A stretch of 64,000 nt of DNA from Alphaproteobacteria bacterium (GTDB lineage Bacteria > Pseudomonadota > Alphaproteobacteria > Sphingomonadales > JAKSBY01), in NCBI GenBank assembly GCA_021774625.1, contig JAJFIV010000015.1:1-64000 (forward strand), given 5' to 3'. Below, in pieces: positions 1-64,000 of this stretch (the stretch's first letter is position 1; each line of letters begins with the position of its first letter). Made by a program: the position numbers and the translations under genes. The notes beneath the pieces were generated by a model that saw only the letters and a list, made by a program, of their open reading frames with translations, was not told where the DNA came from and did no database searches.

Positions 1-852
1 TCTCGCCTGACTGGAAGCGGCGCGGGGTCAGGCCCGCATAAGCCCCCACATCCGTTGACCCGCCGAACCGCGCCGGGTCTTCAATGCCGGCCTGATAGGT
101 CAGGGCGGTGACAGGGCCAACGCCGGGAATGGTCATCAAACGGCGGCAGACCGGATCGGCCGCCGTTCGTGCCTTCATCTGTTTGTTCAAATGACTGATC
201 TCCTGCTCAAGGACCTCAAGGGACCGGATCAGGGGAACAAGCATCGGTTTCAGGGATGGCTCCTGTTCAAACAACCGGATCAGCCGCTCATTCCTCTTGC
301 CCGGCGTCGTCACTGCTCCCAGTCGAAGACCGAACAGTTTCAACAGACCCCGCAACTGGTTCAGCATATCCGCGTGGCTTTTCACCAGCTGATGGCGCAC
401 CCGCAGCATTGTCCGGTCCAGATGGGTATTCTGATCCTTGACATGCACCGCCTTGTACCAGCCGGTGCGGGCCAGCAGCCCTGAGCGGCGCCTCATGGGC
501 ATGTGGCCAGCGGCGGCCGCGCTGCCCGGAGGCTAAACAAAACCGCCAGCCCTTCGGCGTCATTGACATCCGACTTGTTGAGCCGGGTCGATAGAACCCC
601 TTTGGCATGCCGCGCACAGATGCACACGGCGTCAATGCCTCTCTTATGCAGGCCGTGATAGAGAAAGCTGGATATTGGCCCGGTTTCCAGAACGGCGGTG
701 GCAAGGCGGGGGGCCCGTTTCCTCAGCGTCCGGCTCAACGCATCCGGATCACTGGCGCACATGCCCTGCCAGTGCAGAGTGCCAGCCTGGTTAACGATAC
801 AGATGTTGGTTTTCTTGTCACTAACGTCAAGTCCGGCGTATAATCGCTCCAT
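1..852 (-). pseudogene. IS110-family transposase, frameshifted and cut by the window edge
   Basis: The N-terminal part (852 down to about 530) has the DEDD-type start of IS110 transposases: MERLYAGLDVSDKKT, a VLETGP motif and NKSDVNDAEGLAVL. Translation in a second frame (about 484 down to 1) continues with LARTGWYKAVHVKDQNT, then IPGVGPVTALTY and GLTPRRFQSGE, the C-terminal transposase_20 domain with its conserved serine. In intact relatives GLAVL runs directly into LARTGW, so about 65 extra bases (near 485-545) seem inserted here; 65 is not a multiple of three and creates a TGA at about 493. The extreme C-terminus lies left of the window. An SD (AGGAG) precedes the ATG at 852. The family encodes recombinases that use a seed/bridge RNA. 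The gene as read is inactive unless the frame is rescued. Confidence 0.85.
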
Positions 853-927
853 GGGTCATTCTCCTATGCTTGGGGCAAGCTTGCAAAACACAAACCTGAC
901 CCCGTTTTATCATATGGAGAATGATCC
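853..927 (-). promoter_or_regulatory. Inverted repeat that can mask the transposase ribosome binding site; possible IS110 left-end RNA region
   Basis: Bases 853-864 (GGGTCATTCTCC) and 916-927 (GGAGAATGATCC) are inverted copies with one mismatch. On the minus strand the left arm contains the Shine-Dalgarno of the transposase, so a transcript entering from outside would fold the SD into a stem with a loop of about 51 nt. Such sequestration is known for other insertion sequences; the use here is inference. In IS110 elements this 5' noncoding end also encodes the bridge RNA, so the two roles may overlap. Confidence 0.45.
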
Positions 928-1244
928 TAATCCAATTACGCTATGTCCCCGGAACTCCTATGCCTACCGGACTGGCGTGCATGGCCGCTGAATGTGCCTT
1001 TGCAGTTTGGCTGAATGCGTGGCACCGCAAGCGTCCGGACAAGGACATCGGCGAGGCCGACGAATGGCCGCGTTGCGTGGTTTGGCCCAAGAAATAGTAC
1101 CTGCGGCGAACGACCGGTTTCCGCCCGAAGTGGGCATTCGCAGAGCGATTGCCGAAAGGACAAATGTAGCCAATAGCGGCCATAAGCCTCATTTTGAAGT
1201 GTTCGTTATACTTCCTCGCGAGCATTCTCGAATTGAGGATATCC
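928..1244. other. Unassigned stretch between IS110 and the dehalogenase gene
   Basis: No recognisable gene. A 45-codon plus-strand reading frame (960-1097) ends in WPRCVVWPKK and could be a remnant, but I do not recognise a family and see no good SD. The outer end of the IS110 element should lie in here, but IS110 elements often have no clear inverted ends and I cannot place it. Confidence 0.3.
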
Positions 1245-1952
1245 CTAGCGCTCTAGATTTGCCTGCCAGCGCTGAACGATCTGACCGGCCAGGTCGGTTA
1301 GTTCTGATGCGGTAATGTCTGGGATCGGCACTTTTGCTGCGGCCAGAATTGCGTTGTGGGGACGTGTAATGAGTGCGCCACGGCACCCAGCGGCCTGGGC
1401 ACCAATCGTATCCCATAAATGACAGGCGACGAGGCACAGGTCCGCCGTCACGACACCCATCTCCTCAGCCACGAGACGGTACGTTTCGGGGGCTGGCTTG
1501 AATTTTCGAACCGCCTCGACACTGAAGGAGCGTTCGAAAAAATCACCAAGCCCGGCGCGTTCAAGCGGCGTGGGCGAAGATGCACTTGCCGAATTTGTCA
1601 GTGTCACAAGCCGGAAACCCGCATCGCGTAGCCGGGTGAGAGCCGGGATGACATCCGGATGCGCCGGCATCGTATTCATCCGTTCTTTCAGTTCATCAAT
1701 GTCGCTATCGGATACTGTTACGCCATGTATTGATGCGACCATTCGCAGTGTTCCCACGGCCAACTCGCCGAACGGCGTGTAAAGGCCGGAAAGGGTCATC
1801 GTTTGGGAATAGAGGATCAGTTGCGCAAACCACTCTCTCAGCACGGAACTGTCGCCGAAGACGCGATCAAACAGTGGTTCGAGCGTGGTGATGTCGAGAA
1901 GTGTCTCGTTCACGTCGAAAACGATAGTCGAAAGACGTGTGTCATTGACCAT
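1245..1952 (-). CDS. HAD-superfamily hydrolase, haloacid dehalogenase type II-like
   Basis: This 235-residue protein has the four HAD motifs in order: motif I with nucleophile Asp13 (FDVNETL), motif II at LTNS (Ser121), motif III Lys152 in KFKPAPETY, and motif IV at WDTIGA (Asp181). Length and layout match L-2-haloacid dehalogenase-like hydrolases, which displace halide through an aspartyl ester. However the SSN residues of well-studied L-2-haloacid dehalogenases read ACH here (176-178), a pattern that I associate with less-characterised relatives, so activity on haloacids is not assured. It is cytosolic (no signal peptide). It lies in the accessory left part, 114 bp downstream of a YghU-like gene on the same strand, and could be cotranscribed with it. 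Confidence 0.8.
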   Translation of the reverse strand: MVNDTRLSTIVFDVNETLLDITTLEPLFDRVFGDSSVLREWFAQLILYSQTMTLSGLYTPFGELAVGTLRMVASIHGVTVSDSDIDELKERMNTMPAHPDVIPALTRLRDAGFRLVTLTNSASASSPTPLERAGLGDFFERSFSVEAVRKFKPAPETYRLVAEEMGVVTADLCLVACHLWDTIGAQAAGCRGALITRPHNAILAAAKVPIPDITASELTDLAGQIVQRWQANLER

Positions 1953-2066
1953 GGGTCATCCTTTCTCGGTAGTTGGCTCCACCTGTCGCCTCATCCGGAA
2001 CATCAGAGTCATGACAGCTCCCTATTTCTATCCCGCACGACCGGCGCTTGTACCCCCCCACTTCGG

Positions 2067-2948
2067 CTAGGTCTTTTCGTTCCCGATTTTATCCCACGTG
2101 CTGGTCTCAAAATCGTCTGCATCGTGGCGCTCTCGCAGCTGACTTCCGGGCTCACCCCAGGCGCGGTTGACCATGCGACCACGCCGCACGGCAGCGCGCT
2201 GAACGACCTGATCTGTCCAGCGCCGGACGTGGGTGTATTCGTGAGCGGAGAGAAACTCAGCCGCATCATATACAACACCCTTCACGACCGCCCCGTACCA
2301 GGGCCAGATAGCGATATCGGCGATACTGTAACTGTTTCCTGCCATATACTCGTTCTCGGCCAGATGGCGGTCGAGCACGTCGAGTTGGCGTTTCACCTCC
2401 ATGGCAAACCGGTCAATGCCATATTCGATCTTGATGGGCGCATAGGCGTAGAAATGCCCGAAGCCACCACCGAGATAGGGTGCGCTGCCCATCTGCCAGA
2501 AAAGCCAGTTCAGGCATTCCGTGCGGTCTCTGTGATCCTCGGGCAGGAAAGCTCCGAACTTCTCGGCAAGATATAGGAGGATACTGCCGCTCTCGAACAC
2601 GCGGGTCGGCGGGTTCATGCTGTAATCCATCAGCGCCGGGATTTTGGAGTTGGGATTGACGTCGACAAAGCCGGATCCAAACTGATCTCCTTCGTTGATG
2701 TCGATCAGCCACGCGTCGTACTCCGCGCCTTTATGTCCGAGCTCGAGCAGTTCTTCGAGCATGATTGTCACCTTCACCCCATTAGGCGTGGCCATGGAAT
2801 AAAGCTGCAACGGATGCTTGCCGACAGGCAGATCTTTGTCATGGGTCGGGCCCGCCGTGGGGCGGTTGATACTGGCGAACTTTCCGCCGTTACCCTTCTT
2901 CCGTTCCCAGACTTTTGGAGGCGTAAATTCAGAAAGTTTCTGAGCCAC
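2067..2948 (-). CDS. yghU: YghU-like glutathione-dependent disulfide-bond oxidoreductase (GST superfamily)
   Basis: Nu-class GST homologue of about 293 residues, matching the length of E. coli YghU. The start region PPKVWERKKGNGGKFA, then HPLQLYSMATPNGVKV (thioredoxin-like N-domain with the T/N-containing glutathione site), NPNSKIPAL and ESGSILLYLAEK are all diagnostic, followed by an alpha-helical C-domain with NEYMAGNSYSIADIAIWPW. The family reduces disulfides or peroxides with glutathione in the cytosol. I chose the GTG at 2948, preceded by AAGGA, because a longer frame to 3068 would overlap the upstream gene and add a non-homologous tail. It follows the CMD-like gene by 61 bp and is probably in one operon with it, controlled by the TetR-type regulator upstream. 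Confidence 0.88.
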   Translation of the reverse strand: MAQKLSEFTPPKVWERKKGNGGKFASINRPTAGPTHDKDLPVGKHPLQLYSMATPNGVKVTIMLEELLELGHKGAEYDAWLIDINEGDQFGSGFVDVNPNSKIPALMDYSMNPPTRVFESGSILLYLAEKFGAFLPEDHRDRTECLNWLFWQMGSAPYLGGGFGHFYAYAPIKIEYGIDRFAMEVKRQLDVLDRHLAENEYMAGNSYSIADIAIWPWYGAVVKGVVYDAAEFLSAHEYTHVRRWTDQVVQRAAVRRGRMVNRAWGEPGSQLRERHDADDFETSTWDKIGNEKT

Positions 2949-3009
2949 TATCTTTTCCTTGTTGCGATTAGTGCGGCGGACGAGGCTTCGCCCCGGCCGC
3001 CGGACTTGT

Positions 3010-3564
3010 TCAGGCCGCCTTGCGCCATGCGAACTTCTGGAACGGCTGGTCCACCGGCGTGTCGGCAAGATGGTTGGTGTAGTTCGACATCACCTTCTGG
3101 GAATAACCGAGAATAACTTCGAGGATCTGCCGCTTGGTAAAGTCGGCATCGAGGAACGCCTGCACCGCATTGTCACTCACGTTGCCGCGGTTCCGGACCA
3201 AGGTGAGGGTAAAGTCACGAAGTGCCTCAAGCCGTGCGTTCGGCAAGGGCGTCTTGTTGCGAAGCGCGTCGGTAATCGCGTCGTCCACGCCCATGCTCTT
3301 TGCGATGCCGGTATGGGCGGGTACGCAGTAATGGCAGGCATTCTCGACATTGACCGTCTGCCAGACCACGGTCAATTCGTCCTTATCGAAGCTGGAGTTC
3401 ACGAACAGTTGGTGGACTGTCTGGTAGGCTTCCAGCAGGCCGGGCGCTTCAGCCATGACCGCGTGCAAGCCGGGGATCATGCCAAATGCCTTTTTCGATT
3501 TGGCGAGCAGAGTTTTGCTCTCGTCAGGTGCGGTGGTTTCGTCGTGCAAGGTGAATGAGGTCAT
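3010..3564 (-). CDS. Carboxymuconolactone decarboxylase / AhpD-like family protein
   Basis: The 184-residue protein carries an AhpD-type redox motif, ENACHYCVPAHT, with Cys77 and Cys80 and the downstream His84. AhpD relatives act as thiol peroxidase or reductase partners in peroxide defence; several are simply called peroxidase-related enzymes. No signal peptide is seen. It is the first gene of the minus-strand group (with yghU) and its start at 3564 is about 60 bp from twin palindromic operators (3628-3667), with a TetR gene divergently oriented beyond them. That arrangement suggests that the regulator represses this pair and itself. The true substrate cannot be read from the sequence. Confidence 0.8.
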   Translation of the reverse strand: MTSFTLHDETTAPDESKTLLAKSKKAFGMIPGLHAVMAEAPGLLEAYQTVHQLFVNSSFDKDELTVVWQTVNVENACHYCVPAHTGIAKSMGVDDAITDALRNKTPLPNARLEALRDFTLTLVRNRGNVSDNAVQAFLDADFTKRQILEVILGYSQKVMSNYTNHLADTPVDQPFQKFAWRKAA

Positions 3565-3627
3565 CAGTATCTCCTGGTTTCAAATTCGGCTTCTTAGCGA
3601 TGGCTAGGAGCACTGAAGATAAGATAT

Positions 3628-3667
3628 TTGAGTGATTGCTCAATAGAAAATTTGAGCGATCACTCAA
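3628..3667. promoter_or_regulatory. Twin palindromic operators for the divergent TetR regulator
   Basis: Two 16-bp palindromes, TTGAGTGATTGCTCAA (3628-3643, nearly perfect) and TTGAGCGATCACTCAA (3652-3667, nearly perfect), start 24 bp apart in the divergent promoter region between the CMD-like gene and the TetR gene. TTGAGYGATYRCTCAA-like palindromes are typical TetR-family sites. A further half site (GTGATTGA) lies just to the right. Binding is inferred. Confidence 0.75.
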
Positions 3668-3732
3668 AAGTGATTGACGATTCGACCTGACCGTGCAAGA
3701 CAAGGCTAGGAAACATCACTAAATAAGAAGCT

Positions 3733-4326
3733 ATGAAACGCGCACGCCCATATAATCGTGATACCGCACTCGATGCAGCACTTAACCTGTTCTGGAAAAA
3801 GGGATATCACGCCACGTCGTTGAAGGATCTCGAAGCAGCGCTGAAAATGAAGCCGGGAAGCATCTACGCGGCCTTCTCAAGCAAGGAAGCGCTCTTTCTT
3901 GCGGCGCTTGAGCGGTACTATCGCCAGAACCTGAGAGCGGTCCGGTCTATGGTTGAAGAAATGGACTCACCGCTTAGGGGACTTGCCGATCATCTCCGGC
4001 GGTTTGGTCAGAGCCGGGACGGAGACACAGAGTGCCGCGCATGCATGCTGACCAAAACGCTCCTCGATGCGACGTCGTCGGAAACCGCGATTGCACAACA
4101 GGCTCGTCTCTACCTTGATCAGCTCAAGGCAGAGTTTGCCGCCGTATTTGATCTCGCGAAGTCAGTTGGCGAGCTTCCCCCGGATGCCGATTCCGACCGA
4201 CTGGCGCGGCGATACCAATCAGACGTCATAGCGCTCAGAATTGAGTCGCATCGTGGCACGGATCAAGTTGAACGGGCCGTTCTCGCCGAGGACATGGCGC
4301 GGGAACTGGAGCAGCTGAGGGCTTAA
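3733..4326 (+). CDS. TetR/AcrR-family transcriptional repressor
   Basis: A 197-residue protein with a typical TetR N-terminal helix-turn-helix: RDTALDAALNLFWKKGYHATSLKDLEAALKMKPGSIYAAFSSKEALF (about residues 9-55), followed by an all-helical ligand/dimer domain. The motif CRACMLTKTLLD is common in the subgroup that regulates nearby redox or reductase genes. The gene is divergent from the CMD-like/yghU pair and twin palindromes sit between them, so autoregulation and control of the pair are likely. The inducer is unknown; a two-cysteine stretch (about Cys99 and Cys102) might sense electrophiles, but that is speculative. Confidence 0.88.
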   Translation: MKRARPYNRDTALDAALNLFWKKGYHATSLKDLEAALKMKPGSIYAAFSSKEALFLAALERYYRQNLRAVRSMVEEMDSPLRGLADHLRRFGQSRDGDTECRACMLTKTLLDATSSETAIAQQARLYLDQLKAEFAAVFDLAKSVGELPPDADSDRLARRYQSDVIALRIESHRGTDQVERAVLAEDMARELEQLRA

Positions 4327-4747
4327 CCGAATTAATCCAAGAGCCATTTCTTGACTTGGCGGACTCATTGAATTGCTAGAGCATTTCCGGGCAGCATAGA
4401 ATCGAAAGCTGGTTTACAAGGCTGATTTCTTCTTGTCCGTCGTCAGAACATTTGTCATTAGAGGTAGTTTAACGGAATGTTCCCCGTCAGCACCTATGTC
4501 CCATAAATGAGGTTGTGGTGTAGTGAGTGTTTTGATTTCATCGTAGTGACGAAGGAACAAAGGGCAGCTAATTCTCCATATACGGGTCCCGGCACCGTCC
4601 CGGCACCCGCATTCTGCTCTGCCGGTAGTCTCGGGGTGCCTAACTTGTACTGAAAATATACGCTGCGGGTAGTGTTATTGTAGCATTTCAGGAGTAGCGT
4701 TTGGCTGAAACCAGCCGTTTTTGCTATCTTTCCTGCCATGTGCCGGG
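4327..4747. other. Gene-free stretch downstream of the TetR gene
   Basis: About 420 bp with no supportable gene. A GC-rich patch around 4590-4640 has partial repeats of GTCCCGGCAC. A minus-strand frame (4494-4739) shows no recognisable motif. It may be debris of the mobile region. Confidence 0.3.
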
Positions 4748-5761
4748 CTAAGCTCCCTTTCTGTTATGTCCCACAGTCTCTTTTTCCCGGGTTTTTCCTC
4801 TTCCCGCTTTTTTCCTTCGCTTGCGATAGGCGCGCATGCGGCAGGCGTCGGAGCAGAAGCGTTTGTCGGGCCGGCCCTGTTCGGGGGAGAGCGCGAACCA
4901 GGTGGGACAGTCCGTGCATTGGCGGTAATCCGCCTTGCCGGTGATGGCGAGAGCTGCCTGAAGCCATAAGGCGCCAATGAGCCCTTTCGGCATCAGGGTG
5001 GCGGCAAGATCACCCGCCCCCGACACACCAAACTCGGTGCGGCCCCTGAGGCCTTCTTCCAGCCACTGGGCCAGCAAGAGTTCAGGCCACTTCTTCCGGT
5101 CCGTTCGGGCAATCTGTTGAAACCGCTCCGGGTCTATGGATATCCCAGCCAGAAGCTAACTCTTCTCCAGATGCTTCAGACCGGACGATCCCGTCCTGAT
5201 CCTCAATCGCGCAGTTTTTCTGGTCAGCCGTGTATTAAAGACGGAACCATCCCCCGCCCGGATCAAATCCCAGAGACCGATCACCCGCGCCATGGCATTG
5301 GCCTCTGACTGCCACAGATCAATAGGCTCGGCCCAATAGAGGTTGAGACCCTGCTTTCCGGGTTCGCCAGGCACAACATCCACAATGGCGGTCAAGAGAT
5401 CAGCCCCCAATGGCCCAAATTGATTGGCAAAGGCAATGACGTCTTCTTCAGATTTGAGTTTAGCAAAAGCATGGAACAGACCCGTCTGTTCCTCAAAAGG
5501 GGCAGAGCGATTATATGCCAGGTCCGCCATGGCAAACTGCGCCGCGCTGGCCTGGGTCAGACCTTCCCTGAGCAACACGGCTTCCCTGCGGTCTGCCTGT
5601 TCAGCCGGCGCCAGAAATCTCAGCGGCGCATCAAACGGCAGCCGGTGATCGTCGGCAACAATGGCGCCATGGCTGGAAACAAAGGTCGCCTCCCCCCGCG
5701 AGCGCCGGGCAAAGGTCTCTGATTCGTCAGTTAACCGCGAACTGACCCTGCTTCGCGCCAT
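4748..5761 (-). pseudogene. Zinc-finger hypothetical protein gene, interrupted by an in-frame TAG and truncated at the 5' side
   Basis: Two open segments (5761-5156 and 5077-4748) are in the same reading frame, separated only by a TAG at 5156-5158; the sequence continues in frame as LLAGISIDPERFQQIARTD and KKWPELLLAQWLEEGLRG. The C-terminal part has a zinc-binding pattern, CTDCPTWF and FCSDACRMRAYRKRKK (four cysteines), a common tail in uncharacterised proteins of mobile regions. Function is unknown. The first ~20 residues are antisense to a tyrosine recombinase gene, so the real N-terminus probably was lost at the junction near 5700-5720. A sequencing error at the TAG is an alternative. Confidence 0.65.
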
Positions 5762-6371
5762 GCTGAATTATGCATCTGACGTCTGGGATCACAAAATCCC
5801 CAAGATTGACTGGAAGGCCCAATGGCTTAAGGAGCCGCCATGGCGTGACCGCTATCTGACCATAGAGGAGTATCAAGAACTCTTGGATGGCTGCCATACT
5901 TCATTGCGGCCAATCGTCATATTTGCTGTCAATACGGGCCTCCGTTTGAATAACATTAAAACCCTGACCTGGAGACAGGTGGATTTCGCTGCCCGGCGAA
6001 TCAATGTTCTCCTGAAGGGCAACAAACGTCACACGATCCGCATGAGCCAGACCATCATTGCTCTGCTGTCCTCAATGGACAGGGATCGGGGGCGAGTCTT
6101 TGATTTCAGGAATTTCAGAAAGCGATGGGCGTCAGCTTTGAAGACGTCAGGGGTGGAAGATTTTCGCTTTCATGATCTGCGCCACACCTTCGCGACATGG
6201 ATGGTTCAGAACGGTGTGCCATTAGAGCGCGTCATGAAATGGATGGGCCATTCTGATATATCCCAAACCATGAGATATGCCCACCATGCGCCACAATCTG
6301 AAGGTGACGATTTCGCCATTCTCGACGGCATTACGGCACATTTTAAGACACATTCTGAGGTAAAGCATTGA
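5661..6371 (+). CDS. Tyrosine recombinase/integrase, catalytic domain only (truncated N-terminus)
   Basis: The 236-residue frame holds the whole phage-integrase catalytic domain: Arg95 in NTGLRLNNIKTLTW, Lys119 in the LLKGNKRHT turn, His171 and Arg174 in FHDLRHTFATW, His197 in MGHSDISQ and nucleophile Tyr206 in MRYAHHA. The SAM-like core-binding domain starts only at about residue 20 (SSVNRELTLLRAMLNYA) and the arm-binding N-terminus is missing, while family members are usually 320-400 residues. The first 50-60 bases overlap the antisense zinc-finger pseudogene, so the start codon is probably accidental. It ends 20 bp before a tRNA-Pro remnant, as integrase genes typically abut their attachment site. 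Confidence 0.85.
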   Translation: MAPWLETKVASPRERRAKVSDSSVNRELTLLRAMLNYASDVWDHKIPKIDWKAQWLKEPPWRDRYLTIEEYQELLDGCHTSLRPIVIFAVNTGLRLNNIKTLTWRQVDFAARRINVLLKGNKRHTIRMSQTIIALLSSMDRDRGRVFDFRNFRKRWASALKTSGVEDFRFHDLRHTFATWMVQNGVPLERVMKWMGHSDISQTMRYAHHAPQSEGDDFAILDGITAHFKTHSEVKH

Positions 6372-6391
6372 TGTTAAACGAAACGAAAGAA

Positions 6392-6432
<41 letters not shown>

Positions 6433-6496
6433 ACATAGGATGAATGCGGTGCCGTTGGATACACGAAGGTATCCGCGACGGCAAGTCCTGCTTTGC

Positions 6497-6910
6497 TCAA
6501 CGGCTGTTTAAAAGGCGGAACGTGGCGCTGATCAGAGCGACCTTGCTGCCGGAAACTGATATGCTGCCTGCGACAAAAGCGAGTGTTCGGGTGCGGCGGT
6601 TAACTTCGGCCCGTCCTTCGATCCAGGCGTTTTGCGGGGCGGGGGCCATAAAATCTGTTAGCAGACGGACCGTTGCGAAAGGCGGTCCGGCGACGTCCAT
6701 CACCGCCCGGGCAAGCACGATATCGGCAAAGGTCATCAGCATGCCGCCATGGACAAAACCACCGGAATTGCAAAGGTCCGGGCGGGCGCGAAACGCCCGA
6801 ACCCAGTTTTCGCCATCACTTTTCTCGTAAACCGGCCCGACCATGGCGCCAAAGGGATTTGAGGATTTGATCGGCGCAAATCCTGCGGGCGCGCCCCCTG
6901 CTCCACTCAC
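6497..6910 (-). CDS. PaaI-family hotdog-fold acyl-CoA thioesterase
   Basis: A 137-residue protein with the hotdog thioesterase signature CNSGGFVHGGMLMTFADI (HGG motif and an Asp at the helix), matching PaaI-type enzymes which hydrolyse acyl- or phenylacetyl-CoA thioesters. Length is normal for a single hotdog domain. No signal peptide. It overlaps the stop of the upstream DUF192 gene by 4 bp (ATGA), so translation is probably coupled. The substrate cannot be predicted. It is the first intact gene on the right side of the island boundary. Confidence 0.82.
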   Translation of the reverse strand: MSGAGGAPAGFAPIKSSNPFGAMVGPVYEKSDGENWVRAFRARPDLCNSGGFVHGGMLMTFADIVLARAVMDVAGPPFATVRLLTDFMAPAPQNAWIEGRAEVNRRTRTLAFVAGSISVSGSKVALISATFRLLNSR

Positions 6911-7398
6911 TTTTCGTTCTCGTCCAGATTCCCGAAAATCCGGTGGCGGACCAGATCGCCGGGCTCAATGCCAAGTTTTTCCGTCACACCCGCGGCCAGT
7001 TCCAGTGCGGAAACGACCTCACCATCCGAAAAGATGCTGTCCTCTGAATGAGGGGTGGCATCGTGCGCGATATTGACGATCCGGCCATCGGCGCCGATGA
7101 ACAGGATATCCAGCGGAACGAAGGTGTTTTTCATCCAGATGGAGATAACGCGCGGCCCCTCATATTGGAAAATCATGCCCCTGCTTTCCGCAAGCTCGGG
7201 CCGGAACATCAGGCCGATGCCACGTTCCTGCCTGCTTTGCGCGACTTCAACCGTAAAATTATGGTGGTGGCCGTCGGCCGTCTCGATCGCCAGGGGCGTA
7301 TCCGCCAGCCTCTGGGCGCCGTTTTGCGCCGCCGAAGCGCCTGCATGAAAAAGAAGAACAAAACCGATGACTATTCTTTGAAAAGTAAGCAGCCGCAT
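6907..7398 (-). CDS. DUF192-family exported protein
   Basis: The start at ATG 7398 (MRLLTFQRIVIGFVLLFHAGASAAQ) gives a clean signal peptide cut after ASAAQ; an upstream ATG at 7437 would add 13 residues. The mature part has RGIGLMFRPEL, GMIFQYEGPRVISIWMKNTFVPLDILFI and the C-terminal VVSALELAAGV, typical of DUF192 proteins of about 150-170 residues. The family is periplasmic or membrane-linked and its role is not established; some members are small beta-fold proteins. It overlaps the thioesterase gene by 4 bp. Confidence 0.82.
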   Translation of the reverse strand: MRLLTFQRIVIGFVLLFHAGASAAQNGAQRLADTPLAIETADGHHHNFTVEVAQSRQERGIGLMFRPELAESRGMIFQYEGPRVISIWMKNTFVPLDILFIGADGRIVNIAHDATPHSEDSIFSDGEVVSALELAAGVTEKLGIEPGDLVRHRIFGNLDENEK

Positions 7399-7479
7399 AA
7401 TGCCGTGTCCTTGCCGTATCAAAAGACCGGCCATCATACTATAAGCAGAAAAAGGCTATTCCAAGACCAAAGAACCGTA

Positions 7480-8034
7480 TTATTTCAGCTCGATCTGGGC
7501 GACGAGCGGCCCGCGCTCCCCATCACCAACCCTGATTTTGATTTTCTGACCCGGCTCGATCTCGCCAATACCGGCCCGGCGCAGGGTCTCCATATGGATA
7601 AATATATCCTGACTGCCGTCCCCCTTCGAGACAAAGCCATAGCCCTTGATCCGGTTAAACCATTTCACGGTTGCGTCGACAAAATCACCGACGGCTTCGG
7701 GAACCGGGTAATTGTCACCGTCTTCCCCCTTCTTTTTTTCGACGGAATCTATGTCCGGCACCACCGCAGTGGATAGATCCAGATCCAGAAGCTTGACCGC
7801 CTGATAGCCCCGGTTGCGCTTCATTGCTTCGCACAGGACCGTTGCCCCTTCCGGTATGGACCGGCGGCCGATCTCACGCAGAACGGAAAAATGCAGCAGG
7901 ATATCGCCGTCATTGGCTTCGGGGACAATAAAGCCATAACCCTTGACAGCGTCAAACCACTTTATGACGCCCTTAATCTCGAAAGTGGCAACCTGATCAT
8001 CTTTGCCATTTAATTTTTCGCCCCGTTCACTCAT
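7480..8034 (-). CDS. Cold-shock protein with two CSD domains
   Basis: The 184-residue protein has two cold-shock domains: the first around residues 19-85 with [16 protein letters not shown] and ILLHFSVL, the second around residues 115-180 with [16 protein letters not shown] and DIFIHMETL. The two RNP motifs (KGYGF and the xxIFxH type) bind single-stranded RNA/DNA. A linker rich in Lys/Asp/Glu joins them. Double-CSD proteins of this size are common in alphaproteobacteria, where they act as RNA chaperones. A perfect hairpin (8108-8129) is located about 75-95 bp upstream and may belong to its 5' leader. Confidence 0.9.
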
Positions 8035-8107
8035 GGCAAGGCTCCAACCTGATTATTCAGACTAACATATTTTGGCAACCGCGCCAAACTTACACTAGTC
8101 CTGCCTG

Positions 8108-8129
8108 ATTATCACGCATTCGTGATAAT
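8108..8129. promoter_or_regulatory. Perfect 8-bp hairpin or operator upstream of the cold-shock gene
   Basis: ATTATCAC (8108-8115) and GTGATAAT (8122-8129) are exact inverted copies with a 6-base loop GCATTC. It stands 74 bp upstream of the cold-shock gene start, with no T-run following on either strand, so a leader hairpin or protein site is more likely than a terminator. Confidence 0.45.
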
Positions 8130-8218
8130 TTAATGCGAATATACGGGCAAAGCTTGCAATGCTGCAATTATAAATGGAGGCAAAGCACAGAAAAATGGAC
8201 TTGATGCGGTGCAGCGCC

Positions 8219-9832
8219 TTAATGACCGGGGTTTTTCGTTTCCCCCTCCGGCCCGGCGGCGCCATCAGGTATCTGATAGGTCGAATGGTGGGTGATCATC
8301 CCCGATTCGTACATATGATTCGTGATAGGGGTAAGCCAGACATAAACGGCGACCAATCCGGTTAGCGTCATGGTGACGGTATAGGGCAACGCCATTATGA
8401 CCATCCGGCCATAGGACAGCCGGATTAAGGGTGCGAGTGCTGAGGTCAAAAGGAAAAGAAAAGCCGCCTGCCCGTTCGGGGTGGCTACACTCGGAATGTT
8501 GGTGCCGGTATTGATGGCGACGGCAATCAGATCGAAAACATCGCGAGGGATCTGCCCGGACTCCAGAGCAGTTTCAAGCTGGCCGATATAAACAGTCGCT
8601 ACGAAGACATTATCGCTGATCGCAGATAACACGCCGTTGGCGAGGAAAAAGGCCGTGATCTGCAATTGTCCGTCGAGCGACAGTACGAAATCCGTAATCG
8701 GCTGAAACAGATGCTGATCATGAATCATCGCCACAATCGCGAAAAAAACCACCAGCAGCGCCGTGAAAGGCAGGGCTTCTTCAAACGCCTTCCCGATCCG
8801 ATGTTCCTCAATCACACCGGTAAAGGATGTCGCCAGGATGATCACGGTCAGGCCGATCAGGCCAACCGCCGCCAGATGCAAAGCCAGACCGATCACCAGC
8901 CACACGGCAACAATCGCCTGAATGACCAGGGCCGCTTTATCGGCCTTGGTCCGCTTTCCATCCTGATAGGTGTCAAACCGCACGAGGATATGTCTGACCG
9001 CATCAGGCAGTTTTGCGCCATACCCGAATGTTTTGGTCACTTCCAGCAGAACCACTGTTAGTAACCCGACCATCAGAACAGGCATGGTGACCGGCGCCAT
9101 GCGGATAAAAAATTCGGCGAATTCCCACCCGGCAACGTTGGCAATAATGATATTTTGCGGCTCACCGACCAGCGTGGTAACACCGCCCAGCGCCGTTCCG
9201 ACAGCCGCATGCATCATCAGAGACCGCAGATAAGCGCGAAATCTTTCCAGGTCTTCCCGATTGGGCTGATGCACTTGTTCATCATCCTGGGTATCATGGT
9301 CATGGTGAAACTCTTTCCCCGAAGCCACCTTGTGGTAGATGCTGAAAAACCCTACACCGATGGTGATGATGACAGCTGTGACCGTCAAAGCGTCGAGAAA
9401 AGCCGAAAGAACCGCCCCCATTAATGAAAATATGAGGGATATCATGATCTTGGACCGGACCTTTACCAGCAGCTTGGAAAAGATAAAGAGCAGCATGTCC
9501 TTCATGAAATAAATGCCGGCGACCATGAAGATCAAAAGCAGGATGACCTCCAGTTGACCTTCAACCTCAATTTTCACGGCTTCCGCCGAGGTCATGCCCA
9601 TGACAACCGCCTCGATGGCCAGCAGACCACCCGGCTGTAGAGGATAACATTTGAGCGCCATGGCGAGGGTAAAGATAAATTCCAGGATAAACGCCCAGCC
9701 GGTGATGTAAGGGCCAACCGTCTGAAGCAGGATCGGGTTCAATACCAGAAAACCGACAAGCGTCAGTTTATACCAGTCCGGCGCCTGTCCAAGAAAATTT
9801 CCGCTATAAGCACTGCTGAAGATACGAGACAT
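8219..9832 (-). CDS. nhaB: Na+/H+ antiporter NhaB
   Basis: A 537-residue polytopic inner-membrane protein. The start [24 protein letters not shown] is typical of NhaB, and the body has multiple hydrophobic segments with [29 protein letters not shown] and [13 protein letters not shown], the conserved ion-site regions. A His/Asp-rich cytoplasmic loop ([13 protein letters not shown]) is near residues 175-190. NhaB exchanges internal Na+ for external H+ and supports pH and salt homeostasis. Stand-alone gene on the minus strand; the start codon ATG at 9832 gives full family length (about 510-535). A marine or haloalkaline habitat would fit but is not proven. Confidence 0.92.
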
Positions 9833-9994
9833 ACGGCTCCCCGAAATAAAAAATTGCGCCTGTCGCGGCGCCCCTTATCCTCACCCTTGTTAAAATGCGC
9901 AGATGTCAAAATCAAGGGAAACCGGCATGCTCAACCCCCTTGCTCAATTTTTTATCGATGTTAGGATTTGTTGAATATAAATTCCGAGGATTTT

Positions 9995-10612
9995 ATGGAA
10001 ATTACCGGTGAAAGATTAATCCCCCTGCCACGCAATATTATATGGGATGCCCTGAACGATGCCGAGACACTGAAGGCCTGCATCAAGGGTTGCGAACAGC
10101 TGGACTGGACGTCTGAGACATCGCTTGAGGCGGTAGTGTCGGCCAAGATCGGTCCGGTAAAAGCAAAATTCCGCGGCGATATTGAGCTTTCGAATATCCA
10201 GCCGCTGGAAGGCTACACCCTGAGCGGTCAGGGCAAAGGCGGCGCCGCGGGGTTTGCCAAGGGATCCGCCGATGTTTCCCTTCTGGAGCAGGAGGGCGGC
10301 ACCTTGCTGAGCTATACGGCCAAAGCCAGTGTAGGCGGCAAACTTGCCCAGATCGGCTCGCGGCTTATTGACTCCACGGCAAAAAAATACGCCGATGATT
10401 TTTTTACGCGCTTTTCCGAACTGGCCGCAGGGAAAATACCCGAGGAGCCAATTGTTCCAGAGACAAAGCCGGAAGAGGAAAGACCAGATACAGAACCCGT
10501 TGCGGCAGGACCGGCTGAACCCGAAGGGACCGCAAAAGGAGTCCATCCGGCCGTTTGGGCGACCCTGCTGATCGCACTTGTCCTTCTTTCCCTCTATTTT
10601 TTCTACGCATGA
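9995..10612 (+). CDS. CoxG-like SRPBCC protein with C-terminal membrane anchor
   Basis: The 205-residue protein starts at ATG 9995 with a CoxG signature: MEITGERLIPLPRNIIWDALND and ACIKGCEQLDW. A SRPBCC fold spans about residues 1-145, with GPVKAKFRGDIEL, and AKGSADVSLLEQEGGTLLSYTAKASVGGKLAQIGSRLI. After an acidic Pro/Glu linker comes a single TM helix (VWATLLIALVLLSLYFFYA). CoxG homologues sit beside CO dehydrogenase or other xanthine-oxidase-family molybdenum enzymes and probably recruit them to the membrane. The start is preceded by CGAGG. The next gene overlaps by 4 bp, showing a three-gene molybdenum operon. The molybdenum enzyme itself is not in the window. Confidence 0.85.
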   Translation: MEITGERLIPLPRNIIWDALNDAETLKACIKGCEQLDWTSETSLEAVVSAKIGPVKAKFRGDIELSNIQPLEGYTLSGQGKGGAAGFAKGSADVSLLEQEGGTLLSYTAKASVGGKLAQIGSRLIDSTAKKYADDFFTRFSELAAGKIPEEPIVPETKPEEERPDTEPVAAGPAEPEGTAKGVHPAVWATLLIALVLLSLYFFYA

Positions 10613-11625
10613 CACGGACGGTAATGCCTTTGGATCAAGACCCGTTATCGACAGCGATCAAATGGCTGGATGCAGGCCATGCCGCGGCGCTGGCAACGGT
10701 CACCGGCACTTGGGGCTCCGCGCCGCGCCCCACCGGAAGCCAGCTGGTCATTCGCGAGGATGGTGTTTTCCAGGGCTCCGTTTCCGGCGGCTGTATCGAA
10801 GGCGCGGTGATAACCGAAGCCCTGGAAGTCATAGCATCGGGTGAGGCAAGGCAGCTGGAATTCGGCGTCTCCAACGCCATGGCCTGGGACGCCGGCCTTG
10901 CCTGCGGCGGCCAAATCAAAATTTATCTGGCGCCTGTTACCGCAAAGCGCTCCGATCTTCAGAAAATCAGGGACTTGCAGTCCGGCGGCCGGGCTTTTGT
11001 CCATGCTGTCAATCTGGAAAGCGGTGCGGATGCGGTTTTCCTGCGCGGCGCAAAGACGTCGCATACCCTGTCCAGCATCGATTTGACGGCGGCTGTCGAG
11101 GCGGCGCTGCGCTCCGATCGATCAGGCCTTGCCGGCGGCCACATATTCCTCCACGTCCATAACCCGCCGTTACGGCTGTTTCTCGTCGGCGCGGTGCATA
11201 TTGCGCAGGCTTTGATCCCGATAGCGGAAGCAGCGGGATATCAGGTGACAGTGATTGATCCCAGAGGCGCTTTTTCCGACGATATCCGCTTTCCCGGCAC
11301 CGCCGTCTCGACGGATTGGCCGGATGACGCGCTCGAAGCAGCGCCGCCGGATGCGCGCGCGGCCGTTGTGACCCTGACCCATGATCCGAAACTGGATGAC
11401 GCCGCGCTTAAAATCGCGCTCAAATCCGACGCTTTCTATATTGGTTCGCTAGGCAGCCGGAAAACCCATGCGGCCAGAAGAAAACGGCTCGCAGCGCTCG
11501 GATTTGACGAAAACAGCCTGGATCGCATACATGGCCCGGTGGGACTGGCAATTGCGGCGAAAACACCGGCGGAAATCGCCATTTCGATCATGGCCGAGAT
11601 CATTCGGACGCTAAGAGGGACATAA
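10609..11625 (+). CDS. XdhC/CoxI-family molybdenum cofactor maturation protein
   Basis: A 338-residue protein with the XdhC_CoxI N-terminal domain (ATVTGTWGSAPRPTGSQLVI, SVSGGCIEGAV) and a Rossmann-like C-domain with LRLFLVGAVHIAQALIP, TLTHDPKLDD, YIGSLGSRKTH and IHGPVGLAIAAKTPAEIAISI. XdhC proteins bind molybdopterin and help sulfurate and insert it into xanthine dehydrogenase-type enzymes. The ATG at 10609 overlaps the CoxG-like stop by 4 bp (ATGA), and a second in-frame ATG at 10624 is also possible. The MoeA/MocA-type gene starts 1 bp after its stop. Confidence 0.88.
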   Translation: MTRTVMPLDQDPLSTAIKWLDAGHAAALATVTGTWGSAPRPTGSQLVIREDGVFQGSVSGGCIEGAVITEALEVIASGEARQLEFGVSNAMAWDAGLACGGQIKIYLAPVTAKRSDLQKIRDLQSGGRAFVHAVNLESGADAVFLRGAKTSHTLSSIDLTAAVEAALRSDRSGLAGGHIFLHVHNPPLRLFLVGAVHIAQALIPIAEAAGYQVTVIDPRGAFSDDIRFPGTAVSTDWPDDALEAAPPDARAAVVTLTHDPKLDDAALKIALKSDAFYIGSLGSRKTHAARRKRLAALGFDENSLDRIHGPVGLAIAAKTPAEIAISIMAEIIRTLRGT

Positions 11626-11626
11626 A

Positions 11627-13243
11627 ATGAAATTCGGCGCGTTTCCCATTCAGGACTGTGTCGGCGCAATCGTTGCGCATACCATCAGGGATGGCGGCGT
11701 CATGCTGAAAAAGGGCCATAAACTGACTGGTGAGGATATCCGGGAACTGGCGCTGGCTGGCGTTGAGCAGATTGTGGCTGCTCTGCCCGAGCCCGGAGAT
11801 ATAGGTGAAAATGAGGCTGCGGACAAAATTGGCGCCGCCATCCAGCAGGATAATATCAGAAAATCAGGCGCTGCGACCGGGCGGGTCAATCTTTATGCTG
11901 AAAGCGATGGCCTTTTAACATTGAATGAAACCGGCATTCACGCCCTGAATAACCTGGATGAACGGATAACCTTCGCAACCTTGCCCCATATGGCGCCCGT
12001 GCGGGCCGGGCAAATGATGGCGACCATCAAAATCATTCCCTTTGCGTTGCCGGAAAACCTGGTCAGGACGGCATCCGACCTGGCATTGTCTCAGGGTCTG
12101 ATGAAAATCTGGCCATTCCGGGCCAAAGCCACGGGTCTGATTCAGACCCGTCATGGGCGGAAATCGGACAAAAGCCAGGAAAAAACCGCTGACCGTTTAT
12201 CCCGCCGTCTGAAACAGCTGGGCAGCCGGCTTAAATTGCGGGTTTCCTGCGCGCACGAGGAAAGCGCCATTGCCGCCGCCATCAAGGGGCTGATCAAAAA
12301 TGACTGCGAGCTGATTGTCATTTTCGGCGCCTCGGCCATTTCCGACCGTAAGGATGTTGTGCCGGCGGCCATTGAGACTTCGGGCGGCGTAATTGAACGG
12401 CTAGGCATGCCGGTGGATCCGGGAAATCTTCTTTTGCTGGCGGCTATTGACGATGTGGCGGTGATTGGCGCGCCGGGCTGCGCAAAATCACCGAAACTCA
12501 ACGGGTTTGACTGGGTGCTGGAACGCATCCTGGCCGGGATAAAACCGAAAAGTGAAGATATTGCCCTGATGGGCCCCGGCGGTCTGCTGAAGGAAATTTC
12601 TTCCCGGCCGCAGCCGAGAAACGTTCCTGAGGCAATGGAAAGTGAAAAAACGCCGCCTCATATTACAGCCCTGATCCTGGCAGCGGGAGAATCCAAACGC
12701 ATGGGGGTTGAGAACAAACTGTTAAAGGATTTTGACGGCAAACCCATGCTGCTTCATGCCGTGACGTCCGCCCGGGCGAGCAAGGCGGATTCCGTCCTGA
12801 TGGTGACGGGCTGCGAGGCTGGTAAAATTCGCAAAGCCGTCCCTGAAACGGAAACCGTTCAGAATGCGAATTATGCAGACGGATTGAGCAGTTCGCTAAA
12901 AACCGGCATCTCGGAGCTGGCGGATAAAACCGACGCCGTGATTGTCATGCTTGGCGATATGCCGCGGATTTCAGAGAAAATTCTGAACGCGCTGATTGCC
13001 GGATTTTCCCCCGAAAAGGGACGCAATATCTGTGTGCCCGTGTATCAGGGCAAACGGGGCAATCCGGTGCTGTTCGCCAGAGAATATTTTCCCGCCCTGT
13101 TATCGCTGGACGGCGACTTTGGCGCAAAACACCTGATTGAAGAAAATGAAGAGGCCGTCTTTGAAGTCGAAATCGATAGTCCGGCGATCTTTCTGGATAT
13201 CGATACGGAAAACGCGCTGAAGGCAGCCCTTCAACCAACCTGA
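11627..13243 (+). CDS. Molybdopterin-binding/MocA-type fusion (molybdenum cofactor cytidylyltransferase)
   Basis: A 538-residue two-domain protein. Residues 1 to about 335 are a MoeA/MogA-like molybdopterin-binding region with LKKGHKLTGEDIRELALAG, the IFGASAISDRKDVVPAAI loop and GAPGCAKSPKLNGFDWVLERI. Residues about 345-538 are a NTP-transferase with ALILAAGESKRMGVENKLL, VMLGDMPRIS and GDFGAKHLIEE, the MocA (cytidylyl) or MobA-like fold. Such fusions modify molybdopterin with CMP for xanthine-oxidase-family enzymes. Third gene of the CoxG/XdhC operon; its stop overlaps the convergent small gene at 13231-13443 by 13 bp. Confidence 0.85.
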   Translation: MKFGAFPIQDCVGAIVAHTIRDGGVMLKKGHKLTGEDIRELALAGVEQIVAALPEPGDIGENEAADKIGAAIQQDNIRKSGAATGRVNLYAESDGLLTLNETGIHALNNLDERITFATLPHMAPVRAGQMMATIKIIPFALPENLVRTASDLALSQGLMKIWPFRAKATGLIQTRHGRKSDKSQEKTADRLSRRLKQLGSRLKLRVSCAHEESAIAAAIKGLIKNDCELIVIFGASAISDRKDVVPAAIETSGGVIERLGMPVDPGNLLLLAAIDDVAVIGAPGCAKSPKLNGFDWVLERILAGIKPKSEDIALMGPGGLLKEISSRPQPRNVPEAMESEKTPPHITALILAAGESKRMGVENKLLKDFDGKPMLLHAVTSARASKADSVLMVTGCEAGKIRKAVPETETVQNANYADGLSSSLKTGISELADKTDAVIVMLGDMPRISEKILNALIAGFSPEKGRNICVPVYQGKRGNPVLFAREYFPALLSLDGDFGAKHLIEENEEAVFEVEIDSPAIFLDIDTENALKAALQPT

Positions 13244-13443
13244 TAAAGTTGGGTAATCTTAAATCCCCGGTTTTCGGGATAACGGCGCTTTAATTTTGCT
13301 ATGGCCTGATCTTCATCCCTGGCTTCAACCTCGATAAAATTCAGATCCGCCCAGACATCTTCATAAAGATCGTGGCGCTGGTGTTCAGACACCAGGCGCC
13401 GCACAATCTCATTATAAATGGCCGCTTCAAAGGTAATCATCAT
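13231..13443 (-). CDS. Small hypothetical protein
   Basis: About 70 residues starting MMITFEAAIYN, with a charged helical-looking body (EIVRRLVSEHQRHDLYEDVWADLNFIEVEARDEDQA) and a C-terminal RYPENRGFKITQLYQVG. I chose the ATG at 13443, because AGGG lies 6 bp ahead; an earlier frame runs to 13473. Not recognised. The 3' end overlaps the molybdenum cofactor gene on the opposite strand. Confidence 0.5.
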   Translation of the reverse strand: MMITFEAAIYNEIVRRLVSEHQRHDLYEDVWADLNFIEVEARDEDQAIAKLKRRYPENRGFKITQLYQVG

Positions 13444-13516
13444 AATCATCCCTAAAGTATCATTACTCCCCACACCCCACTGTTCCTAAAGGATAATTCT
13501 TAATAACTGCTTATAG

Positions 13517-14080
13517 TTAAAAATCGTCTTCGAGCATTTCGAAAAGCTCATCCTCATTGGCGGCACGCAGAATCTTTTTTGCAATGTCATAAGCAAAACC
13601 GGCGCGGGAAAAGGCGGCAAACGCCTTTTGGCCTAGCGCTGACGGCCCGGTATTTTCCGATTTATTTTTGCTGAAAGGTCCCAACCGCCGTTTGCGGGCA
13701 AAAATTATCGCGGCCTCCAGGTCCGGGTTAATGCTTTCCAGCCCCTCTATCGCCGTCAGTCCTTTTTGCTCATCCACGCCCTTTTGCCGGAGTGCTGCCG
13801 TGATACGCCATATTGACCAGCCTTTCCGATGCAGCGAGCGGGCTTTGGCATTGGCATAAGACTGATCGTCGACAAGGCCGTCCCTTGCGCAGTCCGCTAT
13901 CACTTCCGCGATCCAGCGCCGCTGTTCCTCGCTGACCGTATTTTCCTGGCTGCGCTTTCGCACTTTATTGATCAGGATTTTCTCAAGATGCGCTTCGGTG
14001 CTGGAAAACCGCGACAGGTAGTAAAGGGCGGCATTCCTGAGATAGGTTTTTGAGACCTTTTTCGGCTTGTATTCCTTCAT
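13517..14080 (-). CDS. recX: RecX-family regulatory protein
   Basis: The 187-residue protein has the RecX repeat pattern of three-helix tandem modules: LRNAALYYLSRFSSTEAHLEKIL at the N-terminus, then DGLVDDQSYANAKARSLHRKGWSIWRITAALRQKGV, and LGQKAFAAFSRAGFAYDIAKKIL near the C-terminus. RecX inhibits RecA filaments. Length is as usual for alphaproteobacterial RecX. It stands alone, not next to recA here. No promoter feature is evident. Confidence 0.82.
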   Translation of the reverse strand: MKEYKPKKVSKTYLRNAALYYLSRFSSTEAHLEKILINKVRKRSQENTVSEEQRRWIAEVIADCARDGLVDDQSYANAKARSLHRKGWSIWRITAALRQKGVDEQKGLTAIEGLESINPDLEAAIIFARKRRLGPFSKNKSENTGPSALGQKAFAAFSRAGFAYDIAKKILRAANEDELFEMLEDDF

Positions 14081-14145
14081 TGCGTCAATGTGCGCTGATA
14101 CGCTGTGCTTGACAAGATATCAACTTCGCCCGACAAGACGGCGGC

Positions 14146-15051
14146 ATGATTCAAAAACCCGCCCTGCCCCATTACGCGCTCCTGATTCTGCTGGCCCTCA
14201 TCTGGGGGTCGGCTTTCGCCTCTATTGAAATCGCCCTTGACTCTTTTTCTCCCCTGATTCTGGTGACCGTCAGGCTCATTATTTCAGCGCTTTTTCTTGG
14301 TATTTTTGCCTATCTCCGCGGACACAGGTTTCCGGCAGATATGAGAAGCTGGCGCATGATGACCGTGGCCGGCATCACCGGCATTGCCGTGCCTTTCAGC
14401 CTGATCAGCTGGGCACAGTCGGAAATTGACAGCAACCTTACTGCGATCCTGATGGCCTTTGTCCCGTTATCCACATTGATGCTGGCGCATTTTACGACAA
14501 AAGACGAGAAAATGACCGGCCGTAAGCTGGCAGGTCTCATCGTTGGCCTTTCCGGCGTCATTACATTGATTGGCGGCGCGGCGCTTGGCGATCTGGGAAC
14601 GGCCATCTGGGCGCAACTGGCCGTGATTGCCTCTACCATTCTTTATGCGATTTCCAGCCTTCTGATCCGCGCCATTCATCATCTGCCCAATCTGGTCAGT
14701 ACGGCGGGCATGATGCTGGTTTCGGCGGTTTTCATGATCCCGCTTGCGCTTTATGCCGATCCACCATTTCAAATGGACGTCAGTTTTTCTTCGCTCCTTG
14801 CCGTTTTTTACCTTGGGCTTTTCCCTTCCGGCATCGGTTTTATCCTGATGGTTTATCTTATCCGGAATTTTGGCGTCACCTTCATGTCGCTCAATAATTA
14901 TCTGGTCCCGGCCGTCGGCGTCCTCCTGGGCGCCTTATGGCTGGATGAGACCATCGGCCCGCGCACCCTTGCAGGATTCGCCCTGATCCTTGCCGGAATC
15001 GCACTGACCCAGTTCCGCAAAGTCCGCGCCCCTAGAGTCTTTTCTGATTAG
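14146..15051 (+). CDS. EamA/DMT-superfamily transporter
   Basis: A 301-residue inner-membrane protein with about ten TM helices in two EamA repeats. The first starts with YALLILLALIWGSAFASIEIAL; the second includes FYLGLFPSGIGFILMVYLI and NNYLVPAVGVLLGALWLDETIGP, both family hallmarks. DMT proteins export amino acids or metabolites; the substrate cannot be told. The last codons lie inside the left inverted repeat of the MITE-like element at 15026-15307, so the C-terminus (PRVFSD) may have been rewritten by that insertion. Confidence 0.88.
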   Translation: MIQKPALPHYALLILLALIWGSAFASIEIALDSFSPLILVTVRLIISALFLGIFAYLRGHRFPADMRSWRMMTVAGITGIAVPFSLISWAQSEIDSNLTAILMAFVPLSTLMLAHFTTKDEKMTGRKLAGLIVGLSGVITLIGGAALGDLGTAIWAQLAVIASTILYAISSLLIRAIHHLPNLVSTAGMMLVSAVFMIPLALYADPPFQMDVSFSSLLAVFYLGLFPSGIGFILMVYLIRNFGVTFMSLNNYLVPAVGVLLGALWLDETIGPRTLAGFALILAGIALTQFRKVRAPRVFSD

Positions 15052-15307
15052 GTTGCCGCAATTTGATGACTGGAGGGGGCTGTCCGGACAGGCGCGGCCT
15101 GCAGTGCGATGGTGGGCGCATCGGGCAAAGGCCGTAACGCGGCCGGTCAGCCACCTCAAGTCACCGGAGGCCGGGTGCTTTTGTTCTGTGGCCCGCGTTG
15201 CCTTCCTTGGCCGATGCGCCGCATCGACCGGCGAAAGGCGCCTTGCCACAAAGCAAAATCATCCCGGTCAAATGGGTCAACCTGATCAGAAAAGACTCTA
15301 GCGGCGC
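15026..15307. mobile_element. MITE-like non-autonomous element with 30-bp inverted ends
   Basis: Bases 15026-15055 and 15278-15307 are inverted copies with two mismatches; the inner core CTAGAGTCTTTTCTGAT (15032-15048) and its complement are perfect. The roughly 222-bp centre is more GC-rich than flanks and codes for nothing convincing. No transposase is inside. It sits between convergent 3' ends of a transporter and an aminotransferase gene, where it overlaps both stop regions. A large bidirectional hairpin or MITE both fit; the long loop favours MITE. No clear target duplication is visible. Confidence 0.6.
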
Positions 15308-16482
15308 ATAGAATTCAATACATTCAGCGTCCGGTCGATTTCCTCTTCGGTATTATAATAATGCGGGGAAAGCCGGACCAGCTGGTTAAAGCCCCGTTTC
15401 GTCATGTCCAGCAGGGTGTGTTCGGCTACGGCCACCTGCCCGGCAATTCCGTTTTGCTCCAGAACCGCCTTGATTTCACCCGGCGCATTTTTCCGCATTT
15501 CAAAGGTCACGATGCCGGACAGATCTTCGCCGAGATCGGCTATACGCACGTCCGGGATTTGGGAAAGGCCGCGGCGTAACAGGTTCGCAAGCAGACGCAC
15601 GCGCGCCTCGATATTTTTAATCCCGATATCGAGCGCGTAATCGACGGCGGCCCCCAGCGCCAGCTGCCCGGCAACATTCCTTTCCCAGGCTTCAAAAACA
15701 CGGGCATCCCGGCGTTTTTCATATCTGTCAGGCGACACCCATTCTGCCCCCTGATTGGTCATCATGACGGGATCGGTTCTTGCCAGAAGACCCTGGCGGA
15801 AATACAGAAATCCCATGCCCCGGGCGCCGCGCAGGAATTTCCGCGCTGTTGCCGACAGAATATCGCAGCCGATCTCCCCAACATCAACATGAAGCTGGCC
15901 AACCGACTGGCAAGCATCCAGCAAGAAAGGAATTTTCGCCGCACGGGCAATTTCCCCAACCTTTTGCGCCGCAAGAATGTGCCCGGCTGAACTCGGCACA
16001 TGGCTGAGCGCGATCAGCTTTACCGATGAATCAATCGCATCTTGCAATGCTGCAAGATCGATGGAGCCGGCCTCGTCATGATCGATAACAGTAATCTGAA
16101 TGCCGCGGCGTTTTTTGACATGCAGATAGGCGACAAAGTTGGCGCGGTACTCGGTCTGACTGGTAAGGATCCGGTCCCCCGCCTCCATATCCTGCGCCAG
16201 GCTGTAGAAAGCGTGGTCCCAGGCATCGGTGGCGCTGGGCATGATGGCGATTTCATCGCTGCGGGCGCCAATCAGCCGGGCGACCGAACCATAAACCTTT
16301 TCCAGGCGGACGCCCGCCTCCTCCGCCGCCAGATAGCCGCCGATTTCCGCTTCCCGCTTCAGATGGTCCATCTGCGCCGCAATAACCGGTGACGGCATCA
16401 GCGAAGAACCGGCATTATCAAGGTGAACACGGCCGGCAGCGCCGGGGGTCTCATTTCTGATTTTCATCAAATCCACTGTCAC
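15298..16482 (-). CDS. Class V aminotransferase (PLP enzyme, cysteine-desulfurase-like)
   Basis: A 394-residue fold-type I PLP enzyme: HLDNAGSSLMPSPV at the N-terminus, DACQSVGQLHVDVGEIGCDIL with the PLP-interacting Asp, and the SATARKFLRGARGMGFLY with the Schiff-base Lys. It resembles isopenicillin epimerase/kynureninase/NifS-type proteins; the exact reaction is not readable. Start MTVDLMK at 16482; a second ATG lies 5 codons in. It lies divergent to the FAAL gene with a 294-bp gap. Its stop region lies in the right arm of the inverted repeat element. Confidence 0.82.
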   Translation of the reverse strand: MTVDLMKIRNETPGAAGRVHLDNAGSSLMPSPVIAAQMDHLKREAEIGGYLAAEEAGVRLEKVYGSVARLIGARSDEIAIMPSATDAWDHAFYSLAQDMEAGDRILTSQTEYRANFVAYLHVKKRRGIQITVIDHDEAGSIDLAALQDAIDSSVKLIALSHVPSSAGHILAAQKVGEIARAAKIPFLLDACQSVGQLHVDVGEIGCDILSATARKFLRGARGMGFLYFRQGLLARTDPVMMTNQGAEWVSPDRYEKRRDARVFEAWERNVAGQLALGAAVDYALDIGIKNIEARVRLLANLLRRGLSQIPDVRIADLGEDLSGIVTFEMRKNAPGEIKAVLEQNGIAGQVAVAEHTLLDMTKRGFNQLVRLSPHYYNTEEEIDRTLNVLNSMRR

Positions 16483-16776
16483 AAATCCTTAAAATTATTG
16501 GAAAAACCGAGTTGTTGAATGGGGTTAGAAACTAAGAAAATACTTGCGAAATCACCCCTTTGACGGTAAGTGAACTTTAATTCGCACCTGAATCAAGCAA
16601 TTGTTATGGTTCATATACAATGTGCGTGTCTTTAAGAACGGTGGAGGACAAACGGCTATTCTTCTTAAATTTAAGACCGGATTCAAATAAAAGAGTCCGG
16701 TCAGGCGTTTATTTTGGAACAATAGAACCTTTGCTCACGTTTTACACCAATAACACTTGTGTGGTAAGACCCTGAT
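16483..16776. promoter_or_regulatory. Divergent promoter region with a hairpin
   Basis: The region serves two divergent genes and has lower GC than neighbours. At 16675-16702 GACCGGA and TCCGGTC form a perfect 7-bp stem with a 14-base loop, about 75 bp upstream of the acyl-AMP ligase ATG. It has no following T-run. Promoter boxes are not clear to me. Confidence 0.35.
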
Positions 16777-18579
16777 ATGATGAAACCAACCCCGACGCAA
16801 GACAGCACACTTCCTCGCCGTTTTGCTGATTTTGAAAGCCTTGTTGATGCGCTAGACTATGCCGCATCCGGGCTTCGCGGAATTAATTTTTATTCGGCCC
16901 GCGGCGAATTGACGGAAGTCCTGCCCTATTCGGTTATCCGTGACCGCGCGCAGGAAATCGGGCTCCGTCTGGTAAAACTCGGACTTGAAAAAGGCAGCCG
17001 TGTCGCGCTTATTGCAGATACCAGTTCCGATTTCATATGTTTTTTCCTTGGCTGCCAGTATGCATCGGTTCTGCCGGTCCCGCTGCCTCTGCCAACATCC
17101 TTCGGTGGTCGTGACGGTTACACTCAGCAGCTGAACAGGCAAATTCAAAGCTGCAATGCGGCCGCAGTCATCACACCGGAACCAATGTATGATCTGATTG
17201 CCAGCGCCACGGAGGGAATTGGTCTCCGTTTTGTGGGCTCATGCGCCAAATTTATGACGCTCTCCAAACAGGGCGCCAAAGTCCGGCTGCCGAAGTCCGA
17301 CGATCTTGCCTATCTTCAATATTCCTCCGGCAGCACCCGCTTTCCGCATGGTATTTCGGTGACGCACAAGTCGCTGATGTCGAACTGCTATGGCATGTGC
17401 TATATCGGCATGCAGCTGACCGATAATGACCGGTGTGTTTCCTGGCTGCCTTTTTATCACGATATGGGGCTGGTCGGGACCTTCCTGACGTCGCTTGCCA
17501 GCCAGTCATCCGTTGATTATATCGCAACCGAAGACTTTGCCCGCAGGCCCATGACATGGCTGACGCTGATCAGCCGGAATCGCGGCACCATTACCTACAG
17601 CCCGACTTTCGGTTATGATCTTTGCGCCCGGCGCGCCGGCCCGGATTCACTGGCGAAGCTGGACCTGTCCTGTCTGCGGGCAGCGGGTATCGGCGGCGAT
17701 ATGATCCGCCCCGATGTAATGCGTCATTTCGCCGAGACCTTTGCTCCGGTGGGCTTTCAGAAAACCGCCTTTGTCCCCAGCTACGGGCTGGCGGAGTGCA
17801 CCCTGGCGGTCAGCTTTATGCCGCTGAACAAGGGTATTGTCCTCGACAAGGTAGAAGAAAGCGTGCTTTCCGGTGAGAAACCAATTACGGCAAGGCGCAA
17901 ATCCAGCCGTTACAGTGCTATGGAACAGAATGGCCATCATTTTAATGGCCAGAATGGGCCCAATGGCAATAGATACAGCCACAACCGTCTGCGTGAAGTA
18001 GTGAATTGCGGCATTCCCCTGCCCGAATACGAAATCGAAATTCGCGACGAGGATGGCTTTGTGCTGGCCGAACGCAATATTGGCCAGGTTTTTGTTAAGG
18101 GCCCCAGCGTCATGCGGGAATATTTTGACGATCCGGAATCGACGAAACAGGTTCTCAGCGACGATGGCTGGCTGGATACCGGCGATATGGGCTATATGCT
18201 TGACGGGCATCTTTATATTGTCGGTCGTATCAAAGATATGATCATTGTCAATGGCCGGAACCACTGGCCGCAGGATATCGAATGGGCGGTGGAGCGGCTG
18301 CCGGGCATTCGCAGCGGCGATATTGCCGCTATTTCCATTCCTGGTATCGATGATGAGGAGGTGCCGCTTGTTCTGGTACAATGCCGCCTCAGCGACCCGG
18401 AGGAACGCGAAGAATTTAAAAAGCAGGTCAAATACGCGGTCCAGCAGGCGTCCGGCATCGCCTGCAATGTTGAACTTATTCCGCCGCGCACACTGCCACG
18501 CACCTCGTCCGGCAAACTCAGCCGGTCAAAAGCCCGCGCTCAATATATCACCGGCGGCATATCCCCTCTGCTCAATTGA
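16777..18579 (+). CDS. Fatty acyl-AMP ligase (FAAL-type AMP-forming ligase)
   Basis: A 600-residue adenylating enzyme. The ATP-binding signature is LAYLQYSSGSTRFPHGISVTH (about residues 175-195), the FAAL form rather than the acyl-CoA form. SWLPFYHDMGLVG, PSYGLAECTLAVSF and KDMIIVNGRNHWPQDIE are FAAL hallmarks; the catalytic Lys is in TSSGKLSRS near residue 580. An Asn/Gly-rich loop (HFNGQNGPNGNRYSHN) is present near 385-405. FAALs activate fatty acids as adenylates and pass them to an ACP, not CoA. The next gene, an epimerase, starts in the stop codon. No ACP or PKS gene is in the window. Confidence 0.88.
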   Translation: MMKPTPTQDSTLPRRFADFESLVDALDYAASGLRGINFYSARGELTEVLPYSVIRDRAQEIGLRLVKLGLEKGSRVALIADTSSDFICFFLGCQYASVLPVPLPLPTSFGGRDGYTQQLNRQIQSCNAAAVITPEPMYDLIASATEGIGLRFVGSCAKFMTLSKQGAKVRLPKSDDLAYLQYSSGSTRFPHGISVTHKSLMSNCYGMCYIGMQLTDNDRCVSWLPFYHDMGLVGTFLTSLASQSSVDYIATEDFARRPMTWLTLISRNRGTITYSPTFGYDLCARRAGPDSLAKLDLSCLRAAGIGGDMIRPDVMRHFAETFAPVGFQKTAFVPSYGLAECTLAVSFMPLNKGIVLDKVEESVLSGEKPITARRKSSRYSAMEQNGHHFNGQNGPNGNRYSHNRLREVVNCGIPLPEYEIEIRDEDGFVLAERNIGQVFVKGPSVMREYFDDPESTKQVLSDDGWLDTGDMGYMLDGHLYIVGRIKDMIIVNGRNHWPQDIEWAVERLPGIRSGDIAAISIPGIDDEEVPLVLVQCRLSDPEEREEFKKQVKYAVQQASGIACNVELIPPRTLPRTSSGKLSRSKARAQYITGGISPLLN

Positions 18580-19526
18580 ATGATCCAGCCAACAGCCCGC
18601 AAAAAACAGCCGCACTGACCGGCGCGACCGGTTTTATCGGCCGCTATCTGATTGATGCTCTGCGCGCGGATGGCTGGCAGGTAAAAGCGCTGACCCGGCG
18701 GCGCCAAAATCCGGAACCTTCTGTCGAATGGGTAGCCGGGGATTTGGCTGACCAAACAGCCCTGGCACAGCTGACAGAGCGCTGCGATGCCGTTATTCAT
18801 GCCGCCGGCGCCACCAAGGCGCTTAACCGCAATGCGTTCCATGCCGTTAACACGGAGGGTATCGAGCGGATTTTATCGGCCATCGGCAGTCAGACTCCCA
18901 GATTTCTCCTGATCTCCTCACTGGCCGCCCGCGAACCGCAGATTTCCGATTATGCCGCCAGCAAATCTGCCGGTGAAGAAACCCTGAAAAAACAGGCGGG
19001 CGCTGTTCCCTGGATCATAATGCGCCCTCCCGCCGTTTACGGGCCGGGTGATGTGGAAATTGTCAAACTGCTGAAGGTAATGAAAATGGGTTTTGCCCTT
19101 TCGCCGGGCCATCCCGGGAGCCGTTTTTCATTGATTCACGCCCGGGACGCGGCGGCAGCGGCCATCGCCCTCATCTCCGCACCCACGGCTGACGGCGCTC
19201 TGTTCGAAATCGATGATGGCCGGTCCAGCGGCTACACAATGGCTGACATTTCCAGTCTTGCCGCTGACTTGATGGGCCGGAAAATAAGAACGCTGAGGAT
19301 GCCGAAGGCTTTTTTATCGGCAATAGGGGCCGCGAATGAAGGGGTGGCAAATTTAATCCGCGCGCCCGTCATGCTGACCCGTGGCAAAGCACGGGAACTG
19401 GTCCATCCCGACTGGGTCAGTAATCCGGACCTAAAACCTGACCCGGCCGTCTGGAAACCCAGAATCGGCCTTCGGGCGGGGCTTGGCGAAACCATTCAAT
19501 GGGGCCGCGAGCGGGGGATATTTTAA
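18576..19526 (+). CDS. NAD-dependent epimerase/dehydratase (extended SDR)
   Basis: The 316-residue protein has a Rossmann NAD(P) motif TGATGFIG (15-22), the DAVIHAAGATKALNRNAF substrate region, the serine at 114-115, and the catalytic Tyr126-X3-Lys130 (DYAASK). It then has RPPAVYGPGD, as in NAD-dependent epimerases. It begins at TTG 18576, overlapping the FAAL stop by 4 bases (TTGA), so translation is coupled. Its substrate is not known; pairing with a FAAL suggests work on a modified lipid or a lipid-linked sugar. Its 3' end meets the M24 peptidase gene (convergent, 4-bp overlap). Confidence 0.83.
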   Translation: MNDPANSPQKTAALTGATGFIGRYLIDALRADGWQVKALTRRRQNPEPSVEWVAGDLADQTALAQLTERCDAVIHAAGATKALNRNAFHAVNTEGIERILSAIGSQTPRFLLISSLAAREPQISDYAASKSAGEETLKKQAGAVPWIIMRPPAVYGPGDVEIVKLLKVMKMGFALSPGHPGSRFSLIHARDAAAAAIALISAPTADGALFEIDDGRSSGYTMADISSLAADLMGRKIRTLRMPKAFLSAIGAANEGVANLIRAPVMLTRGKARELVHPDWVSNPDLKPDPAVWKPRIGLRAGLGETIQWGRERGIF

Positions 19527-20788
19527 CCGGCTGGATCGTCTAGAGAATCCGGCGGTTTACTGAACCATTTCGGGCCGGCTTCCGTCATATAAAAGCAGTC
19601 TTCCAGGCGAACGCCAAACTCACCAAAAATATAAAGGCCCGGTTCATTGGAAAAACACATGCCGGGCCGAAGTTCCGTCTTTTCGCCATGCACCAGATTG
19701 ACGCTTTCATGGCCGTCCATGCCGATGCCATGCCCGGTGCGATGGCTGAGGCCGGGCGTCTTGTAACCGGGGCCATAGCCCAGACTTTCATAATAGCGCC
19801 GCACGACATCATCCACATGGCCGGCCGGCGTACCGATGGTTGCCGCTTCGAACACCATCTGCTGGCCGCGCCGGACGGTCTCCCAAACCTCCCGCTGGCG
19901 CGCCGAGGAGGCGCCATTGACCAAGGTGCGGGAAATGTCGGACTCATAGCCCTGAACTTCACAGCCGCAATCCATCAGCACAATTCCGCCCTCCTTTACC
20001 GTCTGGGGCTGACCTGTACCATGAGGATAGGCGCTGGCCTCATTCAGCAGAACCAGCGCAAAGAGCGGCTGTGCGCCCAATGCGCGTGTTGCGTCATTCA
20101 TCATGCCTGAGACATCGCCCGGCGTCATGCCTGTTTCAATTTTCGGGATAACATGGCGATAGGCCGCCATGGTTACATCATTCGCCGTTTGCATCAGGGC
20201 AAGTTCATGATCGGTCTTATACATCCGGCAGCCGAGCGTCACCTCCCGGCCCGATACCAGTGTCGCGGCGGGCAGCGCTTTCCCGAAGCCATCAACGGCG
20301 AAATAACGGACGGTCTCCTCGATTGCGACGGTGCCGGATGAGACGCCCCAATCCTTCAGGAACCCGGCGACGCGCTCGAACGGGTTATCATGCTCGTTCC
20401 AGACCCGGACATTCCCGCCGATGGTGAGGCTCTCCCTTACGGACGGTTCTTCGAAATGCGGCGTTACAACACCAATTTCCCCTGTCGCCGGAATAATGGC
20501 GGCTGTTAACCTCTCACTGCGCCGCCAGCGGATTCCGGTGAAATAAACCATGGAAGATCCCGGCTCAAGAACCAGCGCATCAATGCCGGCATTCTGCATC
20601 AGGCCCTGTAGTTTGGCGATCCGGGCCCGGCGCTCATCATCCGTGATGGGGCCTGCGTCGCCGGTTATCGGGCTCAGGCCCTGCGCGCTCACGCCCGCCG
20701 TCATCATTGATGCTGCCAGGGTTGTCCCACTCCCTATCAGCCCCGCAATACCGGCAGTTTTAAGAAAATTACGCTTGCTGAGTTTCAT
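19523..20788 (-). CDS. M24-family metallopeptidase (Xaa-Pro aminopeptidase-like), Tat-exported
   Basis: About 421 residues from ATG 20788 with a Tat-like signal SKRNFLKTAGIAGLIGSG followed by a hydrophobic stretch and GVSAQG. The pita-bread catalytic domain has metal ligands in MDCGCEVQGYESDISRT, HRTGHGIGMDGHE, SNEPGLYIF and RLEDCF. This is the usual set for two divalent metals. M24 enzymes remove N-terminal residues next to proline or act on peptides. The Tat motif has KR in place of RR, which is a tolerated variant. An alternative start at 20833 adds 15 residues and would move the Tat motif from the N-terminus, so I prefer 20788. Convergent with the epimerase gene. Confidence 0.85.
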   Translation of the reverse strand: MKLSKRNFLKTAGIAGLIGSGTTLAASMMTAGVSAQGLSPITGDAGPITDDERRARIAKLQGLMQNAGIDALVLEPGSSMVYFTGIRWRRSERLTAAIIPATGEIGVVTPHFEEPSVRESLTIGGNVRVWNEHDNPFERVAGFLKDWGVSSGTVAIEETVRYFAVDGFGKALPAATLVSGREVTLGCRMYKTDHELALMQTANDVTMAAYRHVIPKIETGMTPGDVSGMMNDATRALGAQPLFALVLLNEASAYPHGTGQPQTVKEGGIVLMDCGCEVQGYESDISRTLVNGASSARQREVWETVRRGQQMVFEAATIGTPAGHVDDVVRRYYESLGYGPGYKTPGLSHRTGHGIGMDGHESVNLVHGEKTELRPGMCFSNEPGLYIFGEFGVRLEDCFYMTEAGPKWFSKPPDSLDDPAG

Positions 20789-20861
20789 CGCCGCCGCCCC
20801 TTTTGTCATTGCGAGTGGCACACAATAACGCAAGGCCTGCGGATGCCAAACGTTTTTCCGC

Positions 20862-20910
20862 TTGACATGTAACTAAAAGATTACATATAAATAGGTAACT
20901 TATTAGTTAC
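20862..20910 (+). promoter_or_regulatory. Promoter of the ArsR/SRPBCC pair overlapped by two palindromic operators
   Basis: A perfect -35 TTGACA (20862-20867) and a -10 TATAAA (20886-20891) are separated by 18 bp, upstream of the ArsR gene at 20916. Palindromes TGTAACTAAAAGATTACA (20868-20885) and GTAACTTATTAGTTAC (20895-20910) cover the spacer and the region after the -10. Autorepression by ArsR is the natural reading. Confidence 0.7.
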
Positions 20911-20915
20911 ATATA

Positions 20916-21248
20916 ATGATCCTTATGACTCTGAATATCGAACAGACATTTAAAGCCATCGCCGATCCCACCCGGCGGGCCATTATCGGCCTGCTGGCGG
21001 AAAAAGAGCGCGCCGCGGGCGACGTGGCCCGCCGGTTTGCTATCTCCCGCCCGGCCATTGCCAAACACCTGAAAATATTGCGGGAAGGCGGGATTGTGGT
21101 TACCCGGCGCGACGGCCGGGAACGTTTTAACCGCCTCAATCCTGAAGGGCTGAAGATGATCTTTGACTGGATCGCTCATTACGAGCGGTTCTGGGATGAA
21201 AAATTGCTGTCCTTAAAAAAGGCGGCCGAGAAAGGAAAAGAAGGATGA
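20916..21248 (+). CDS. ArsR-family winged-helix repressor
   Basis: A 110-residue protein with the ArsR winged helix: TFKAIADPTRRAIIGLLAEKERAAGDVARRFAISRPAIAKHLKILREGGIVVTRRDGRERF. No ELCV(C/G)DL metal-site cysteines are visible, so this is the metal-free subclass that is typically paired with an AHSA1-like protein. It overlaps the next gene by 4 bp (ATGA). The start could be at 20916 or 20925. Twin operators overlap the promoter, so it should repress its own pair. Confidence 0.9.
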   Translation: MILMTLNIEQTFKAIADPTRRAIIGLLAEKERAAGDVARRFAISRPAIAKHLKILREGGIVVTRRDGRERFNRLNPEGLKMIFDWIAHYERFWDEKLLSLKKAAEKGKEG

Positions 21249-21658
21249 ATGACATCGTTAAAACCATCTGGATCGACGCAGAGCCGGGCCATGTCTGGTC
21301 TTACCTGACCGATAAGGACAAGCTGGGCGACTGGTTCCAGCCGGCGGAAAAGTCACTCACTTTAGGGAAGGATTATGTCTGTTATCCGGCGCCGGAAGAA
21401 AAAGACGGCGCCCGGGTTTTCGGCAAGGTGCTGGAAATGGAAAAACCGGACAGGCTGGTGATGACCTTCAACCATGCCTATCTTAACCACGATACGCAGG
21501 TGACATTCACCCTCGCTGCCAAAGACGGCGGGACGGAACTGGTTCTGGTGCACAATGGCTTTGCCGGTGCGCCCGGTGATCTCCAAAAGCATATTGATGA
21601 CCACAATTCCGGTTGGGATCCGCATCTTCAGGATTTACAAGAGAAAGCGGCGGCCTGA
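21245..21658 (+). CDS. SRPBCC (AHSA1-like) domain protein
   Basis: The 137-residue START/AHSA1 domain protein has IWIDAEPGHVWSYLTDKDKLGDWFQPAE, then GKVLEMEKPDRLVMTFNHAY and VLVHNGFAG, typical of AHSA1-like proteins encoded after ArsR repressors. Such proteins have a hydrophobic cavity for a small ligand; function is unknown. Coupled to the ArsR gene by a 4-bp overlap. Its 3' end overlaps the convergent oxygenase-like gene by 24 bp. Confidence 0.83.
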   Translation: MNDIVKTIWIDAEPGHVWSYLTDKDKLGDWFQPAEKSLTLGKDYVCYPAPEEKDGARVFGKVLEMEKPDRLVMTFNHAYLNHDTQVTFTLAAKDGGTELVLVHNGFAGAPGDLQKHIDDHNSGWDPHLQDLQEKAAA

Positions 21659-22414
21659 CCCTAGAACACCTTGCGACCACTTGTTTTCGAGGCGAACAAC
21701 CCACCGCATCACCCATCCGAAATGACGCCAGCGCCAATTGGCTTTCGGGATGGAAACATGATCAGGAATAACGAGCGATGGGCTTTTCAGATCAAAAGCG
21801 ATCGAAATGCGGTGTTTTTCAGCCGTATGGGGTTCAACCCGGTGGTAGGCCACGCTGGGAAACATAATCATCATACCGTTTTCCGGCGTGATTTTGAGGT
21901 CTCGCCTTGCACCGTTTTTCAATAATGGCAAGCCTCCGGACTCTTCTATAACCAGTTCCCCGCCTTCTAACCCCGCAAGATCACCGACATCCACATAATA
22001 AACACCCGACCAATGCATGCCATTGTCATGATGATTATGGGTTAAATTACGCGAGCCGGCAGGATTGACATTCCCCCACATGCTCAAGGTCCAAGGCTCG
22101 AGCTGAGTGTTTTTTGACTCGGGAATGAATTGGTGTGTCATTCTGGTCGCATGCTCGATTGCCATCCGGTTTAGCTGCTCTATTGCAGGATGCCGGACCT
22201 TCCGCAGATCATTTTTAGTACGTTTATTCCCACGCCCGGAAACCGGATTGGCAAGATTAGTTTCGGTCCCATCGCAAACCAGCCTTGCCAGCTGCGAATT
22301 GAAATCTGCGTCAACGGACCAACGGCGGATATAGATTGGCATGGCCGACAGAGAAAGAATCCTTTCTTCCTCACTGAGCGCCTTGCCAGCTTTCGATACT
22401 TGTGCCCGGCTCAT
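21635..22414 (-). CDS. 2OG-Fe(II) oxygenase-like protein
   Basis: About 259 residues. A putative facial triad is in HNHHDNGMHWSGVYYV (His/Asp region), and the distal His plus Arg follow in FPSVAYHRVEPH and RISIAFDL. The pattern and length agree with a TIGR-type putative 2OG-Fe oxygenase of marine and alphaproteobacterial genomes. The N-terminus (MSRAQVSKAGK) is not conserved in my eyes. No signal peptide. Start chosen at ATG 22414; a TTG 6 bases upstream is possible. Substrate unknown. Confidence 0.65.
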   Translation of the reverse strand: MSRAQVSKAGKALSEEERILSLSAMPIYIRRWSVDADFNSQLARLVCDGTETNLANPVSGRGNKRTKNDLRKVRHPAIEQLNRMAIEHATRMTHQFIPESKNTQLEPWTLSMWGNVNPAGSRNLTHNHHDNGMHWSGVYYVDVGDLAGLEGGELVIEESGGLPLLKNGARRDLKITPENGMMIMFPSVAYHRVEPHTAEKHRISIAFDLKSPSLVIPDHVSIPKANWRWRHFGWVMRWVVRLENKWSQGVLGSGRRFLL

Positions 22415-22487
22415 AATCAACCCAACCCCTGGAAGATAACATAATATTACTGCCCCCTGATTACAATAAACTTAATCTGAGGTATCG

Positions 22488-23810
22488 TTATCTGCTGTAC
22501 CCGTACGTTTGAAGGAGCCTCAGCGGCAAACTGCCGTAACGCAGGATGCCATCGTGGAAATCCCGGACATTAAAATCAGCTCCCCATGCAGCCTGCGATT
22601 CCGATTTCAGTTCAAGAATGACTTCCGCCCCCACCTTGTAGGTGAGGACCTGAACCGGCCAGTTTTTCATGCGGTTGATTTCGCGGCGGCCGATATCGTC
22701 CTGACCCTTGATATGTTTTTTCCAATAGGCGAGCGCTTCTTCGTCGCTCCAGCCATAATAATTGAGGCCGACATCCAGCGGCACCCGGGTGGAGCGGATC
22801 AGGTCCCATTCGATCTTCCCCAGAAGATCCGCCGGCGTCCGGTAAAGGCCGATATCGGCGCCAAGCTCTTCCACATACGCCCCCCAGCCTTCGCGGAAGA
22901 CACCATAGGAAAAGGGCGGGCGGCCAGCGCGGCAATCGGACAATGTGAGCTCATGCGTGAGCTGGAAATGGTGGCCGGGCTCCGCTTCATGAATATAGAG
23001 CCAATCCATCTGACGCCGGTTATAGCGGTCCGAGAAAATATTAAAGAAGAAGGTGTTATTATTGTAAAAGCCCGGCGCCGGAACATTCGCTCCCTGATCG
23101 GATTTTTTAATTCCGGCGGCGACAATCGGGTAATTCTGAAAGACGTTGGTCAGTCCGTTCCGCACAATTTCCTGCTTTTCGTGATAGGCCTGAAGAATCG
23201 CGGCTTCCTCCCTTTCGAAAAACTGATCCCCGTTCAAGTGGTCCAGAAACGCCTGATCCCGGCCCTCAAAGCCCATTTCCCTTTGAATCTGCCGATATTG
23301 CGCCGTTGCCTCTGCAATCTCTTTTTCTCCAAAGGCAAAAATCTCCTCAGGCGTCCAGTCCACCGTCAGCCAGCGTTTGAGAAAATAGCGGTATAAATCG
23401 TGGCCCAGCGGCACGGATGCAAGCCCGTCTGAAGGCGCCGCAGCGCCGGCCATTTCAGCAACAAAGCGTCGCTCAAGCGCAATCCGTTCCAGATTCAGGC
23501 TGATTTCATAATTCAGAATCTCATAATGAATTTGGCTGCAAACACCGAGACCAGCCGTCTCCAGACCCGATAACTGCGGCCAATAGCGGGAAAACATCGC
23601 TTCCTGCCGCTCAAGATGCCGGGGCGGCTTTATCGCCCGGAGGTTTTCCAGATACGATAATTGCAGGCCGGGCAAATCCAGACCGGCATAATCCTCCGCA
23701 AATGCCTCTGCCAGCGTCCGGAATTCGGCATCCTGCTCCGATGCAGCGCCGGCCAGGGGTGCCAGCAGGAATATGGCGATCAAAAGCTGTCGTGATCCAA
23801 TCATTTCCAT
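22488..23810 (-). CDS. DUF885-family exported protein with HExxxGHH-type motif
   Basis: A 440-residue protein with a signal peptide (MIGSRQLLIAIFLLAPLAGAAS) and the DUF885 landmarks: PAPGFYNNNTFFFNIF, then HEAEPGHHFQLTHEL, and REGWGAYVEELGADIG. The HEAxPGHH motif resembles a zinc-peptidase site, and DUF885 proteins are thought to be metallo-carboxypeptidase-like. Length is short of the common 550-600 residues. Start ATG 23810 has AAGGA 7 bp ahead. It is divergent to the MuiA-like gene. Probably periplasmic. Confidence 0.8.
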   Translation of the reverse strand: MEMIGSRQLLIAIFLLAPLAGAASEQDAEFRTLAEAFAEDYAGLDLPGLQLSYLENLRAIKPPRHLERQEAMFSRYWPQLSGLETAGLGVCSQIHYEILNYEISLNLERIALERRFVAEMAGAAAPSDGLASVPLGHDLYRYFLKRWLTVDWTPEEIFAFGEKEIAEATAQYRQIQREMGFEGRDQAFLDHLNGDQFFEREEAAILQAYHEKQEIVRNGLTNVFQNYPIVAAGIKKSDQGANVPAPGFYNNNTFFFNIFSDRYNRRQMDWLYIHEAEPGHHFQLTHELTLSDCRAGRPPFSYGVFREGWGAYVEELGADIGLYRTPADLLGKIEWDLIRSTRVPLDVGLNYYGWSDEEALAYWKKHIKGQDDIGRREINRMKNWPVQVLTYKVGAEVILELKSESQAAWGADFNVRDFHDGILRYGSLPLRLLQTYGYSR

Positions 23811-23911
23811 GCGCTTTTTCCTTTTACGCCATCACCATCCCTCTTGGCTTATTCAGTGTCAAGTCCATCACATTATTGACATTCTTTGCTGGTGGGGTGA
23901 GGCTGCAAATA

Positions 23912-25552
23912 ATGAATTCAACCATTGAGAGGTTTCTGATGCTGCGTCTTTCAATCGCCTTGTTTTTTTTGAAGCTTTTCATTGCATCGGCCATCGCCGA
24001 TGATATTCCCATTGAGGCTGAAATCACCGGGGTCACCATTTATCAGGACATGGCAGGCGTGGTACGCGACGGACAGGTTACCATTCCGGCGGGCAATCAC
24101 ATGTTGGTCTTTACCGGCCTGACGGAGGATTTAGATACGGACAGTCTGGCGCTTGCCATTCTATCGCGGAACCTGCTGATTGGGGCGGTTGAGGTGGACA
24201 AGGTGCATGGCCGGGATGTCGCGGTTGAACGGGAACGGGCACTCAGGGAGCAAATAAGCCAGTTGAACGATCGAAGCCGTGCCATTGATGATGAGATGGC
24301 CGCCGCGGGCATTCAGCTCAGCTTTCTGGAAAGCCTGGCCCAGGGCTATGCCAAGGATGCGTGGCAAGAAAGCGTGTCCGGTTCCGCTGATCCGGCCAAA
24401 TGGCAAAGTGCGGTAACTTTTCTGGGAACAGGAGCGATTGACGCCAAGAAATCCATCCGTGATGGCGAACTGAAGAAAAGGGAATTGGCTAAGGATATCG
24501 ATGCACTGCGCCGTGAATTACAGCAAATCGCCACCGGGCGCAAAGCGAGCTATACAATCCGTGTCGCTGCATCAACCAACGCGCCTGTGACAGCGGATAT
24601 CCGGCTTACCTACCGTGTGGAAGACGCATCATGGCGGCCCCGCTATGATTTTCGCATCGATACGGATACCAAAAAGCTTGATATCATCCTCTCCGCCGAT
24701 GTGTGGCAGAATACCGGTGAGAATTGGAATAATATTGCGCTGGCGCTGTCCACATCCCAACCATCGGAGAATATCGACGCGCCAGAGATTGATCCTGTTT
24801 TTATGAATATCATAGAGCCGTTTCGGCGCAGAACAGAAATGGCTCCCGCTGCGGACTTTAACGAAGCAGAAGTTGATCAGATCGTAGTAACAGGTTCCAG
24901 TCTCAATCAAGCAAGCCTGGATATCACCGGCTTTTCCGCTATCTACCGCATTGAAGCACCGGTCAGCCTCGCCTCTGGCGCAAATGAGCAAAGTTATATT
25001 CTGAGCGAGGAACAGGAAGACACAACACTCAAGATTCGCGCGGTCCCAAAATATGATCCGACCGGATATCTATATGCAACATTCGAATATTCCGGCAAAT
25101 CCCCACTGTTCGCCGGTACGGCCAGCATTTTTCGTGATGGCGATTTTGTCGGCACCAATAATCTCGACCTGATCCGGCCGGGCGAGAAAACCGATCTAGC
25201 CCTGGGCCGGGATGAACTGCTGGAAATCACCTATGACTATGACGGCGGGGAACGCTCCGACAGCGGCATTTTCAACCGCACCCAGCGGGAAGACCGCAAA
25301 TACCTGATCGAAGTCACCAACCGGCATACCCGCGCGGTGGATGTGGAAATTGCCGATCAGTGGCCGGTGCCGCAGGATGAGGATATCGAAGTGGAGCCGC
25401 TGCAGTCTGCAACGCCGCCGACGGAAAAGCATATCGAGGGCGAGCCCGGTATCATTTACTGGCGTGGTAATCTGGCAGCCGGTGAAACCATGACCATCCG
25501 CCATCATTACCGAATCAGTTATCCCGAAGGGAAGGTGCTGACCGAGCGCTGA
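23912..25552 (+). CDS. MuiA-like (DUF4139/DUF4140) periplasmic protein
   Basis: The 546-residue protein has an N-terminal signal (MLRLSIALFFLKLFIASAIA) and the DUF4140 domain (EITGVTIYQDMAGVVRDGQVTIPAGNHMLVFTGL), a coiled-coil of heptads (REQISQLNDRSRAIDDEMAAAG), and a DUF4139 beta-rich C-domain (TYRVEDASWRPRYDFRID; EQEDTTLKIRAVPKYDPTGYLYATFEY). Near residues 325-335 it has EVDQIVVTGSS, which resembles the plug motif of TonB receptors. The mucoidy-inhibitor family has unknown biochemistry. I chose ATG 23912, since a frame to 23702 would run into the divergent gene. Its 3' end overlaps the convergent YkvI-like gene by 38 bp. Confidence 0.8.
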   Translation: MNSTIERFLMLRLSIALFFLKLFIASAIADDIPIEAEITGVTIYQDMAGVVRDGQVTIPAGNHMLVFTGLTEDLDTDSLALAILSRNLLIGAVEVDKVHGRDVAVERERALREQISQLNDRSRAIDDEMAAAGIQLSFLESLAQGYAKDAWQESVSGSADPAKWQSAVTFLGTGAIDAKKSIRDGELKKRELAKDIDALRRELQQIATGRKASYTIRVAASTNAPVTADIRLTYRVEDASWRPRYDFRIDTDTKKLDIILSADVWQNTGENWNNIALALSTSQPSENIDAPEIDPVFMNIIEPFRRRTEMAPAADFNEAEVDQIVVTGSSLNQASLDITGFSAIYRIEAPVSLASGANEQSYILSEEQEDTTLKIRAVPKYDPTGYLYATFEYSGKSPLFAGTASIFRDGDFVGTNNLDLIRPGEKTDLALGRDELLEITYDYDGGERSDSGIFNRTQREDRKYLIEVTNRHTRAVDVEIADQWPVPQDEDIEVEPLQSATPPTEKHIEGEPGIIYWRGNLAAGETMTIRHHYRISYPEGKVLTER

Positions 25553-26624
25553 AAATCAGCCAGACGCCGCGGGTCAGCAACGGCAGAATGAACACCGCAA
25601 TAAAACCGTAGGTCAAATAGCCGTAGCCGGAGGCGACCAGATCGGCAATGCCGATGGCGGTCGCCAGGTAGGTCGCGGCAAACAGCGAGACAATGGCAAT
25701 GGCCGGACGCATCCAGCCGGCCATGTCCTTGCCCTGTTCCGCCATCATGTGCGCAATGCGTTCATTGATGCCATGGATCATCGCCGAGCCGGTTTCGATA
25801 AAGGTGCCGAAAATCACAATCTGGAAAACCAGGAAAAACCACGGCGCGCTAAGCTTGTCCAGCAGGAAAGTCAGCGGCACCGGTTCAGAAATCACTTCCG
25901 GATAATAGCCCACCATGGCCATGAAAAAGAACAGCGCCGGAATCATCGAAATCGGCCCGCCCAGCGCGCCCGAGACGAAGGCGTCGCGCCGGGTTTCAAA
26001 ATGCCGGACGCAGAACAGGATCACCGGCACGATCCCGAGATTATACCCTGCATATTTGATGCCGCCCAGAAGCCAGTTGCCCTCGCCCTGCCCTGCATTG
26101 AGATTTTCGCCAATCAGGTCGCCAAAAGTAATCACCGCCCAGACGACGAAAACCGCATAAACGGCATAGAGCACAAAGGACCAGCCAGCGAGAAAACGCT
26201 CGATCACCCTGGTGCCGAAAAACACCAGAAAACCGATCAGGGCCATCAGAAGGATCGCGCCCAGTGTTTTCGGCAGGCCAAAGGACCCGGCGATAATTTC
26301 CCCGGACGCCGCCCCGATCACCGCTAAAATCAACAGCAGTAAAACACCATATAAAATTTCGTAGAGAAACCAGAAACGGCCCAACAGCGGCTTGAAAAAA
26401 GCCCGGTAATCAAAGGCCTGAAACTTGCGGGCCAGTTCAAACGACACCATCAGCACCAGACTGAACACCACCGTCGTCACAGCCATTGCCAGCAAACCGC
26501 CCACCGGCCCGAGGGTCAGAAAAAACTCCACCAGTTCCCGCCCGGTCGCATAGCCGCCGCCAATCAGAACCGATTGAAAAATAAATCCCGCCAGCAAAGT
26601 CCGCTGAAACCATGAGTTTTGCAT
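25515..26624 (-). CDS. YkvI-like integral membrane protein (APC-type fold)
   Basis: A 369-residue protein with about ten hydrophobic segments. The start GGGYATGRELVEFFLTLGPVGGLLA is typical of YkvI-like membrane proteins related to the APC/SSS transporter fold. Further hallmarks are LGIVPVILFCVRHF and FIETGSAMIHGINERI. Function is not established. It is the last gene after the glmU-glmS run (38 bp after the DUF924 gene) but is not necessarily in that operon. Confidence 0.75.
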   Translation of the reverse strand: MQNSWFQRTLLAGFIFQSVLIGGGYATGRELVEFFLTLGPVGGLLAMAVTTVVFSLVLMVSFELARKFQAFDYRAFFKPLLGRFWFLYEILYGVLLLLILAVIGAASGEIIAGSFGLPKTLGAILLMALIGFLVFFGTRVIERFLAGWSFVLYAVYAVFVVWAVITFGDLIGENLNAGQGEGNWLLGGIKYAGYNLGIVPVILFCVRHFETRRDAFVSGALGGPISMIPALFFFMAMVGYYPEVISEPVPLTFLLDKLSAPWFFLVFQIVIFGTFIETGSAMIHGINERIAHMMAEQGKDMAGWMRPAIAIVSLFAATYLATAIGIADLVASGYGYLTYGFIAVFILPLLTRGVWLIFSARSAPSLRDN

Positions 26625-26662
26625 GCCCCGCTCTCCCCTTTCATGTTATCCTGGGCAGCAGT

Positions 26663-27205
26663 TTAAAATCCCGCGCCCGGTTTGGAAAGATAGTCTTTTT
26701 CACCCTCTGTGGAGACGCGGCCGAGAGCCGCATTGCGGTGAGGAAAGCGGCCGAAGCGTTCGATCAGTTTTTTATGGGCGATGGCATAGCGCAGATTTTC
26801 TTCGCCAAGAGACTTGAACAATTTGACGGAGTGTTCCTGATCCGCCAAATTTTCGCTGTGTTCGAAGGGCATATAGAGAAAGGACCGGCGATCCGCCCCG
26901 ACCTTCTTATCCCAGCCTTTCTCCAGCACACGCCGCAAAACTTTCCGCGTCTTTTCGTCATGAGCGAAAGCCCGGGCCTCGCCCCGGTAAAGATTGCGGG
27001 AAAACTGGTCGAGTATAATGATCAGCGCCAGTGCGCCGTCCGGTGTTTCCGCCCACTGATCCAGATCGCCGCGGGACGCAGCGGCATGGATATCGCCGAA
27101 CCGTTCACGAACAGCCGCATCAAAAGCATCGTCTTTGGCAAACCACTGTTTGGGGGTTGACTCCTCGAACCAGAAACGCAAAACGGCTTCCGCCCGGTCA
27201 TCCAT
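26663..27205 (-). CDS. DUF924-family protein
   Basis: The 180-residue protein shows the DUF924 signatures VLRFWFEESTPKQWFAKDDAFD at the start, and ILDQFSRNLYRGEARAFAHDEK and FLYMPFEHSENLADQ in the middle. DUF924 proteins are TPR-like helical, of unknown function, and widely conserved in proteobacteria. It touches the GFA gene stop by one base at 27205 (TGATG-like junction), so the two are probably cotranslated. No signal peptide. Confidence 0.85.
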   Translation of the reverse strand: MDDRAEAVLRFWFEESTPKQWFAKDDAFDAAVRERFGDIHAAASRGDLDQWAETPDGALALIIILDQFSRNLYRGEARAFAHDEKTRKVLRRVLEKGWDKKVGADRRSFLYMPFEHSENLADQEHSVKLFKSLGEENLRYAIAHKKLIERFGRFPHRNAALGRVSTEGEKDYLSKPGAGF

Positions 27206-27597
27206 CAGTCTTTATCCCGCAGATCATCGATATTGGCTTCCCAATTCTGCCCGTCGAACGGCTCGATGGCGATGTCATCAAAGTCATCCCGGTTCAGACA
27301 GCGCAGATTGACGCTGTAACCGTCCGGATGAGACCGCGGCACATAAAACGACTTCACCCCGCAGACCTTGCAGAATAAATGCCGCGCCGCGCCGGTATTG
27401 AAGCGATATTCGGTCAGATGATCCTCCCCCTTATTCAGCCGGAATTCCCCGCTGCCAACGATCAGATGCAGATAGCCTGTCTTGCTGCAGATCGAACAAT
27501 TGCAATCCTGCACCGTCACCTCCGCCGGTGTCAGGACGTCAAACTGAACCGCGCCGCAGTGACAGGAGCCAGATTTCCAGCTTTCCTCTGCCATCAC
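27205..27597 (-). CDS. GFA-family (glutathione-dependent formaldehyde-activating-like) zinc protein
   Basis: A 130-residue protein with the Mss4-like GFA fold. Zinc-ligand cysteines are in GSCHCGAVQFDV and QDCNCSICSKTGY, and in HLFCKVCGVKSFYVPRSHPDG. The GFA enzyme is proposed to promote formaldehyde-glutathione adducts, but most family members have unknown substrates. It overlaps the glmS stop by 4 bp (ATGA), so it is in the glm operon. Confidence 0.85.
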   Translation of the reverse strand: MMAEESWKSGSCHCGAVQFDVLTPAEVTVQDCNCSICSKTGYLHLIVGSGEFRLNKGEDHLTEYRFNTGAARHLFCKVCGVKSFYVPRSHPDGYSVNLRCLNRDDFDDIAIEPFDGQNWEANIDDLRDKD

Positions 27598-29417
27598 TCC
27601 ACCGTCACCGATTTGGCGAGGTTGCGGGGCTGATCGACATCGGTGCCTTTATGAACGGCGACGTGATAGGCCAGCAATTGGACCGGGATCGCATAAAGTA
27701 GCGGAGACGCAATGCCGTGCACCTTGGGCATCTCGATGGTTGCCATGGCGTCCGCGCCGTGGCTGGCGATGCCTTCCTTATCGGAAATCAGCACGACCCG
27801 GCCGTCGCGGGCGATGACTTCCTGCATGTTGGAAACGGTTTTTTCAAACAATTCGCCGGTGGGGGCGATGACAATGATCGGCACCGCATCGTCAATCAGG
27901 GCAATGGGGCCGTGTTTCATTTCACCGGCTGCGTAACCTTCCGCATGGATATAGGAAATTTCCTTCAGCTTCAGGGCGCCTTCCAGGGCAATGGGATAAT
28001 CCTGCCCGCGCCCCATATAAAGCACGTCTTGCGCCTTGGCGATGGTGCTTGCCAGGTCCTGAATGGCTTCGTCATGGGCCAGAACTTCCGCCATGCGCGA
28101 TGGCACTTCCGAAAGCGCCGCGCAGATCGCTTGCTCTTCCGCCCTGTCGATGGTTTTCCGGACACAACCGGCGGCAGTTGCCAGACAGGCGAGAACCGCA
28201 AGCTGGCAAGTAAAGGCCTTGGTGGATGCCACACCGATTTCCGGACCGGCATGAGTAAGCAGCACGAGATCCGATTCCCGGGCCATGGAACTTTGATCCA
28301 CATTGACCACGGTCACAATATGCTGGTCATTTTCCTTGCAATGCTTCAGCGCCGCCAGAGTATCCGCCGTTTCACCGGACTGAGAGATAAAAAGCGCCAG
28401 ACCGCCTTTCTCCAATACCGGCTTGCGGTAACGGAATTCGGACGCGATATCGACAACCGCCGGAATGCGGGCGATCTGTTCAAACCAGTATGCCGCCACC
28501 ATCCCGGCATAATAGCTGGTGCCGCAGGCAATGATGGTGATCTTGCGGACATCCTTAAAATCAAACGGCATGTTGGGCATATTTATGTGGCCCGCCAACG
28601 GGTCGATAAAAGTGCCAAGGGTCTGCCCGACCACGGTCGGCTGGTCGAAAATTTCCTTCTGCATGAAATGGCGGTAATTGCCCTTGTCGATCATGCCGCC
28701 GACCGGGGCTGCGACAGTCACCGGGCGGATGATTTCCTTAAAATCCTTATCCTTCAGGGTCGCGGCCTGATCGGTGATAGCGACGGAATCACCCTCATCC
28801 AGATAGGTAATCCGGTTGGTCAGATGTGACAGGGCCAAAGCGTCGGAACCAAGATACATCTCCCCGTCACCATAGCCCAACGCCAGCGGACTGCCGCGCC
28901 GGGCGCCAAACATCAGCTTTTCTTCGCCGTTGAACATGACGGCGATACCGAAGGCTCCCTCAAGACGCTTAAGCGCCGCTTCGGCCGCCTGAATAGGCTG
29001 AAGGCCGCCATCCATATAATCTGTAACCAGATGCGCAATGACCTCGGTATCAGTCTCGGTGACCAGCTTGCGGCCTTTGGCAGTCAGTTCTTCCCGCAAT
29101 TCCCTGAAATTTTCGATTATGCCGTTATGGACCACGACCGCCTTGTCGGTGGCATGGGGATGCGCATTATTTTCCGTCGGCGCGCCATGGGTTGCCCAGC
29201 GGGTGTGGCCGATCCCAACATGGCCATCAAGCGGGCTGTCATGCAGTTTGGCAGCCAGATTATTCAGCTTGCCCTTCGCCCGCCGCCGCTCGATCTTGCC
29301 ATCGACCAGCGTTGCGATCCCGGCGGAATCATAGCCGCGATATTCCAGCCGCCGCAAACCATCCAGCAGACGGTCAGCGACCGGTCCCTTGCCGACAATG
29401 CCAATAATCCCGCACAT
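27594..29417 (-). CDS. glmS: Glutamine-fructose-6-phosphate aminotransferase GlmS
   Basis: A complete 607-residue GlmS. The N-terminal glutaminase begins MCGIIGIVGKGPVADRLLDG with Cys2 as nucleophile, and GHTRWATHGAPTENNAHPH follows. The C-terminal isomerase half has two SIS domains, including ACGTSYYAGMVAAYWFEQIARIP, SQSGETADTLAALK and MGRGQDYPIALEGALKLKEISY, and the ending KSVTVE. It makes glucosamine-6-phosphate, the entry to UDP-GlcNAc. It lies 5 bp after glmU on the same strand, followed by GFA and DUF924 genes. No ribozyme is expected here. Confidence 0.97.
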   Translation of the reverse strand: MCGIIGIVGKGPVADRLLDGLRRLEYRGYDSAGIATLVDGKIERRRAKGKLNNLAAKLHDSPLDGHVGIGHTRWATHGAPTENNAHPHATDKAVVVHNGIIENFRELREELTAKGRKLVTETDTEVIAHLVTDYMDGGLQPIQAAEAALKRLEGAFGIAVMFNGEEKLMFGARRGSPLALGYGDGEMYLGSDALALSHLTNRITYLDEGDSVAITDQAATLKDKDFKEIIRPVTVAAPVGGMIDKGNYRHFMQKEIFDQPTVVGQTLGTFIDPLAGHINMPNMPFDFKDVRKITIIACGTSYYAGMVAAYWFEQIARIPAVVDIASEFRYRKPVLEKGGLALFISQSGETADTLAALKHCKENDQHIVTVVNVDQSSMARESDLVLLTHAGPEIGVASTKAFTCQLAVLACLATAAGCVRKTIDRAEEQAICAALSEVPSRMAEVLAHDEAIQDLASTIAKAQDVLYMGRGQDYPIALEGALKLKEISYIHAEGYAAGEMKHGPIALIDDAVPIIVIAPTGELFEKTVSNMQEVIARDGRVVLISDKEGIASHGADAMATIEMPKVHGIASPLLYAIPVQLLAYHVAVHKGTDVDQPRNLAKSVTVE

Positions 29418-29422
29418 AAATG

Positions 29423-30766
29423 TCAGTCCTTTTTATTCTTCCGGGCACGAAATTTTATCGCCCAATCCTGATATTCGCTTTGCTCGGCACGCGTCAAAGC
29501 CAGCGCACCCGGATCCACATCTTTACTAATCGCGCTGCCGGCGCCGACAATGGCGCCGTCGCCAATGGTGACCGGTGCAATCAGGGACGTGTTGGAGCCG
29601 ATAAAAGCCCCCTCCCCGATCACGGTCCGGAATTTATCGAAGCCGTCATAGTTGCAGGTGATGGTCCCGGCGCCAATATTTGCTTTCCGGCCCACGGCCG
29701 CATCGCCAATATAACTGAGGTGGCTGACCTTCGCCCCGTCGCCAATGTCCGCCTTTTTGATCTCGACAAAGTTGCCGATCTTGGCTTTTTTGCCGATCTT
29801 CGCGCCGGGGCGCAAGCGGGCAAACGGCCCGACCGAAGCGCCCTCCGCAATCTCAACGCCTTCGAGATGGCAAAAGGCGTTGATGGTGACGTGATCTGAC
29901 ACTTTGACGCCGGCGCCGAAAACCACATTCGGCCCCACGGTCACATCTTTTCCCAGTTTTGTGTCCGCGGAAAAATAAACCGTGACCGGATCGGTCAGGG
30001 TTGCCCCGTCAACCATTGCCTGATGGCGCATGCGGTTTTGGAAAACCGCCTCCGCCGCCGCCAGTTCGGCGCGGGAATTGACGCCGATCACTTCGCTTTC
30101 CGCCGTCTCCGCGACGCCAACCTTCAGACCCTGAGCGCGGGCAATACCGACAATATCCGTCAGATAATATTCGCCATTGGCATTGTCATTGGTGACCCGA
30201 TCCAGCAGCGCGAATAACTGCGCACCATCCACCGCCATCATACCGGAATTGCAAAGATCGATGGCGCGTTCTTCCGGACTGGCATCCTTATATTCGACGA
30301 TGGCCTCAAGGCCGCCATCCGCCCCCACTTTCAGACGCCCGTAATGGGCCGGATCCTTGGGCCGGAAACCGAGCACCGCAACGGCCGGGGCAACCGGCCC
30401 GCGCCGGACCGCCAGTAAATTTTCCAGTGTTTCCTTTGAGGTCAGCGGCACATCGCCATAAAGAATCAGAACATCGCCGGAAAAATCCGCCATGGCGTTC
30501 CGGGCCGCCAGTACCGCATGCCCGGTCCCCAACTGCGGTTCCTGTATGGCGATGGCGGCCTCATCGGCCACTTCCGCTTCGACTTGTTCACGCGAAGAGC
30601 CAACCACAATCACCTTGCGGCTGACAGACAGCGAATCGAGGGTGGTTAGCAGATGACGGAGCATCGCTCTGCCGCCAATCGGGTGCAGCACTTTATGCAG
30701 CCCGGACTTCATCCGGGTGCCCATGCCCGCCGCCAAGATAATTGCGCCCAACCGGTTCTCACTCAT
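29423..30766 (-). CDS. glmU: Bifunctional GlmU (N-acetyltransferase / uridylyltransferase)
   Basis: A 447-residue protein. The N-terminal pyrophosphorylase half starts LGAIILAAGMGTRMKSGLHKVLHPIGGRAM; the C-terminal half is a left-handed beta helix of hexapeptide repeats (for instance VGPNVVFGAGVKVSD, IGKKAKIGNFVEIKKADIGD) with the acetyltransferase site SYIGDAAVGRKANIGAGTITCNYDG. It makes UDP-GlcNAc in two steps. Its start is divergent to gph with an 89-bp gap. The glmU-glmS pair supplies cell wall and probably EPS precursors. Confidence 0.97.
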   Translation of the reverse strand: MSENRLGAIILAAGMGTRMKSGLHKVLHPIGGRAMLRHLLTTLDSLSVSRKVIVVGSSREQVEAEVADEAAIAIQEPQLGTGHAVLAARNAMADFSGDVLILYGDVPLTSKETLENLLAVRRGPVAPAVAVLGFRPKDPAHYGRLKVGADGGLEAIVEYKDASPEERAIDLCNSGMMAVDGAQLFALLDRVTNDNANGEYYLTDIVGIARAQGLKVGVAETAESEVIGVNSRAELAAAEAVFQNRMRHQAMVDGATLTDPVTVYFSADTKLGKDVTVGPNVVFGAGVKVSDHVTINAFCHLEGVEIAEGASVGPFARLRPGAKIGKKAKIGNFVEIKKADIGDGAKVSHLSYIGDAAVGRKANIGAGTITCNYDGFDKFRTVIGEGAFIGSNTSLIAPVTIGDGAIVGAGSAISKDVDPGALALTRAEQSEYQDWAIKFRARKNKKD

Positions 30767-30855
30767 AATTCTTGCGCCTGATATCCATAAATCGTAACGA
30801 TAGCCCGCAAACTGCCACAGACCGGTTTATAATTCCATACCAGCGTTGAATTTTC

Positions 30856-31536
30856 ATGATCCCGACACCGCTCCCCAAAAACTTTATTTTCGATCTCGAC
30901 GGCACGTTAGTGGATTCGGCGCCGGACCTCGCCCATGCCCTCAACCATGTCCTGAAACGCCTGGGCAAGCCCGCGGTTCCGCTTCAAGATGTGCGGCATT
31001 TGACAGGCCATGGGGCGCGCCCCCTGATCGAACGGGGTCTTGCCCTCAACAGCCTGCCTTCCAGGGAAGCCGACATTGACCGTGAATTGAGGCATTTTCT
31101 GGACTATTATGCGGCCAATATCGCCGTGGACACCCGGCCTTATCCCGGCGCAGTGGAACTGCTGAAATTGCTGAAGACCCGTGAGATTAAAATCGGTCTC
31201 TGCACCAATAAGTCGGAACGGCTCAGCCGGTTGCTCCTGAAGGCCCTTGATCTTACGGACTATTTCGACGCGATTGTCGGCGGCGACACGCTGCCAGTCA
31301 GAAAACCGGACGCCGGTCATGTTTTGGGCACCATCGACGCCCTTGGCGGCAGGGCCGATGAAACGCTTTATTTCGGGGACACCCGGACAGACTTTGATGC
31401 CTGCAAAGGGGCCTGTGTTCCCATTATTCTTGTTAGTTTCGGCTATAGCCGCTTACCTGTCCAGCAATTGGACGCCTACGCTTTTGCTGACTCATACCAT
31501 GAAATCATTCATTCGCTGCGCGCGGCGCCAGCCTGA
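30856..31536 (+). CDS. gph: Phosphoglycolate phosphatase (HAD superfamily)
   Basis: A 226-residue HAD hydrolase with motif I FDLDGTLVDSAPDLAHALN (nucleophile Asp), the cap domain, motif II CTNKSERLS, motif III RKPDAGH and motif IV YFGDTRTDFDA. This matches Gph, which dephosphorylates 2-phosphoglycolate made by DNA repair and photorespiration-like reactions; related HADs could be confused with it. It is divergent from glmU. The 3' end overlaps the convergent nucleotidyltransferase gene by 32 bp. Confidence 0.85.
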   Translation: MIPTPLPKNFIFDLDGTLVDSAPDLAHALNHVLKRLGKPAVPLQDVRHLTGHGARPLIERGLALNSLPSREADIDRELRHFLDYYAANIAVDTRPYPGAVELLKLLKTREIKIGLCTNKSERLSRLLLKALDLTDYFDAIVGGDTLPVRKPDAGHVLGTIDALGGRADETLYFGDTRTDFDACKGACVPIILVSFGYSRLPVQQLDAYAFADSYHEIIHSLRAAPA

Positions 31537-32599
31537 CTTCCTTTTTACCCTCTTTCATATTGCGGATTGCCTTTGCAGTCAGATGTCGCATCAGCATAAA
31601 AGGCGGCATTTTCAGCCAGTGGGAACGGATATAAAGCAGAAAGCGGGCAATGGCGGCTCTGGTTTTCCGGACTTCGGGAGCCGCGGGCAAAATGGCGTGA
31701 CGGACAAGTCGGGGGATAAAATTCCGGTCCGTCTTCGGTTTGATGGCCCCATCCCCCAGAAGCTTTTGCAGCAAATTCAGCGCGAGATCGAGCGGGCCTT
31801 CCAATCCATGCAGCTTTGCCCGCGCTATCAGGCGGACCGGGAAATCGCTCCTTTCTGAAAATTCCGCAATCAAGGCCTGAATATCAAGCAAATCCCGCAG
31901 CCGGCCGGCAAAATCGCTGTCATACACCAGATGAAGCACCGCATGCAGCACCATGTCCTCGGGGCACAGCATGCGGGTCCCCGCTTCATCCGGAATTGGT
32001 ATCGAATCGGCAATCAGGCGTTCCGCATCCGGCGTCAGGCGGCTGGTGACCGGCAGAATGGTGTGATGGACATCGATGATTGCATGGCGGTTTTCATGGC
32101 GCAGTGGCGGCAGTTCATGCATCCATTCCCGATAATAATGGTCGTCATAATCGTTGGCGCCGACTGATTTCCATCCTGCCGCTTTCAAACGGGCCTCCAC
32201 ATCCGGCAGGTCCGCCTTCGCCAGCAATATATCAAGATCGGTCGAAAGCCGTCCCCGGCCATTTTTCAGGCCGCTGAGGACATAAGCGCCACCCTTCAGA
32301 AGAATCGGCTGATGCGCGGTGCCGAATAACGCGCGGCGCACCCGGTTGGTTTCCCAGCGCAGCATGCGGACATTTTCCGCAAACAGGACATCCGCATCGC
32401 GGAAAGCCATCTGCACCGGCATAGGCAGCCGGCCCAAAAGCCCGGTATCTTTCGCGGCAAGGGAAAGCCTTGGCAACAACATGGCGCTGCGGGACCGGCG
32501 CAGCAATTCCGTCCATTGCCGCGCCGGAAGATTTTCCATCACTGCCGGGTCCGTCAAAGCCCTGACCAGAAGATCGGATGACAGCCGCCCCCCGGTCAT
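31505..32599 (-). CDS. Nucleotidyltransferase-family protein of the HPr-rel-A cassette
   Basis: The 364-residue protein looks like the uncharacterised nucleotidyltransferase family (NTP_transf_5 type) found near HprK-related and exosortase genes. A candidate nucleotidyltransferase site is GGAYVLSGLKNGRGRLSTDLDILLAKADL, with the pattern STDLDIL (about residues 117-123), and DVHHTILP further on. The rest is helical with no TM helices. It is the last gene of a four-gene minus operon: its start overlaps the HprK-related stop by 4 bp. Target unknown; it could nucleotidylate a small metabolite or a partner protein. Confidence 0.72.
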   Translation of the reverse strand: MTGGRLSSDLLVRALTDPAVMENLPARQWTELLRRSRSAMLLPRLSLAAKDTGLLGRLPMPVQMAFRDADVLFAENVRMLRWETNRVRRALFGTAHQPILLKGGAYVLSGLKNGRGRLSTDLDILLAKADLPDVEARLKAAGWKSVGANDYDDHYYREWMHELPPLRHENRHAIIDVHHTILPVTSRLTPDAERLIADSIPIPDEAGTRMLCPEDMVLHAVLHLVYDSDFAGRLRDLLDIQALIAEFSERSDFPVRLIARAKLHGLEGPLDLALNLLQKLLGDGAIKPKTDRNFIPRLVRHAILPAAPEVRKTRAAIARFLLYIRSHWLKMPPFMLMRHLTAKAIRNMKEGKKEVRLAPRAANE

Positions 32600-33510
32600 G
32601 CCGCCACATCCTCAACCAGTTGAATGGCCGTTTTCAAATCCGGATAATGGATATTATAGACCCCGCATTGATCAATCAGTTTTGACAGGGCATCGAAGGA
32701 TGTTTCGCCGAACCGGTCATAATTGACCGACGACATGGTCATCACCAGAAAAGCTTCCGCCAGCTTTAACGGGTAAGCCTCCGCTTCCGAATCCGGCTGA
32801 TAATTGGGGAAAATGATGGCTGCAGGCTGAGCCCGTTCCCCTACCCGCGACATCATTTCCCGGGCGGGGCGGATATAGGCCACGGTCCCTTTGGGCGTAT
32901 CGGTCAGAGAGTTACTGATTTCCGCCTCCGGAAAATGATCCCGGATCACACTGATCGACTGATTTTTAAGCGACAGCGGCCGCGGATAGGGAATCAGCGA
33001 CAGATCGTCAAAATCAATCATCGCGAATTCATCGGAAAAATAGCGCCAGCCGGAATGAATCAGCCCGGCGCAGAGCGTGCTTTTGCCCTGGCCTGACATG
33101 CCGGGAATGATGACCGCCCGGCCATTTTTCTCGACAACAGCCGCATGGAAAATCAAATAGCGCAATGTCCGCGATGCGACCGCCCAGTTGAGGCCCATTT
33201 CAAACATCAGCTGGGCATGCGCTTCCGCCATGGGAACAAAAGGCGTCGGAAAATCAATATCGGCGATGGCCTGCCGCCTGAACCAGCGGCGCATCCCGCC
33301 GCTCCCGCTCATCTGGATCGTAAAATCGGCAATCCGGCTGTCATCGACAACCGGATAATGCGCATAAAGATTTTGAAAGGAACGGGCGAAAGGCGGGATT
33401 GGGCTTTGCAGGCGGGTGACAAAAGGGCCGGTCTCGAAATAAAGCCCGCCGCGCGCCATGCGGCAGCGCAAATCCTGCTCCTGCAGTTCTCCGACTGTTA
33501 AATCCGGCAT
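32596..33510 (-). CDS. HprK-related kinase A
   Basis: A 304-residue protein whose centre has the HPr-kinase-type P-loop VIIPGMSGQGKSTLCAGLIHSGWRYFSDEFAMID. The Walker A is GMSGQGKST and SDE corresponds to the SDD of HprK. The LIPYPRPLSLKN stretch is typical of the HprK-related A family. Unlike HprK there is no obvious phosphorylase C-loop, and no HPr gene is nearby, so the substrate is not HPr. It overlaps the PqqD-like gene by 13 bp and the nucleotidyltransferase gene by 4 bp, giving one translation unit. Family known mostly from exosortase-containing genomes. Confidence 0.8.
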   Translation of the reverse strand: MPDLTVGELQEQDLRCRMARGGLYFETGPFVTRLQSPIPPFARSFQNLYAHYPVVDDSRIADFTIQMSGSGGMRRWFRRQAIADIDFPTPFVPMAEAHAQLMFEMGLNWAVASRTLRYLIFHAAVVEKNGRAVIIPGMSGQGKSTLCAGLIHSGWRYFSDEFAMIDFDDLSLIPYPRPLSLKNQSISVIRDHFPEAEISNSLTDTPKGTVAYIRPAREMMSRVGERAQPAAIIFPNYQPDSEAEAYPLKLAEAFLVMTMSSVNYDRFGETSFDALSKLIDQCGVYNIHYPDLKTAIQLVEDVAA

Positions 33511-33803
33511 GGCTCGATCAAGCCCAATTCATCGAACTGCTTGATGAGCCCGCTCACCTGCCCGGCCAGATTTTCGTCAAGCGGAATATCCAGATAATCG
33601 GCAATATTCCTTGCCAGTTGATCCGTCGTGACCGCTTCCTTTTCCAGATGTTCGAGCGCAACCATAGAAAACAGGTTTAGGTAGTGGGTCTGGCCCGAGT
33701 CAAGATCAATGACGACGGACGCCTCATCCCAGCGCCGCCACTTTAACGGTTTACCGGCAGGAATGCGCCACGTGACACCGCCATCAAGATTCGATAAATC
33801 CAT
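33498..33803 (-). CDS. PqqD-like peptide chaperone of the HPr-rel-A system
   Basis: A 101-residue protein of PqqD type (RiPP recognition element fold): VVIDLDSGQTHYLNLFSMVALEHLEKEAVTTDQLARNIADYL, with the winged-helix pattern GLIKQFDELGLIEP at the end. PqqD-like proteins bind the leader or core of a precursor peptide and present it to modifying enzymes. I prefer the ATG 33803 (MDLSNLDGG) over a TTG at 33818. It lies 21 bp after the Tat protein gene and overlaps the kinase gene. Its neighbour gene encodes the best candidate ligand. Confidence 0.75.
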   Translation of the reverse strand: MDLSNLDGGVTWRIPAGKPLKWRRWDEASVVIDLDSGQTHYLNLFSMVALEHLEKEAVTTDQLARNIADYLDIPLDENLAGQVSGLIKQFDELGLIEPCRI

Positions 33804-33824
33804 GCCTGTGAGGCCCAAAGGAGT

Positions 33825-34199
33825 TTAGGCGCGGTAGCTTTGTTTCAATGAAGACCAGCAGGAATAGGCATGATATTTGAGATAAATATGATGCGCTTCA
33901 GAGCCGTTATATTCTTCGCTGTTAAAATAGCGGATCAGATATTTTGACTGGTATTTGCTCTTACCGGACTGCCGCAGGAGTTTGTACAGATCGTGATAAT
34001 TATACCTGTCAACCATCGGGAATTCCTGCTTTTCCGCGCAGGTCAATGACTGTGCCCACGCCGTGCCCGACTGGAGTGTGATGACAACCGGCACAACAGC
34101 CGCGCCGGCTTTCAAAAACCGCCGTCTTGCCGAGCGGGTTTCGCCTTCGGTGACCTTAGCGCCGGAATTTTGCTGTTCCATCTGATTCTCACTGCTCAT
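33825..34199 (-). CDS. Small Tat-signal, tyrosine-rich protein; candidate client of the HprK/PqqD cassette
   Basis: A 124-residue protein with an N-terminal Tat signal ARRRFLKAGAAVVPVVITL and a likely signal cleavage after TAWA (residue 49). The mature 75 residues contain 11 tyrosines (for example DRYNYHDLYKLL, IYLKYHAYSCW) and two cysteines near each end (SLTC; YSCW). No known family comes to mind. The gene opens the four-gene minus operon and is 21 bp from the PqqD-like gene. SD GGAGG precedes ATG 34199. Role as a modified or chaperoned peptide is an inference from position and composition. Confidence 0.6.
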   Translation of the reverse strand: MSSENQMEQQNSGAKVTEGETRSARRRFLKAGAAVVPVVITLQSGTAWAQSLTCAEKQEFPMVDRYNYHDLYKLLRQSGKSKYQSKYLIRYFNSEEYNGSEAHHIYLKYHAYSCWSSLKQSYRA

Positions 34200-34458
34200 T
34201 ACGGATCGCCTCCAACTGCACAGCCATTAAAATAATCATATCGCTGCGCACCATGCAATATCTGCGCCAAGACCGATAAATTCATATATTTCAGCACTTT
34301 ATAAAATATTACATAAAAGAGACATGATAAAGTGTAAAATATACCGACACCCTTGGCCAGCTTTGAACCATCTATACACCAAATTCGCCCAAGGGTAAAC
34401 TGACAAGGCCAATATGGTTAACTGACGAGCGGCGGCCAGGACGGGAATTAGACACTTT

Positions 34459-35808
34459 ATGGAATCAGAAAGAAAGCCGATTTTTCTGTGGGCCCTGGCG
34501 ATTGTGTGCGCCGTCCTCGTTCTGATCGTCCTGGGCTTTGCAGCCTGGGCAATTATCCCGTGGTTTTCGGTTCCGATAATCACCCTGGTGCTTATCGGCG
34601 CCGCATTTATCCTTTACAATCGGCACCTTGGCGCGCTTTCACTGGAGCGGCAGCACGCCCTGATTCGCTACCAGCAGAAGCGGGAACGCTCCTCCGCCCT
34701 GCCTCTTCGCGCCAAAATCGTCGAAGGCATTCCCGACCCGGTGATGCTGCTGGATCCCGAACGAAAGGTGGTCGAAGCCAACAGGGCGGCAAAGGAGCTG
34801 CTGGGCGCCGGCATCACCGGCAGTCACGTTGCCATGCATGTTCGCCACCCCGATTTTCTGGAGGCGGTTAATAAGGCCCTGAAAGGCGGGGAAAGTTCCA
34901 GGTTCGAACATACCATTGCCAAGCCCGCCGAGCGGACCTTTACGGTCAATGTCACACTGGTCGGCAACAATGCCAGCGATCAGTCGATCCCGGATATGAA
35001 CGAGATTTCGGACGAACAGGAACCGTTTTTTTATGTCCTCATCTCATTGCATGATATCACACAAAATAAACTCGCAGAACGGATGCGGGCTGATTTTGTC
35101 GCCAATGCCAGCCATGAACTGAGAACCCCGCTCTCGTCTTTGGTCGGCTTTATCGAAACCCTCCGCGGGTCAGCCATCAACGATCCGGAAGCGGCGCAGC
35201 GGTTCCTTGAAATCATGAGTAAAGACGCCGGGCGGATGCAAAGCCTGATCGAGGATCTGCTGTCGCTTTCGCGCATCGAGCAGGAAAGGCACTTAAAGCC
35301 CACGGACAAGGTTGACCTGGAAAAACTGATTGCCAGTGTCGGAAAAAGTGTGTCCCCGGCGCTTGCCAAACGCGGCATGACGGTGAAATTCGATTTTCCG
35401 GATGATATCCCGGCTGTCCGCGGCGACCAGAATCAATTGTTTCAGGTTTTTCAGAATCTGATTGATAATGCCGGAAAATATGCCCGCACCGATTCGGCCG
35501 TCACCATATCAGCGGAACAAGTGAGCCGCCTGCCGGACCGCGGCGGCGGCGCGGTTATCGTTTCCATTAAGGATGAGGGCGGGGGCATCGCCCCCGAACA
35601 TATTCCCCGTCTGACGGAACGTTTCTACCGGGTGGATACCGTCCGCTCCCGGCAAATGGGCGGCACCGGGCTCGGGCTTGCCATCGTCAAACATATCGTC
35701 ACCCGCCATCAGGGGACCTTCAGCATTGATAGTGAACTTGGCGTGGGAACGACGGTCAAAATCGGGCTTCCGCTCTATACGGAAGAAAAGGAATCCCCTG
35801 ATAGCTGA
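34459..35808 (+). CDS. phoR: Phosphate regulon sensor histidine kinase PhoR
   Basis: A 449-residue inner-membrane kinase with two N-terminal TM helices (about residues 8-60), a PAS domain (about 90-200) and the kinase core: NASHELRTPLSSLVGFIETL with the phospho-His, QVFQNLIDNAGKYA (N-box), KDEGGGIAPEHIPRLTERFYRVD (G1) and GGTGLGLAIVKHIVTRH (G2). It phosphorylates PhoB under low phosphate. It is separated from pstSCAB-phoU-phoB by about 340 bp containing a small gene on the other strand; the usual phoB-phoR adjacency is not kept. Confidence 0.92.
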   Translation: MESERKPIFLWALAIVCAVLVLIVLGFAAWAIIPWFSVPIITLVLIGAAFILYNRHLGALSLERQHALIRYQQKRERSSALPLRAKIVEGIPDPVMLLDPERKVVEANRAAKELLGAGITGSHVAMHVRHPDFLEAVNKALKGGESSRFEHTIAKPAERTFTVNVTLVGNNASDQSIPDMNEISDEQEPFFYVLISLHDITQNKLAERMRADFVANASHELRTPLSSLVGFIETLRGSAINDPEAAQRFLEIMSKDAGRMQSLIEDLLSLSRIEQERHLKPTDKVDLEKLIASVGKSVSPALAKRGMTVKFDFPDDIPAVRGDQNQLFQVFQNLIDNAGKYARTDSAVTISAEQVSRLPDRGGGAVIVSIKDEGGGIAPEHIPRLTERFYRVDTVRSRQMGGTGLGLAIVKHIVTRHQGTFSIDSELGVGTTVKIGLPLYTEEKESPDS

Positions 35809-35832
35809 TTTCGGGTACCGGCAGCGGCCCGC

Positions 35833-35988
35833 CTAAATACGGCCCAGCAAAAATAGAATCAGCACGATTATCAGGATCGTGCCGAGCACGCCGGTGGGCG
35901 CATAACCCCAACTGCGGCTGTAACCCCAACTGGGCAGTGCGCCAATCAGTAATAGAACCAGTACAATAAGAAGAATTGTCCCAAGCAT
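35833..35988 (-). CDS. DUF3309-type tiny membrane protein
   Basis: A 51-residue gene too short for usual ORF calling. It reads MLGTILLIVLVLLLIGALPSWGYSRSWGY, then APTGVLGTILIIVLILFLLGRI. The two hydrophobic segments flank a SWGYSRSWGYAPTG hinge, the signature of DUF3309 proteins. GGGAG lies ahead of the ATG at 35988. Function is unknown. It lies on the opposite strand between phoR and pstS. Confidence 0.85.
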   Translation of the reverse strand: MLGTILLIVLVLLLIGALPSWGYSRSWGYAPTGVLGTILIIVLILFLLGRI

Positions 35989-36104
35989 AACACTCCCTTT
36001 CCTTTTGAAATCTCTAATTTACGAATTGTGCTGCCGGAAACGCCCCCCGCAGGAAAATGGTTCCCCAGCCGGAGAAATGACCGGATTCGGCAGAAACTGC
36101 GTTG

Positions 36105-36122
36105 CTGTCATAAGACTGTAAC
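36105..36122 (+). promoter_or_regulatory. Pho box upstream of pstS
   Basis: CTGTCATAAGACTGTAAC (36105-36122) has two 7-bp CTGTMAY-like repeats 11 bp apart, close to the classical PhoB box. It is 125 bp upstream of the pstS GTG. Binding is inferred. Confidence 0.75.
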
Positions 36123-36246
36123 AATAGTTTCATAAACCCATCACATGAAACAGATACGCCTTGAATTGCAGCGAGCGGCGCATGCCCGGCGACCGCAAAA
36201 AAGAACCGCGAAACGGGCAGATATGAACTATTTCGGAGACATTGAC

Positions 36247-37296
36247 GTGATCAAGAAATCTTTTTTTGCTATTGCCGGCGCCGGCATAGTCGCAATGGCA
36301 AGTTTTAATACGGCATATGCCCAGAACCGCGACCAGATCCGGATAGTCGGCTCCTCGACGGTCTTCCCTTTTTCCGCCGCCGTCGCGGAAGAATTCGGCC
36401 GTTCGACCCCCTTCAAGACACCGATTGTGGAGAGCACCGGTTCCGGCGGCGGGCTGAAGCTGTTCTGCTCCGGCGTCGGCGTGAATTCCCCGGATATCAC
36501 CAATGCGTCACGCCGTATCAAGGCATCCGAGGTCGAACTTTGTGAAAGCAATGGCGTGACCGGCATCACCGAAGTCAAAATCGGTTATGACGGCATCGTT
36601 GTCGCCAATTCCAAGAAAGCGGCGCAAATGAAGGTCAGCCTGAAAGATATCTGGCTTGCTCTGGCCGCGGAAGTTCCGGTGAACGGCAAAATGGTTGCCA
36701 ACCCCTACCGAAACTGGAGCGATGTCAATCCGGCGCTGCCCAACAAAAAGATCGAAGTCCTTGGCCCGCCCCCCACATCCGGCACCCGTGACGCCTTTGT
36801 CGAGCTCGCCATGGAAGGCGGCTGCAACGCCATCGCAGAAGTCAAGGCATTGAAGAACAGCGATAAGGATGAGCATAAGCGTGTCTGTCATTCCGTCCGC
36901 GAAGACGGCGCCTATGTGGAGGCCGGTGAGAATGACAATCTGATTGTCCAGAAATTGCAGGCCAATCCGGATGCCTACGGTATTTTCGGCTTCAGTTTCC
37001 TTGACCAGAACGGGGATGCGCTGCAGGGCTCGATTGTAGACGGCGTCGAACCCAGCTTTGATAATATCGCCGAGGGGGCCTATCCGGTTTCCCGCTCGCT
37101 CTATTTCTATATCAAGAAAGCGCATGTCGGCGTGATCCCCGGGATCCGGGAATATCTTGCCGAATTCACCAGTGACAAGGCCTGGGGCGATTTTGGCTAC
37201 CTGGCCGACAAAGGCCTGATCCCGATGCCCAAGAACGAGCGTAAAAAATTCGCGGATGACGTGAAAAATATGGAAAATCTGAACCTCGGCTCCTGA
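36247..37296 (+). CDS. pstS: Phosphate-binding protein PstS
   Basis: Periplasmic phosphate receptor of about 349 residues from GTG 36247 (signal VIKKSFFAIAGAGIVAMASFNTAYA, cut after TAYAQ). The mature part has IVGSSTVFPFSAAVAEEFG, ESTGSGGGLKLFCSGVG, and GPPPTSGTRDAFVELAME, the phosphate-binding loops. This is the PstS form with a long RVCHSVREDGAY segment seen in alphaproteobacteria. I prefer the GTG with GGAG ahead; an ATG at 36223 would put acidic residues before the signal. First gene of pstSCAB-phoU-phoB, with the Pho box 125 bp upstream. Confidence 0.92.
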   Translation: MIKKSFFAIAGAGIVAMASFNTAYAQNRDQIRIVGSSTVFPFSAAVAEEFGRSTPFKTPIVESTGSGGGLKLFCSGVGVNSPDITNASRRIKASEVELCESNGVTGITEVKIGYDGIVVANSKKAAQMKVSLKDIWLALAAEVPVNGKMVANPYRNWSDVNPALPNKKIEVLGPPPTSGTRDAFVELAMEGGCNAIAEVKALKNSDKDEHKRVCHSVREDGAYVEAGENDNLIVQKLQANPDAYGIFGFSFLDQNGDALQGSIVDGVEPSFDNIAEGAYPVSRSLYFYIKKAHVGVIPGIREYLAEFTSDKAWGDFGYLADKGLIPMPKNERKKFADDVKNMENLNLGS

Positions 37297-37336
37297 CCCC
37301 CTGCCCATTTTCTTAGCAAAGCAAGGCCAAAAAAAT

Positions 37337-38719
37337 ATGTCCGTATCGGCAAGTATTTTCATCCTGATCCTCCTTGCCGGCGCGGGCTTTTTTTTCGGAC
37401 GTCAGCGCTCGTTGGCCCTGGTTTCCGGGAAACTGGCGACGCTGCATTCCCTACCCAATCAGTATGGCTGGTATGTCGGCATCTTGATGTTACTGCCAGG
37501 TATCCTCGTGATCCTGTTGTGGATTGTTTTTTCCGGCAACATCATCGATACCATGGTTATCGCATCCCTGCCGGATCATGCCGGGCCGGCAACGGAACAG
37601 GCCCGCGCCCTGCTTTTAAATGACATTCATAATACCGCCGCCGGCGCACCGCACTCCGGCAGCAGCGAAATCTATATACAGGAGGCGGCGCAGCGTTATT
37701 CACGCCTGAAATCACAGGGCGTCAATATTGTAAGCGCTCTGGTAGCCCTGTTTGCGGTGATCGGCGGTCTGGCCGGTTTCAGAACCATCCGCCCGGACCT
37801 TCGCGCACGAACCCATGTCGAGCGCGTCATCCTCATCCTCCTGATTCTGTCATCCGTAGTAGCCATTTTCGCGACCCTCGGCATTGTTCTGTCACTGATT
37901 GTCGAAAGTGCACGGTTTTTTGCCCGCGTGCCGCTGGCGGAATTCTTTTTCGGGCTGCAATGGAGCCCGCAGACGGCCCTGAGGGAGGATCAGGTCGGCA
38001 GTTCCGGCTCGTTCGGGGCGATTCCGTTGTTTGCAGGCACCCTGCTCATCAGTTTTATCGCCATGTGCGTGGCGGTGCCCCTGGGGCTGATGTCCGCTAT
38101 CTATATGACCCAGTATTCCAGAAAAAACGTCAGAAAAGTGGTGAAGCCGCTTCTCGAAATCCTTGCCGGCATCCCGACCGTGGTCTATGGCTTTTTCGCT
38201 GCCCTGACCGTCGCCCCGTTTATTCGGGAAAGCGGCGGTCTGCTTGGTCTGGATGTGGCGTCTGAAAGCGCGCTTGCGGCAGGGCTTGTCATGGGGATCA
38301 TGATCATTCCCCTGATGTCGTCCCTGTCGGATGATGCCCTCACGGCGGTGCCCGAAGCCATGCGCGACGGATCCCTTGCTCTGGGCGCAACCAGGTCGGA
38401 AACCATAAAGCAGGTGCTGATCCCCGCCGCCCTACCCGGCATTGTCGGGGCTTTTCTGCTCTCGGTCTCGCGGGCGGTTGGCGAAACCATGATCGTGGTG
38501 ATGGCGGCCGGCCTGGCGGCAAACCTGACGGCGAATCCGCTCGAAGCGGTGACCACCATTACAGCGCAGATTGTCGCCCTTCTCACCGGCGATCAGGAAT
38601 TTGACAGCGCCAAAACCCTGTCGGCTTTTGCGCTTGGTCTGGCGCTGTTCGGCGCGACTTTACTGCTGAATATGCTGGCCCTTTCAATCGTCAGAAAATA
38701 CAGGGAAAGTTATGAGTAA
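37337..38719 (+). CDS. pstC: Phosphate ABC transporter permease PstC
   Basis: A 460-residue permease with an unusually long N-terminus: two TM helices and a periplasmic stretch (about 80-120) before the conserved PstC permease core. The core has LPLGLMSAIYMTQYSRKNVRKVVKPLLEILAGIPTVVYG and the EAA loop ALTAVPEAMRDGSLALGATRSETIKQVLIPAALPGIVGA. This long form is common in alphaproteobacteria. It spans the inner membrane with PstA. Its stop overlaps the pstA start by 8 bp, so translation is coupled. Confidence 0.92.
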   Translation: MSVSASIFILILLAGAGFFFGRQRSLALVSGKLATLHSLPNQYGWYVGILMLLPGILVILLWIVFSGNIIDTMVIASLPDHAGPATEQARALLLNDIHNTAAGAPHSGSSEIYIQEAAQRYSRLKSQGVNIVSALVALFAVIGGLAGFRTIRPDLRARTHVERVILILLILSSVVAIFATLGIVLSLIVESARFFARVPLAEFFFGLQWSPQTALREDQVGSSGSFGAIPLFAGTLLISFIAMCVAVPLGLMSAIYMTQYSRKNVRKVVKPLLEILAGIPTVVYGFFAALTVAPFIRESGGLLGLDVASESALAAGLVMGIMIIPLMSSLSDDALTAVPEAMRDGSLALGATRSETIKQVLIPAALPGIVGAFLLSVSRAVGETMIVVMAAGLAANLTANPLEAVTTITAQIVALLTGDQEFDSAKTLSAFALGLALFGATLLLNMLALSIVRKYRESYE

Positions 38720-40031
38720 GAATACTGCAGTCCATGCACCGACCGTATGGGGATCGGAAGCGATGCAAAACCGCATTTCGGCACGCTATCGCAAAGAACG
38801 CCGGTTCCGCCTGCTGGGCCTTTTCGCCATCCTGCTTGCCCTTTCTTTTCTGGCAATCCTTCTATTCACCCTTGGCGCAAAAAGTATCGGCGGTTTTTTT
38901 CAGACCAAAATTGAACTGACCATCCACTTTGATCGGTCGCTCTTCCCGGATCTTGACGGCCTGAACAGCGATGAGGCGTCGCTGGCCCTGACGCGCGTCG
39001 ATTATGCGGCGCTGATCAGGCAATCCCTGATGGACCGTTTTCCGGATGTGCGGCAACGCCGCGATGTGCGTTCGCTGGCGTCCCTTGTCAGCGCCGGCGC
39101 CCGGCAGACTTTAGCCGGCACCGTCCGGCAGGACCCCGCCGTTATCGGCGCCACACAGGATATCTGGTTTCTGGCCTCCGGCGACATTGACAGCTTTGTA
39201 AAGGGCAAAATCTCCCGTGATGTGCCGGAAAGCGACCGCCGGGTCAAGGATCGGGAAGTGATCTGGATCGACGCCCTTGATGCAGCCGGTAAGGTCAAGG
39301 TTGGTTTTAACTGGGGTTTCTTCTCATCCGGTGATTCGCGGGAGGCGGAACTGGCGGGCATTTGGGGCGCCATTGTCGGTTCCTTTCTCACTCTGGTGGT
39401 CACCCTTCTGTTTTCATTTCCCATCGGCCTGGCCGCCGCCGTTTATCTTGAGGAATTTGCCCCGCAAAATAAATTCACCGATCTCATCGAAATCAATATC
39501 AATAATCTGGCGGCGGTCCCGTCGATCGTCTTCGGGCTTTTGGGACTTGCGGTTCTGTTGGGCTTTTTCAATATGCCGCGCTCGTCGCCGTTTGTCGGCG
39601 GACTGACGTTGGGACTGATGACCCTTCCGACCCTGATTATCGCCGGGCGTGCGGCGATCAAGGCGGTGCAGCCATCCATCCGCGATGCCGCGATCGGGCT
39701 TGGCGCATCGCCCATGCAGACGGTCTTTCACCATGTGATCCCTCTTGCGATGCCGGGTATTCTCACCGGCACTATAATCGGCATGGCGCGCGCCCTTGGC
39801 GAGACGGCGCCGTTGTTGATGATTGGCATGGTCGCGTTTATTGTCGATGTGCCGGAAAGCTTTAGCGAAGCCGCAACGGTTCTGCCCGTCCAGATATTTT
39901 TATGGGCGAACAGCCCGGAAAGGGCTTTTGTTGATAAAACCTCGGCGGCAATTATTGTGTTGCTGCTGTTCCTGATTTTGATGAACGGTCTTGCCGTCTG
40001 GCTCAGAAACCGTTTTGAACGGCAATGGTGA
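38712..40031 (+). CDS. pstA: Phosphate ABC transporter permease PstA (DUF3333-extended)
   Basis: A 439-residue permease. After one TM helix the N-terminal part (about residues 50-210) is an extracytoplasmic DUF3333-type domain, typical of alphaproteobacterial PstA. The permease core has [40 protein letters not shown] and the EAA loop [41 protein letters not shown]. Together with PstC it forms the channel. It overlaps pstC by 8 bp and the frame of pstB begins 5 bp after its stop (ATG 40036). Confidence 0.92.
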
Positions 40032-40035
40032 TCCG

Positions 40036-40845
40036 ATGAATATAATGACCGCGATAAAAAACCCGGAAAGGGCGCCCGTGATGGAAAAAACGCCAAAAAT
40101 GCAGGCGACGAATGTTCATGTTTACTATGGCGACAATCACGCCATCAATAAGGTGAGCCTGGATGTGTTTGCCGAAGACGTAACGGCCCTGATCGGTCCC
40201 TCGGGATGTGGAAAATCGACTTTCCTGCGCTGCCTGAACCGGATGAATGACTCGATCGCGAGCGCCCGGGTGGAAGGCAAAATTACTCTCGATCAGCAGG
40301 ATATTTATGATCCGAAAATCGATGTTGTGCAGCTGCGGGCAAGGGTGGGTATGGTTTTTCAGAAGCCAAATCCGTTTCCAAAGTCAATTTATGATAATAT
40401 CGCCTATGGCCCCCGCATTCACGGCCTTGCCAGAAACGGTGAGGAAATGGACGAAATGGTCATCACCAGTCTGCAAAAAGCCGGGCTTTGGGAGGAAGTC
40501 AAGGACCGGCTGGAAGCGCCCGGCACCGCGCTCTCCGGCGGTCAGCAGCAGCGGCTGTGTATTGCCCGCGCCATTGCCGTGAATCCTGAAGTCATCCTGA
40601 TGGATGAGCCCTGTTCGGCGCTCGACCCCATCGCGACGGCAAAAATCGAGGAACTGATTGAAGATCTGCGGGGCCGGTTCGCCATTGTGATCGTCACCCA
40701 TAATATGCAGCAGGCCGCGCGTGTATCCCAGAAAACAGCGTTTTTTCACCTGGGAGAAGTGATTGAATATGGCGATACCGCAGACATATTCACCAATCCG
40801 GAAAAAGAAAAAACCAAGGATTATATTACCGGCCGGTATGGCTAA
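40036..40845 (+). CDS. pstB: Phosphate ABC transporter ATPase PstB
   Basis: A 269-residue ABC ATPase. I chose ATG 40036, 5 bp after pstA; an ORF frame to 39991 overlaps pstA and is not needed. It has Walker [10 protein letters not shown], signature [16 protein letters not shown] and Walker [14 protein letters not shown], then the phosphate ABC-specific [17 protein letters not shown] start and a C-terminal [10 protein letters not shown] typical of PstB. It energises phosphate uptake from inside the membrane. Fourth gene of the pst operon. Confidence 0.95.
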
Positions 40846-40869
40846 ACCCGGCTTATAGGAGCAAATAAA

Positions 40870-41580
40870 ATGGCCCTGGAACGAACCGTCAAATCGTATG
40901 ACAACGAACTGAACACCCTGCGCACCATGATCAGCCGTATGGGCGGCATGGCGGAAGCGCAGCTTGGCAATGCCGTTAATGCTCTGATCGAACGCAACAC
41001 GGATGCCGCAATGCGCGTTCTGAAAGACGACAAAGCCATTGACCATCTTGAACTGGAGATTGAAAAGCTGGCAATCCAGATTATTGCGTTACGCGGCCCC
41101 ATGGCCGATGATTTGCGGGAAATCGTAGCGGCGCTGAAAATATCCGGCATGCTGGAGCGCATCGGCGATTATGGCAAGAACATTGCCAAACGCGCCACGG
41201 TCCTCAGCCATACGGACCCCATAAAATTTGTGACGCTGGTTCCGCAAATGGCGGGAGAAGCGAAAAAAATGATCCGCGATATCCTGGATGCCTTTGTCGA
41301 GAGAGACAGTGAAAAGGCGTATGATGTGTGGGAATATGACCGTCATGTGGACAATCTCTATAACAGTCTGTTCCGCGAACTTCTGACCTATATGATGGAA
41401 AATCCCAAGCTGATCACGCCGTGTACGCATCTGCTGTTTATTGCCAAGAATATCGAGCGGATCGGCGATCACGCCACCAATATTGCCGAGATTGTTTATT
41501 ACGCCGTTGAAGGTGAGATGCTGGAGGAAAAACGCCCGAAAAACGACCAGACCAGCTTTACCAACGTGACGTCCGGCTGA
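40870..41580 (+). CDS. phoU: Phosphate-specific transport system accessory protein PhoU
   Basis: The 236-residue all-helical protein has two PhoU repeats. It has SRMGGMAEAQLGNAVNALIERN early, ALRGPMADDLREIVAALKISGMLERIGDYGKNIAKRA and IAKNIERIGDHATNIAEIVYY, the metal-binding (E/D)xxxD motifs. PhoU links Pst transport state to PhoR signalling. AGGAG lies 9 bp before ATG 40870. Fifth gene after pstB, 24 bp away. Confidence 0.93.
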   Translation: MALERTVKSYDNELNTLRTMISRMGGMAEAQLGNAVNALIERNTDAAMRVLKDDKAIDHLELEIEKLAIQIIALRGPMADDLREIVAALKISGMLERIGDYGKNIAKRATVLSHTDPIKFVTLVPQMAGEAKKMIRDILDAFVERDSEKAYDVWEYDRHVDNLYNSLFRELLTYMMENPKLITPCTHLLFIAKNIERIGDHATNIAEIVYYAVEGEMLEEKRPKNDQTSFTNVTSG

Positions 41581-41597
41581 AGGACAGGCGAGTACCG

Positions 41598-42299
41598 ATG
41601 GCAATAAAACCGCGCATTCTTCTGATCGAAGACGATACCAGCCTGATTGAGCTGTTGCGTTACAATATTGAACGCGAAGGTTTTGATATTGGATGTGTGG
41701 CCGATGGCGAAGAAGGGTTGCTGCAGGCAACCGAAACCCCGCCTGACCTGATTATTCTCGATTGGATGCTGCCCAATCTTTCCGGCATCGAGATTTGCCG
41801 CCGGTTGCGGCGCAATCCGAAAACCGCGAACATTCCCATCCTCATGCTGACCGCCCGCGCCGAGGAATGCGACCGTATCCGCGGGCTGGATACCGGCGCC
41901 GACGACTACATTACAAAGCCTTTTTCACCGAAAGAACTGATCGCCCGTATTCATGCGGTTCTGCGCCGGGTACGGCCCGGACTCGCCGGTAAAATCCTGC
42001 AATATGAAGATATCATGCTCGACAGCACCGCCCATAAAGTGATGCGCGGCGAAGAAAGCATCCACCTGGGGCCGAGCGAATTCAGGCTCCTCAGTCATTT
42101 CCTCGAAAACCCCGGCCGGGTATTTTCCCGGGAACAGTTGCTGGATGCGGTCTGGGGCCATGACGTTTATGTTGAACTCAGGACGGTCGATGTCCATATC
42201 CGGCGCCTCAGAAAGGCGCTGAACGGCAACGGTTCAGTTGACGTGATCCGCACTGTTCGTTCAGCCGGATACGCTCTCGATAGCTGTAAGCAAGTATAA
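41598..42299 (+). CDS. phoB: Phosphate regulon response regulator PhoB
   Basis: A 233-residue OmpR/PhoB-class regulator. The receiver has acidic pocket Glu/Asp in LIEDDTSL, the phospho-acceptor Asp in LIILDWMLPNLSGIEICR, and Lys in DYITKPFSPKELIARIHAVLRR. The C-terminal winged helix has LGPSEFRLLSHFLENPGRVFSREQLLDAVWGHDVYVELRTVDVHIRRLRKAL. It binds Pho boxes such as the one upstream of pstS. It is the last gene after phoU, while phoR is at the other end of the locus. Confidence 0.95.
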   Translation: MAIKPRILLIEDDTSLIELLRYNIEREGFDIGCVADGEEGLLQATETPPDLIILDWMLPNLSGIEICRRLRRNPKTANIPILMLTARAEECDRIRGLDTGADDYITKPFSPKELIARIHAVLRRVRPGLAGKILQYEDIMLDSTAHKVMRGEESIHLGPSEFRLLSHFLENPGRVFSREQLLDAVWGHDVYVELRTVDVHIRRLRKALNGNGSVDVIRTVRSAGYALDSCKQV

Positions 42300-42571
42300 A
42301 TTCTTTTTTTTCCGCATTTTTTTTAAAAAAAAAATTTCCCTCCGAAGCCGAGTCAAGTGTCGGTTTTTTTTACAGTATTAATAAAAAAAATCCTGCCTTC
42401 ACAAAACAACATTGGTAACACATTGGAAAATAACGAAATTAGTAGATCGGCCCGCTTTTTGCATATAGTTTTTATAATGCCTATTGTTGCCTAAACAACA
42501 ATGTTAAAGATCGGAAGACACAGGCAATAACAATGATCCGATCTAATTCGTTGCATTGACAATGAAAAAAG
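42300..42571. other. AT-rich intergenic region with a T-run terminator candidate and a palindrome
   Basis: This region separates phoB and a small membrane protein. T/A homopolymers (42300-42335) are followed by a CCGA stem with loop and TCGG then a run of 8 T (42348-42371), a weak terminator candidate for the pst-phoB operon. A perfect 7-bp palindrome ATTGTTG / CAACAAT (42483-42502, 6-base loop) and a TATAAT (42473-42478) lie further on. No gene is visible. Confidence 0.4.
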
Positions 42572-42597
42572 TTAACGTAATGTTAAGATATTGTTAA
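42572..42597 (+). promoter_or_regulatory. Two overlapping CtrA-type sites (TTAA-N7-TTAA, three half-sites in phase)
   Basis: TTAA occurs at 42572-42575, 42583-42586 and 42594-42597, each spaced by exactly 7 bases, so two full TTAA-N7-TTAA motifs share the middle half-site. They end 51 bp ahead of the small membrane protein ATG at 42649. CtrA binding is inferred from the alphaproteobacterial consensus. Confidence 0.55.
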
Positions 42598-42648
42598 CCA
42601 TAATGAGTTGAAAAGCCTTATAAAAGGTTTCATTAAAGGCACTTACTT

Positions 42649-42927
42649 ATGTCCATTACACAAAGCACCTCTAAATCAGGCAAACTTTCGATACGCAATT
42701 CTGTATTTATCTGGGTCGCAGGCGCCGTTTTCGGTTGGGTGCTGATGGTGGTTTCGGTATATAATGTGCTGCGCAATTCCGAAGAGCATGATGGTCTTGC
42801 GGCTCCCAACATCGTGGCCGATCAGCAACAAAAAGCGCTGAATGAGATTGCGCCCGCCTCCGGGAACGCCATCAAGCAAGACGAACCGGAAGATCCTCTG
42901 GACGAAAAGCCCGATGATCCGTACTGA
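42649..42927 (+). CDS. Small single-pass membrane protein
   Basis: A 92-residue protein with one TM helix (SVFIWVAGAVFGWVLMVVSVYNVL, about residues 18-41) and an acidic C-terminal tail DEPEDPLDEKPDDPY. No family is recognised. Two CtrA-type motifs sit upstream, so cell-cycle control is possible. It has no PEP-CTERM motif. It is convergent with the trypsin-like gene. Confidence 0.6.
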   Translation: MSITQSTSKSGKLSIRNSVFIWVAGAVFGWVLMVVSVYNVLRNSEEHDGLAAPNIVADQQQKALNEIAPASGNAIKQDEPEDPLDEKPDDPY

Positions 42928-42965
42928 CACCGCTCACTGACCGTTCGAATATCTGAGCGGTCCGC

Positions 42966-43778
42966 TTATTCGCTGCCCCGCCCGTCCGCCTGAATATTCA
43001 TCTTGTCGAGCATCAAGTAGATATATTTCACCGGGATTGCGAACGAAATGCCGCTGGGGTCCGTCAGGGCGCGCTCTTTTGTCCCTTTCACAAAAGTGCT
43101 GTTCAAAATACCCACGACATCGCCGGATTTGGCATCATAGAGCGGACTGCCGCTGTTTCCGGGATATGCCGTGATATCCAGCTGGTACACATCAAAACGC
43201 TGATGGCGGATAATATCGGGATCAAGAAGGCGCGCCTGCGCCTGGGGAATGAGATTGGGCGTAACGGCAGACACGATCCCCCTGTGGGTGACACTGTAAA
43301 GACCAAATACGGGGCCAATAGGATAACCGGTCAGCGCAATTTCTCTGCCTTCCTGGGCCATAATCTGCCGGCTGGAGAATTTAACCGGGGGCAGAGGATC
43401 GCCCGAAATGCGCAGCAGCGCCAAATCATGCAGCACCTCTGTTGCCACCACTTCCGCCTGGCGCGGCTCAAACCGCTGACCACGGCCTATCAAAGCTACC
43501 AGGTATTCCTTGTCAACGGGAACCATGTGATCAACAACCACATGATGATTGGTCACAATATGATTGCCGTCGGCCACCACAAAACCGGTTCCCGTAAGAA
43601 CCGACTGGGGCTGACGTATCCCCTGAAAAGTACCGATACCAACAACACTCGGCTTGAGGTTGGCAACCACATTCTCAAGGGAGTCTGATTGCGCTGCCGC
43701 CATAGCTGCATTGAACAGAATTGTTGTCAGCGCCAATACCAGCAATCCTGCACGACGGTCGCAAAATTTAAACCTCAT
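42966..43778 (-). CDS. Trypsin-like serine protease, exported
   Basis: A 270-residue protein with a signal peptide (LLVLALTTILFNAAMAAAQ) and a chymotrypsin-fold triad: His in HIVTNHHVVVDH, Asp in LHDLALLRIS and Ser in TAYPGNSGSPLYD. No PDZ domain follows, unlike DegP. It is the last gene after the exosortase amidotransferase on the same strand (22 bp gap), so it may belong to the EPS locus. Substrate unknown; periplasmic. Confidence 0.82.
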   Translation of the reverse strand: MRFKFCDRRAGLLVLALTTILFNAAMAAAQSDSLENVVANLKPSVVGIGTFQGIRQPQSVLTGTGFVVADGNHIVTNHHVVVDHMVPVDKEYLVALIGRGQRFEPRQAEVVATEVLHDLALLRISGDPLPPVKFSSRQIMAQEGREIALTGYPIGPVFGLYSVTHRGIVSAVTPNLIPQAQARLLDPDIIRHQRFDVYQLDITAYPGNSGSPLYDAKSGDVVGILNSTFVKGTKERALTDPSGISFAIPVKYIYLMLDKMNIQADGRGSE

Positions 43779-43800
43779 CGATTATTCCTTTGGGCTGGAT

Positions 43801-45741
43801 TCATATCCCGGCGGTTTTCAGAAGACCGCCGGATCGCGTGAAAGGCTCCCCTTCGGCCAGACGCAATGAAGACTCAAACATCAACAGCGCCCATAAAGCA
43901 CTTGAATGGTTATGAACGCCGGATTGATGCTGACTGGCCAGACGTTCCAGATACGCCATATCGAACATACCGGTATCCCCCAATATTGGGCTTTTTAAGG
44001 CAGTCTGTATGCGTTCACGCAACGGTCCGCGGAACCAGCTGCCGATGGGCACGGCGAAGCCCATTTTATCGCGGTAAAGGATCGAATCCGGCAAATAGGA
44101 TTCCAGGCTTTTCTTGAAAATATATTTGCCCTCGGACCCGTGAAGCCTCATTTCCGGGGGAATGCCCCCGGCCCAGCCGACAAACTGATGATCCAGCAGC
44201 GGCACCCGCACTTCAAGGGAATTCGCCATGCTTGCCCGGTCCACCTTGGTCAGAATGTCGCCCGGCAGATAGGTTTTGATATCGGCGTATTGCACTTTGG
44301 AAAGCGGATCATCCGCCGGAGCCTTCTCCATGATCTCCTTCAACAGGTCCGATGCCCGGTAACCCTGAAGGTCGGAATGCATCTTTTCACTGAACAAAGC
44401 TTTACGAAAATCATCCCCCAACACCGACACGGAATGAAAATAAGCCTCCTCGCTAGAGCGCGCGAGCGCCTGAAAGGTGGTCTTTGCCCGCAGCGGCTGC
44501 GGCGCCCAGTCAAGCTTGGGATAGGCACGGCCTAGAAAGCCGAAAACGGGCTTTCGCAAACCGTAGGGAAGGCATCCCCTCACCCGTTCTTCATAATGAT
44601 GCCAGCGATAGCGCCGGTAACCGGCAAAGACTTCGTCGCCGCCATCACCGGAAAGAGCGACGGTGACCCGCTCCCGCGCCAGTTGACAGACCCGGTAAGT
44701 CGGCATGGCCGAAGAATCGGCAAAGGGTTCGTCGTAAACCGACGCCAGCCTGTCAACCAGATCAAAATCATCCGGATCAACCTTTTTGACATGATGATTT
44801 GTTTTATACTGCTCCGCCACCATCGCGGCATATTCGGATTCATCGTGATCCTGCTGATCGAAGGAGATCGAACAGGTGTTGATGGACTCACCGGTCAGAC
44901 CGGCCATCAGGGCGACAATACCGCTTGAATCGACGCCGCCCGACAGAAATGAGCCGAGCGGCACATCGGCGATCATCCGCAGACGGACGGATTCCCGAAG
45001 ACGTTCGATCAGCTCTTCCTGCAATTCATCCTGACTGGCGGAGGAAAATTCCCGGAAGTTTATATCCCAGTAAGCCTCAGGCGCACCTACCGGTTCCCCG
45101 CGGCGGATTTTCAGCAGATGCGCAGGCGGAAGCTTATGGATGTTTTTATAGATGGTTTTGGGATCGGGAACATAACCGTAAGCGAAATAATCCTCAACGG
45201 CGCAGACATCGATGTCGCGCGGGATCCCGGGATATTGCAGCAGGGCTTTCAGTTCCGATCCGAAAATCAGGCGCCCGTCGGCTAAAAATCCATAATAAAG
45301 CGGCTTTTTCCCCAGCCGGTCCCGGGCCAGAAACAGCGTTTCCGACCGTTTGTCCCAAAGAGCAATGGCGAACATGCCGCGGAAATAATCGACACACTTT
45401 TCGCCCCATTCCTGCCAGGCGTAAAGAATGACTTCCGTATCGCTGTGGCTTCTGAAACTGTAACCGCGATCCTTCAGGACTTTTTTGATTTCCTGGAAAT
45501 TATAGATTTCGCCATTGAAGATAACAACGATATTACCGTCCGCGCTCAGCATAGGCTGATGCCCGGCATCACTCAGATCAATGATCGCTAGCCGGCGGAA
45601 TCCAAGGCCCACCCCCGGTTCCACATATAATCCTGCATCATCCGGCCCCCGGTGATAGAGGATATTGGTCATCCGTTCCAGAACGCCCCGGTCAATCTCT
45701 GACGGACCGCGGATATCAAATATGCCGGCAATACCACACAC
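43801..45741 (-). CDS. XrtA/PEP-CTERM system-associated asparagine synthase-like amidotransferase
   Basis: A 646-residue asparagine-synthase-type protein. It has a class II glutaminase N-domain starting MCGIAGIFDIRG (nucleophile Cys2), then a synthetase domain with the PP-loop SGGVDSSGIVALMAGL and SGDGGDEVFAGYRRYRWHH. Its length and its position beside exosortase A fit the amidotransferase of EPS loci with XrtA, which is thought to amidate sugar or polymer carboxyls. It lies 12 bp after the exosortase gene on the same strand. Confidence 0.88.
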   Translation of the reverse strand: MCGIAGIFDIRGPSEIDRGVLERMTNILYHRGPDDAGLYVEPGVGLGFRRLAIIDLSDAGHQPMLSADGNIVVIFNGEIYNFQEIKKVLKDRGYSFRSHSDTEVILYAWQEWGEKCVDYFRGMFAIALWDKRSETLFLARDRLGKKPLYYGFLADGRLIFGSELKALLQYPGIPRDIDVCAVEDYFAYGYVPDPKTIYKNIHKLPPAHLLKIRRGEPVGAPEAYWDINFREFSSASQDELQEELIERLRESVRLRMIADVPLGSFLSGGVDSSGIVALMAGLTGESINTCSISFDQQDHDESEYAAMVAEQYKTNHHVKKVDPDDFDLVDRLASVYDEPFADSSAMPTYRVCQLARERVTVALSGDGGDEVFAGYRRYRWHHYEERVRGCLPYGLRKPVFGFLGRAYPKLDWAPQPLRAKTTFQALARSSEEAYFHSVSVLGDDFRKALFSEKMHSDLQGYRASDLLKEIMEKAPADDPLSKVQYADIKTYLPGDILTKVDRASMANSLEVRVPLLDHQFVGWAGGIPPEMRLHGSEGKYIFKKSLESYLPDSILYRDKMGFAVPIGSWFRGPLRERIQTALKSPILGDTGMFDMAYLERLASQHQSGVHNHSSALWALLMFESSLRLAEGEPFTRSGGLLKTAGI

Positions 45742-45753
45742 GGGGCCTGTTCC

Positions 45754-47337
45754 CTATTGGTGGACGGAGGATTGGCCCTGCAACCCTCCATCCGCGATTT
45801 CACTCATCACCTTGTCAAGCGAAGCCCACTGCTCCAGAAACTCTGCAAGAATCTGACCGGACGGTCTGGTGCTTAAGCCGTCCTCCACTGAAACTGCGAT
45901 GACCCCGGCGGTCTGGTTCCCTGCAAACAGCCGCGATCTTGCTGCCAGCGCTTTAGCGCCATAGCGGTTCGCGGTCAAGGCGCCATCCACCCAGTAAATA
46001 CTCCAGACAGTGCGCTCATACGGACCCGCAGAAAGATCACTTTCCAATACAGTATAACGATCATCCCCTATGGTGATACTTCTGAATCGGCGCGCCGCCG
46101 TCCCCCATGGTTCGGGCGTGTCCATATAATTTCCAAACTGCACAACTTCCGCACCGGGCCGCTGATAATGATACAGTCCGGTATAGACCGATACGGTGTC
46201 CGCACCGTTGCTGTAACTTACAATCGCTTCGGCATCAATGTTGCGGAATTCCGGTTTCCATGCTCTTTGTGGTGGCGCCGCTTCCCGCCATTCCCCCTGC
46301 GGCATTGGCAGGGAAATATTGGTGACGCTGATATCGGGGGTGCGGCTATCCATGAGCCCGGCATAAGCTGCCGCCAAAACAGCGATCAGCAATACAAGGC
46401 CGCCGGCCGTTTGTATGTTTTTCCGGGTGGGCCGCCAGCCCGGTAAAGGTCTGAAACTGCCAACATCCATCAGGGGATCGGTTGGTTTTCTATCGGAAAA
46501 CCGCAATCCGATTACGATCAAAATCAGCATGACCGCCGCGAAGAAAAACCAGCCGTAAATCAGATGATCGACCCCCGTTGCATATTCCATTTTGCTTAAA
46601 TGGGCGATCATCACGATACCGAAGGCGCGAAACCCGTTGGCGATGACCGGCACGATAATAACGAACAGCAGAACCATCAGCCGCCGCCGCCAGCTTTCAA
46701 AGGAGAGATTGGCGAACAAAACCCCCAGCGCCAGCATAGCGATCATAAAGCGCACGCCGGAACAGGCTTCGGCGACTTCAAAATTGCCGGTGGGAATGGA
46801 GATGAAAACACCGTCAGAAAATACCGGAATACCGAAAAGTTCGATGCCCTTTACGACGAATGCCGCCGTAAAATCCTGCATGGGCGCCACCAGTTCTTCA
46901 CCGAATGGCACGCAAAAGATCAGATAAAAGAGCGGGAAAAGGAGAATCCGGGCAACCGTAAGCCCGAGAACAGCAATGACCGACGTCTGGAGCATAAAAA
47001 TCAGCGCGAATTGCTGGACGACCTGAACGTCGCCGGCCCAGCCCGCAACCCAAACCAGGCCGGCTGCAACCATTCCAGCCAGGCCCCAGGGCGATGGCCG
47101 CGGGAGAACCTGTAAAAGATAGCTGCGCCGGTTCCACACCAGCCAGCCGACAATAAGCGGAATAAGGAAGCCATGGTTAAAAGTGGCCGAACGCCACCAG
47201 ACAAAGACCATGGACCACGCGGTTTGCCAGAAAAGCAAAAGCAGCCCCAGACCGACAACAGACCACACCAGGGCTGAAAAGCGCCAGTTGGCTTCCCTTT
47301 GCAGATCAATGTCAGCGGTGACTGTGGCATGTGTCAT
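45754..47337 (-). CDS. xrtA: Exosortase A (EpsH-type) with C-terminal EpsI-like domain
   Basis: A 527-residue membrane protein with about eight TM helices in the N-terminal half. The catalytic triad motifs are Cys192 in ACSGVRFM, Arg227 in NGFRAFG and His248 in GVDHLIYGW. The C-terminal part (about 310-500) is an EpsI-type domain (TNISLPMPQGEWREAAP). Exosortases process and anchor PEP-CTERM proteins at the inner-membrane outer face. The start overlaps the glycosyltransferase stop by 4 bp. No PEP-CTERM substrate is in this window, so substrates are coded elsewhere. Confidence 0.9.
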   Translation of the reverse strand: MTHATVTADIDLQREANWRFSALVWSVVGLGLLLLFWQTAWSMVFVWWRSATFNHGFLIPLIVGWLVWNRRSYLLQVLPRPSPWGLAGMVAAGLVWVAGWAGDVQVVQQFALIFMLQTSVIAVLGLTVARILLFPLFYLIFCVPFGEELVAPMQDFTAAFVVKGIELFGIPVFSDGVFISIPTGNFEVAEACSGVRFMIAMLALGVLFANLSFESWRRRLMVLLFVIIVPVIANGFRAFGIVMIAHLSKMEYATGVDHLIYGWFFFAAVMLILIVIGLRFSDRKPTDPLMDVGSFRPLPGWRPTRKNIQTAGGLVLLIAVLAAAYAGLMDSRTPDISVTNISLPMPQGEWREAAPPQRAWKPEFRNIDAEAIVSYSNGADTVSVYTGLYHYQRPGAEVVQFGNYMDTPEPWGTAARRFRSITIGDDRYTVLESDLSAGPYERTVWSIYWVDGALTANRYGAKALAARSRLFAGNQTAGVIAVSVEDGLSTRPSGQILAEFLEQWASLDKVMSEIADGGLQGQSSVHQ

Positions 47338-48557
47338 TTTGGCTGATCCCCAGCGCCGAGAGTTTTTCTGATCATTAGCTGAAGAAGGTTAAGATTAGCC
47401 TCCCAGGAATACCCTTCCGTCACTGTTTGCCGCGCGGCTGATCCCATGTAATCCGGCACCTTTCCGTCCATTACTGCCAAAACCCTGTCCGCAAAATCAT
47501 CCGCGGCGTCCTCTACCATTAAATCCTTGCCGGGCGTGGCGGCAATGCCTTCAAATCCTTGCGGCGTGGTAATGACCGGTTTCGCCATGGCCATCCCTTC
47601 GAGAACCTTATTCTGAATACCACGGGCAATGCGTAACGGCGCAACGACCACACTGGAATGCGCAATGTAAGGGCGAACATCCGCGACCCGTCCCGTCACC
47701 CGGATCCCGTCTTTGCCGTCCAGCGCCTTTACTTCGGACGACGGCTTGCCGCCGACAATATAAAACACCGCATCTGGCCTTTGCCGGCGGACCTGTCCCC
47801 AGACTTCCTGTGCAAACCATAAGGCGGCGTCCACATTGGCCCAATAATCCATGGCCCCGGTAAAAACCGCAACCGGCTGGCCGGCCCTATAAGGGTTTTC
47901 ATAAGGCCGGCCGGGATCAAAAAAGCCAGTATCCACGCCATTATTGATTGAATGAACCTTACTTGCATCAGCCGGCACCCGGCTATTAAAAAGCGCGGCT
48001 TCTTCTGCGGTCACAAAAATGGAGGCCCGGGCAGCGGCTGCAACCTTCGCCTCATAAGATTGAAGTTTTTTTGCTTCCCGCCTGTAAACCGCGCTCATCG
48101 GCCATGATTTTGATTGGGCATATTGCGCCCATTTGTCGGAATCCATATCTACAAAGTCCATAATCACAGGCACCTTCGCCGCATGGGGCAGTAAAAATCG
48201 GGCCATTGAAGAGGAAAACAGAACGGCAAGGTCCACTTTTTCCTGGCTGATCAGCCGATCAACCCATTTTTGCATCCCGCAAGAACGATAGTAAGCCACT
48301 GACAGCGCTTCGCCAGTCAAAAATCCATGCGCCGAGCCCAGTGTTCTCCATTTTGGAGTGATTTCTATGGTTTTTTGCGATGCCACACATTCTTCAAGGA
48401 ACGCAATATGCGCATGGTCCTCGGGATCATCGATAAAATAACCAAGGTGAACCTGATGATGCTCCGCCAGCATTTTTAAAATCCGCCAGGAACGGATTTT
48501 ATCCCCTTTATCCGGCGGGTACGGGATGCGGTGCACGAGAAAAAAAATATTCGCCAT
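47334..48557 (-). CDS. XrtA-system glycosyltransferase (GT4-type)
   Basis: A 407-residue protein with GT-B fold features. The N-terminus MANIFFLVHRIPYPPDKGDKIRSWRILKML is highly characteristic of sugar transferases in PEP-CTERM/EpsH loci; the C-terminal half has RVADVRPYIAHSSVVVAPLRIARGIQNKVLEGMAMAKPVITT, the donor-binding GT4 motif. It likely adds a sugar to the EPS repeat. It is between the FemAB-like gene (3 bp) and exosortase. Confidence 0.87.
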   Translation of the reverse strand: MANIFFLVHRIPYPPDKGDKIRSWRILKMLAEHHQVHLGYFIDDPEDHAHIAFLEECVASQKTIEITPKWRTLGSAHGFLTGEALSVAYYRSCGMQKWVDRLISQEKVDLAVLFSSSMARFLLPHAAKVPVIMDFVDMDSDKWAQYAQSKSWPMSAVYRREAKKLQSYEAKVAAAARASIFVTAEEAALFNSRVPADASKVHSINNGVDTGFFDPGRPYENPYRAGQPVAVFTGAMDYWANVDAALWFAQEVWGQVRRQRPDAVFYIVGGKPSSEVKALDGKDGIRVTGRVADVRPYIAHSSVVVAPLRIARGIQNKVLEGMAMAKPVITTPQGFEGIAATPGKDLMVEDAADDFADRVLAVMDGKVPDYMGSAARQTVTEGYSWEANLNLLQLMIRKTLGAGDQPK

Positions 48558-48560
48558 CCC

Positions 48561-49586
48561 CTACCCCAGATCCTTTGAAATCACCGGTCCAATGCGGTTC
48601 GCAGCCCATTGCGGAAGCTTCTTCCAGGCGGCGATAAAGACTTTATATTTGGGATTGAGCGGGTTGATTTCCGGCAATTTATCGCCCTTTGCCAGGCGGA
48701 ATTCGTAATAGAGCGGTTCCGGCTCGAACCCCCAGTATTTTTTGAACGAATAGGAACCTGTGCCGACTTTGCTGCGGCCATAATCAAATATTCTACAGCC
48801 TTTTTCACGGGCATGATCCATCAGAGCCCAATACATAAAATCATTGGCGCCCCATTTTCTCGCCTCGGCGGTGCCGCCGCCATAATAAGGGAGCACTTCA
48901 TCGCGGAAATAAAAACTGAGAACGGCGGAAAGCGGTCTGCCATCTTTTCTGATGATCAGAATTTCCGCATCCCGGCCAAATTCCTCCAGCAGATTGCGGA
49001 AGAATTTTTTCGAAAAAACGGGAGTGCCAAGATTACGTACACTGGCGGAATACATGGCGAAAAACGTATCAAGGTCAGGCGCAAAAGACGATTCCAGCGC
49101 ATTGCTGATACCCTTCCGCACCACCGCCCGCTGTTTTCGGGGGATGGCCTTTAGATTAACGTCCTGATCCGGATCAATGGCCTTTTTAAAGGTCACATAC
49201 ATACTGTCCTTGCAGGGCCATGCGGGCCTCAGGCGGCTCTGATTGCGATATTCCACATGGTCCGCGCCGAGCTTTTGCGCAATCTCCCAGGCCGCTTCGT
49301 CCAGGGCTTCATGCGCGCTTTCATTATTCGCCACGGGGCCGCCATAGACAGAAAAACCGTTAGAAACCAGCGAGTTGCCAAAGAGCCGGCTTTTTATAAA
49401 GGTGAGCGGCAATATACCGGCGATCTCGCCGGCCTTCTCCACATAGACATAATAGCAGGCGTGGCCGAAACTTTTTTCAATCACCCGGCCCCATCCCGAT
49501 AAATGAAAAAAAGTCGCCGCCGGATGCCGCATCACGAACGTATCCCACTGGCCGGGTTCGGCTAAATCCAGTTTTTTAACGATCAC
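48561..49586 (-). CDS. FemAB-related PEP-CTERM system-associated protein
   Basis: A 341-residue FemAB/GNAT-like protein. It has HLSGWGRVIEKSFGHACYYVYVEKAGEIAGILPLTFIKSRLFGNSLVS in the first GNAT fold and FMYWALMDHAREKGCRIFDYGRSKVGTGSYSFKKYWGFEPEPLYYEF near the end, which are signature for this family. FemAB transferases use aminoacyl-tRNAs; here an acyl or aminoacyl group may go to EPS. It starts at GTG 49586. It lies between the deacetylase and glycosyltransferase genes with short gaps. Confidence 0.85.
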   Translation of the reverse strand: MIVKKLDLAEPGQWDTFVMRHPAATFFHLSGWGRVIEKSFGHACYYVYVEKAGEIAGILPLTFIKSRLFGNSLVSNGFSVYGGPVANNESAHEALDEAAWEIAQKLGADHVEYRNQSRLRPAWPCKDSMYVTFKKAIDPDQDVNLKAIPRKQRAVVRKGISNALESSFAPDLDTFFAMYSASVRNLGTPVFSKKFFRNLLEEFGRDAEILIIRKDGRPLSAVLSFYFRDEVLPYYGGGTAEARKWGANDFMYWALMDHAREKGCRIFDYGRSKVGTGSYSFKKYWGFEPEPLYYEFRLAKGDKLPEINPLNPKYKVFIAAWKKLPQWAANRIGPVISKDLG

Positions 49587-49607
49587 GGATGACCCTTTGC
49601 CTGAAAA

Positions 49608-50468
49608 TTACGCGAGAAACACTTCGTCAATGCGCCCCCACTGGAAATCGCCGAGAACGCGTCCCAGCTTAGCGCGCATTGATTTCAAATTGGTATAATG
49701 CCTGAATTTGGACTTGGCGCCGGCCTGATGCTGACGCGGCTGTTCCGGATCAATTTCCCAGGGATGAAAATAAAAGATACAGGGCTGGCAGTCTTCCCGG
49801 TTGACCCTGCCGATCGCCCATTTTGAAATCGGGTACGGCAACAGCCTGAAATACCCGCCGCCACTGCAGGGCCAGGCCTTGCCAAACACATTCACTGTCG
49901 TCATCGGCAATTCAATCATAGGACTGCCGTCAACCGGTCTGAAGGAAAAACGCGGGGCTTCGGGCATGCCGTAATGATCGTGGCTGATGGGATAAACGCT
50001 GGAGGAATAGCGGTATCCCTCCTCGGCCAGAATCTCCAGCGCCCAGAAATTATTTGCCGAAATGGAAAAGCTGGGCGCACGATACCCTTTTATCGCTGTA
50101 CCCGAGATATCTTCGAGAATTTTTTTAGCCTGGATAATGTCTTTGCGGAAACTTTCCGGGGTGAGGTCATGCACCCTTTTGTGATCATACCCATGACTGG
50201 CAATTTCATGTCCGGCATTCACGATACGCTGAATCAGTTGCGGATAACGTTCCGCGACCCAGCCCAGAATAAAGAAAGTCGCCTTGACATCATGCTCGCC
50301 ATAAAGCGCGATCACATCGTCCGTGGCATATTCCACACGGCCTTTAAAATTTCCCCAATCCGCACGTCGGATGCATTTCTCAAACGCCCCGACCTGAAAA
50401 TAATCCTCGATATCGACGGACATGGCATTGCGGATTGGGGGGGTTCCCGAGCGGTCAGTCTCCACCAT
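49608..50468 (-). CDS. XrtA-system polysaccharide deacetylase (DUF3473)
   Basis: A 286-residue NodB-type deacetylase. Metal/catalytic motifs: MSVDIEDYFQ, SHGYDHKRVHDLTPESFRKDI and the ending FHPWEIDPEQPRQHQAG with the DUF3473 tail. It probably de-N-acetylates GlcNAc in the EPS. I chose ATG 50468, preceded by GGAGG 5 bases ahead; a TTG at 50486 is less likely. It overlaps the ATPase gene by 14 bp. Confidence 0.88.
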   Translation of the reverse strand: MVETDRSGTPPIRNAMSVDIEDYFQVGAFEKCIRRADWGNFKGRVEYATDDVIALYGEHDVKATFFILGWVAERYPQLIQRIVNAGHEIASHGYDHKRVHDLTPESFRKDIIQAKKILEDISGTAIKGYRAPSFSISANNFWALEILAEEGYRYSSSVYPISHDHYGMPEAPRFSFRPVDGSPMIELPMTTVNVFGKAWPCSGGGYFRLLPYPISKWAIGRVNREDCQPCIFYFHPWEIDPEQPRQHQAGAKSKFRHYTNLKSMRAKLGRVLGDFQWGRIDEVFLA

Positions 50469-51546
50469 GCTCCTCCGCCTCTTCAATCCAGTGGCTGAGG
50501 AAATCGAGAGTTTTTTTGATCGTCACATCATGGGACTTGACATATTGTTCCAGGACCTCCAGGCGGCGCACTACATCCTGCGCCGCGAACTCGCCATTTA
50601 ATTCATAAGCGCTTTCGGCTTCGCCGGTCATTTTTGTCGGAACATCGGGTTTTTTTACGTGGGTGCTTCTGATCGGCCCTTTGCCGCTGCCAAGGTCGGC
50701 CACCGAAACATGCTTGGGCCCGGTGGTCGGGGTGGCATCCTTCTCAAGATCCTCAATAACCACCTGAACCGTGTTTTCATCGATTTCGTGTAATTCTTCC
50801 AGTGCGCCAAAAAGCAGAAGCCGCGAACAAAGGGTATTGAGACGGCGTGGCACGCCGCCGGAAAAATGATGTATTTTCTTGTAAGCGCCTTCGGTAAAAG
50901 AGGGATCACCCGACCAGTCCACAAGATTCATGCGGTGTTCGACATAGCCACTGACCTCTTCATGCCCCATCGGTTCCAGATGATGGGTGGCAATCACCCG
51001 CTGGCGCAATTGCTCAAGATCCGGCGAGGTCGCCAAATGATCGCGAAATTCCGGCTGGCCAAGAAGAAAACACTGTAACAGCGCCACATTTCCATCCTGA
51101 TAGTTGGAAAGCATGCGCAGTTCCTCCAAAGCGCTGACCGGGAGATTTTGAACCTCATCCACAATCAGCAGGACGCGCCGACCGGCCTTCTGCTGGCCAT
51201 GCAGGAATTGCTCAATCCGCTGCAATATAGAGGCCTTATCCAGATCTTCACTGGCAATACCAAATGCGCCGGCGACCATACGAAGGGTGTTATCGGCATC
51301 AAGCTGTGTGGTCACAACTTTGGCGAAAACAAATTTTTGCGGATCCAGTTCATCAAACAGATGGCCGACAAGGGTGGTCTTCCCGGTCCCGATATCCCCG
51401 GTAATAATAATAAAGCCTTCACCCTGATTGAGGCCATAGGTCAGGTAAGCCATGGCCTTTTTATGCGTCCGGGTGTCGAAATAGAATTTAGGATCCGGCG
51501 TTAACTGGAAGGGCCTTCCGGAAAGATTATAGAATTCCGCATACAT
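50455..51546 (-). CDS. XrtA-associated ATPase (AAA/ExeA-type)
   Basis: A 363-residue protein with Walker A GDIGTGKTTLVGHLFDEL, Walker B VLLIVDEVQNL and YNLSGRPFQLTPDPKFYFDTRTHKKAMAYLTYGLNQGEGFIIITG at the start, typical of the ExeA/GspA-like ATPases of EPS loci. The C-terminal half is variable with coiled-coil. It probably aids assembly of the trans-envelope complex. It lies 8 bp after the barrel gene. Confidence 0.87.
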   Translation of the reverse strand: MYAEFYNLSGRPFQLTPDPKFYFDTRTHKKAMAYLTYGLNQGEGFIIITGDIGTGKTTLVGHLFDELDPQKFVFAKVVTTQLDADNTLRMVAGAFGIASEDLDKASILQRIEQFLHGQQKAGRRVLLIVDEVQNLPVSALEELRMLSNYQDGNVALLQCFLLGQPEFRDHLATSPDLEQLRQRVIATHHLEPMGHEEVSGYVEHRMNLVDWSGDPSFTEGAYKKIHHFSGGVPRRLNTLCSRLLLFGALEELHEIDENTVQVVIEDLEKDATPTTGPKHVSVADLGSGKGPIRSTHVKKPDVPTKMTGEAESAYELNGEFAAQDVVRRLEVLEQYVKSHDVTIKKTLDFLSHWIEEAEEHGGD

Positions 51547-51554
51547 GGCGGTAC

Positions 51555-53084
51555 CTAAAATGTCGCCTGGATACCGAGCGTAATGGCATTTTCAGTTATA
51601 TCAAATTGAGCGGTGTTGGAATCCCGGTATGTCAATATATAGGAAAGATTGGCGGAGAAATTTTGCGAGAGCCTGTAGGAATAGCGCGCCTGGGCGCCGT
51701 ACAGGTCGTCTTCCCGCATTATCCCGCGAAATTCATCATGGCGGTATGTCAAACGCACATTGGCGGAAGATCGGCGGCTGAACTGGCGGGAAGCAACAAA
51801 ATTCCCGCTAAAACCTTTTTCCTCCGGCTCACCGATATTGAACGTTCTTTCCTCATAGGAAGTGAATAAAGTAAAATTGGTGCGATCACGGCGATAGGTG
51901 ACCCCGAACGTTCCCCGCTGCTGCCGGAAATTCAGATTATTGAGATCGAACCCCGGAAGGTCTGCCGGAAGCGGCAACCCGTTCGGATCGGTGACGCTAC
52001 CGTCATTACCAATAATAATCCCCGGCAACTGGCCGGTCAGTAGAGACTGGCTGCTTTGAAAGGTATCCGAATAGTTGGCGGTGAATGTTATAGCCGAATT
52101 GAGGCGATGAAGAAAATTCGCGCTGACCACTTCCTGATTGATTCTTCTGCCGTATCTGGCGCTGAAATTCGTCCTGCGGCTCGGGGTCAGGTTAATGCCC
52201 ACGTCCCACAAAACTCCATCGCCATCAGTGCCCCGCGCTATCCCCACTAAATTTGTATGCTCATAACCGGCGCCGGCGGTCAATGATACGACCCTGCTGA
52301 CCCGGTAATTGAGATCAAGCCGCAACTGGTCATCCTTAAAGTTGGTTCCCGGACCGTCGCGGTTGGTTCTCCGGAGATTACCGGACGCAGTCCAGGACAA
52401 CGTTCTGAATTGCGGACCGCTGGCAAATCGCAGCGAGGCCGTATGATCGCGGGAATCCGTAAAAACCTGCGCCGGGTCGTTGGGCAGCCCGCTTCCTCCT
52501 TGTTCCGAAAAAACAAGGCCATACCGGTAACTGAGATCCCAGGTTGCAAACTGTTCTATTCTGCCGCGGAAAGAGGGAGACAGATTATAGGTCTGGATCG
52601 TGCTGCGGTTGCCGGTGAAATTATCGTCGGAAAATGAAAAGCCGGCATTCCTGTTGATGAACTGTTCGCTGATGCGTGCTGTCCCGTCAATAAAGAAAAA
52701 GTTATTGACGGCTTCAAGCTGCAGCCGGGCGTTTAAATCATGACGGACCTGTGCATCATTCTGGCTCGGGAAATATAAAACCCCCGCCTCGTAATCGACT
52801 GTTCCGTTCAGTTTCGGCCCTTCAAGCTCAATATTCACACCCGGTGAAAAAACCGAAACAAAGTCACTCTGCTCATTATCGGGGGTCAAAAGAACATTGT
52901 CGGTATAAGTTTCGCGCGCTTCAATACGCGGCACGATATTAACATCAGTGGCATTGGCGGCGCCGGCCGGCATAAAAAAGGCACCGCCGGCCGCCGTTAA
53001 AAGCGCCCCTACAGAGCTCTTATTCAACGAGGCCAAAATTATGCGTTTCCGGGAGATAAGCCCCCCTGTCCTATTGATAGCCAT
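51555..53084 (-). CDS. PEP-CTERM system-associated outer-membrane beta-barrel protein
   Basis: About 509 residues from ATG 53084. It begins with a signal-like stretch (LLTAAGGAFFMPAGAANATD), then alternating amphipathic strands throughout (for example NFSARYGRRINQ, FTLFTSYEERTF) and the final QATF, ending in Phe as outer-membrane barrels do. The family occurs as the EPS export channel or OM anchor of XrtA loci. It overlaps the kinase stop by 14 bp. It could be the pore for the EPS. Confidence 0.85.
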   Translation of the reverse strand: MAINRTGGLISRKRIILASLNKSSVGALLTAAGGAFFMPAGAANATDVNIVPRIEARETYTDNVLLTPDNEQSDFVSVFSPGVNIELEGPKLNGTVDYEAGVLYFPSQNDAQVRHDLNARLQLEAVNNFFFIDGTARISEQFINRNAGFSFSDDNFTGNRSTIQTYNLSPSFRGRIEQFATWDLSYRYGLVFSEQGGSGLPNDPAQVFTDSRDHTASLRFASGPQFRTLSWTASGNLRRTNRDGPGTNFKDDQLRLDLNYRVSRVVSLTAGAGYEHTNLVGIARGTDGDGVLWDVGINLTPSRRTNFSARYGRRINQEVVSANFLHRLNSAITFTANYSDTFQSSQSLLTGQLPGIIIGNDGSVTDPNGLPLPADLPGFDLNNLNFRQQRGTFGVTYRRDRTNFTLFTSYEERTFNIGEPEEKGFSGNFVASRQFSRRSSANVRLTYRHDEFRGIMREDDLYGAQARYSYRLSQNFSANLSYILTYRDSNTAQFDITENAITLGIQATF

Positions 53085-54009
53085 AACCGTAATATGAGCC
53101 AAATTTGCTATTGCTCCCTGAAAATCTTGTTTTATTCAAAAGAAGATTGACGTGTTCACAGCCGCTGATCAAGCTTAAAGCTTCTTTTAGATCATTATCC
53201 GTGGTCTTTTCCGCCTCTACGACAAAAAGACACTGACCGACATGCAGCGCCAATACAGATGCCGCACTGCTGGCCAGCGAAGGAGGTGAATCAAAAATGA
53301 TCACCCGGTCGCGGTAGCGGGTGGCAATCTCCTCGACGATTTCTCCCATCCGCTCACTGGCCAGCAATTCGGGCGTAAGATTGTGCTGACGGCCAGCCGG
53401 CAGTATGGACAAATTCGGTATATTCGTTCGGATGAGACAGTCGGAAAGGTCGACGCCGGTCTCCGAAATAACATCTACCAGGCCTTTGCCGCCGGTCACC
53501 CCAAGCGTATTCAGCACTTCCGGTTTGGAGAAATCCGCATCGACGAGCAGAACCGTTAAATCCTGTTCCGAGGCAACACTCATGGCAAGATTAATCGAGC
53601 AATATGTTTTGCCTTCATTCGGCTGGGCGCTCGTGACCAGAATGAGGTTGCCGTTTTTGATCGCCGCGTCCCCCTTCGCAAAGGCATTTAAAAGAAGGCT
53701 GCGCTTTACGATCCGGAACTCTTCGGCCGTCATGGTCGGGTCAGTGTCGGGCGTAAGAAAACCACGCTCTTTTAGAGATTTCAGGTCCAATTCCACACGG
53801 CGGCTGGTTTTTTTGGGACTGACTGCAGTCTGGGCTGCCGCAGCAGGTTCCGGAGCAACGGCAGGCGCTGCCCGTGCAACCGGGTTCTCAGCTACATCCG
53901 CTTTCTGTTCAGCGGAAGAGACGCCACCCAGCTTACCGGCAGCGCGCTCCACCAAGGACTGACGGCTGCTTTGCTTCAGTTTCCTGGCTGCTTTTTCAAT
54001 TAGATCCAT
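53071..54009 (-). CDS. XrtA-associated tyrosine autokinase (BY-kinase)
   Basis: A 312-residue cytosolic BY-kinase. Walker A is SAQPNEGKTYCSINLAM, Walker A' LLVDADFSKPEVLNTLGV and Walker B FDSPPSLASS. The C-terminal tail has a tyrosine cluster, SYYGYGYQ, for autophosphorylation. The N-terminus is a Lys-rich, Ala/Pro-rich linker. It works with the chain-length determinant next to it, as Wzc does in one chain. It lies 26 bp after that gene. Confidence 0.88.
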   Translation of the reverse strand: MDLIEKAARKLKQSSRQSLVERAAGKLGGVSSAEQKADVAENPVARAAPAVAPEPAAAAQTAVSPKKTSRRVELDLKSLKERGFLTPDTDPTMTAEEFRIVKRSLLLNAFAKGDAAIKNGNLILVTSAQPNEGKTYCSINLAMSVASEQDLTVLLVDADFSKPEVLNTLGVTGGKGLVDVISETGVDLSDCLIRTNIPNLSILPAGRQHNLTPELLASERMGEIVEEIATRYRDRVIIFDSPPSLASSAASVLALHVGQCLFVVEAEKTTDNDLKEALSLISGCEHVNLLLNKTRFSGSNSKFGSYYGYGYQ

Positions 54010-54035
54010 GCTACTGCCTACTATTACAATTATTT

Positions 54036-55658
54036 TTAAACCAACGAGCCTCTAAACACTTCCACAGCCAAGATGGCGGCATAACTCACGATTAGTCCAA
54101 AAAAGGTAAATGTGAAAATGCCAACCCGGATCATTCGCTGACGCCGGTCCTGATCGGACACGACGGCGGAAATCGAACCAAGAACCGGAAGTGCGTATTG
54201 ATCCCGCAGGCTCTGTACCGTGATATAAGTCGGCTTAAGCTGACTTAAAATGAGGGCAAGCACGGTGCCCGCGCCCAAGCCCGCCAGTAAAACAGCCGTT
54301 ATCAGAAGCGGACGGTTCGGATTAGACGGCACCAAAGGATCGGAAGGTGGATCAATAACCTGGAATTGAACACTGTCGCCCTTGGTGTCCAGATCCTGTG
54401 AAAAACGCGCCGATTCCCGGCGTTCCAGCAACTCCTGATAATTCCGCTTGATCACGTCGTAATCACGGTTCAGGCGAGTCATTTCCGCTTCAATCAGAGG
54501 GATGGTCTTCGCCTTGTCCTCAAGTTCCTTCATGGCCAGCTGCTGCTGCGCCCGCCGGCCGTTGAGGCTGGCGAGGTTTGTTTCGGCCTCGACCAGCCTG
54601 ATTTTAACCTGCTCGTAAACCGGATTGGGCGCCCTGTTGCCGGCGGGGATAATAGTTGGATTCTGGTCGGCCAGTTCCATCTGTTCAACATAGGCCTGCT
54701 GTTCCTGCACCAGTTGTTCCCGCAGGGCGTCAATCTGCCGTTGGGTGATGACGACATCCGGATGCTGATCGGTATAGCCGCGTGTTTTCAGCAGATCCAT
54801 TTGCTGTTCAAGCGCCCCGATCCGCTGTGGCAGAACCGAAGAAAATTGGCCGCCGCCGCTGCCAAAGGCCGGGCCGAACTGGCCGGATGACATCACAAAC
54901 GGCGGCACTTCTTCCAATTGCCGCTTGTATTCGTCACGGACCAGCGTCGCTTCCTGCAATTTTGCATCTGTTTCATTGTGTTCCCGGCGCAGATTCTGGA
55001 CACGCTGGAAATAATTGCTCTCACCGGGCATCAAGCCCATATTCCGGCGTTCAAATTCTGCCTTGCGGCGCTCGGCCTCATCAAGCTGACGTTCAAAATG
55101 CGCAATCTGGTCGTCGATAAAACGTCTTGCCCCGGCAAGGTCCTGGCGGTTTTGACCCAGATTGCCTTCGACGAAAATAGTCAGGAGATTTTGCACCACC
55201 CGTTTGGCAAGGGCCGCATTTTCCTTGTCGCTCAAATTCGGGTTGCCGGATTCATATTCCAGCCAGAAAAGATTGATTCCCTGGTTGCGGATTATTATCG
55301 ATTTTTCCAGCTGTTTGATCAGATCTTCCATCTCCCCGCCACCGTCGCCGATGAGCAAATCCATATCGGTTCGCCGGACAACCGTTTCCAGGTTCGGCCG
55401 GCTGACCAGCGTGTGGCGCATTAAATCCACCTGCTGCATGAGATCCACATCAACAGCCAATCCCCGCATTAAAGGACGCAGAGTGGTCTCGGTATCAACA
55501 TAAATGCGGGTAGAAGAGGAATAGCTATCGGGAATTCTGGCAACAATACCCCAGCCGACCAGGCAAACAAGATAGGCGGTACCAACGACATACCATCGTT
55601 TGCGCCACACGCCGTACCCGATGGCCAGCATTTGTTGATAGAGCTCATTCATGCCCAA
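54036..55658 (-). CDS. XrtA-system polysaccharide chain-length determinant (Wzz/GNVR type)
   Basis: A 540-residue inner-membrane protein with one TM near residues 20-40 (WYVVGTAYLVCLVGWGIVA) and a second near the C-terminus (GIFTFTFFGLIVSYAAILAV). The Wzz region is YSSSTRIYVDTETTLRPLMRGLAVD; a long coiled coil (about 180-400) follows and a GNVR-like part includes RNYQELLERRESARFSQDLDTKGDSVQFQVIDPP. It controls polymer length with the kinase. It starts the main EPS operon after a 233-bp gap from the export lipoprotein. Confidence 0.9.
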   Translation of the reverse strand: MGMNELYQQMLAIGYGVWRKRWYVVGTAYLVCLVGWGIVARIPDSYSSSTRIYVDTETTLRPLMRGLAVDVDLMQQVDLMRHTLVSRPNLETVVRRTDMDLLIGDGGGEMEDLIKQLEKSIIIRNQGINLFWLEYESGNPNLSDKENAALAKRVVQNLLTIFVEGNLGQNRQDLAGARRFIDDQIAHFERQLDEAERRKAEFERRNMGLMPGESNYFQRVQNLRREHNETDAKLQEATLVRDEYKRQLEEVPPFVMSSGQFGPAFGSGGGQFSSVLPQRIGALEQQMDLLKTRGYTDQHPDVVITQRQIDALREQLVQEQQAYVEQMELADQNPTIIPAGNRAPNPVYEQVKIRLVEAETNLASLNGRRAQQQLAMKELEDKAKTIPLIEAEMTRLNRDYDVIKRNYQELLERRESARFSQDLDTKGDSVQFQVIDPPSDPLVPSNPNRPLLITAVLLAGLGAGTVLALILSQLKPTYITVQSLRDQYALPVLGSISAVVSDQDRRQRMIRVGIFTFTFFGLIVSYAAILAVEVFRGSLV

Positions 55659-55891
55659 TTCTCCAGGCCTTTGCGCAAGGGTTCCCGTCGATCCCCGCGG
55701 CCGTCCAAAAACACAGCGGCCAACCTTTAGGAATCATATACCCGACAATGGTTAATCTTTTTATTTACAAGCACCATTTATTTCACCCTTCACCGCAATG
55801 ATTTAAATCAATGGAGGAAACGGCTCTCCATATCTCAGTGAGAATCACGACCAAAAAAAGGCCCTCTCCGCCGAAGTTGGTGAAACGGGAT

Positions 55892-56590
55892 TTAAAAAAT
55901 GCTTTCAGGAATAATCAGCACATCACCCGGCATAATAGCCACATTGGCGCTGATATCGCCATCCTGCAGCAAGGAAGCTATCCTTACATTATATTCCCGC
56001 TGGCGGCCATCTTCGAAACGAATCAGCGAAGCCCGGTTACCGGCGGCAAATTCCCCGAGACCGCCGACTGAAATCATTACATCCAGCAAGGTCATATTGG
56101 CGCGAAAAGGGATCGCCTGCGGATTGGCGGCCTGCCCGACAACCCGGACCTGTTGGGCAAAGGGGCCCTGAAAGCCGGAGACAATAACCGTCACAATCGG
56201 GTTTTGGATATAGACCGCAAGCTTTTCCTCAATATCCCGCGAAAGATCTGTCGGCGTTTTTCCGGTTGCCGGCAGATCGTCGATCAACGGCACGGAAATC
56301 CGTCCGTCGGGACGCACCGTTACGTTTGTGGAAAGCTCCGGGTTGCGCCATACAAAAATATTAAGGCCGTCAAGCGGACCAATAATATAGTTTGGCCCCG
56401 GCCCTTCATTCGCCGAAACGAATTGTGCAGAAGGCAGCCTGCCGTCCGGTGCGGACCCGCAGGAAGCAACAAAAATTGCGGACAATGCCACCATGACCGC
56501 TTTCATATAAAATTGAGACAATAACCTGTTCACGACCGATTTCCTCTCCATTAGATGCATACTCGCATTTCCCGGCATGCCAAATCGCAT
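55892..56590 (-). CDS. EPS export lipoprotein (Wza-like, XrtA system)
   Basis: A Wza-type outer-membrane export protein of up to 232 residues. It has a lipobox (AIFVASCGS) with the lipidated Cys, the poly-export domain (YIIGPLDGLNIFVWRNPELSTNVTVRPDGRISVPLIDDL) and a SLBB domain (RVVGQAANPQAIPF). Start is uncertain: ATG 56590 has AGGGA ahead but makes a long N-region; a GTG at 56533 with GAGAGG is an alternative. It is the first gene of the EPS export operon and is followed by the chain-length gene after 233 bp. Confidence 0.88.
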   Translation of the reverse strand: MRFGMPGNASMHLMERKSVVNRLLSQFYMKAVMVALSAIFVASCGSAPDGRLPSAQFVSANEGPGPNYIIGPLDGLNIFVWRNPELSTNVTVRPDGRISVPLIDDLPATGKTPTDLSRDIEEKLAVYIQNPIVTVIVSGFQGPFAQQVRVVGQAANPQAIPFRANMTLLDVMISVGGLGEFAAGNRASLIRFEDGRQREYNVRIASLLQDGDISANVAIMPGDVLIIPESIF

Positions 56591-56805
56591 GTTTTCCCTA
56601 CTCTAACCTTAACAAACTACCCGAAAACAAACACCCGAAAAAATATATTATCAGAAAAAAAGCCATTATTATCCCTCGCCCCTTTTCTCCTGCAAAATTG
56701 TTAACCATTATTGTTAACTAAACCATTGAGTATTAATAAGAAATTACCTTTTTTATTTGTTCTTTGTCAATCTTTTTCATAAATATTGACCGAACTATGC
56801 TTAAC

Positions 56806-58665
56806 TCAAATGGTTAACATTCTTTCCTTCAGCCACATTTCAAGCATTGCTATATCCCATGCGCCGCCTTCAAATCCCTCTCCATTTCCCGGTTGGCAGG
56901 ACCGTTCCATGCGTTCGATAAAATCTTCCCGGCAAACACCCCGGCGCTTAAAATCAGACAATTGATCAAGAACGGCCTCGCGCAATTTTGGTTCCGTCTT
57001 GACCCAAACAACGAACGGCAGGCCGAATCCATGTTTTTTCTTCGCGATAACTTCATCCGGTAAAAATCCGGTCATGGCCTGTTTAAAAAAATATCTCAAT
57101 TTCCCATCCGCCAAAAGAATGTCGGGAGGAATGCCGGCGGAAAACTCCGCCAATTCATCATCCAGCATCGGGTAACGGACCCGGGCGCCGGCCAGTTCGC
57201 ACATCCGGCTGACCTTGCGAATATCATTGTCGGCCAGAGTGATCTGCAGATCAAGCCCCATCATGGCCTGCACCATATGAGCCGGGCCGTGGCGTTCATA
57301 CATATCGGTTGCCAGTTTCACCGGCTCCCGCGGGTTGATATGCGCCAGATAATCCGGCTTAAAAACCTGATCCAGAGTCAATCCGGAAAAATGCGAATAG
57401 GAATAAAGACGTTCCGGCACCGCCATATAATAGCGTTTCATCAGCCGCCGGGCTTTGCCAAATACCGGGATATTCTCGAATATTTCGAATCGCAGCACAG
57501 GATCGAGCAGGATTTTTCTGAGCGGTGACGGAATCCGGCCATAGGATTCAAATCGCTGCATTTCCACATAACGTTCGTTACCGGCAAATAATTCATCGCC
57601 GCCATCCCCCGCCATCATGGTTTCCACACCCTTTTCGCGGGCAAGTTTTGCGCAATAATAGGCGGGGATGGCCGAAGTGTTGCCATAGGGTTCGTCATAA
57701 ATACGGGCAATGTCCGACATGACTTTCAGAATATCATCCGGCGTTACGTGATACTCATGGTGTTCGGTCCCGAAGCGGCTGGCGGCAATCCGTGCATAAC
57801 TGCTTTCATCATAGCGGGGATCATCAAAGGCTATGGTGAAGGTCTTCGTCCCGCCGTGCGCCTTTGCAAGAAAACCCGCCACAGTGGAGCTATCCAGACC
57901 GCCGCTTAAAAAAGCGCCCGTCGTGTCTGGCGAAAGATCATCCGTCGCCCGTTTCATGACGGTCTCAAACATGGCATGCAGTTTTTCAGACCATTGTTGC
58001 GCACTCTCCTCACTCGCCGCCGCATAGGGCATGCGCCAGTAAAGCCGCGGCGACGTGTTTCCGTTTCGCACATCAAGACATTCACCGGCCCGTAATTTTG
58101 TCTGTTCCGCATAGATCGTGGTCGGCGCGGGAACGAGGAAATAATAAAGATAATTGAAGATAGCCTGAGGCGGCACTGTCGCCGTCATTCCCGGATAGGC
58201 CCGGATCGCATCGGTTTTGCTGGCAAACAGCAGTGTACCGTCGGGTGCCTTGCCCCAGCACAGCGGCTCAATCCCCAGCCGATCGATGGCCAGAAGAGCG
58301 GTCCCGCTATTTTTATGTGCCACGATAAGAGAAAACGACCCCCTTACATGATCAAGAATCGCATCGCCATGACGCCGGTATCCTTCCAGCAACGCCGCAG
58401 CATCGCCCTTGTCCCCCGCCAGGGATTTTAACGCCCCATCGCTCCAGCGGGGATTGCCGGCAAAGGCGGCAACAAGTCCATTGGCTGCGGCAAGCCCCGC
58501 CTTTTCCATGCCGGCGCCGGCATAGATGCCCAGACAGCCGGAAACATGGTGCTGCGCGCCGGGATTTTCCGCCCCCATCGCCCGCGCCATTGCTTCAAGC
58601 GCTGCGCTGTCGGCGGGCCCTTCCGATCTGATGAAGCCGCATAGGCCTGTTGCCAGAATGGCCAC
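56806..58665 (-). CDS. Second XrtA-system asparagine synthase-like protein, lacking Cys2
   Basis: A 619-residue protein of asparagine-synthase type. The PP-loop is FLSGGLDSSTVAGFLAK and AGDGGDELFAGNERYVEM follows. The N-terminal glutaminase-like domain starts MAILATGLCGFI; residue 2 is Ala, not the Cys that carries out glutamine hydrolysis, so it should use ammonia or another amine, or be a ligase only. It is the last gene of a three-gene minus operon; it abuts the decarboxylase gene by one base. Probably amidates a polymer precursor. Confidence 0.8.
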   Translation of the reverse strand: MAILATGLCGFIRSEGPADSAALEAMARAMGAENPGAQHHVSGCLGIYAGAGMEKAGLAAANGLVAAFAGNPRWSDGALKSLAGDKGDAAALLEGYRRHGDAILDHVRGSFSLIVAHKNSGTALLAIDRLGIEPLCWGKAPDGTLLFASKTDAIRAYPGMTATVPPQAIFNYLYYFLVPAPTTIYAEQTKLRAGECLDVRNGNTSPRLYWRMPYAAASEESAQQWSEKLHAMFETVMKRATDDLSPDTTGAFLSGGLDSSTVAGFLAKAHGGTKTFTIAFDDPRYDESSYARIAASRFGTEHHEYHVTPDDILKVMSDIARIYDEPYGNTSAIPAYYCAKLAREKGVETMMAGDGGDELFAGNERYVEMQRFESYGRIPSPLRKILLDPVLRFEIFENIPVFGKARRLMKRYYMAVPERLYSYSHFSGLTLDQVFKPDYLAHINPREPVKLATDMYERHGPAHMVQAMMGLDLQITLADNDIRKVSRMCELAGARVRYPMLDDELAEFSAGIPPDILLADGKLRYFFKQAMTGFLPDEVIAKKKHGFGLPFVVWVKTEPKLREAVLDQLSDFKRRGVCREDFIERMERSCQPGNGEGFEGGAWDIAMLEMWLKERMLTI

Positions 58666-59903
58666 TAAACCAGCACCTCCAGAGGCTTGGGATGACCGAG
58701 AAAATTTATCGGACTGGCGCTCAGGCCATAGGCGCCCGATTGAAACAGCGCAACCAGATCGCCCACTTCGCCTTCGGGTAAAGCCATTTTATCACCAAGG
58801 CGATCCAGCGGCGTACAGAGGCAGCCGACAATGTCCGCCTCTTCCTTCCCGGCCCCGTCGGCTTTGCTGGCAATCAGTACCGGGTAGTTTTTACGCAGAA
58901 CCTGCCCGAAATTGCCCGAGGCCGCCAGTTGATGATGCAGCCCGCCGTCGGTCACCAGAAAAACCCGGCCGCGGGATATTTTGCGGTCGACAATGCGGGT
59001 TATGTAAAGACCCGCCGGGCCAACCAGAAACCGCCCCAGTTCCATCACCAGCTCCACCGCGCCGAGACCCTTTTTCGCCCGCGGCATCAGGCTGTTAAGC
59101 CCCTCCCCCACCTGCATCAGATTGAGCGGTTTTTCACCGGGAAAATAAGGGATGCCCAGGCCGCCGCCGATATTCACCATGCGCGGCGACCGGGGCGCGG
59201 CGCCCGCCAGCCGGATGGCCAGATCGATGGTTTTTTCCTGGGCCTCGAACAGCGCTTCCTCACGCAAATTCTGTGAACCGGCAAAAATATGAAAGCCGTA
59301 AAAATCAAGGTCAAGTTCAGCGAGCCGCTTCAGCATGTCCGGCACCTTTTCCGCATCGGTCCCAAACTGCTTCGGCCCGCCGCCCATCTTCATGCCCGAT
59401 GTTTTCAGCTCGAAATCCGGATTGACGCGGATGGCGACTTTCGGCGTCACGCCCTGTATCCCGGCGATCCCGGCGATCCGCTCCATCTCGCCGGGACTTT
59501 CCATATTGATGACAATGTCCGCCGCAATCGCCCGCGCCAGTTCCGCATCCGTCTTTCCCGGTCCGGCGAAGCTGATATCCCTGGGGTCAATGCCGGTATC
59601 CAGCGCCGTCATCATTTCTCCTGCGGACGCAACATCCAAGCCATCGACCAACCCCGCCATATGGGTCACCACCGCCGGCATGGGATTGGCTTTCATAGCG
59701 TAATGGAGGCTGATCCCCTCCGGCAGCGCCGCTCTGAGTTTCGCGACCCGGTCCGTCATGATCCCCCGGTCATAGGCGAAGAAAGGAGTGGAGCCCACTC
59801 TCTCGGCCAGCCTGGTGACGGCAATCCCACCGATTGTCAGGCAATGATCGGCAATCGGAAAGCCCTCTATGGGGGCGTGAACCGGTTTTTCGGCTACAGT
59901 CAT
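58665..59903 (-). CDS. PLP-dependent decarboxylase, exosortase A system-associated
   Basis: The 412-residue protein has the fold-type III (alanine-racemase-like) decarboxylase pattern. The PLP Lys71 is in SLHYAMKANPMP, and GGGLGIPYFPGE and CLCTPLDRLGDK follow. It is similar to diaminopimelate/ornithine-type decarboxylases and always sits with the exosortase-associated acyl-CoA ligase. It overlaps the ligase gene by 4 bp and the amidotransferase by 1 bp. It probably makes an amine or acyl donor for the EPS. Confidence 0.9.
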   Translation of the reverse strand: MTVAEKPVHAPIEGFPIADHCLTIGGIAVTRLAERVGSTPFFAYDRGIMTDRVAKLRAALPEGISLHYAMKANPMPAVVTHMAGLVDGLDVASAGEMMTALDTGIDPRDISFAGPGKTDAELARAIAADIVINMESPGEMERIAGIAGIQGVTPKVAIRVNPDFELKTSGMKMGGGPKQFGTDAEKVPDMLKRLAELDLDFYGFHIFAGSQNLREEALFEAQEKTIDLAIRLAGAAPRSPRMVNIGGGLGIPYFPGEKPLNLMQVGEGLNSLMPRAKKGLGAVELVMELGRFLVGPAGLYITRIVDRKISRGRVFLVTDGGLHHQLAASGNFGQVLRKNYPVLIASKADGAGKEEADIVGCLCTPLDRLGDKMALPEGEVGDLVALFQSGAYGLSASPINFLGHPKPLEVLV

Positions 59904-61495
59904 CTTCCCTGCTCCTCGCCATAGGGATCGCCGATTTCCGCCGCGATGGCCTTGCGGTCAATTTTACCATTGGGATTGCGCGGCAGGCTGTCCCATACGA
60001 TTATCTGCTTTGGCACCATATAACTTGGCAGGTCCCTGCGGCAATGGGCAATGACCGCTTCCGCATCCAGCAACTTGCCATCCTTGCCGGTCGCAACAAT
60101 CACTATGGCCTGACCGAGCGCTGAATGTTCGACGCCGATGGCCGCTGCCTCGCCAACCAGGCCGGAAGCATAGACACTTTCCTCCACTTCCGTCGGACTG
60201 ACCCGGAAACCGGAGGTCTTGATCATTTCATCGCGCCGCCCGACAAAATAGATATAGCCGTCTTTATCCTTTTTCACCGTATCGCCGGACCAGACCGCCA
60301 TTTCGGGGATCGGCAGCGACGGGTCCCGGCCGGGGGCCGGTTTATAGCGTTCCGCGGTGCGTTCAGGATCATTCCAGTATCCCATGCCGACCAGCGCGCC
60401 GCGGTGAACCAGTTCACCCGGCTCATCCGGATCGCACAATGTGCCGTCCGGCCGGACCACGAGAATCTCCGCATTGGGGATGGCTTTGCCGATGGAGTTG
60501 GGCCGGGAATCAATTTCATCCGGCGGCAGATAGGTGGAGCGAAAGGCTTCCGTTAACCCGTACATCAGGAAAATCTCGCTTTTCGGCAGGACTTCCCGCA
60601 GCCGCATAACCAGCGGATGCGGCATCCGGCCGCCGGTGGAAGTGATATAGCGGATGGTCTCCGCAGCTTCCTTCGGCCAGTCAAGTTCCGCCAGCTGAAT
60701 CCACAGGGGCGGCACACAGGCCAGCCCTGTGATGTCATGTTTGACCACTTCGCGGAGGATATCCCGCGGCAGCAGATAATTCATCAACCGGACGGAAGCA
60801 CCGCTATGGAATGCTGTCGTCAGCTGGCTGAAACCATAATCGAAACTGAGCGGCAGAACCGCCAGCAAGCGGTCATCCGGCGTGTTGTTCAGATAACCGG
60901 CGACACTTTTGGCGCCCGCCATCATATTGCGGTGAGACAGGACGACGCCCTTGGGCATGCCCGTCGAACCGGAAGTATACAGGATCGCCGCCATATCGTC
61001 GTCAATGGTGCGGTGAAAGCTTTTGCCTGATGTCTCGCCCTGCGCAATCAGATCGTGCCAGCGCAGGATAGCCTGCGGGATATCGACTTCTGTTTCCCGG
61101 TCGCCGACCAGGATAACCGTCTGCAAATCCTTGCAATCCGCCATAACGGCCTTGAGCACTGACAACCGGTCAGGGCTGGTCACCAGAATGCGGACATTGC
61201 AATTTTGCAGGATATAACCGACATGGCGTTCCTTGAGCGCCGGATTGACCGGTACGTAAACCCCGCCCGCACGGGAAGCCCCGAAGATTGCGGCGATGGT
61301 CTCGATCTGTTTCGGCAGATAAACCGCCACCCGGTCACGGGCGCCAAGACCGGTCTCCACCAACCCTCTGGCGGTCTCGGTGACCAGATGGTCCAGTTTC
61401 CCATAGCTCAGCGTCTCGTTGCGGAAGGAAAGCGCCGGAGCCTGCGCATCGCGCTTTGCGCTAACGGTAATCAATTCTGGGATTAACTGCGACAT
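59900..61495 (-). CDS. AMP-forming acyl-CoA ligase, exosortase A system-associated
   Basis: A 531-residue adenylate-forming enzyme. The P-loop is AAILYTSGSTGMPKGVVLSHRN, then LMYGLTEAFRSTYLPP, and the catalytic Lys in NPNGKIDRKAIA at the C-terminus. It has an acyl-CoA synthetase length of about 530. The family is defined by association with exosortase A loci; it may load a carrier for an EPS substituent. It heads the three-gene operon with 4-bp overlaps. Confidence 0.9.
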   Translation of the reverse strand: MSQLIPELITVSAKRDAQAPALSFRNETLSYGKLDHLVTETARGLVETGLGARDRVAVYLPKQIETIAAIFGASRAGGVYVPVNPALKERHVGYILQNCNVRILVTSPDRLSVLKAVMADCKDLQTVILVGDRETEVDIPQAILRWHDLIAQGETSGKSFHRTIDDDMAAILYTSGSTGMPKGVVLSHRNMMAGAKSVAGYLNNTPDDRLLAVLPLSFDYGFSQLTTAFHSGASVRLMNYLLPRDILREVVKHDITGLACVPPLWIQLAELDWPKEAAETIRYITSTGGRMPHPLVMRLREVLPKSEIFLMYGLTEAFRSTYLPPDEIDSRPNSIGKAIPNAEILVVRPDGTLCDPDEPGELVHRGALVGMGYWNDPERTAERYKPAPGRDPSLPIPEMAVWSGDTVKKDKDGYIYFVGRRDEMIKTSGFRVSPTEVEESVYASGLVGEAAAIGVEHSALGQAIVIVATGKDGKLLDAEAVIAHCRRDLPSYMVPKQIIVWDSLPRNPNGKIDRKAIAAEIGDPYGEEQGR

Positions 61496-61713
61496 GAGGA
61501 TGCCATATCACTCCGTAGGATTTGCCTGCAAGCGGGAAAGTTTTTGCCCCCGGGCTTAAAACATCAGAACCGGAAAATAGTTCGGTCAAGTTAAGAAATT
61601 GAGAATTGATTTCTGAAATAATCCTGGAGACTGATGCAGGGGGGCGGCTCATAATCCTTACCGGCCGCCTGAAACTCTGGAACCTTTGGATATAATCGCA
61701 TAGATTTCCCGGC

Positions 61714-62802
61714 ATGACCTTCGGCCTCATCATATATGCTTCCGTTACAGAGCTTCCGCAACCTTTCCTGGGCCTGATGGAGCAGGCGGCGGCCGATTTG
61801 TTTAACAGTCCGGACTGGTTTCATCTGATCGAAAGGGAGATCGCCGGGCCGGACGATCAATTACGCTATTATGCGGTTTCCGATCCTCAAGATGGCAGGG
61901 CGCTGGCGCTGCTGCCCATGGTTGTCTGGGCGGACAGAGGCGGGAAAACACTTTCCAGCCTGTCTAACTTTTACAGCCTTTCCTACTCACCGGTCTTCCT
62001 TCTTACACTTACACGCCGCAATGAGATCCTGCGATTTCTTGCGAAAGAGCTTTTGAAGGAGCGGCCGAAATGGCGCAACATTGATTTTAAAATGCTTGAT
62101 TCAAAACGGCCGCTGTTTCGGGAAATGATTGATGCTTTCTCGGACGCGGGTGGTCTTTGCGCGCCCTATTTCCAATTTGACAATTGGTTCTGCCATTTGA
62201 ATGATGCGAGCGCGGAAGAATATTTCGCTTCGCGTCCACGACGGCTGATCAACACCATCAACAGAAAAATAAAGGCGCTGGGGAAAAAAAACAGCTGGTC
62301 CATTGACCTTTATACCGATGAGCAAAATATCGAGGCGGGTATGGCGGCCTATCTCCAGGTCTATGATAAAAGCTGGAAACCGGCGGAAGGCTATCCGTTC
62401 TTCATACCGGCGCTGATGCGGATGACGGTTGCAAAGGGCATGCTGCGGCTGGCTGTTCTTTCTATTGACGGTCAGCCCGCCGCCGCCCAGTTCTGGCTGG
62501 TTCACAAGGGCACCGCCGTGATTTACAAACTGGCCCATGACGAGAAATTCAAAACATTCTCGGTGGGCTCCATCCTGACCAAATTTTTAATGCGCCGGGT
62601 AATCGATCAGGACCATGTCACGCTGATCGATTACGGTGTCGGCAGCGAAGCCTATAAACAGGACTGGATGACCGAACGGAAGGAACGCTGGGGACTGACC
62701 GTTTATAATCCATCAAGCTTCGGCGGGTTGGCGCGGGCGGCCATTCACTTCAGCGCCATGTTTCATAAACGCTTTCGGACAGAAAATTATAAGAAAGGTT
62801 GA
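61714..62802 (+). CDS. GNAT/FemAB-like acyltransferase
   Basis: A 362-residue protein with the BioF2-like acetyltransferase fold: LFNSPDWFHLIEREIAG at the start, YLQVYDKSWKPAEGYPFF in the middle, and ALHKGTAVIYKLAHDEKF-like AAQFWLVHKGTAVIYKLAHDE at the acceptor end. It is an accessory enzyme of the EPS locus, followed by a DegT aminotransferase 4 bp after its stop. The start may be ATG 61714 or a later codon. Confidence 0.75.
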   Translation: MTFGLIIYASVTELPQPFLGLMEQAAADLFNSPDWFHLIEREIAGPDDQLRYYAVSDPQDGRALALLPMVVWADRGGKTLSSLSNFYSLSYSPVFLLTLTRRNEILRFLAKELLKERPKWRNIDFKMLDSKRPLFREMIDAFSDAGGLCAPYFQFDNWFCHLNDASAEEYFASRPRRLINTINRKIKALGKKNSWSIDLYTDEQNIEAGMAAYLQVYDKSWKPAEGYPFFIPALMRMTVAKGMLRLAVLSIDGQPAAAQFWLVHKGTAVIYKLAHDEKFKTFSVGSILTKFLMRRVIDQDHVTLIDYGVGSEAYKQDWMTERKERWGLTVYNPSSFGGLARAAIHFSAMFHKRFRTENYKKG

Positions 62803-62806
62803 ATAG

Positions 62807-64000
62807 GTGGCCACAACGGTCAGACAGAATAAAGCGAAAGGACGGTCCATCAGACCGCCTGAAGGCGTGCTTTATTCCCGAACCACTTTTTCACTTGAGG
62901 AAGGGGTCCGACATCCGCGGAAAATCCCGTTGCCCGCCGCACCGGCATTTCCCGTGCTCTCAAAGCAGGGATTGGCTGGCCGCGGCCAAAAACCTTACCC
63001 GTCTGTTCTGGTCGCGGGAAAAGTCGTACCGGTGGCATCCGGCAGGGCGGCCATAGGCCTCGCGTTACAGCATGCCGGGATCGGTCCTGGTCATCAGGTC
63101 CTGGTTCCCGCTTACCATTGCCGGGAAATGATCACGCCTGTGCTGGCAGCGGAGAGTCAGCCGGTTTTTTACAAAATCCAAAAGGATTTCGCGCCGGACT
63201 GGGACGATATTGCGCAAAAAACAGGGCCGGCAACGAAAGCCCTGCTGGTGGTCCATTATTTCGGATTCCCGCAAAAAGCAGATGAGATTCAGGCTTTTTG
63301 CAGAGAAAACAGGCTGATTTTTATCGAAGACTGCGCCCACGCCTTTTTTGGTAGTTACCGGGATCGCCCCCTTGGTTCCTATGGGCATTACGCCATTGCC
63401 AGCACCCGCAAATTTTTCCCGATACAGGAAGGCGGCGCCCTTATTATTGCCCGCGACAGAGCCGCACCGAAACCTGATTTAACGGCGCCTGATTTGAAAC
63501 AGAATCTCCGGCAGTTGAAAACTGGAATTGAAAAGGCGGTCTCCTATGGACGGTTGCCGGCTCTTAAGCCGCTGCTGTCCATGATCGAAAGCATTCAGCA
63601 ATGGCGCAAAGACAAAAGCGAGGCGCTCGCGCCGTCAGCCCCTGATCAGCCGCCGGACGAAATGGCCGTTTATCTGGAACGGCATCGACAGCGCGGCATG
63701 GCCAAAATAGCCCGTATGATTGTCGACCGCACACCCATGGAAAAGGCGGCCGGGTTAAGAAGGCGGAATTACCGCATTTTGCTGGAAGGCGTATCGGGAC
63801 TTTCCGGTTGCCGCGCCGCCTTGCCCGAGCTGCCCCAAGGCTGCGTGCCTTATCTTTTTCCGCTGGTGATTGACGATCTTGAACAAATCTTCCCGGCGTT
63901 TGAAGACGCAGCCATCCCGATGCAGCGCTTCGGACAGTTTCTATGGGACGGGGTCGATGAAACCATTTGCCCGGTCAGCATGTTTTATTCCCAACAGACC
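62807..64000 (+). CDS. DegT/DnrJ/EryC1/StrS-family aminotransferase, cut by the right edge
   Basis: At least 398 codons from GTG 62807, which is directly after a stop (TAG 62804). AAAGG lies 8 bp ahead. The PLP enzyme motifs are VASGRAAIGLALQHAGIG, VPAYHCREM, FIEDCAHAFFGSYRD and STRKFFPIQEGGALI with the Schiff-base Lys. It resembles sugar aminotransferases of EPS pathways. The C-terminus lies outside the window. It follows the GNAT gene by 4 bp, so translation is probably coupled. Confidence 0.82.
   Translation, partial: MATTVRQNKAKGRSIRPPEGVLYSRTTFSLEEGVRHPRKIPLPAAPAFPVLSKQGLAGRGQKPYPSVLVAGKVVPVASGRAAIGLALQHAGIGPGHQVLVPAYHCREMITPVLAAESQPVFYKIQKDFAPDWDDIAQKTGPATKALLVVHYFGFPQKADEIQAFCRENRLIFIEDCAHAFFGSYRDRPLGSYGHYAIASTRKFFPIQEGGALIIARDRAAPKPDLTAPDLKQNLRQLKTGIEKAVSYGRLPALKPLLSMIESIQQWRKDKSEALAPSAPDQPPDEMAVYLERHRQRGMAKIARMIVDRTPMEKAAGLRRRNYRILLEGVSGLSGCRAALPELPQGCVPYLFPLVIDDLEQIFPAFEDAAIPMQRFGQFLWDGVDETICPVSMFYSQQT

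Follow-up and report, generated by a model that had tools for sequence, protein, structure and literature searches.

A small Tat-signal protein as candidate substrate of an HPr-rel-A kinase, PqqD-like adaptor and nucleotidyltransferase cassette in Proteobacteria

The analysis of a stretch of alphaproteobacterial DNA of 64,000 nucleotides (the window) led us to propose that four of its genes constitute one dedicated protein-tagging system together with its substrate, a small protein with a twin-arginine (Tat) signal that would be tagged at Ser117 before being exported through the Tat route. We give this reading a probability of roughly 0.68. A small exported partner that is nearly constant across genomes and in most cases displays the same Cys-Ser motif near its end makes it probable that the accompanying enzymes tag it, with a phosphate-based modification.

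The four genes are transcribed from the minus strand in the order Tat-signal protein (the client, 124 aa, 33825..34199), PqqD-like adaptor (33498..33818), HprK-related kinase A (HprK-A, 32596..33510) and nucleotidyltransferase (NTP_transf_5, 31505..32599). Translation of the PqqD-like gene may start at an ATG at 33803, 21 nt past the stop codon of the Tat protein, or at a TTG at 33818, and the gene ends at 33498. It overlaps with the HprK-like gene by 13 nt, and the latter with the nucleotidyltransferase gene by 4 nt. This arrangement and its spacing, along with the absence of an HPr or radical SAM gene adjoining the cassette, had been part of the original prediction and could be confirmed, the former from the open reading frames. 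On one side of the cassette lie pstS and, nearer to it, a plus-strand gene for a phoR-like kinase that begins at 34459; the other side has a HAD phosphatase gene (30856-31536, plus strand), glmU and glmS. The order of the phoR-like gene, client, PqqD, HprK-A, transferase and HAD phosphatase genes is conserved from Kordiimonas to Sphingomonas, and in Sphingomonas glmU and glmS come after the HAD phosphatase, as they do in the window. Control of the client gene, divergent from the phoR-like gene, by the Pho regulon was considered and rejected, since no Pho box was found in the intergenic region between them; the single good match, at 36105 with 1 mismatch, is located upstream of pstS.

The three enzymes could be assigned to curated families. 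The adaptor matches TIGR04353 (PqqD_rel_X, annotated as HPr-rel-A system PqqD family peptide chaperone) with 43.5 bits for a cut-off of 35, the kinase matches TIGR04352 (HprK_rel_A) with 324.5 bits for a cut-off of 200, and the transferase matches PF14907 with 154.5 bits for a cut-off of 31.2. With both proteins above the curated cut-offs and their genes overlapping, kinase and adaptor are members of the HPr-rel-A system of NCBIfam, whose models (TIGR04352, TIGR04353) provide family names only, leaving the client or function unnamed and uncharacterised; no paper mentioning the system was found in the literature searched. The catalytic residues are fully conserved. In the kinase, H122, a Walker A motif with K143, and D160-E161 are present, and the H, K, D and E are invariant in 168/168 loci, while the five transferase residues (K102-G103...D121-x-D123...D176) are invariant in all 149 loci compared. 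A search of PDB sequences returned nothing for the transferase and only weak matches to the P-loop of HPr kinases for HprK-A. No PqqD-HprK fusions were present among 80 named loci, and a profile search did not find a PqqD-like gene near L085, L086, L129 or L159. At L085, an unmatched ORF of 90 aa occupies the usual place of that gene.

The relatedness in sequence between HprK-A and HPr kinase allows for a reading in which the enzyme phosphorylates HPr and in this way regulates the phosphotransferase system, its neighbours being incidental. We regard this as extremely improbable. The genome already has an ordinary HPr paired with a short HPr kinase on a separate contig (C29), HprK-A scores just 19.3 bits against the model of the bifunctional HPr kinase/phosphorylase (TIGR00679, cut-off 240), and it tracks the Tat client across genomes, as described below. 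HPr was for these reasons rejected as the target, and we return to the small Tat protein as the proposed substrate.

In the client of the window, a twin-arginine n-region, a hydrophobic stretch and an AxA site are all visible, and the Tat signal, RRRFLKAGAAVVPVVITLQSGTAWA, contains the invariant R25 and R26; its scores are below the cut-offs of TIGR01409 (13.3, cut-off 16.7) and PF10518. A profile of alphaproteobacterial clients (A1) was built from 21 Tat proteins encoded upstream of the cassette, and its invariant positions are, in the numbering of the window protein, R25, R26, L29, G32, S51, C54, C114 and S117. The last two belong to a C-terminal motif, S113-C114-W115-S116-S117-L118 (33846..33863), close to the protein end, SCWSSL-KQSYRA. 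What clients from alpha- to gammaproteobacteria have in common is a distinctive Tat signal, a single Cys that follows it and the near-C-terminal [ST]-C-x-x-S, whereas the middle part varies in length and sequence. The 75 residues following AWA in the window protein comprise 11 Tyr and 2 Cys. These numbers had been correctly given in the original prediction, which took tyrosine richness as a feature of the candidate client; this had to be dropped as a hallmark, since Tyr is not conserved (the mature part of a client from a relative of the same family, G007, has a single one) and its abundance is peculiar to the window copy.

No match to the client was obtained in the family libraries searched or among PDB sequences, and a public Sphingomonas record annotates it as a hypothetical protein. 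The structure model of the window protein was too poor to be interpreted, with a mean pLDDT of 56. In the model of a Sphingobium client the mature part was confidently predicted as a folded domain, for which comparison with solved structures gave no match.

The distribution of client and kinase was evaluated in 199 genomes of the order to which the window belongs, 89 of which have HprK-A above its cut-off. At E <= 1e-5, 86 genomes have kinase and client, 3 the kinase only, none the client only and 110 neither (Fisher p 1.6e-53, uncorrected for ancestry and with most copies of client and kinase linked; A1 matches at E 1e-5 to 0.01 in four genomes lacking HprK-A were treated as noise). In the three kinase-only exceptions (G023, G061 and G035) a client of the same build, missed by the profile, was seen on inspection, and this was also how the client was found in two genomes near the cut-off (G006, G094). 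The proposal that the Tat protein belongs with the enzymes, which its absence from other copies of the cassette would have contradicted, was thus borne out, and the protein can be considered a conserved partner of the cassette.

Client and enzymes are not always neighbours. They are located on the same contig at a distance of hundreds of kilobases in G034, G121, G169 and G080, and on different contigs in G098 and G053; in G053, a PqqD-like gene accompanies the client at the phoR-like gene, with the kinase and transferase genes on the other contig. At loci L170-L172 the client likewise stays by the phoR-like gene and the enzymes are elsewhere. Five of the six split genomes belong to one genus, so that no more than two independent separations in the order may lie behind them. 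Even so, the fact that client and enzymes lie apart and both are kept indicates that linkage alone is not a sufficient explanation for their co-occurrence. Some genomes have a second client distant from the cassette (L175-L177).

Among 337 genomes of the class, HprK-A was identified in 7 that do not belong to the order, each with an adjoining ORF with a Tat signal, although the match in G205 is weak and short. Across the phylum, HprK-A was found in 61 of 398 genomes, and the beta/gamma type of client, detected with a separately built alignment and profile (A5), in 38 of the 398, all 38 being among the 61 with HprK-A. A Tat-signal protein adjoins HprK-A in 27 of the 30 loci read across the phylum; in the remaining three, L213 (G588), L214 (G599) and L220 (G547), which come from draft assemblies, the client is on another contig. 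The Tat proteins at the HprK-A loci L085, L086, L129, L161, L197, L198 and L212, outside the order, are of another type and do not have the C-terminal motif. Judging from this genomic distribution, the Tat-signal protein is an obligate partner of the PqqD/HprK-A/nucleotidyltransferase set.

The signal itself is conserved as well. When a profile made with only the signal of the beta/gamma clients was used, the signal of the window client reached 35.9 bits, and no further candidate Tat signal of that genome exceeded 3.2, the background consisting of 25 signal-like stretches taken from the 18 other loci matching Tat profiles; some of these stretches are not true Tat signals. Alignment of A1 with A5 using hhalign gave a probability of 97.3 over 38 columns that cover the signal and the first Cys only. 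According to these profile comparisons, the client signal is conserved between classes more than ordinary Tat signals, and we infer that this region (34053..34127) is a candidate leader for the PqqD-like adaptor.

A further conserved feature is observed near the C-terminus. C-x-x-S is present after the signal in 73 of 78 non-redundant clients, when 10.8 would be expected from shuffled sequences, a count that is favoured by the set having been collected with a profile that contains the motif. Its context is G-phi-[ST]-C-phi-x-S-phi, and the Ser is followed by a median of 7 residues. The A5 clients, which were chosen in part by their C-terminal motif, carry it in the form [ST]-C-W-x-S-[FLI] with invariant C, W and S, and have the conserved signal and the same cassette alongside. 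By analogy with the kinases discussed below, the phosphate is probably accepted by Ser117, and the transferase probably acts in a second step. Conservation of Ser117 and the Cys could instead respond to folding. The client might also be the substrate of a different chemistry, with modification of the Ser/Thr beside the Cys, of Ser51, of Tyr or of Cys, or with the transferase nucleotidylating (AMPylating) the protein rather than adding a sugar. In line with this, 72 of the 73 clients have S or T at the position preceding Cys114, Ser51 is invariant in A1 and has a nearly invariant Ser at its place in A5, and the transferase shows a weak match, under the cut-off, to the AbiEii nucleotidyltransferase family (PF08843, E 5e-4). 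We consider such variants unlikely, given that the clients do not conserve Tyr and that the known HprK-like peptide kinases of the lasso and LPP kind target one Ser, with LppK losing its action upon S3T or S3Y replacement (PMC13381572).

The linear polyphosphorylated peptides (LPP) of Bacillota offer the closest parallel in gene content, their clusters comprising an RRE adaptor, an HprK-like kinase, an NTP transferase and a linear client of 35-200 aa, with no macrocyclase (Popov et al., 2026, PMC13381572). LppK adds several phosphates to one Ser, whereas LppN had no activity in the published test (PMC13381572). The latter makes the second, transferase step of our proposal weak. The cassette has an equivalent set of adaptor, HprK-like kinase, NTP transferase and small client, a likeness in gene content. 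LPP clusters, described as restricted to Bacillota, encode a SipW-like signal peptidase together with an MsbA-like exporter, and the leader of their clients carries a YxxP motif (PMC13381572). In contrast, the window client lacks YxxP in its N-terminal part, and more generally the [YW]xxP leader motif of lasso and LPP systems, and the cassette has no SpI peptidase or MsbA-like exporter gene. Unlike LPP clients, those of the cassette have a Tat signal, the near-C-terminal [ST]-C-x-x-S and, in Sphingobium, a predicted folded domain, and they belong to Proteobacteria.

Phosphorylated lasso peptides, such as paeninodin and pseudomycoidin, share with the cassette a PqqD-like protein (B1) and an HprK-like kinase, and their target Ser is at the C-terminus, comparable to the site proposed for the client. 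The kinases PadeK and ThcoK phosphorylate a C-terminal Ser, and in pseudomycoidin the kinase PsmK and the nucleotidyltransferase PsmN give rise to a phosphorylated and hexosylated Ser (reviewed in PMC9266682 and PMC8498205). The nucleotidyltransferase is a further apparent likeness to pseudomycoidin, although no link between PF14907 and lasso peptides was found in the literature searched. The H-K-D-E residues of HprK-A align with H-K-D-D of the lasso kinases and of the HPr kinase of the genome itself, Glu replacing the last Asp. The cassette differs in having no B2 leader peptidase or macrolactam synthetase, and in its larger client, predicted to be exported by Tat. A lasso locus is also present in the same order (L192), with a Ser-terminal precursor, an HprK-like kinase, a sulfotransferase-like gene and a PqqD-like gene. 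SynChlorMet cassettes combine a PqqD-like protein with radical SAM enzymes, and include an HprK-related protein (ScmC, TIGR04249); the kinase of the window reaches 32.7 bits with this model, far under its cut-off of 125, and no radical SAM enzyme is near the window cassette. The best reading by analogy is that the cassette may be a variant of lasso/LPP chemistry dealing with folded, Tat-exported proteins. As to the idea that the system was undescribed, it holds for the client with its motif and for the export through Tat, which appear in no family library searched and in no paper found, but not for the enzymes, which already had the HPr-rel-A name and form a trio known from lasso and LPP systems.

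As a working model, the PqqD-like protein would bind the client, probably through the conserved Tat signal, and present it to HprK-A, which would phosphorylate, with one or more phosphates, the invariant Ser of [ST]-C-x-x-S, Ser117 in this case. The PF14907 enzyme would then extend the phosphate with a sugar or a nucleotide, and the client, folded and tagged, would leave by Tat and be cut after AxA. The Tat route exports folded proteins. This, the lack of a visible signal in the cassette enzymes and the invariant Ser are consistent with modification taking place before export. Its place of action would then be periplasmic or on the cell surface, perhaps in association with exopolysaccharide. 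Several beta/gamma copies of the cassette are housed in exopolysaccharide or exosortase-type loci, a GT4 glycosyltransferase gene sits between the client and the PqqD-like gene in some Sphingobium copies, and LPP clusters are often found beside capsule genes (PMC13381572), so that a role related to surface polysaccharides is a reasonable guess, no more. The first two observations could also mean that the target of the enzymes is a different molecule, for instance an exopolysaccharide or a glycolipid, the Tat protein being a partner (carrier, sensor or effector) instead of a substrate. This seems to us quite improbable, as PqqD-like adaptors and HprK-type kinases are protein-directed families and a non-protein target would offer no explanation for the invariant Ser in the client motif. 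Within the preferred model of client tagging, the most complete version is more tentative, and we would not bet on it in all its parts: that the Tat signal works as the adaptor leader, that a tag linked through phosphate, perhaps a phosphosugar, is placed before Tat export on a near-C-terminal Ser of a folded protein instead of a short peptide, and that the cassette represents a widespread proteobacterial branch of RRE/HprK/NTP-transferase systems.

This work assigns to an orphan kinase system a well-defined family of proposed substrates and a candidate site of modification, by which HPr-rel-A, until now named but uncharacterised, becomes directly testable in common strains of Sphingomonas or Sphingobium. 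If the proposal is correct, phosphate modification of the lasso/LPP type would reach beyond the peptides of Bacillota to Tat-exported proteins across Proteobacteria, an export signal may double as a modification leader, and there would be a class of tagged envelope proteins not recognised before.

Additional clients, encoded far from the cassette, were found in three of the loci read in other genomes (coordinates are those of each locus): L175 (4303-4923), L176 (4404-5000) and L177 (4593-5195). Their C-terminal ending is GVSC/GISC-x-x-SI, and the three genes have kinds of neighbouring genes in common, each located a few kb away at most. A second type of Tat protein adjoins the HprK-related kinase A in L085 (7084-7710), L086 (7096-7662), L197, L198 and L212; these proteins carry GRTPGFWQN or GYSPGWW-like motifs and lack the C-terminal C-x-x-S, and a trypsin-like protease gene is present in some such loci (L085, L086 and also L129).

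HprK-related kinase A and nucleotidyltransferase genes are also present on plasmid pVa1 of Vibrio alfacsensis (L251, 6028-9095); ahead of them lies a gene of around 270 codons that encodes a hypothetical protein. A lasso-type locus (L192, 3273-7429), in a genome of the same order as the window, encodes a 58-aa precursor with Ser as last residue, along with asparagine-synthetase-like, HprK-like kinase, sulfotransferase-like and PqqD-like proteins.

In the window, a Pho box-like sequence with one mismatch, CTGTCATAAGACTGTAA (36105-36121, plus strand), closely precedes the pstS-like gene, which is at 36145. Between the divergent client and phoR-like genes, two copies of the direct repeat GTCAGTTWACC (34394-34404 and 34416-34426, minus strand), 22 bp apart, constitute a possible regulator site.
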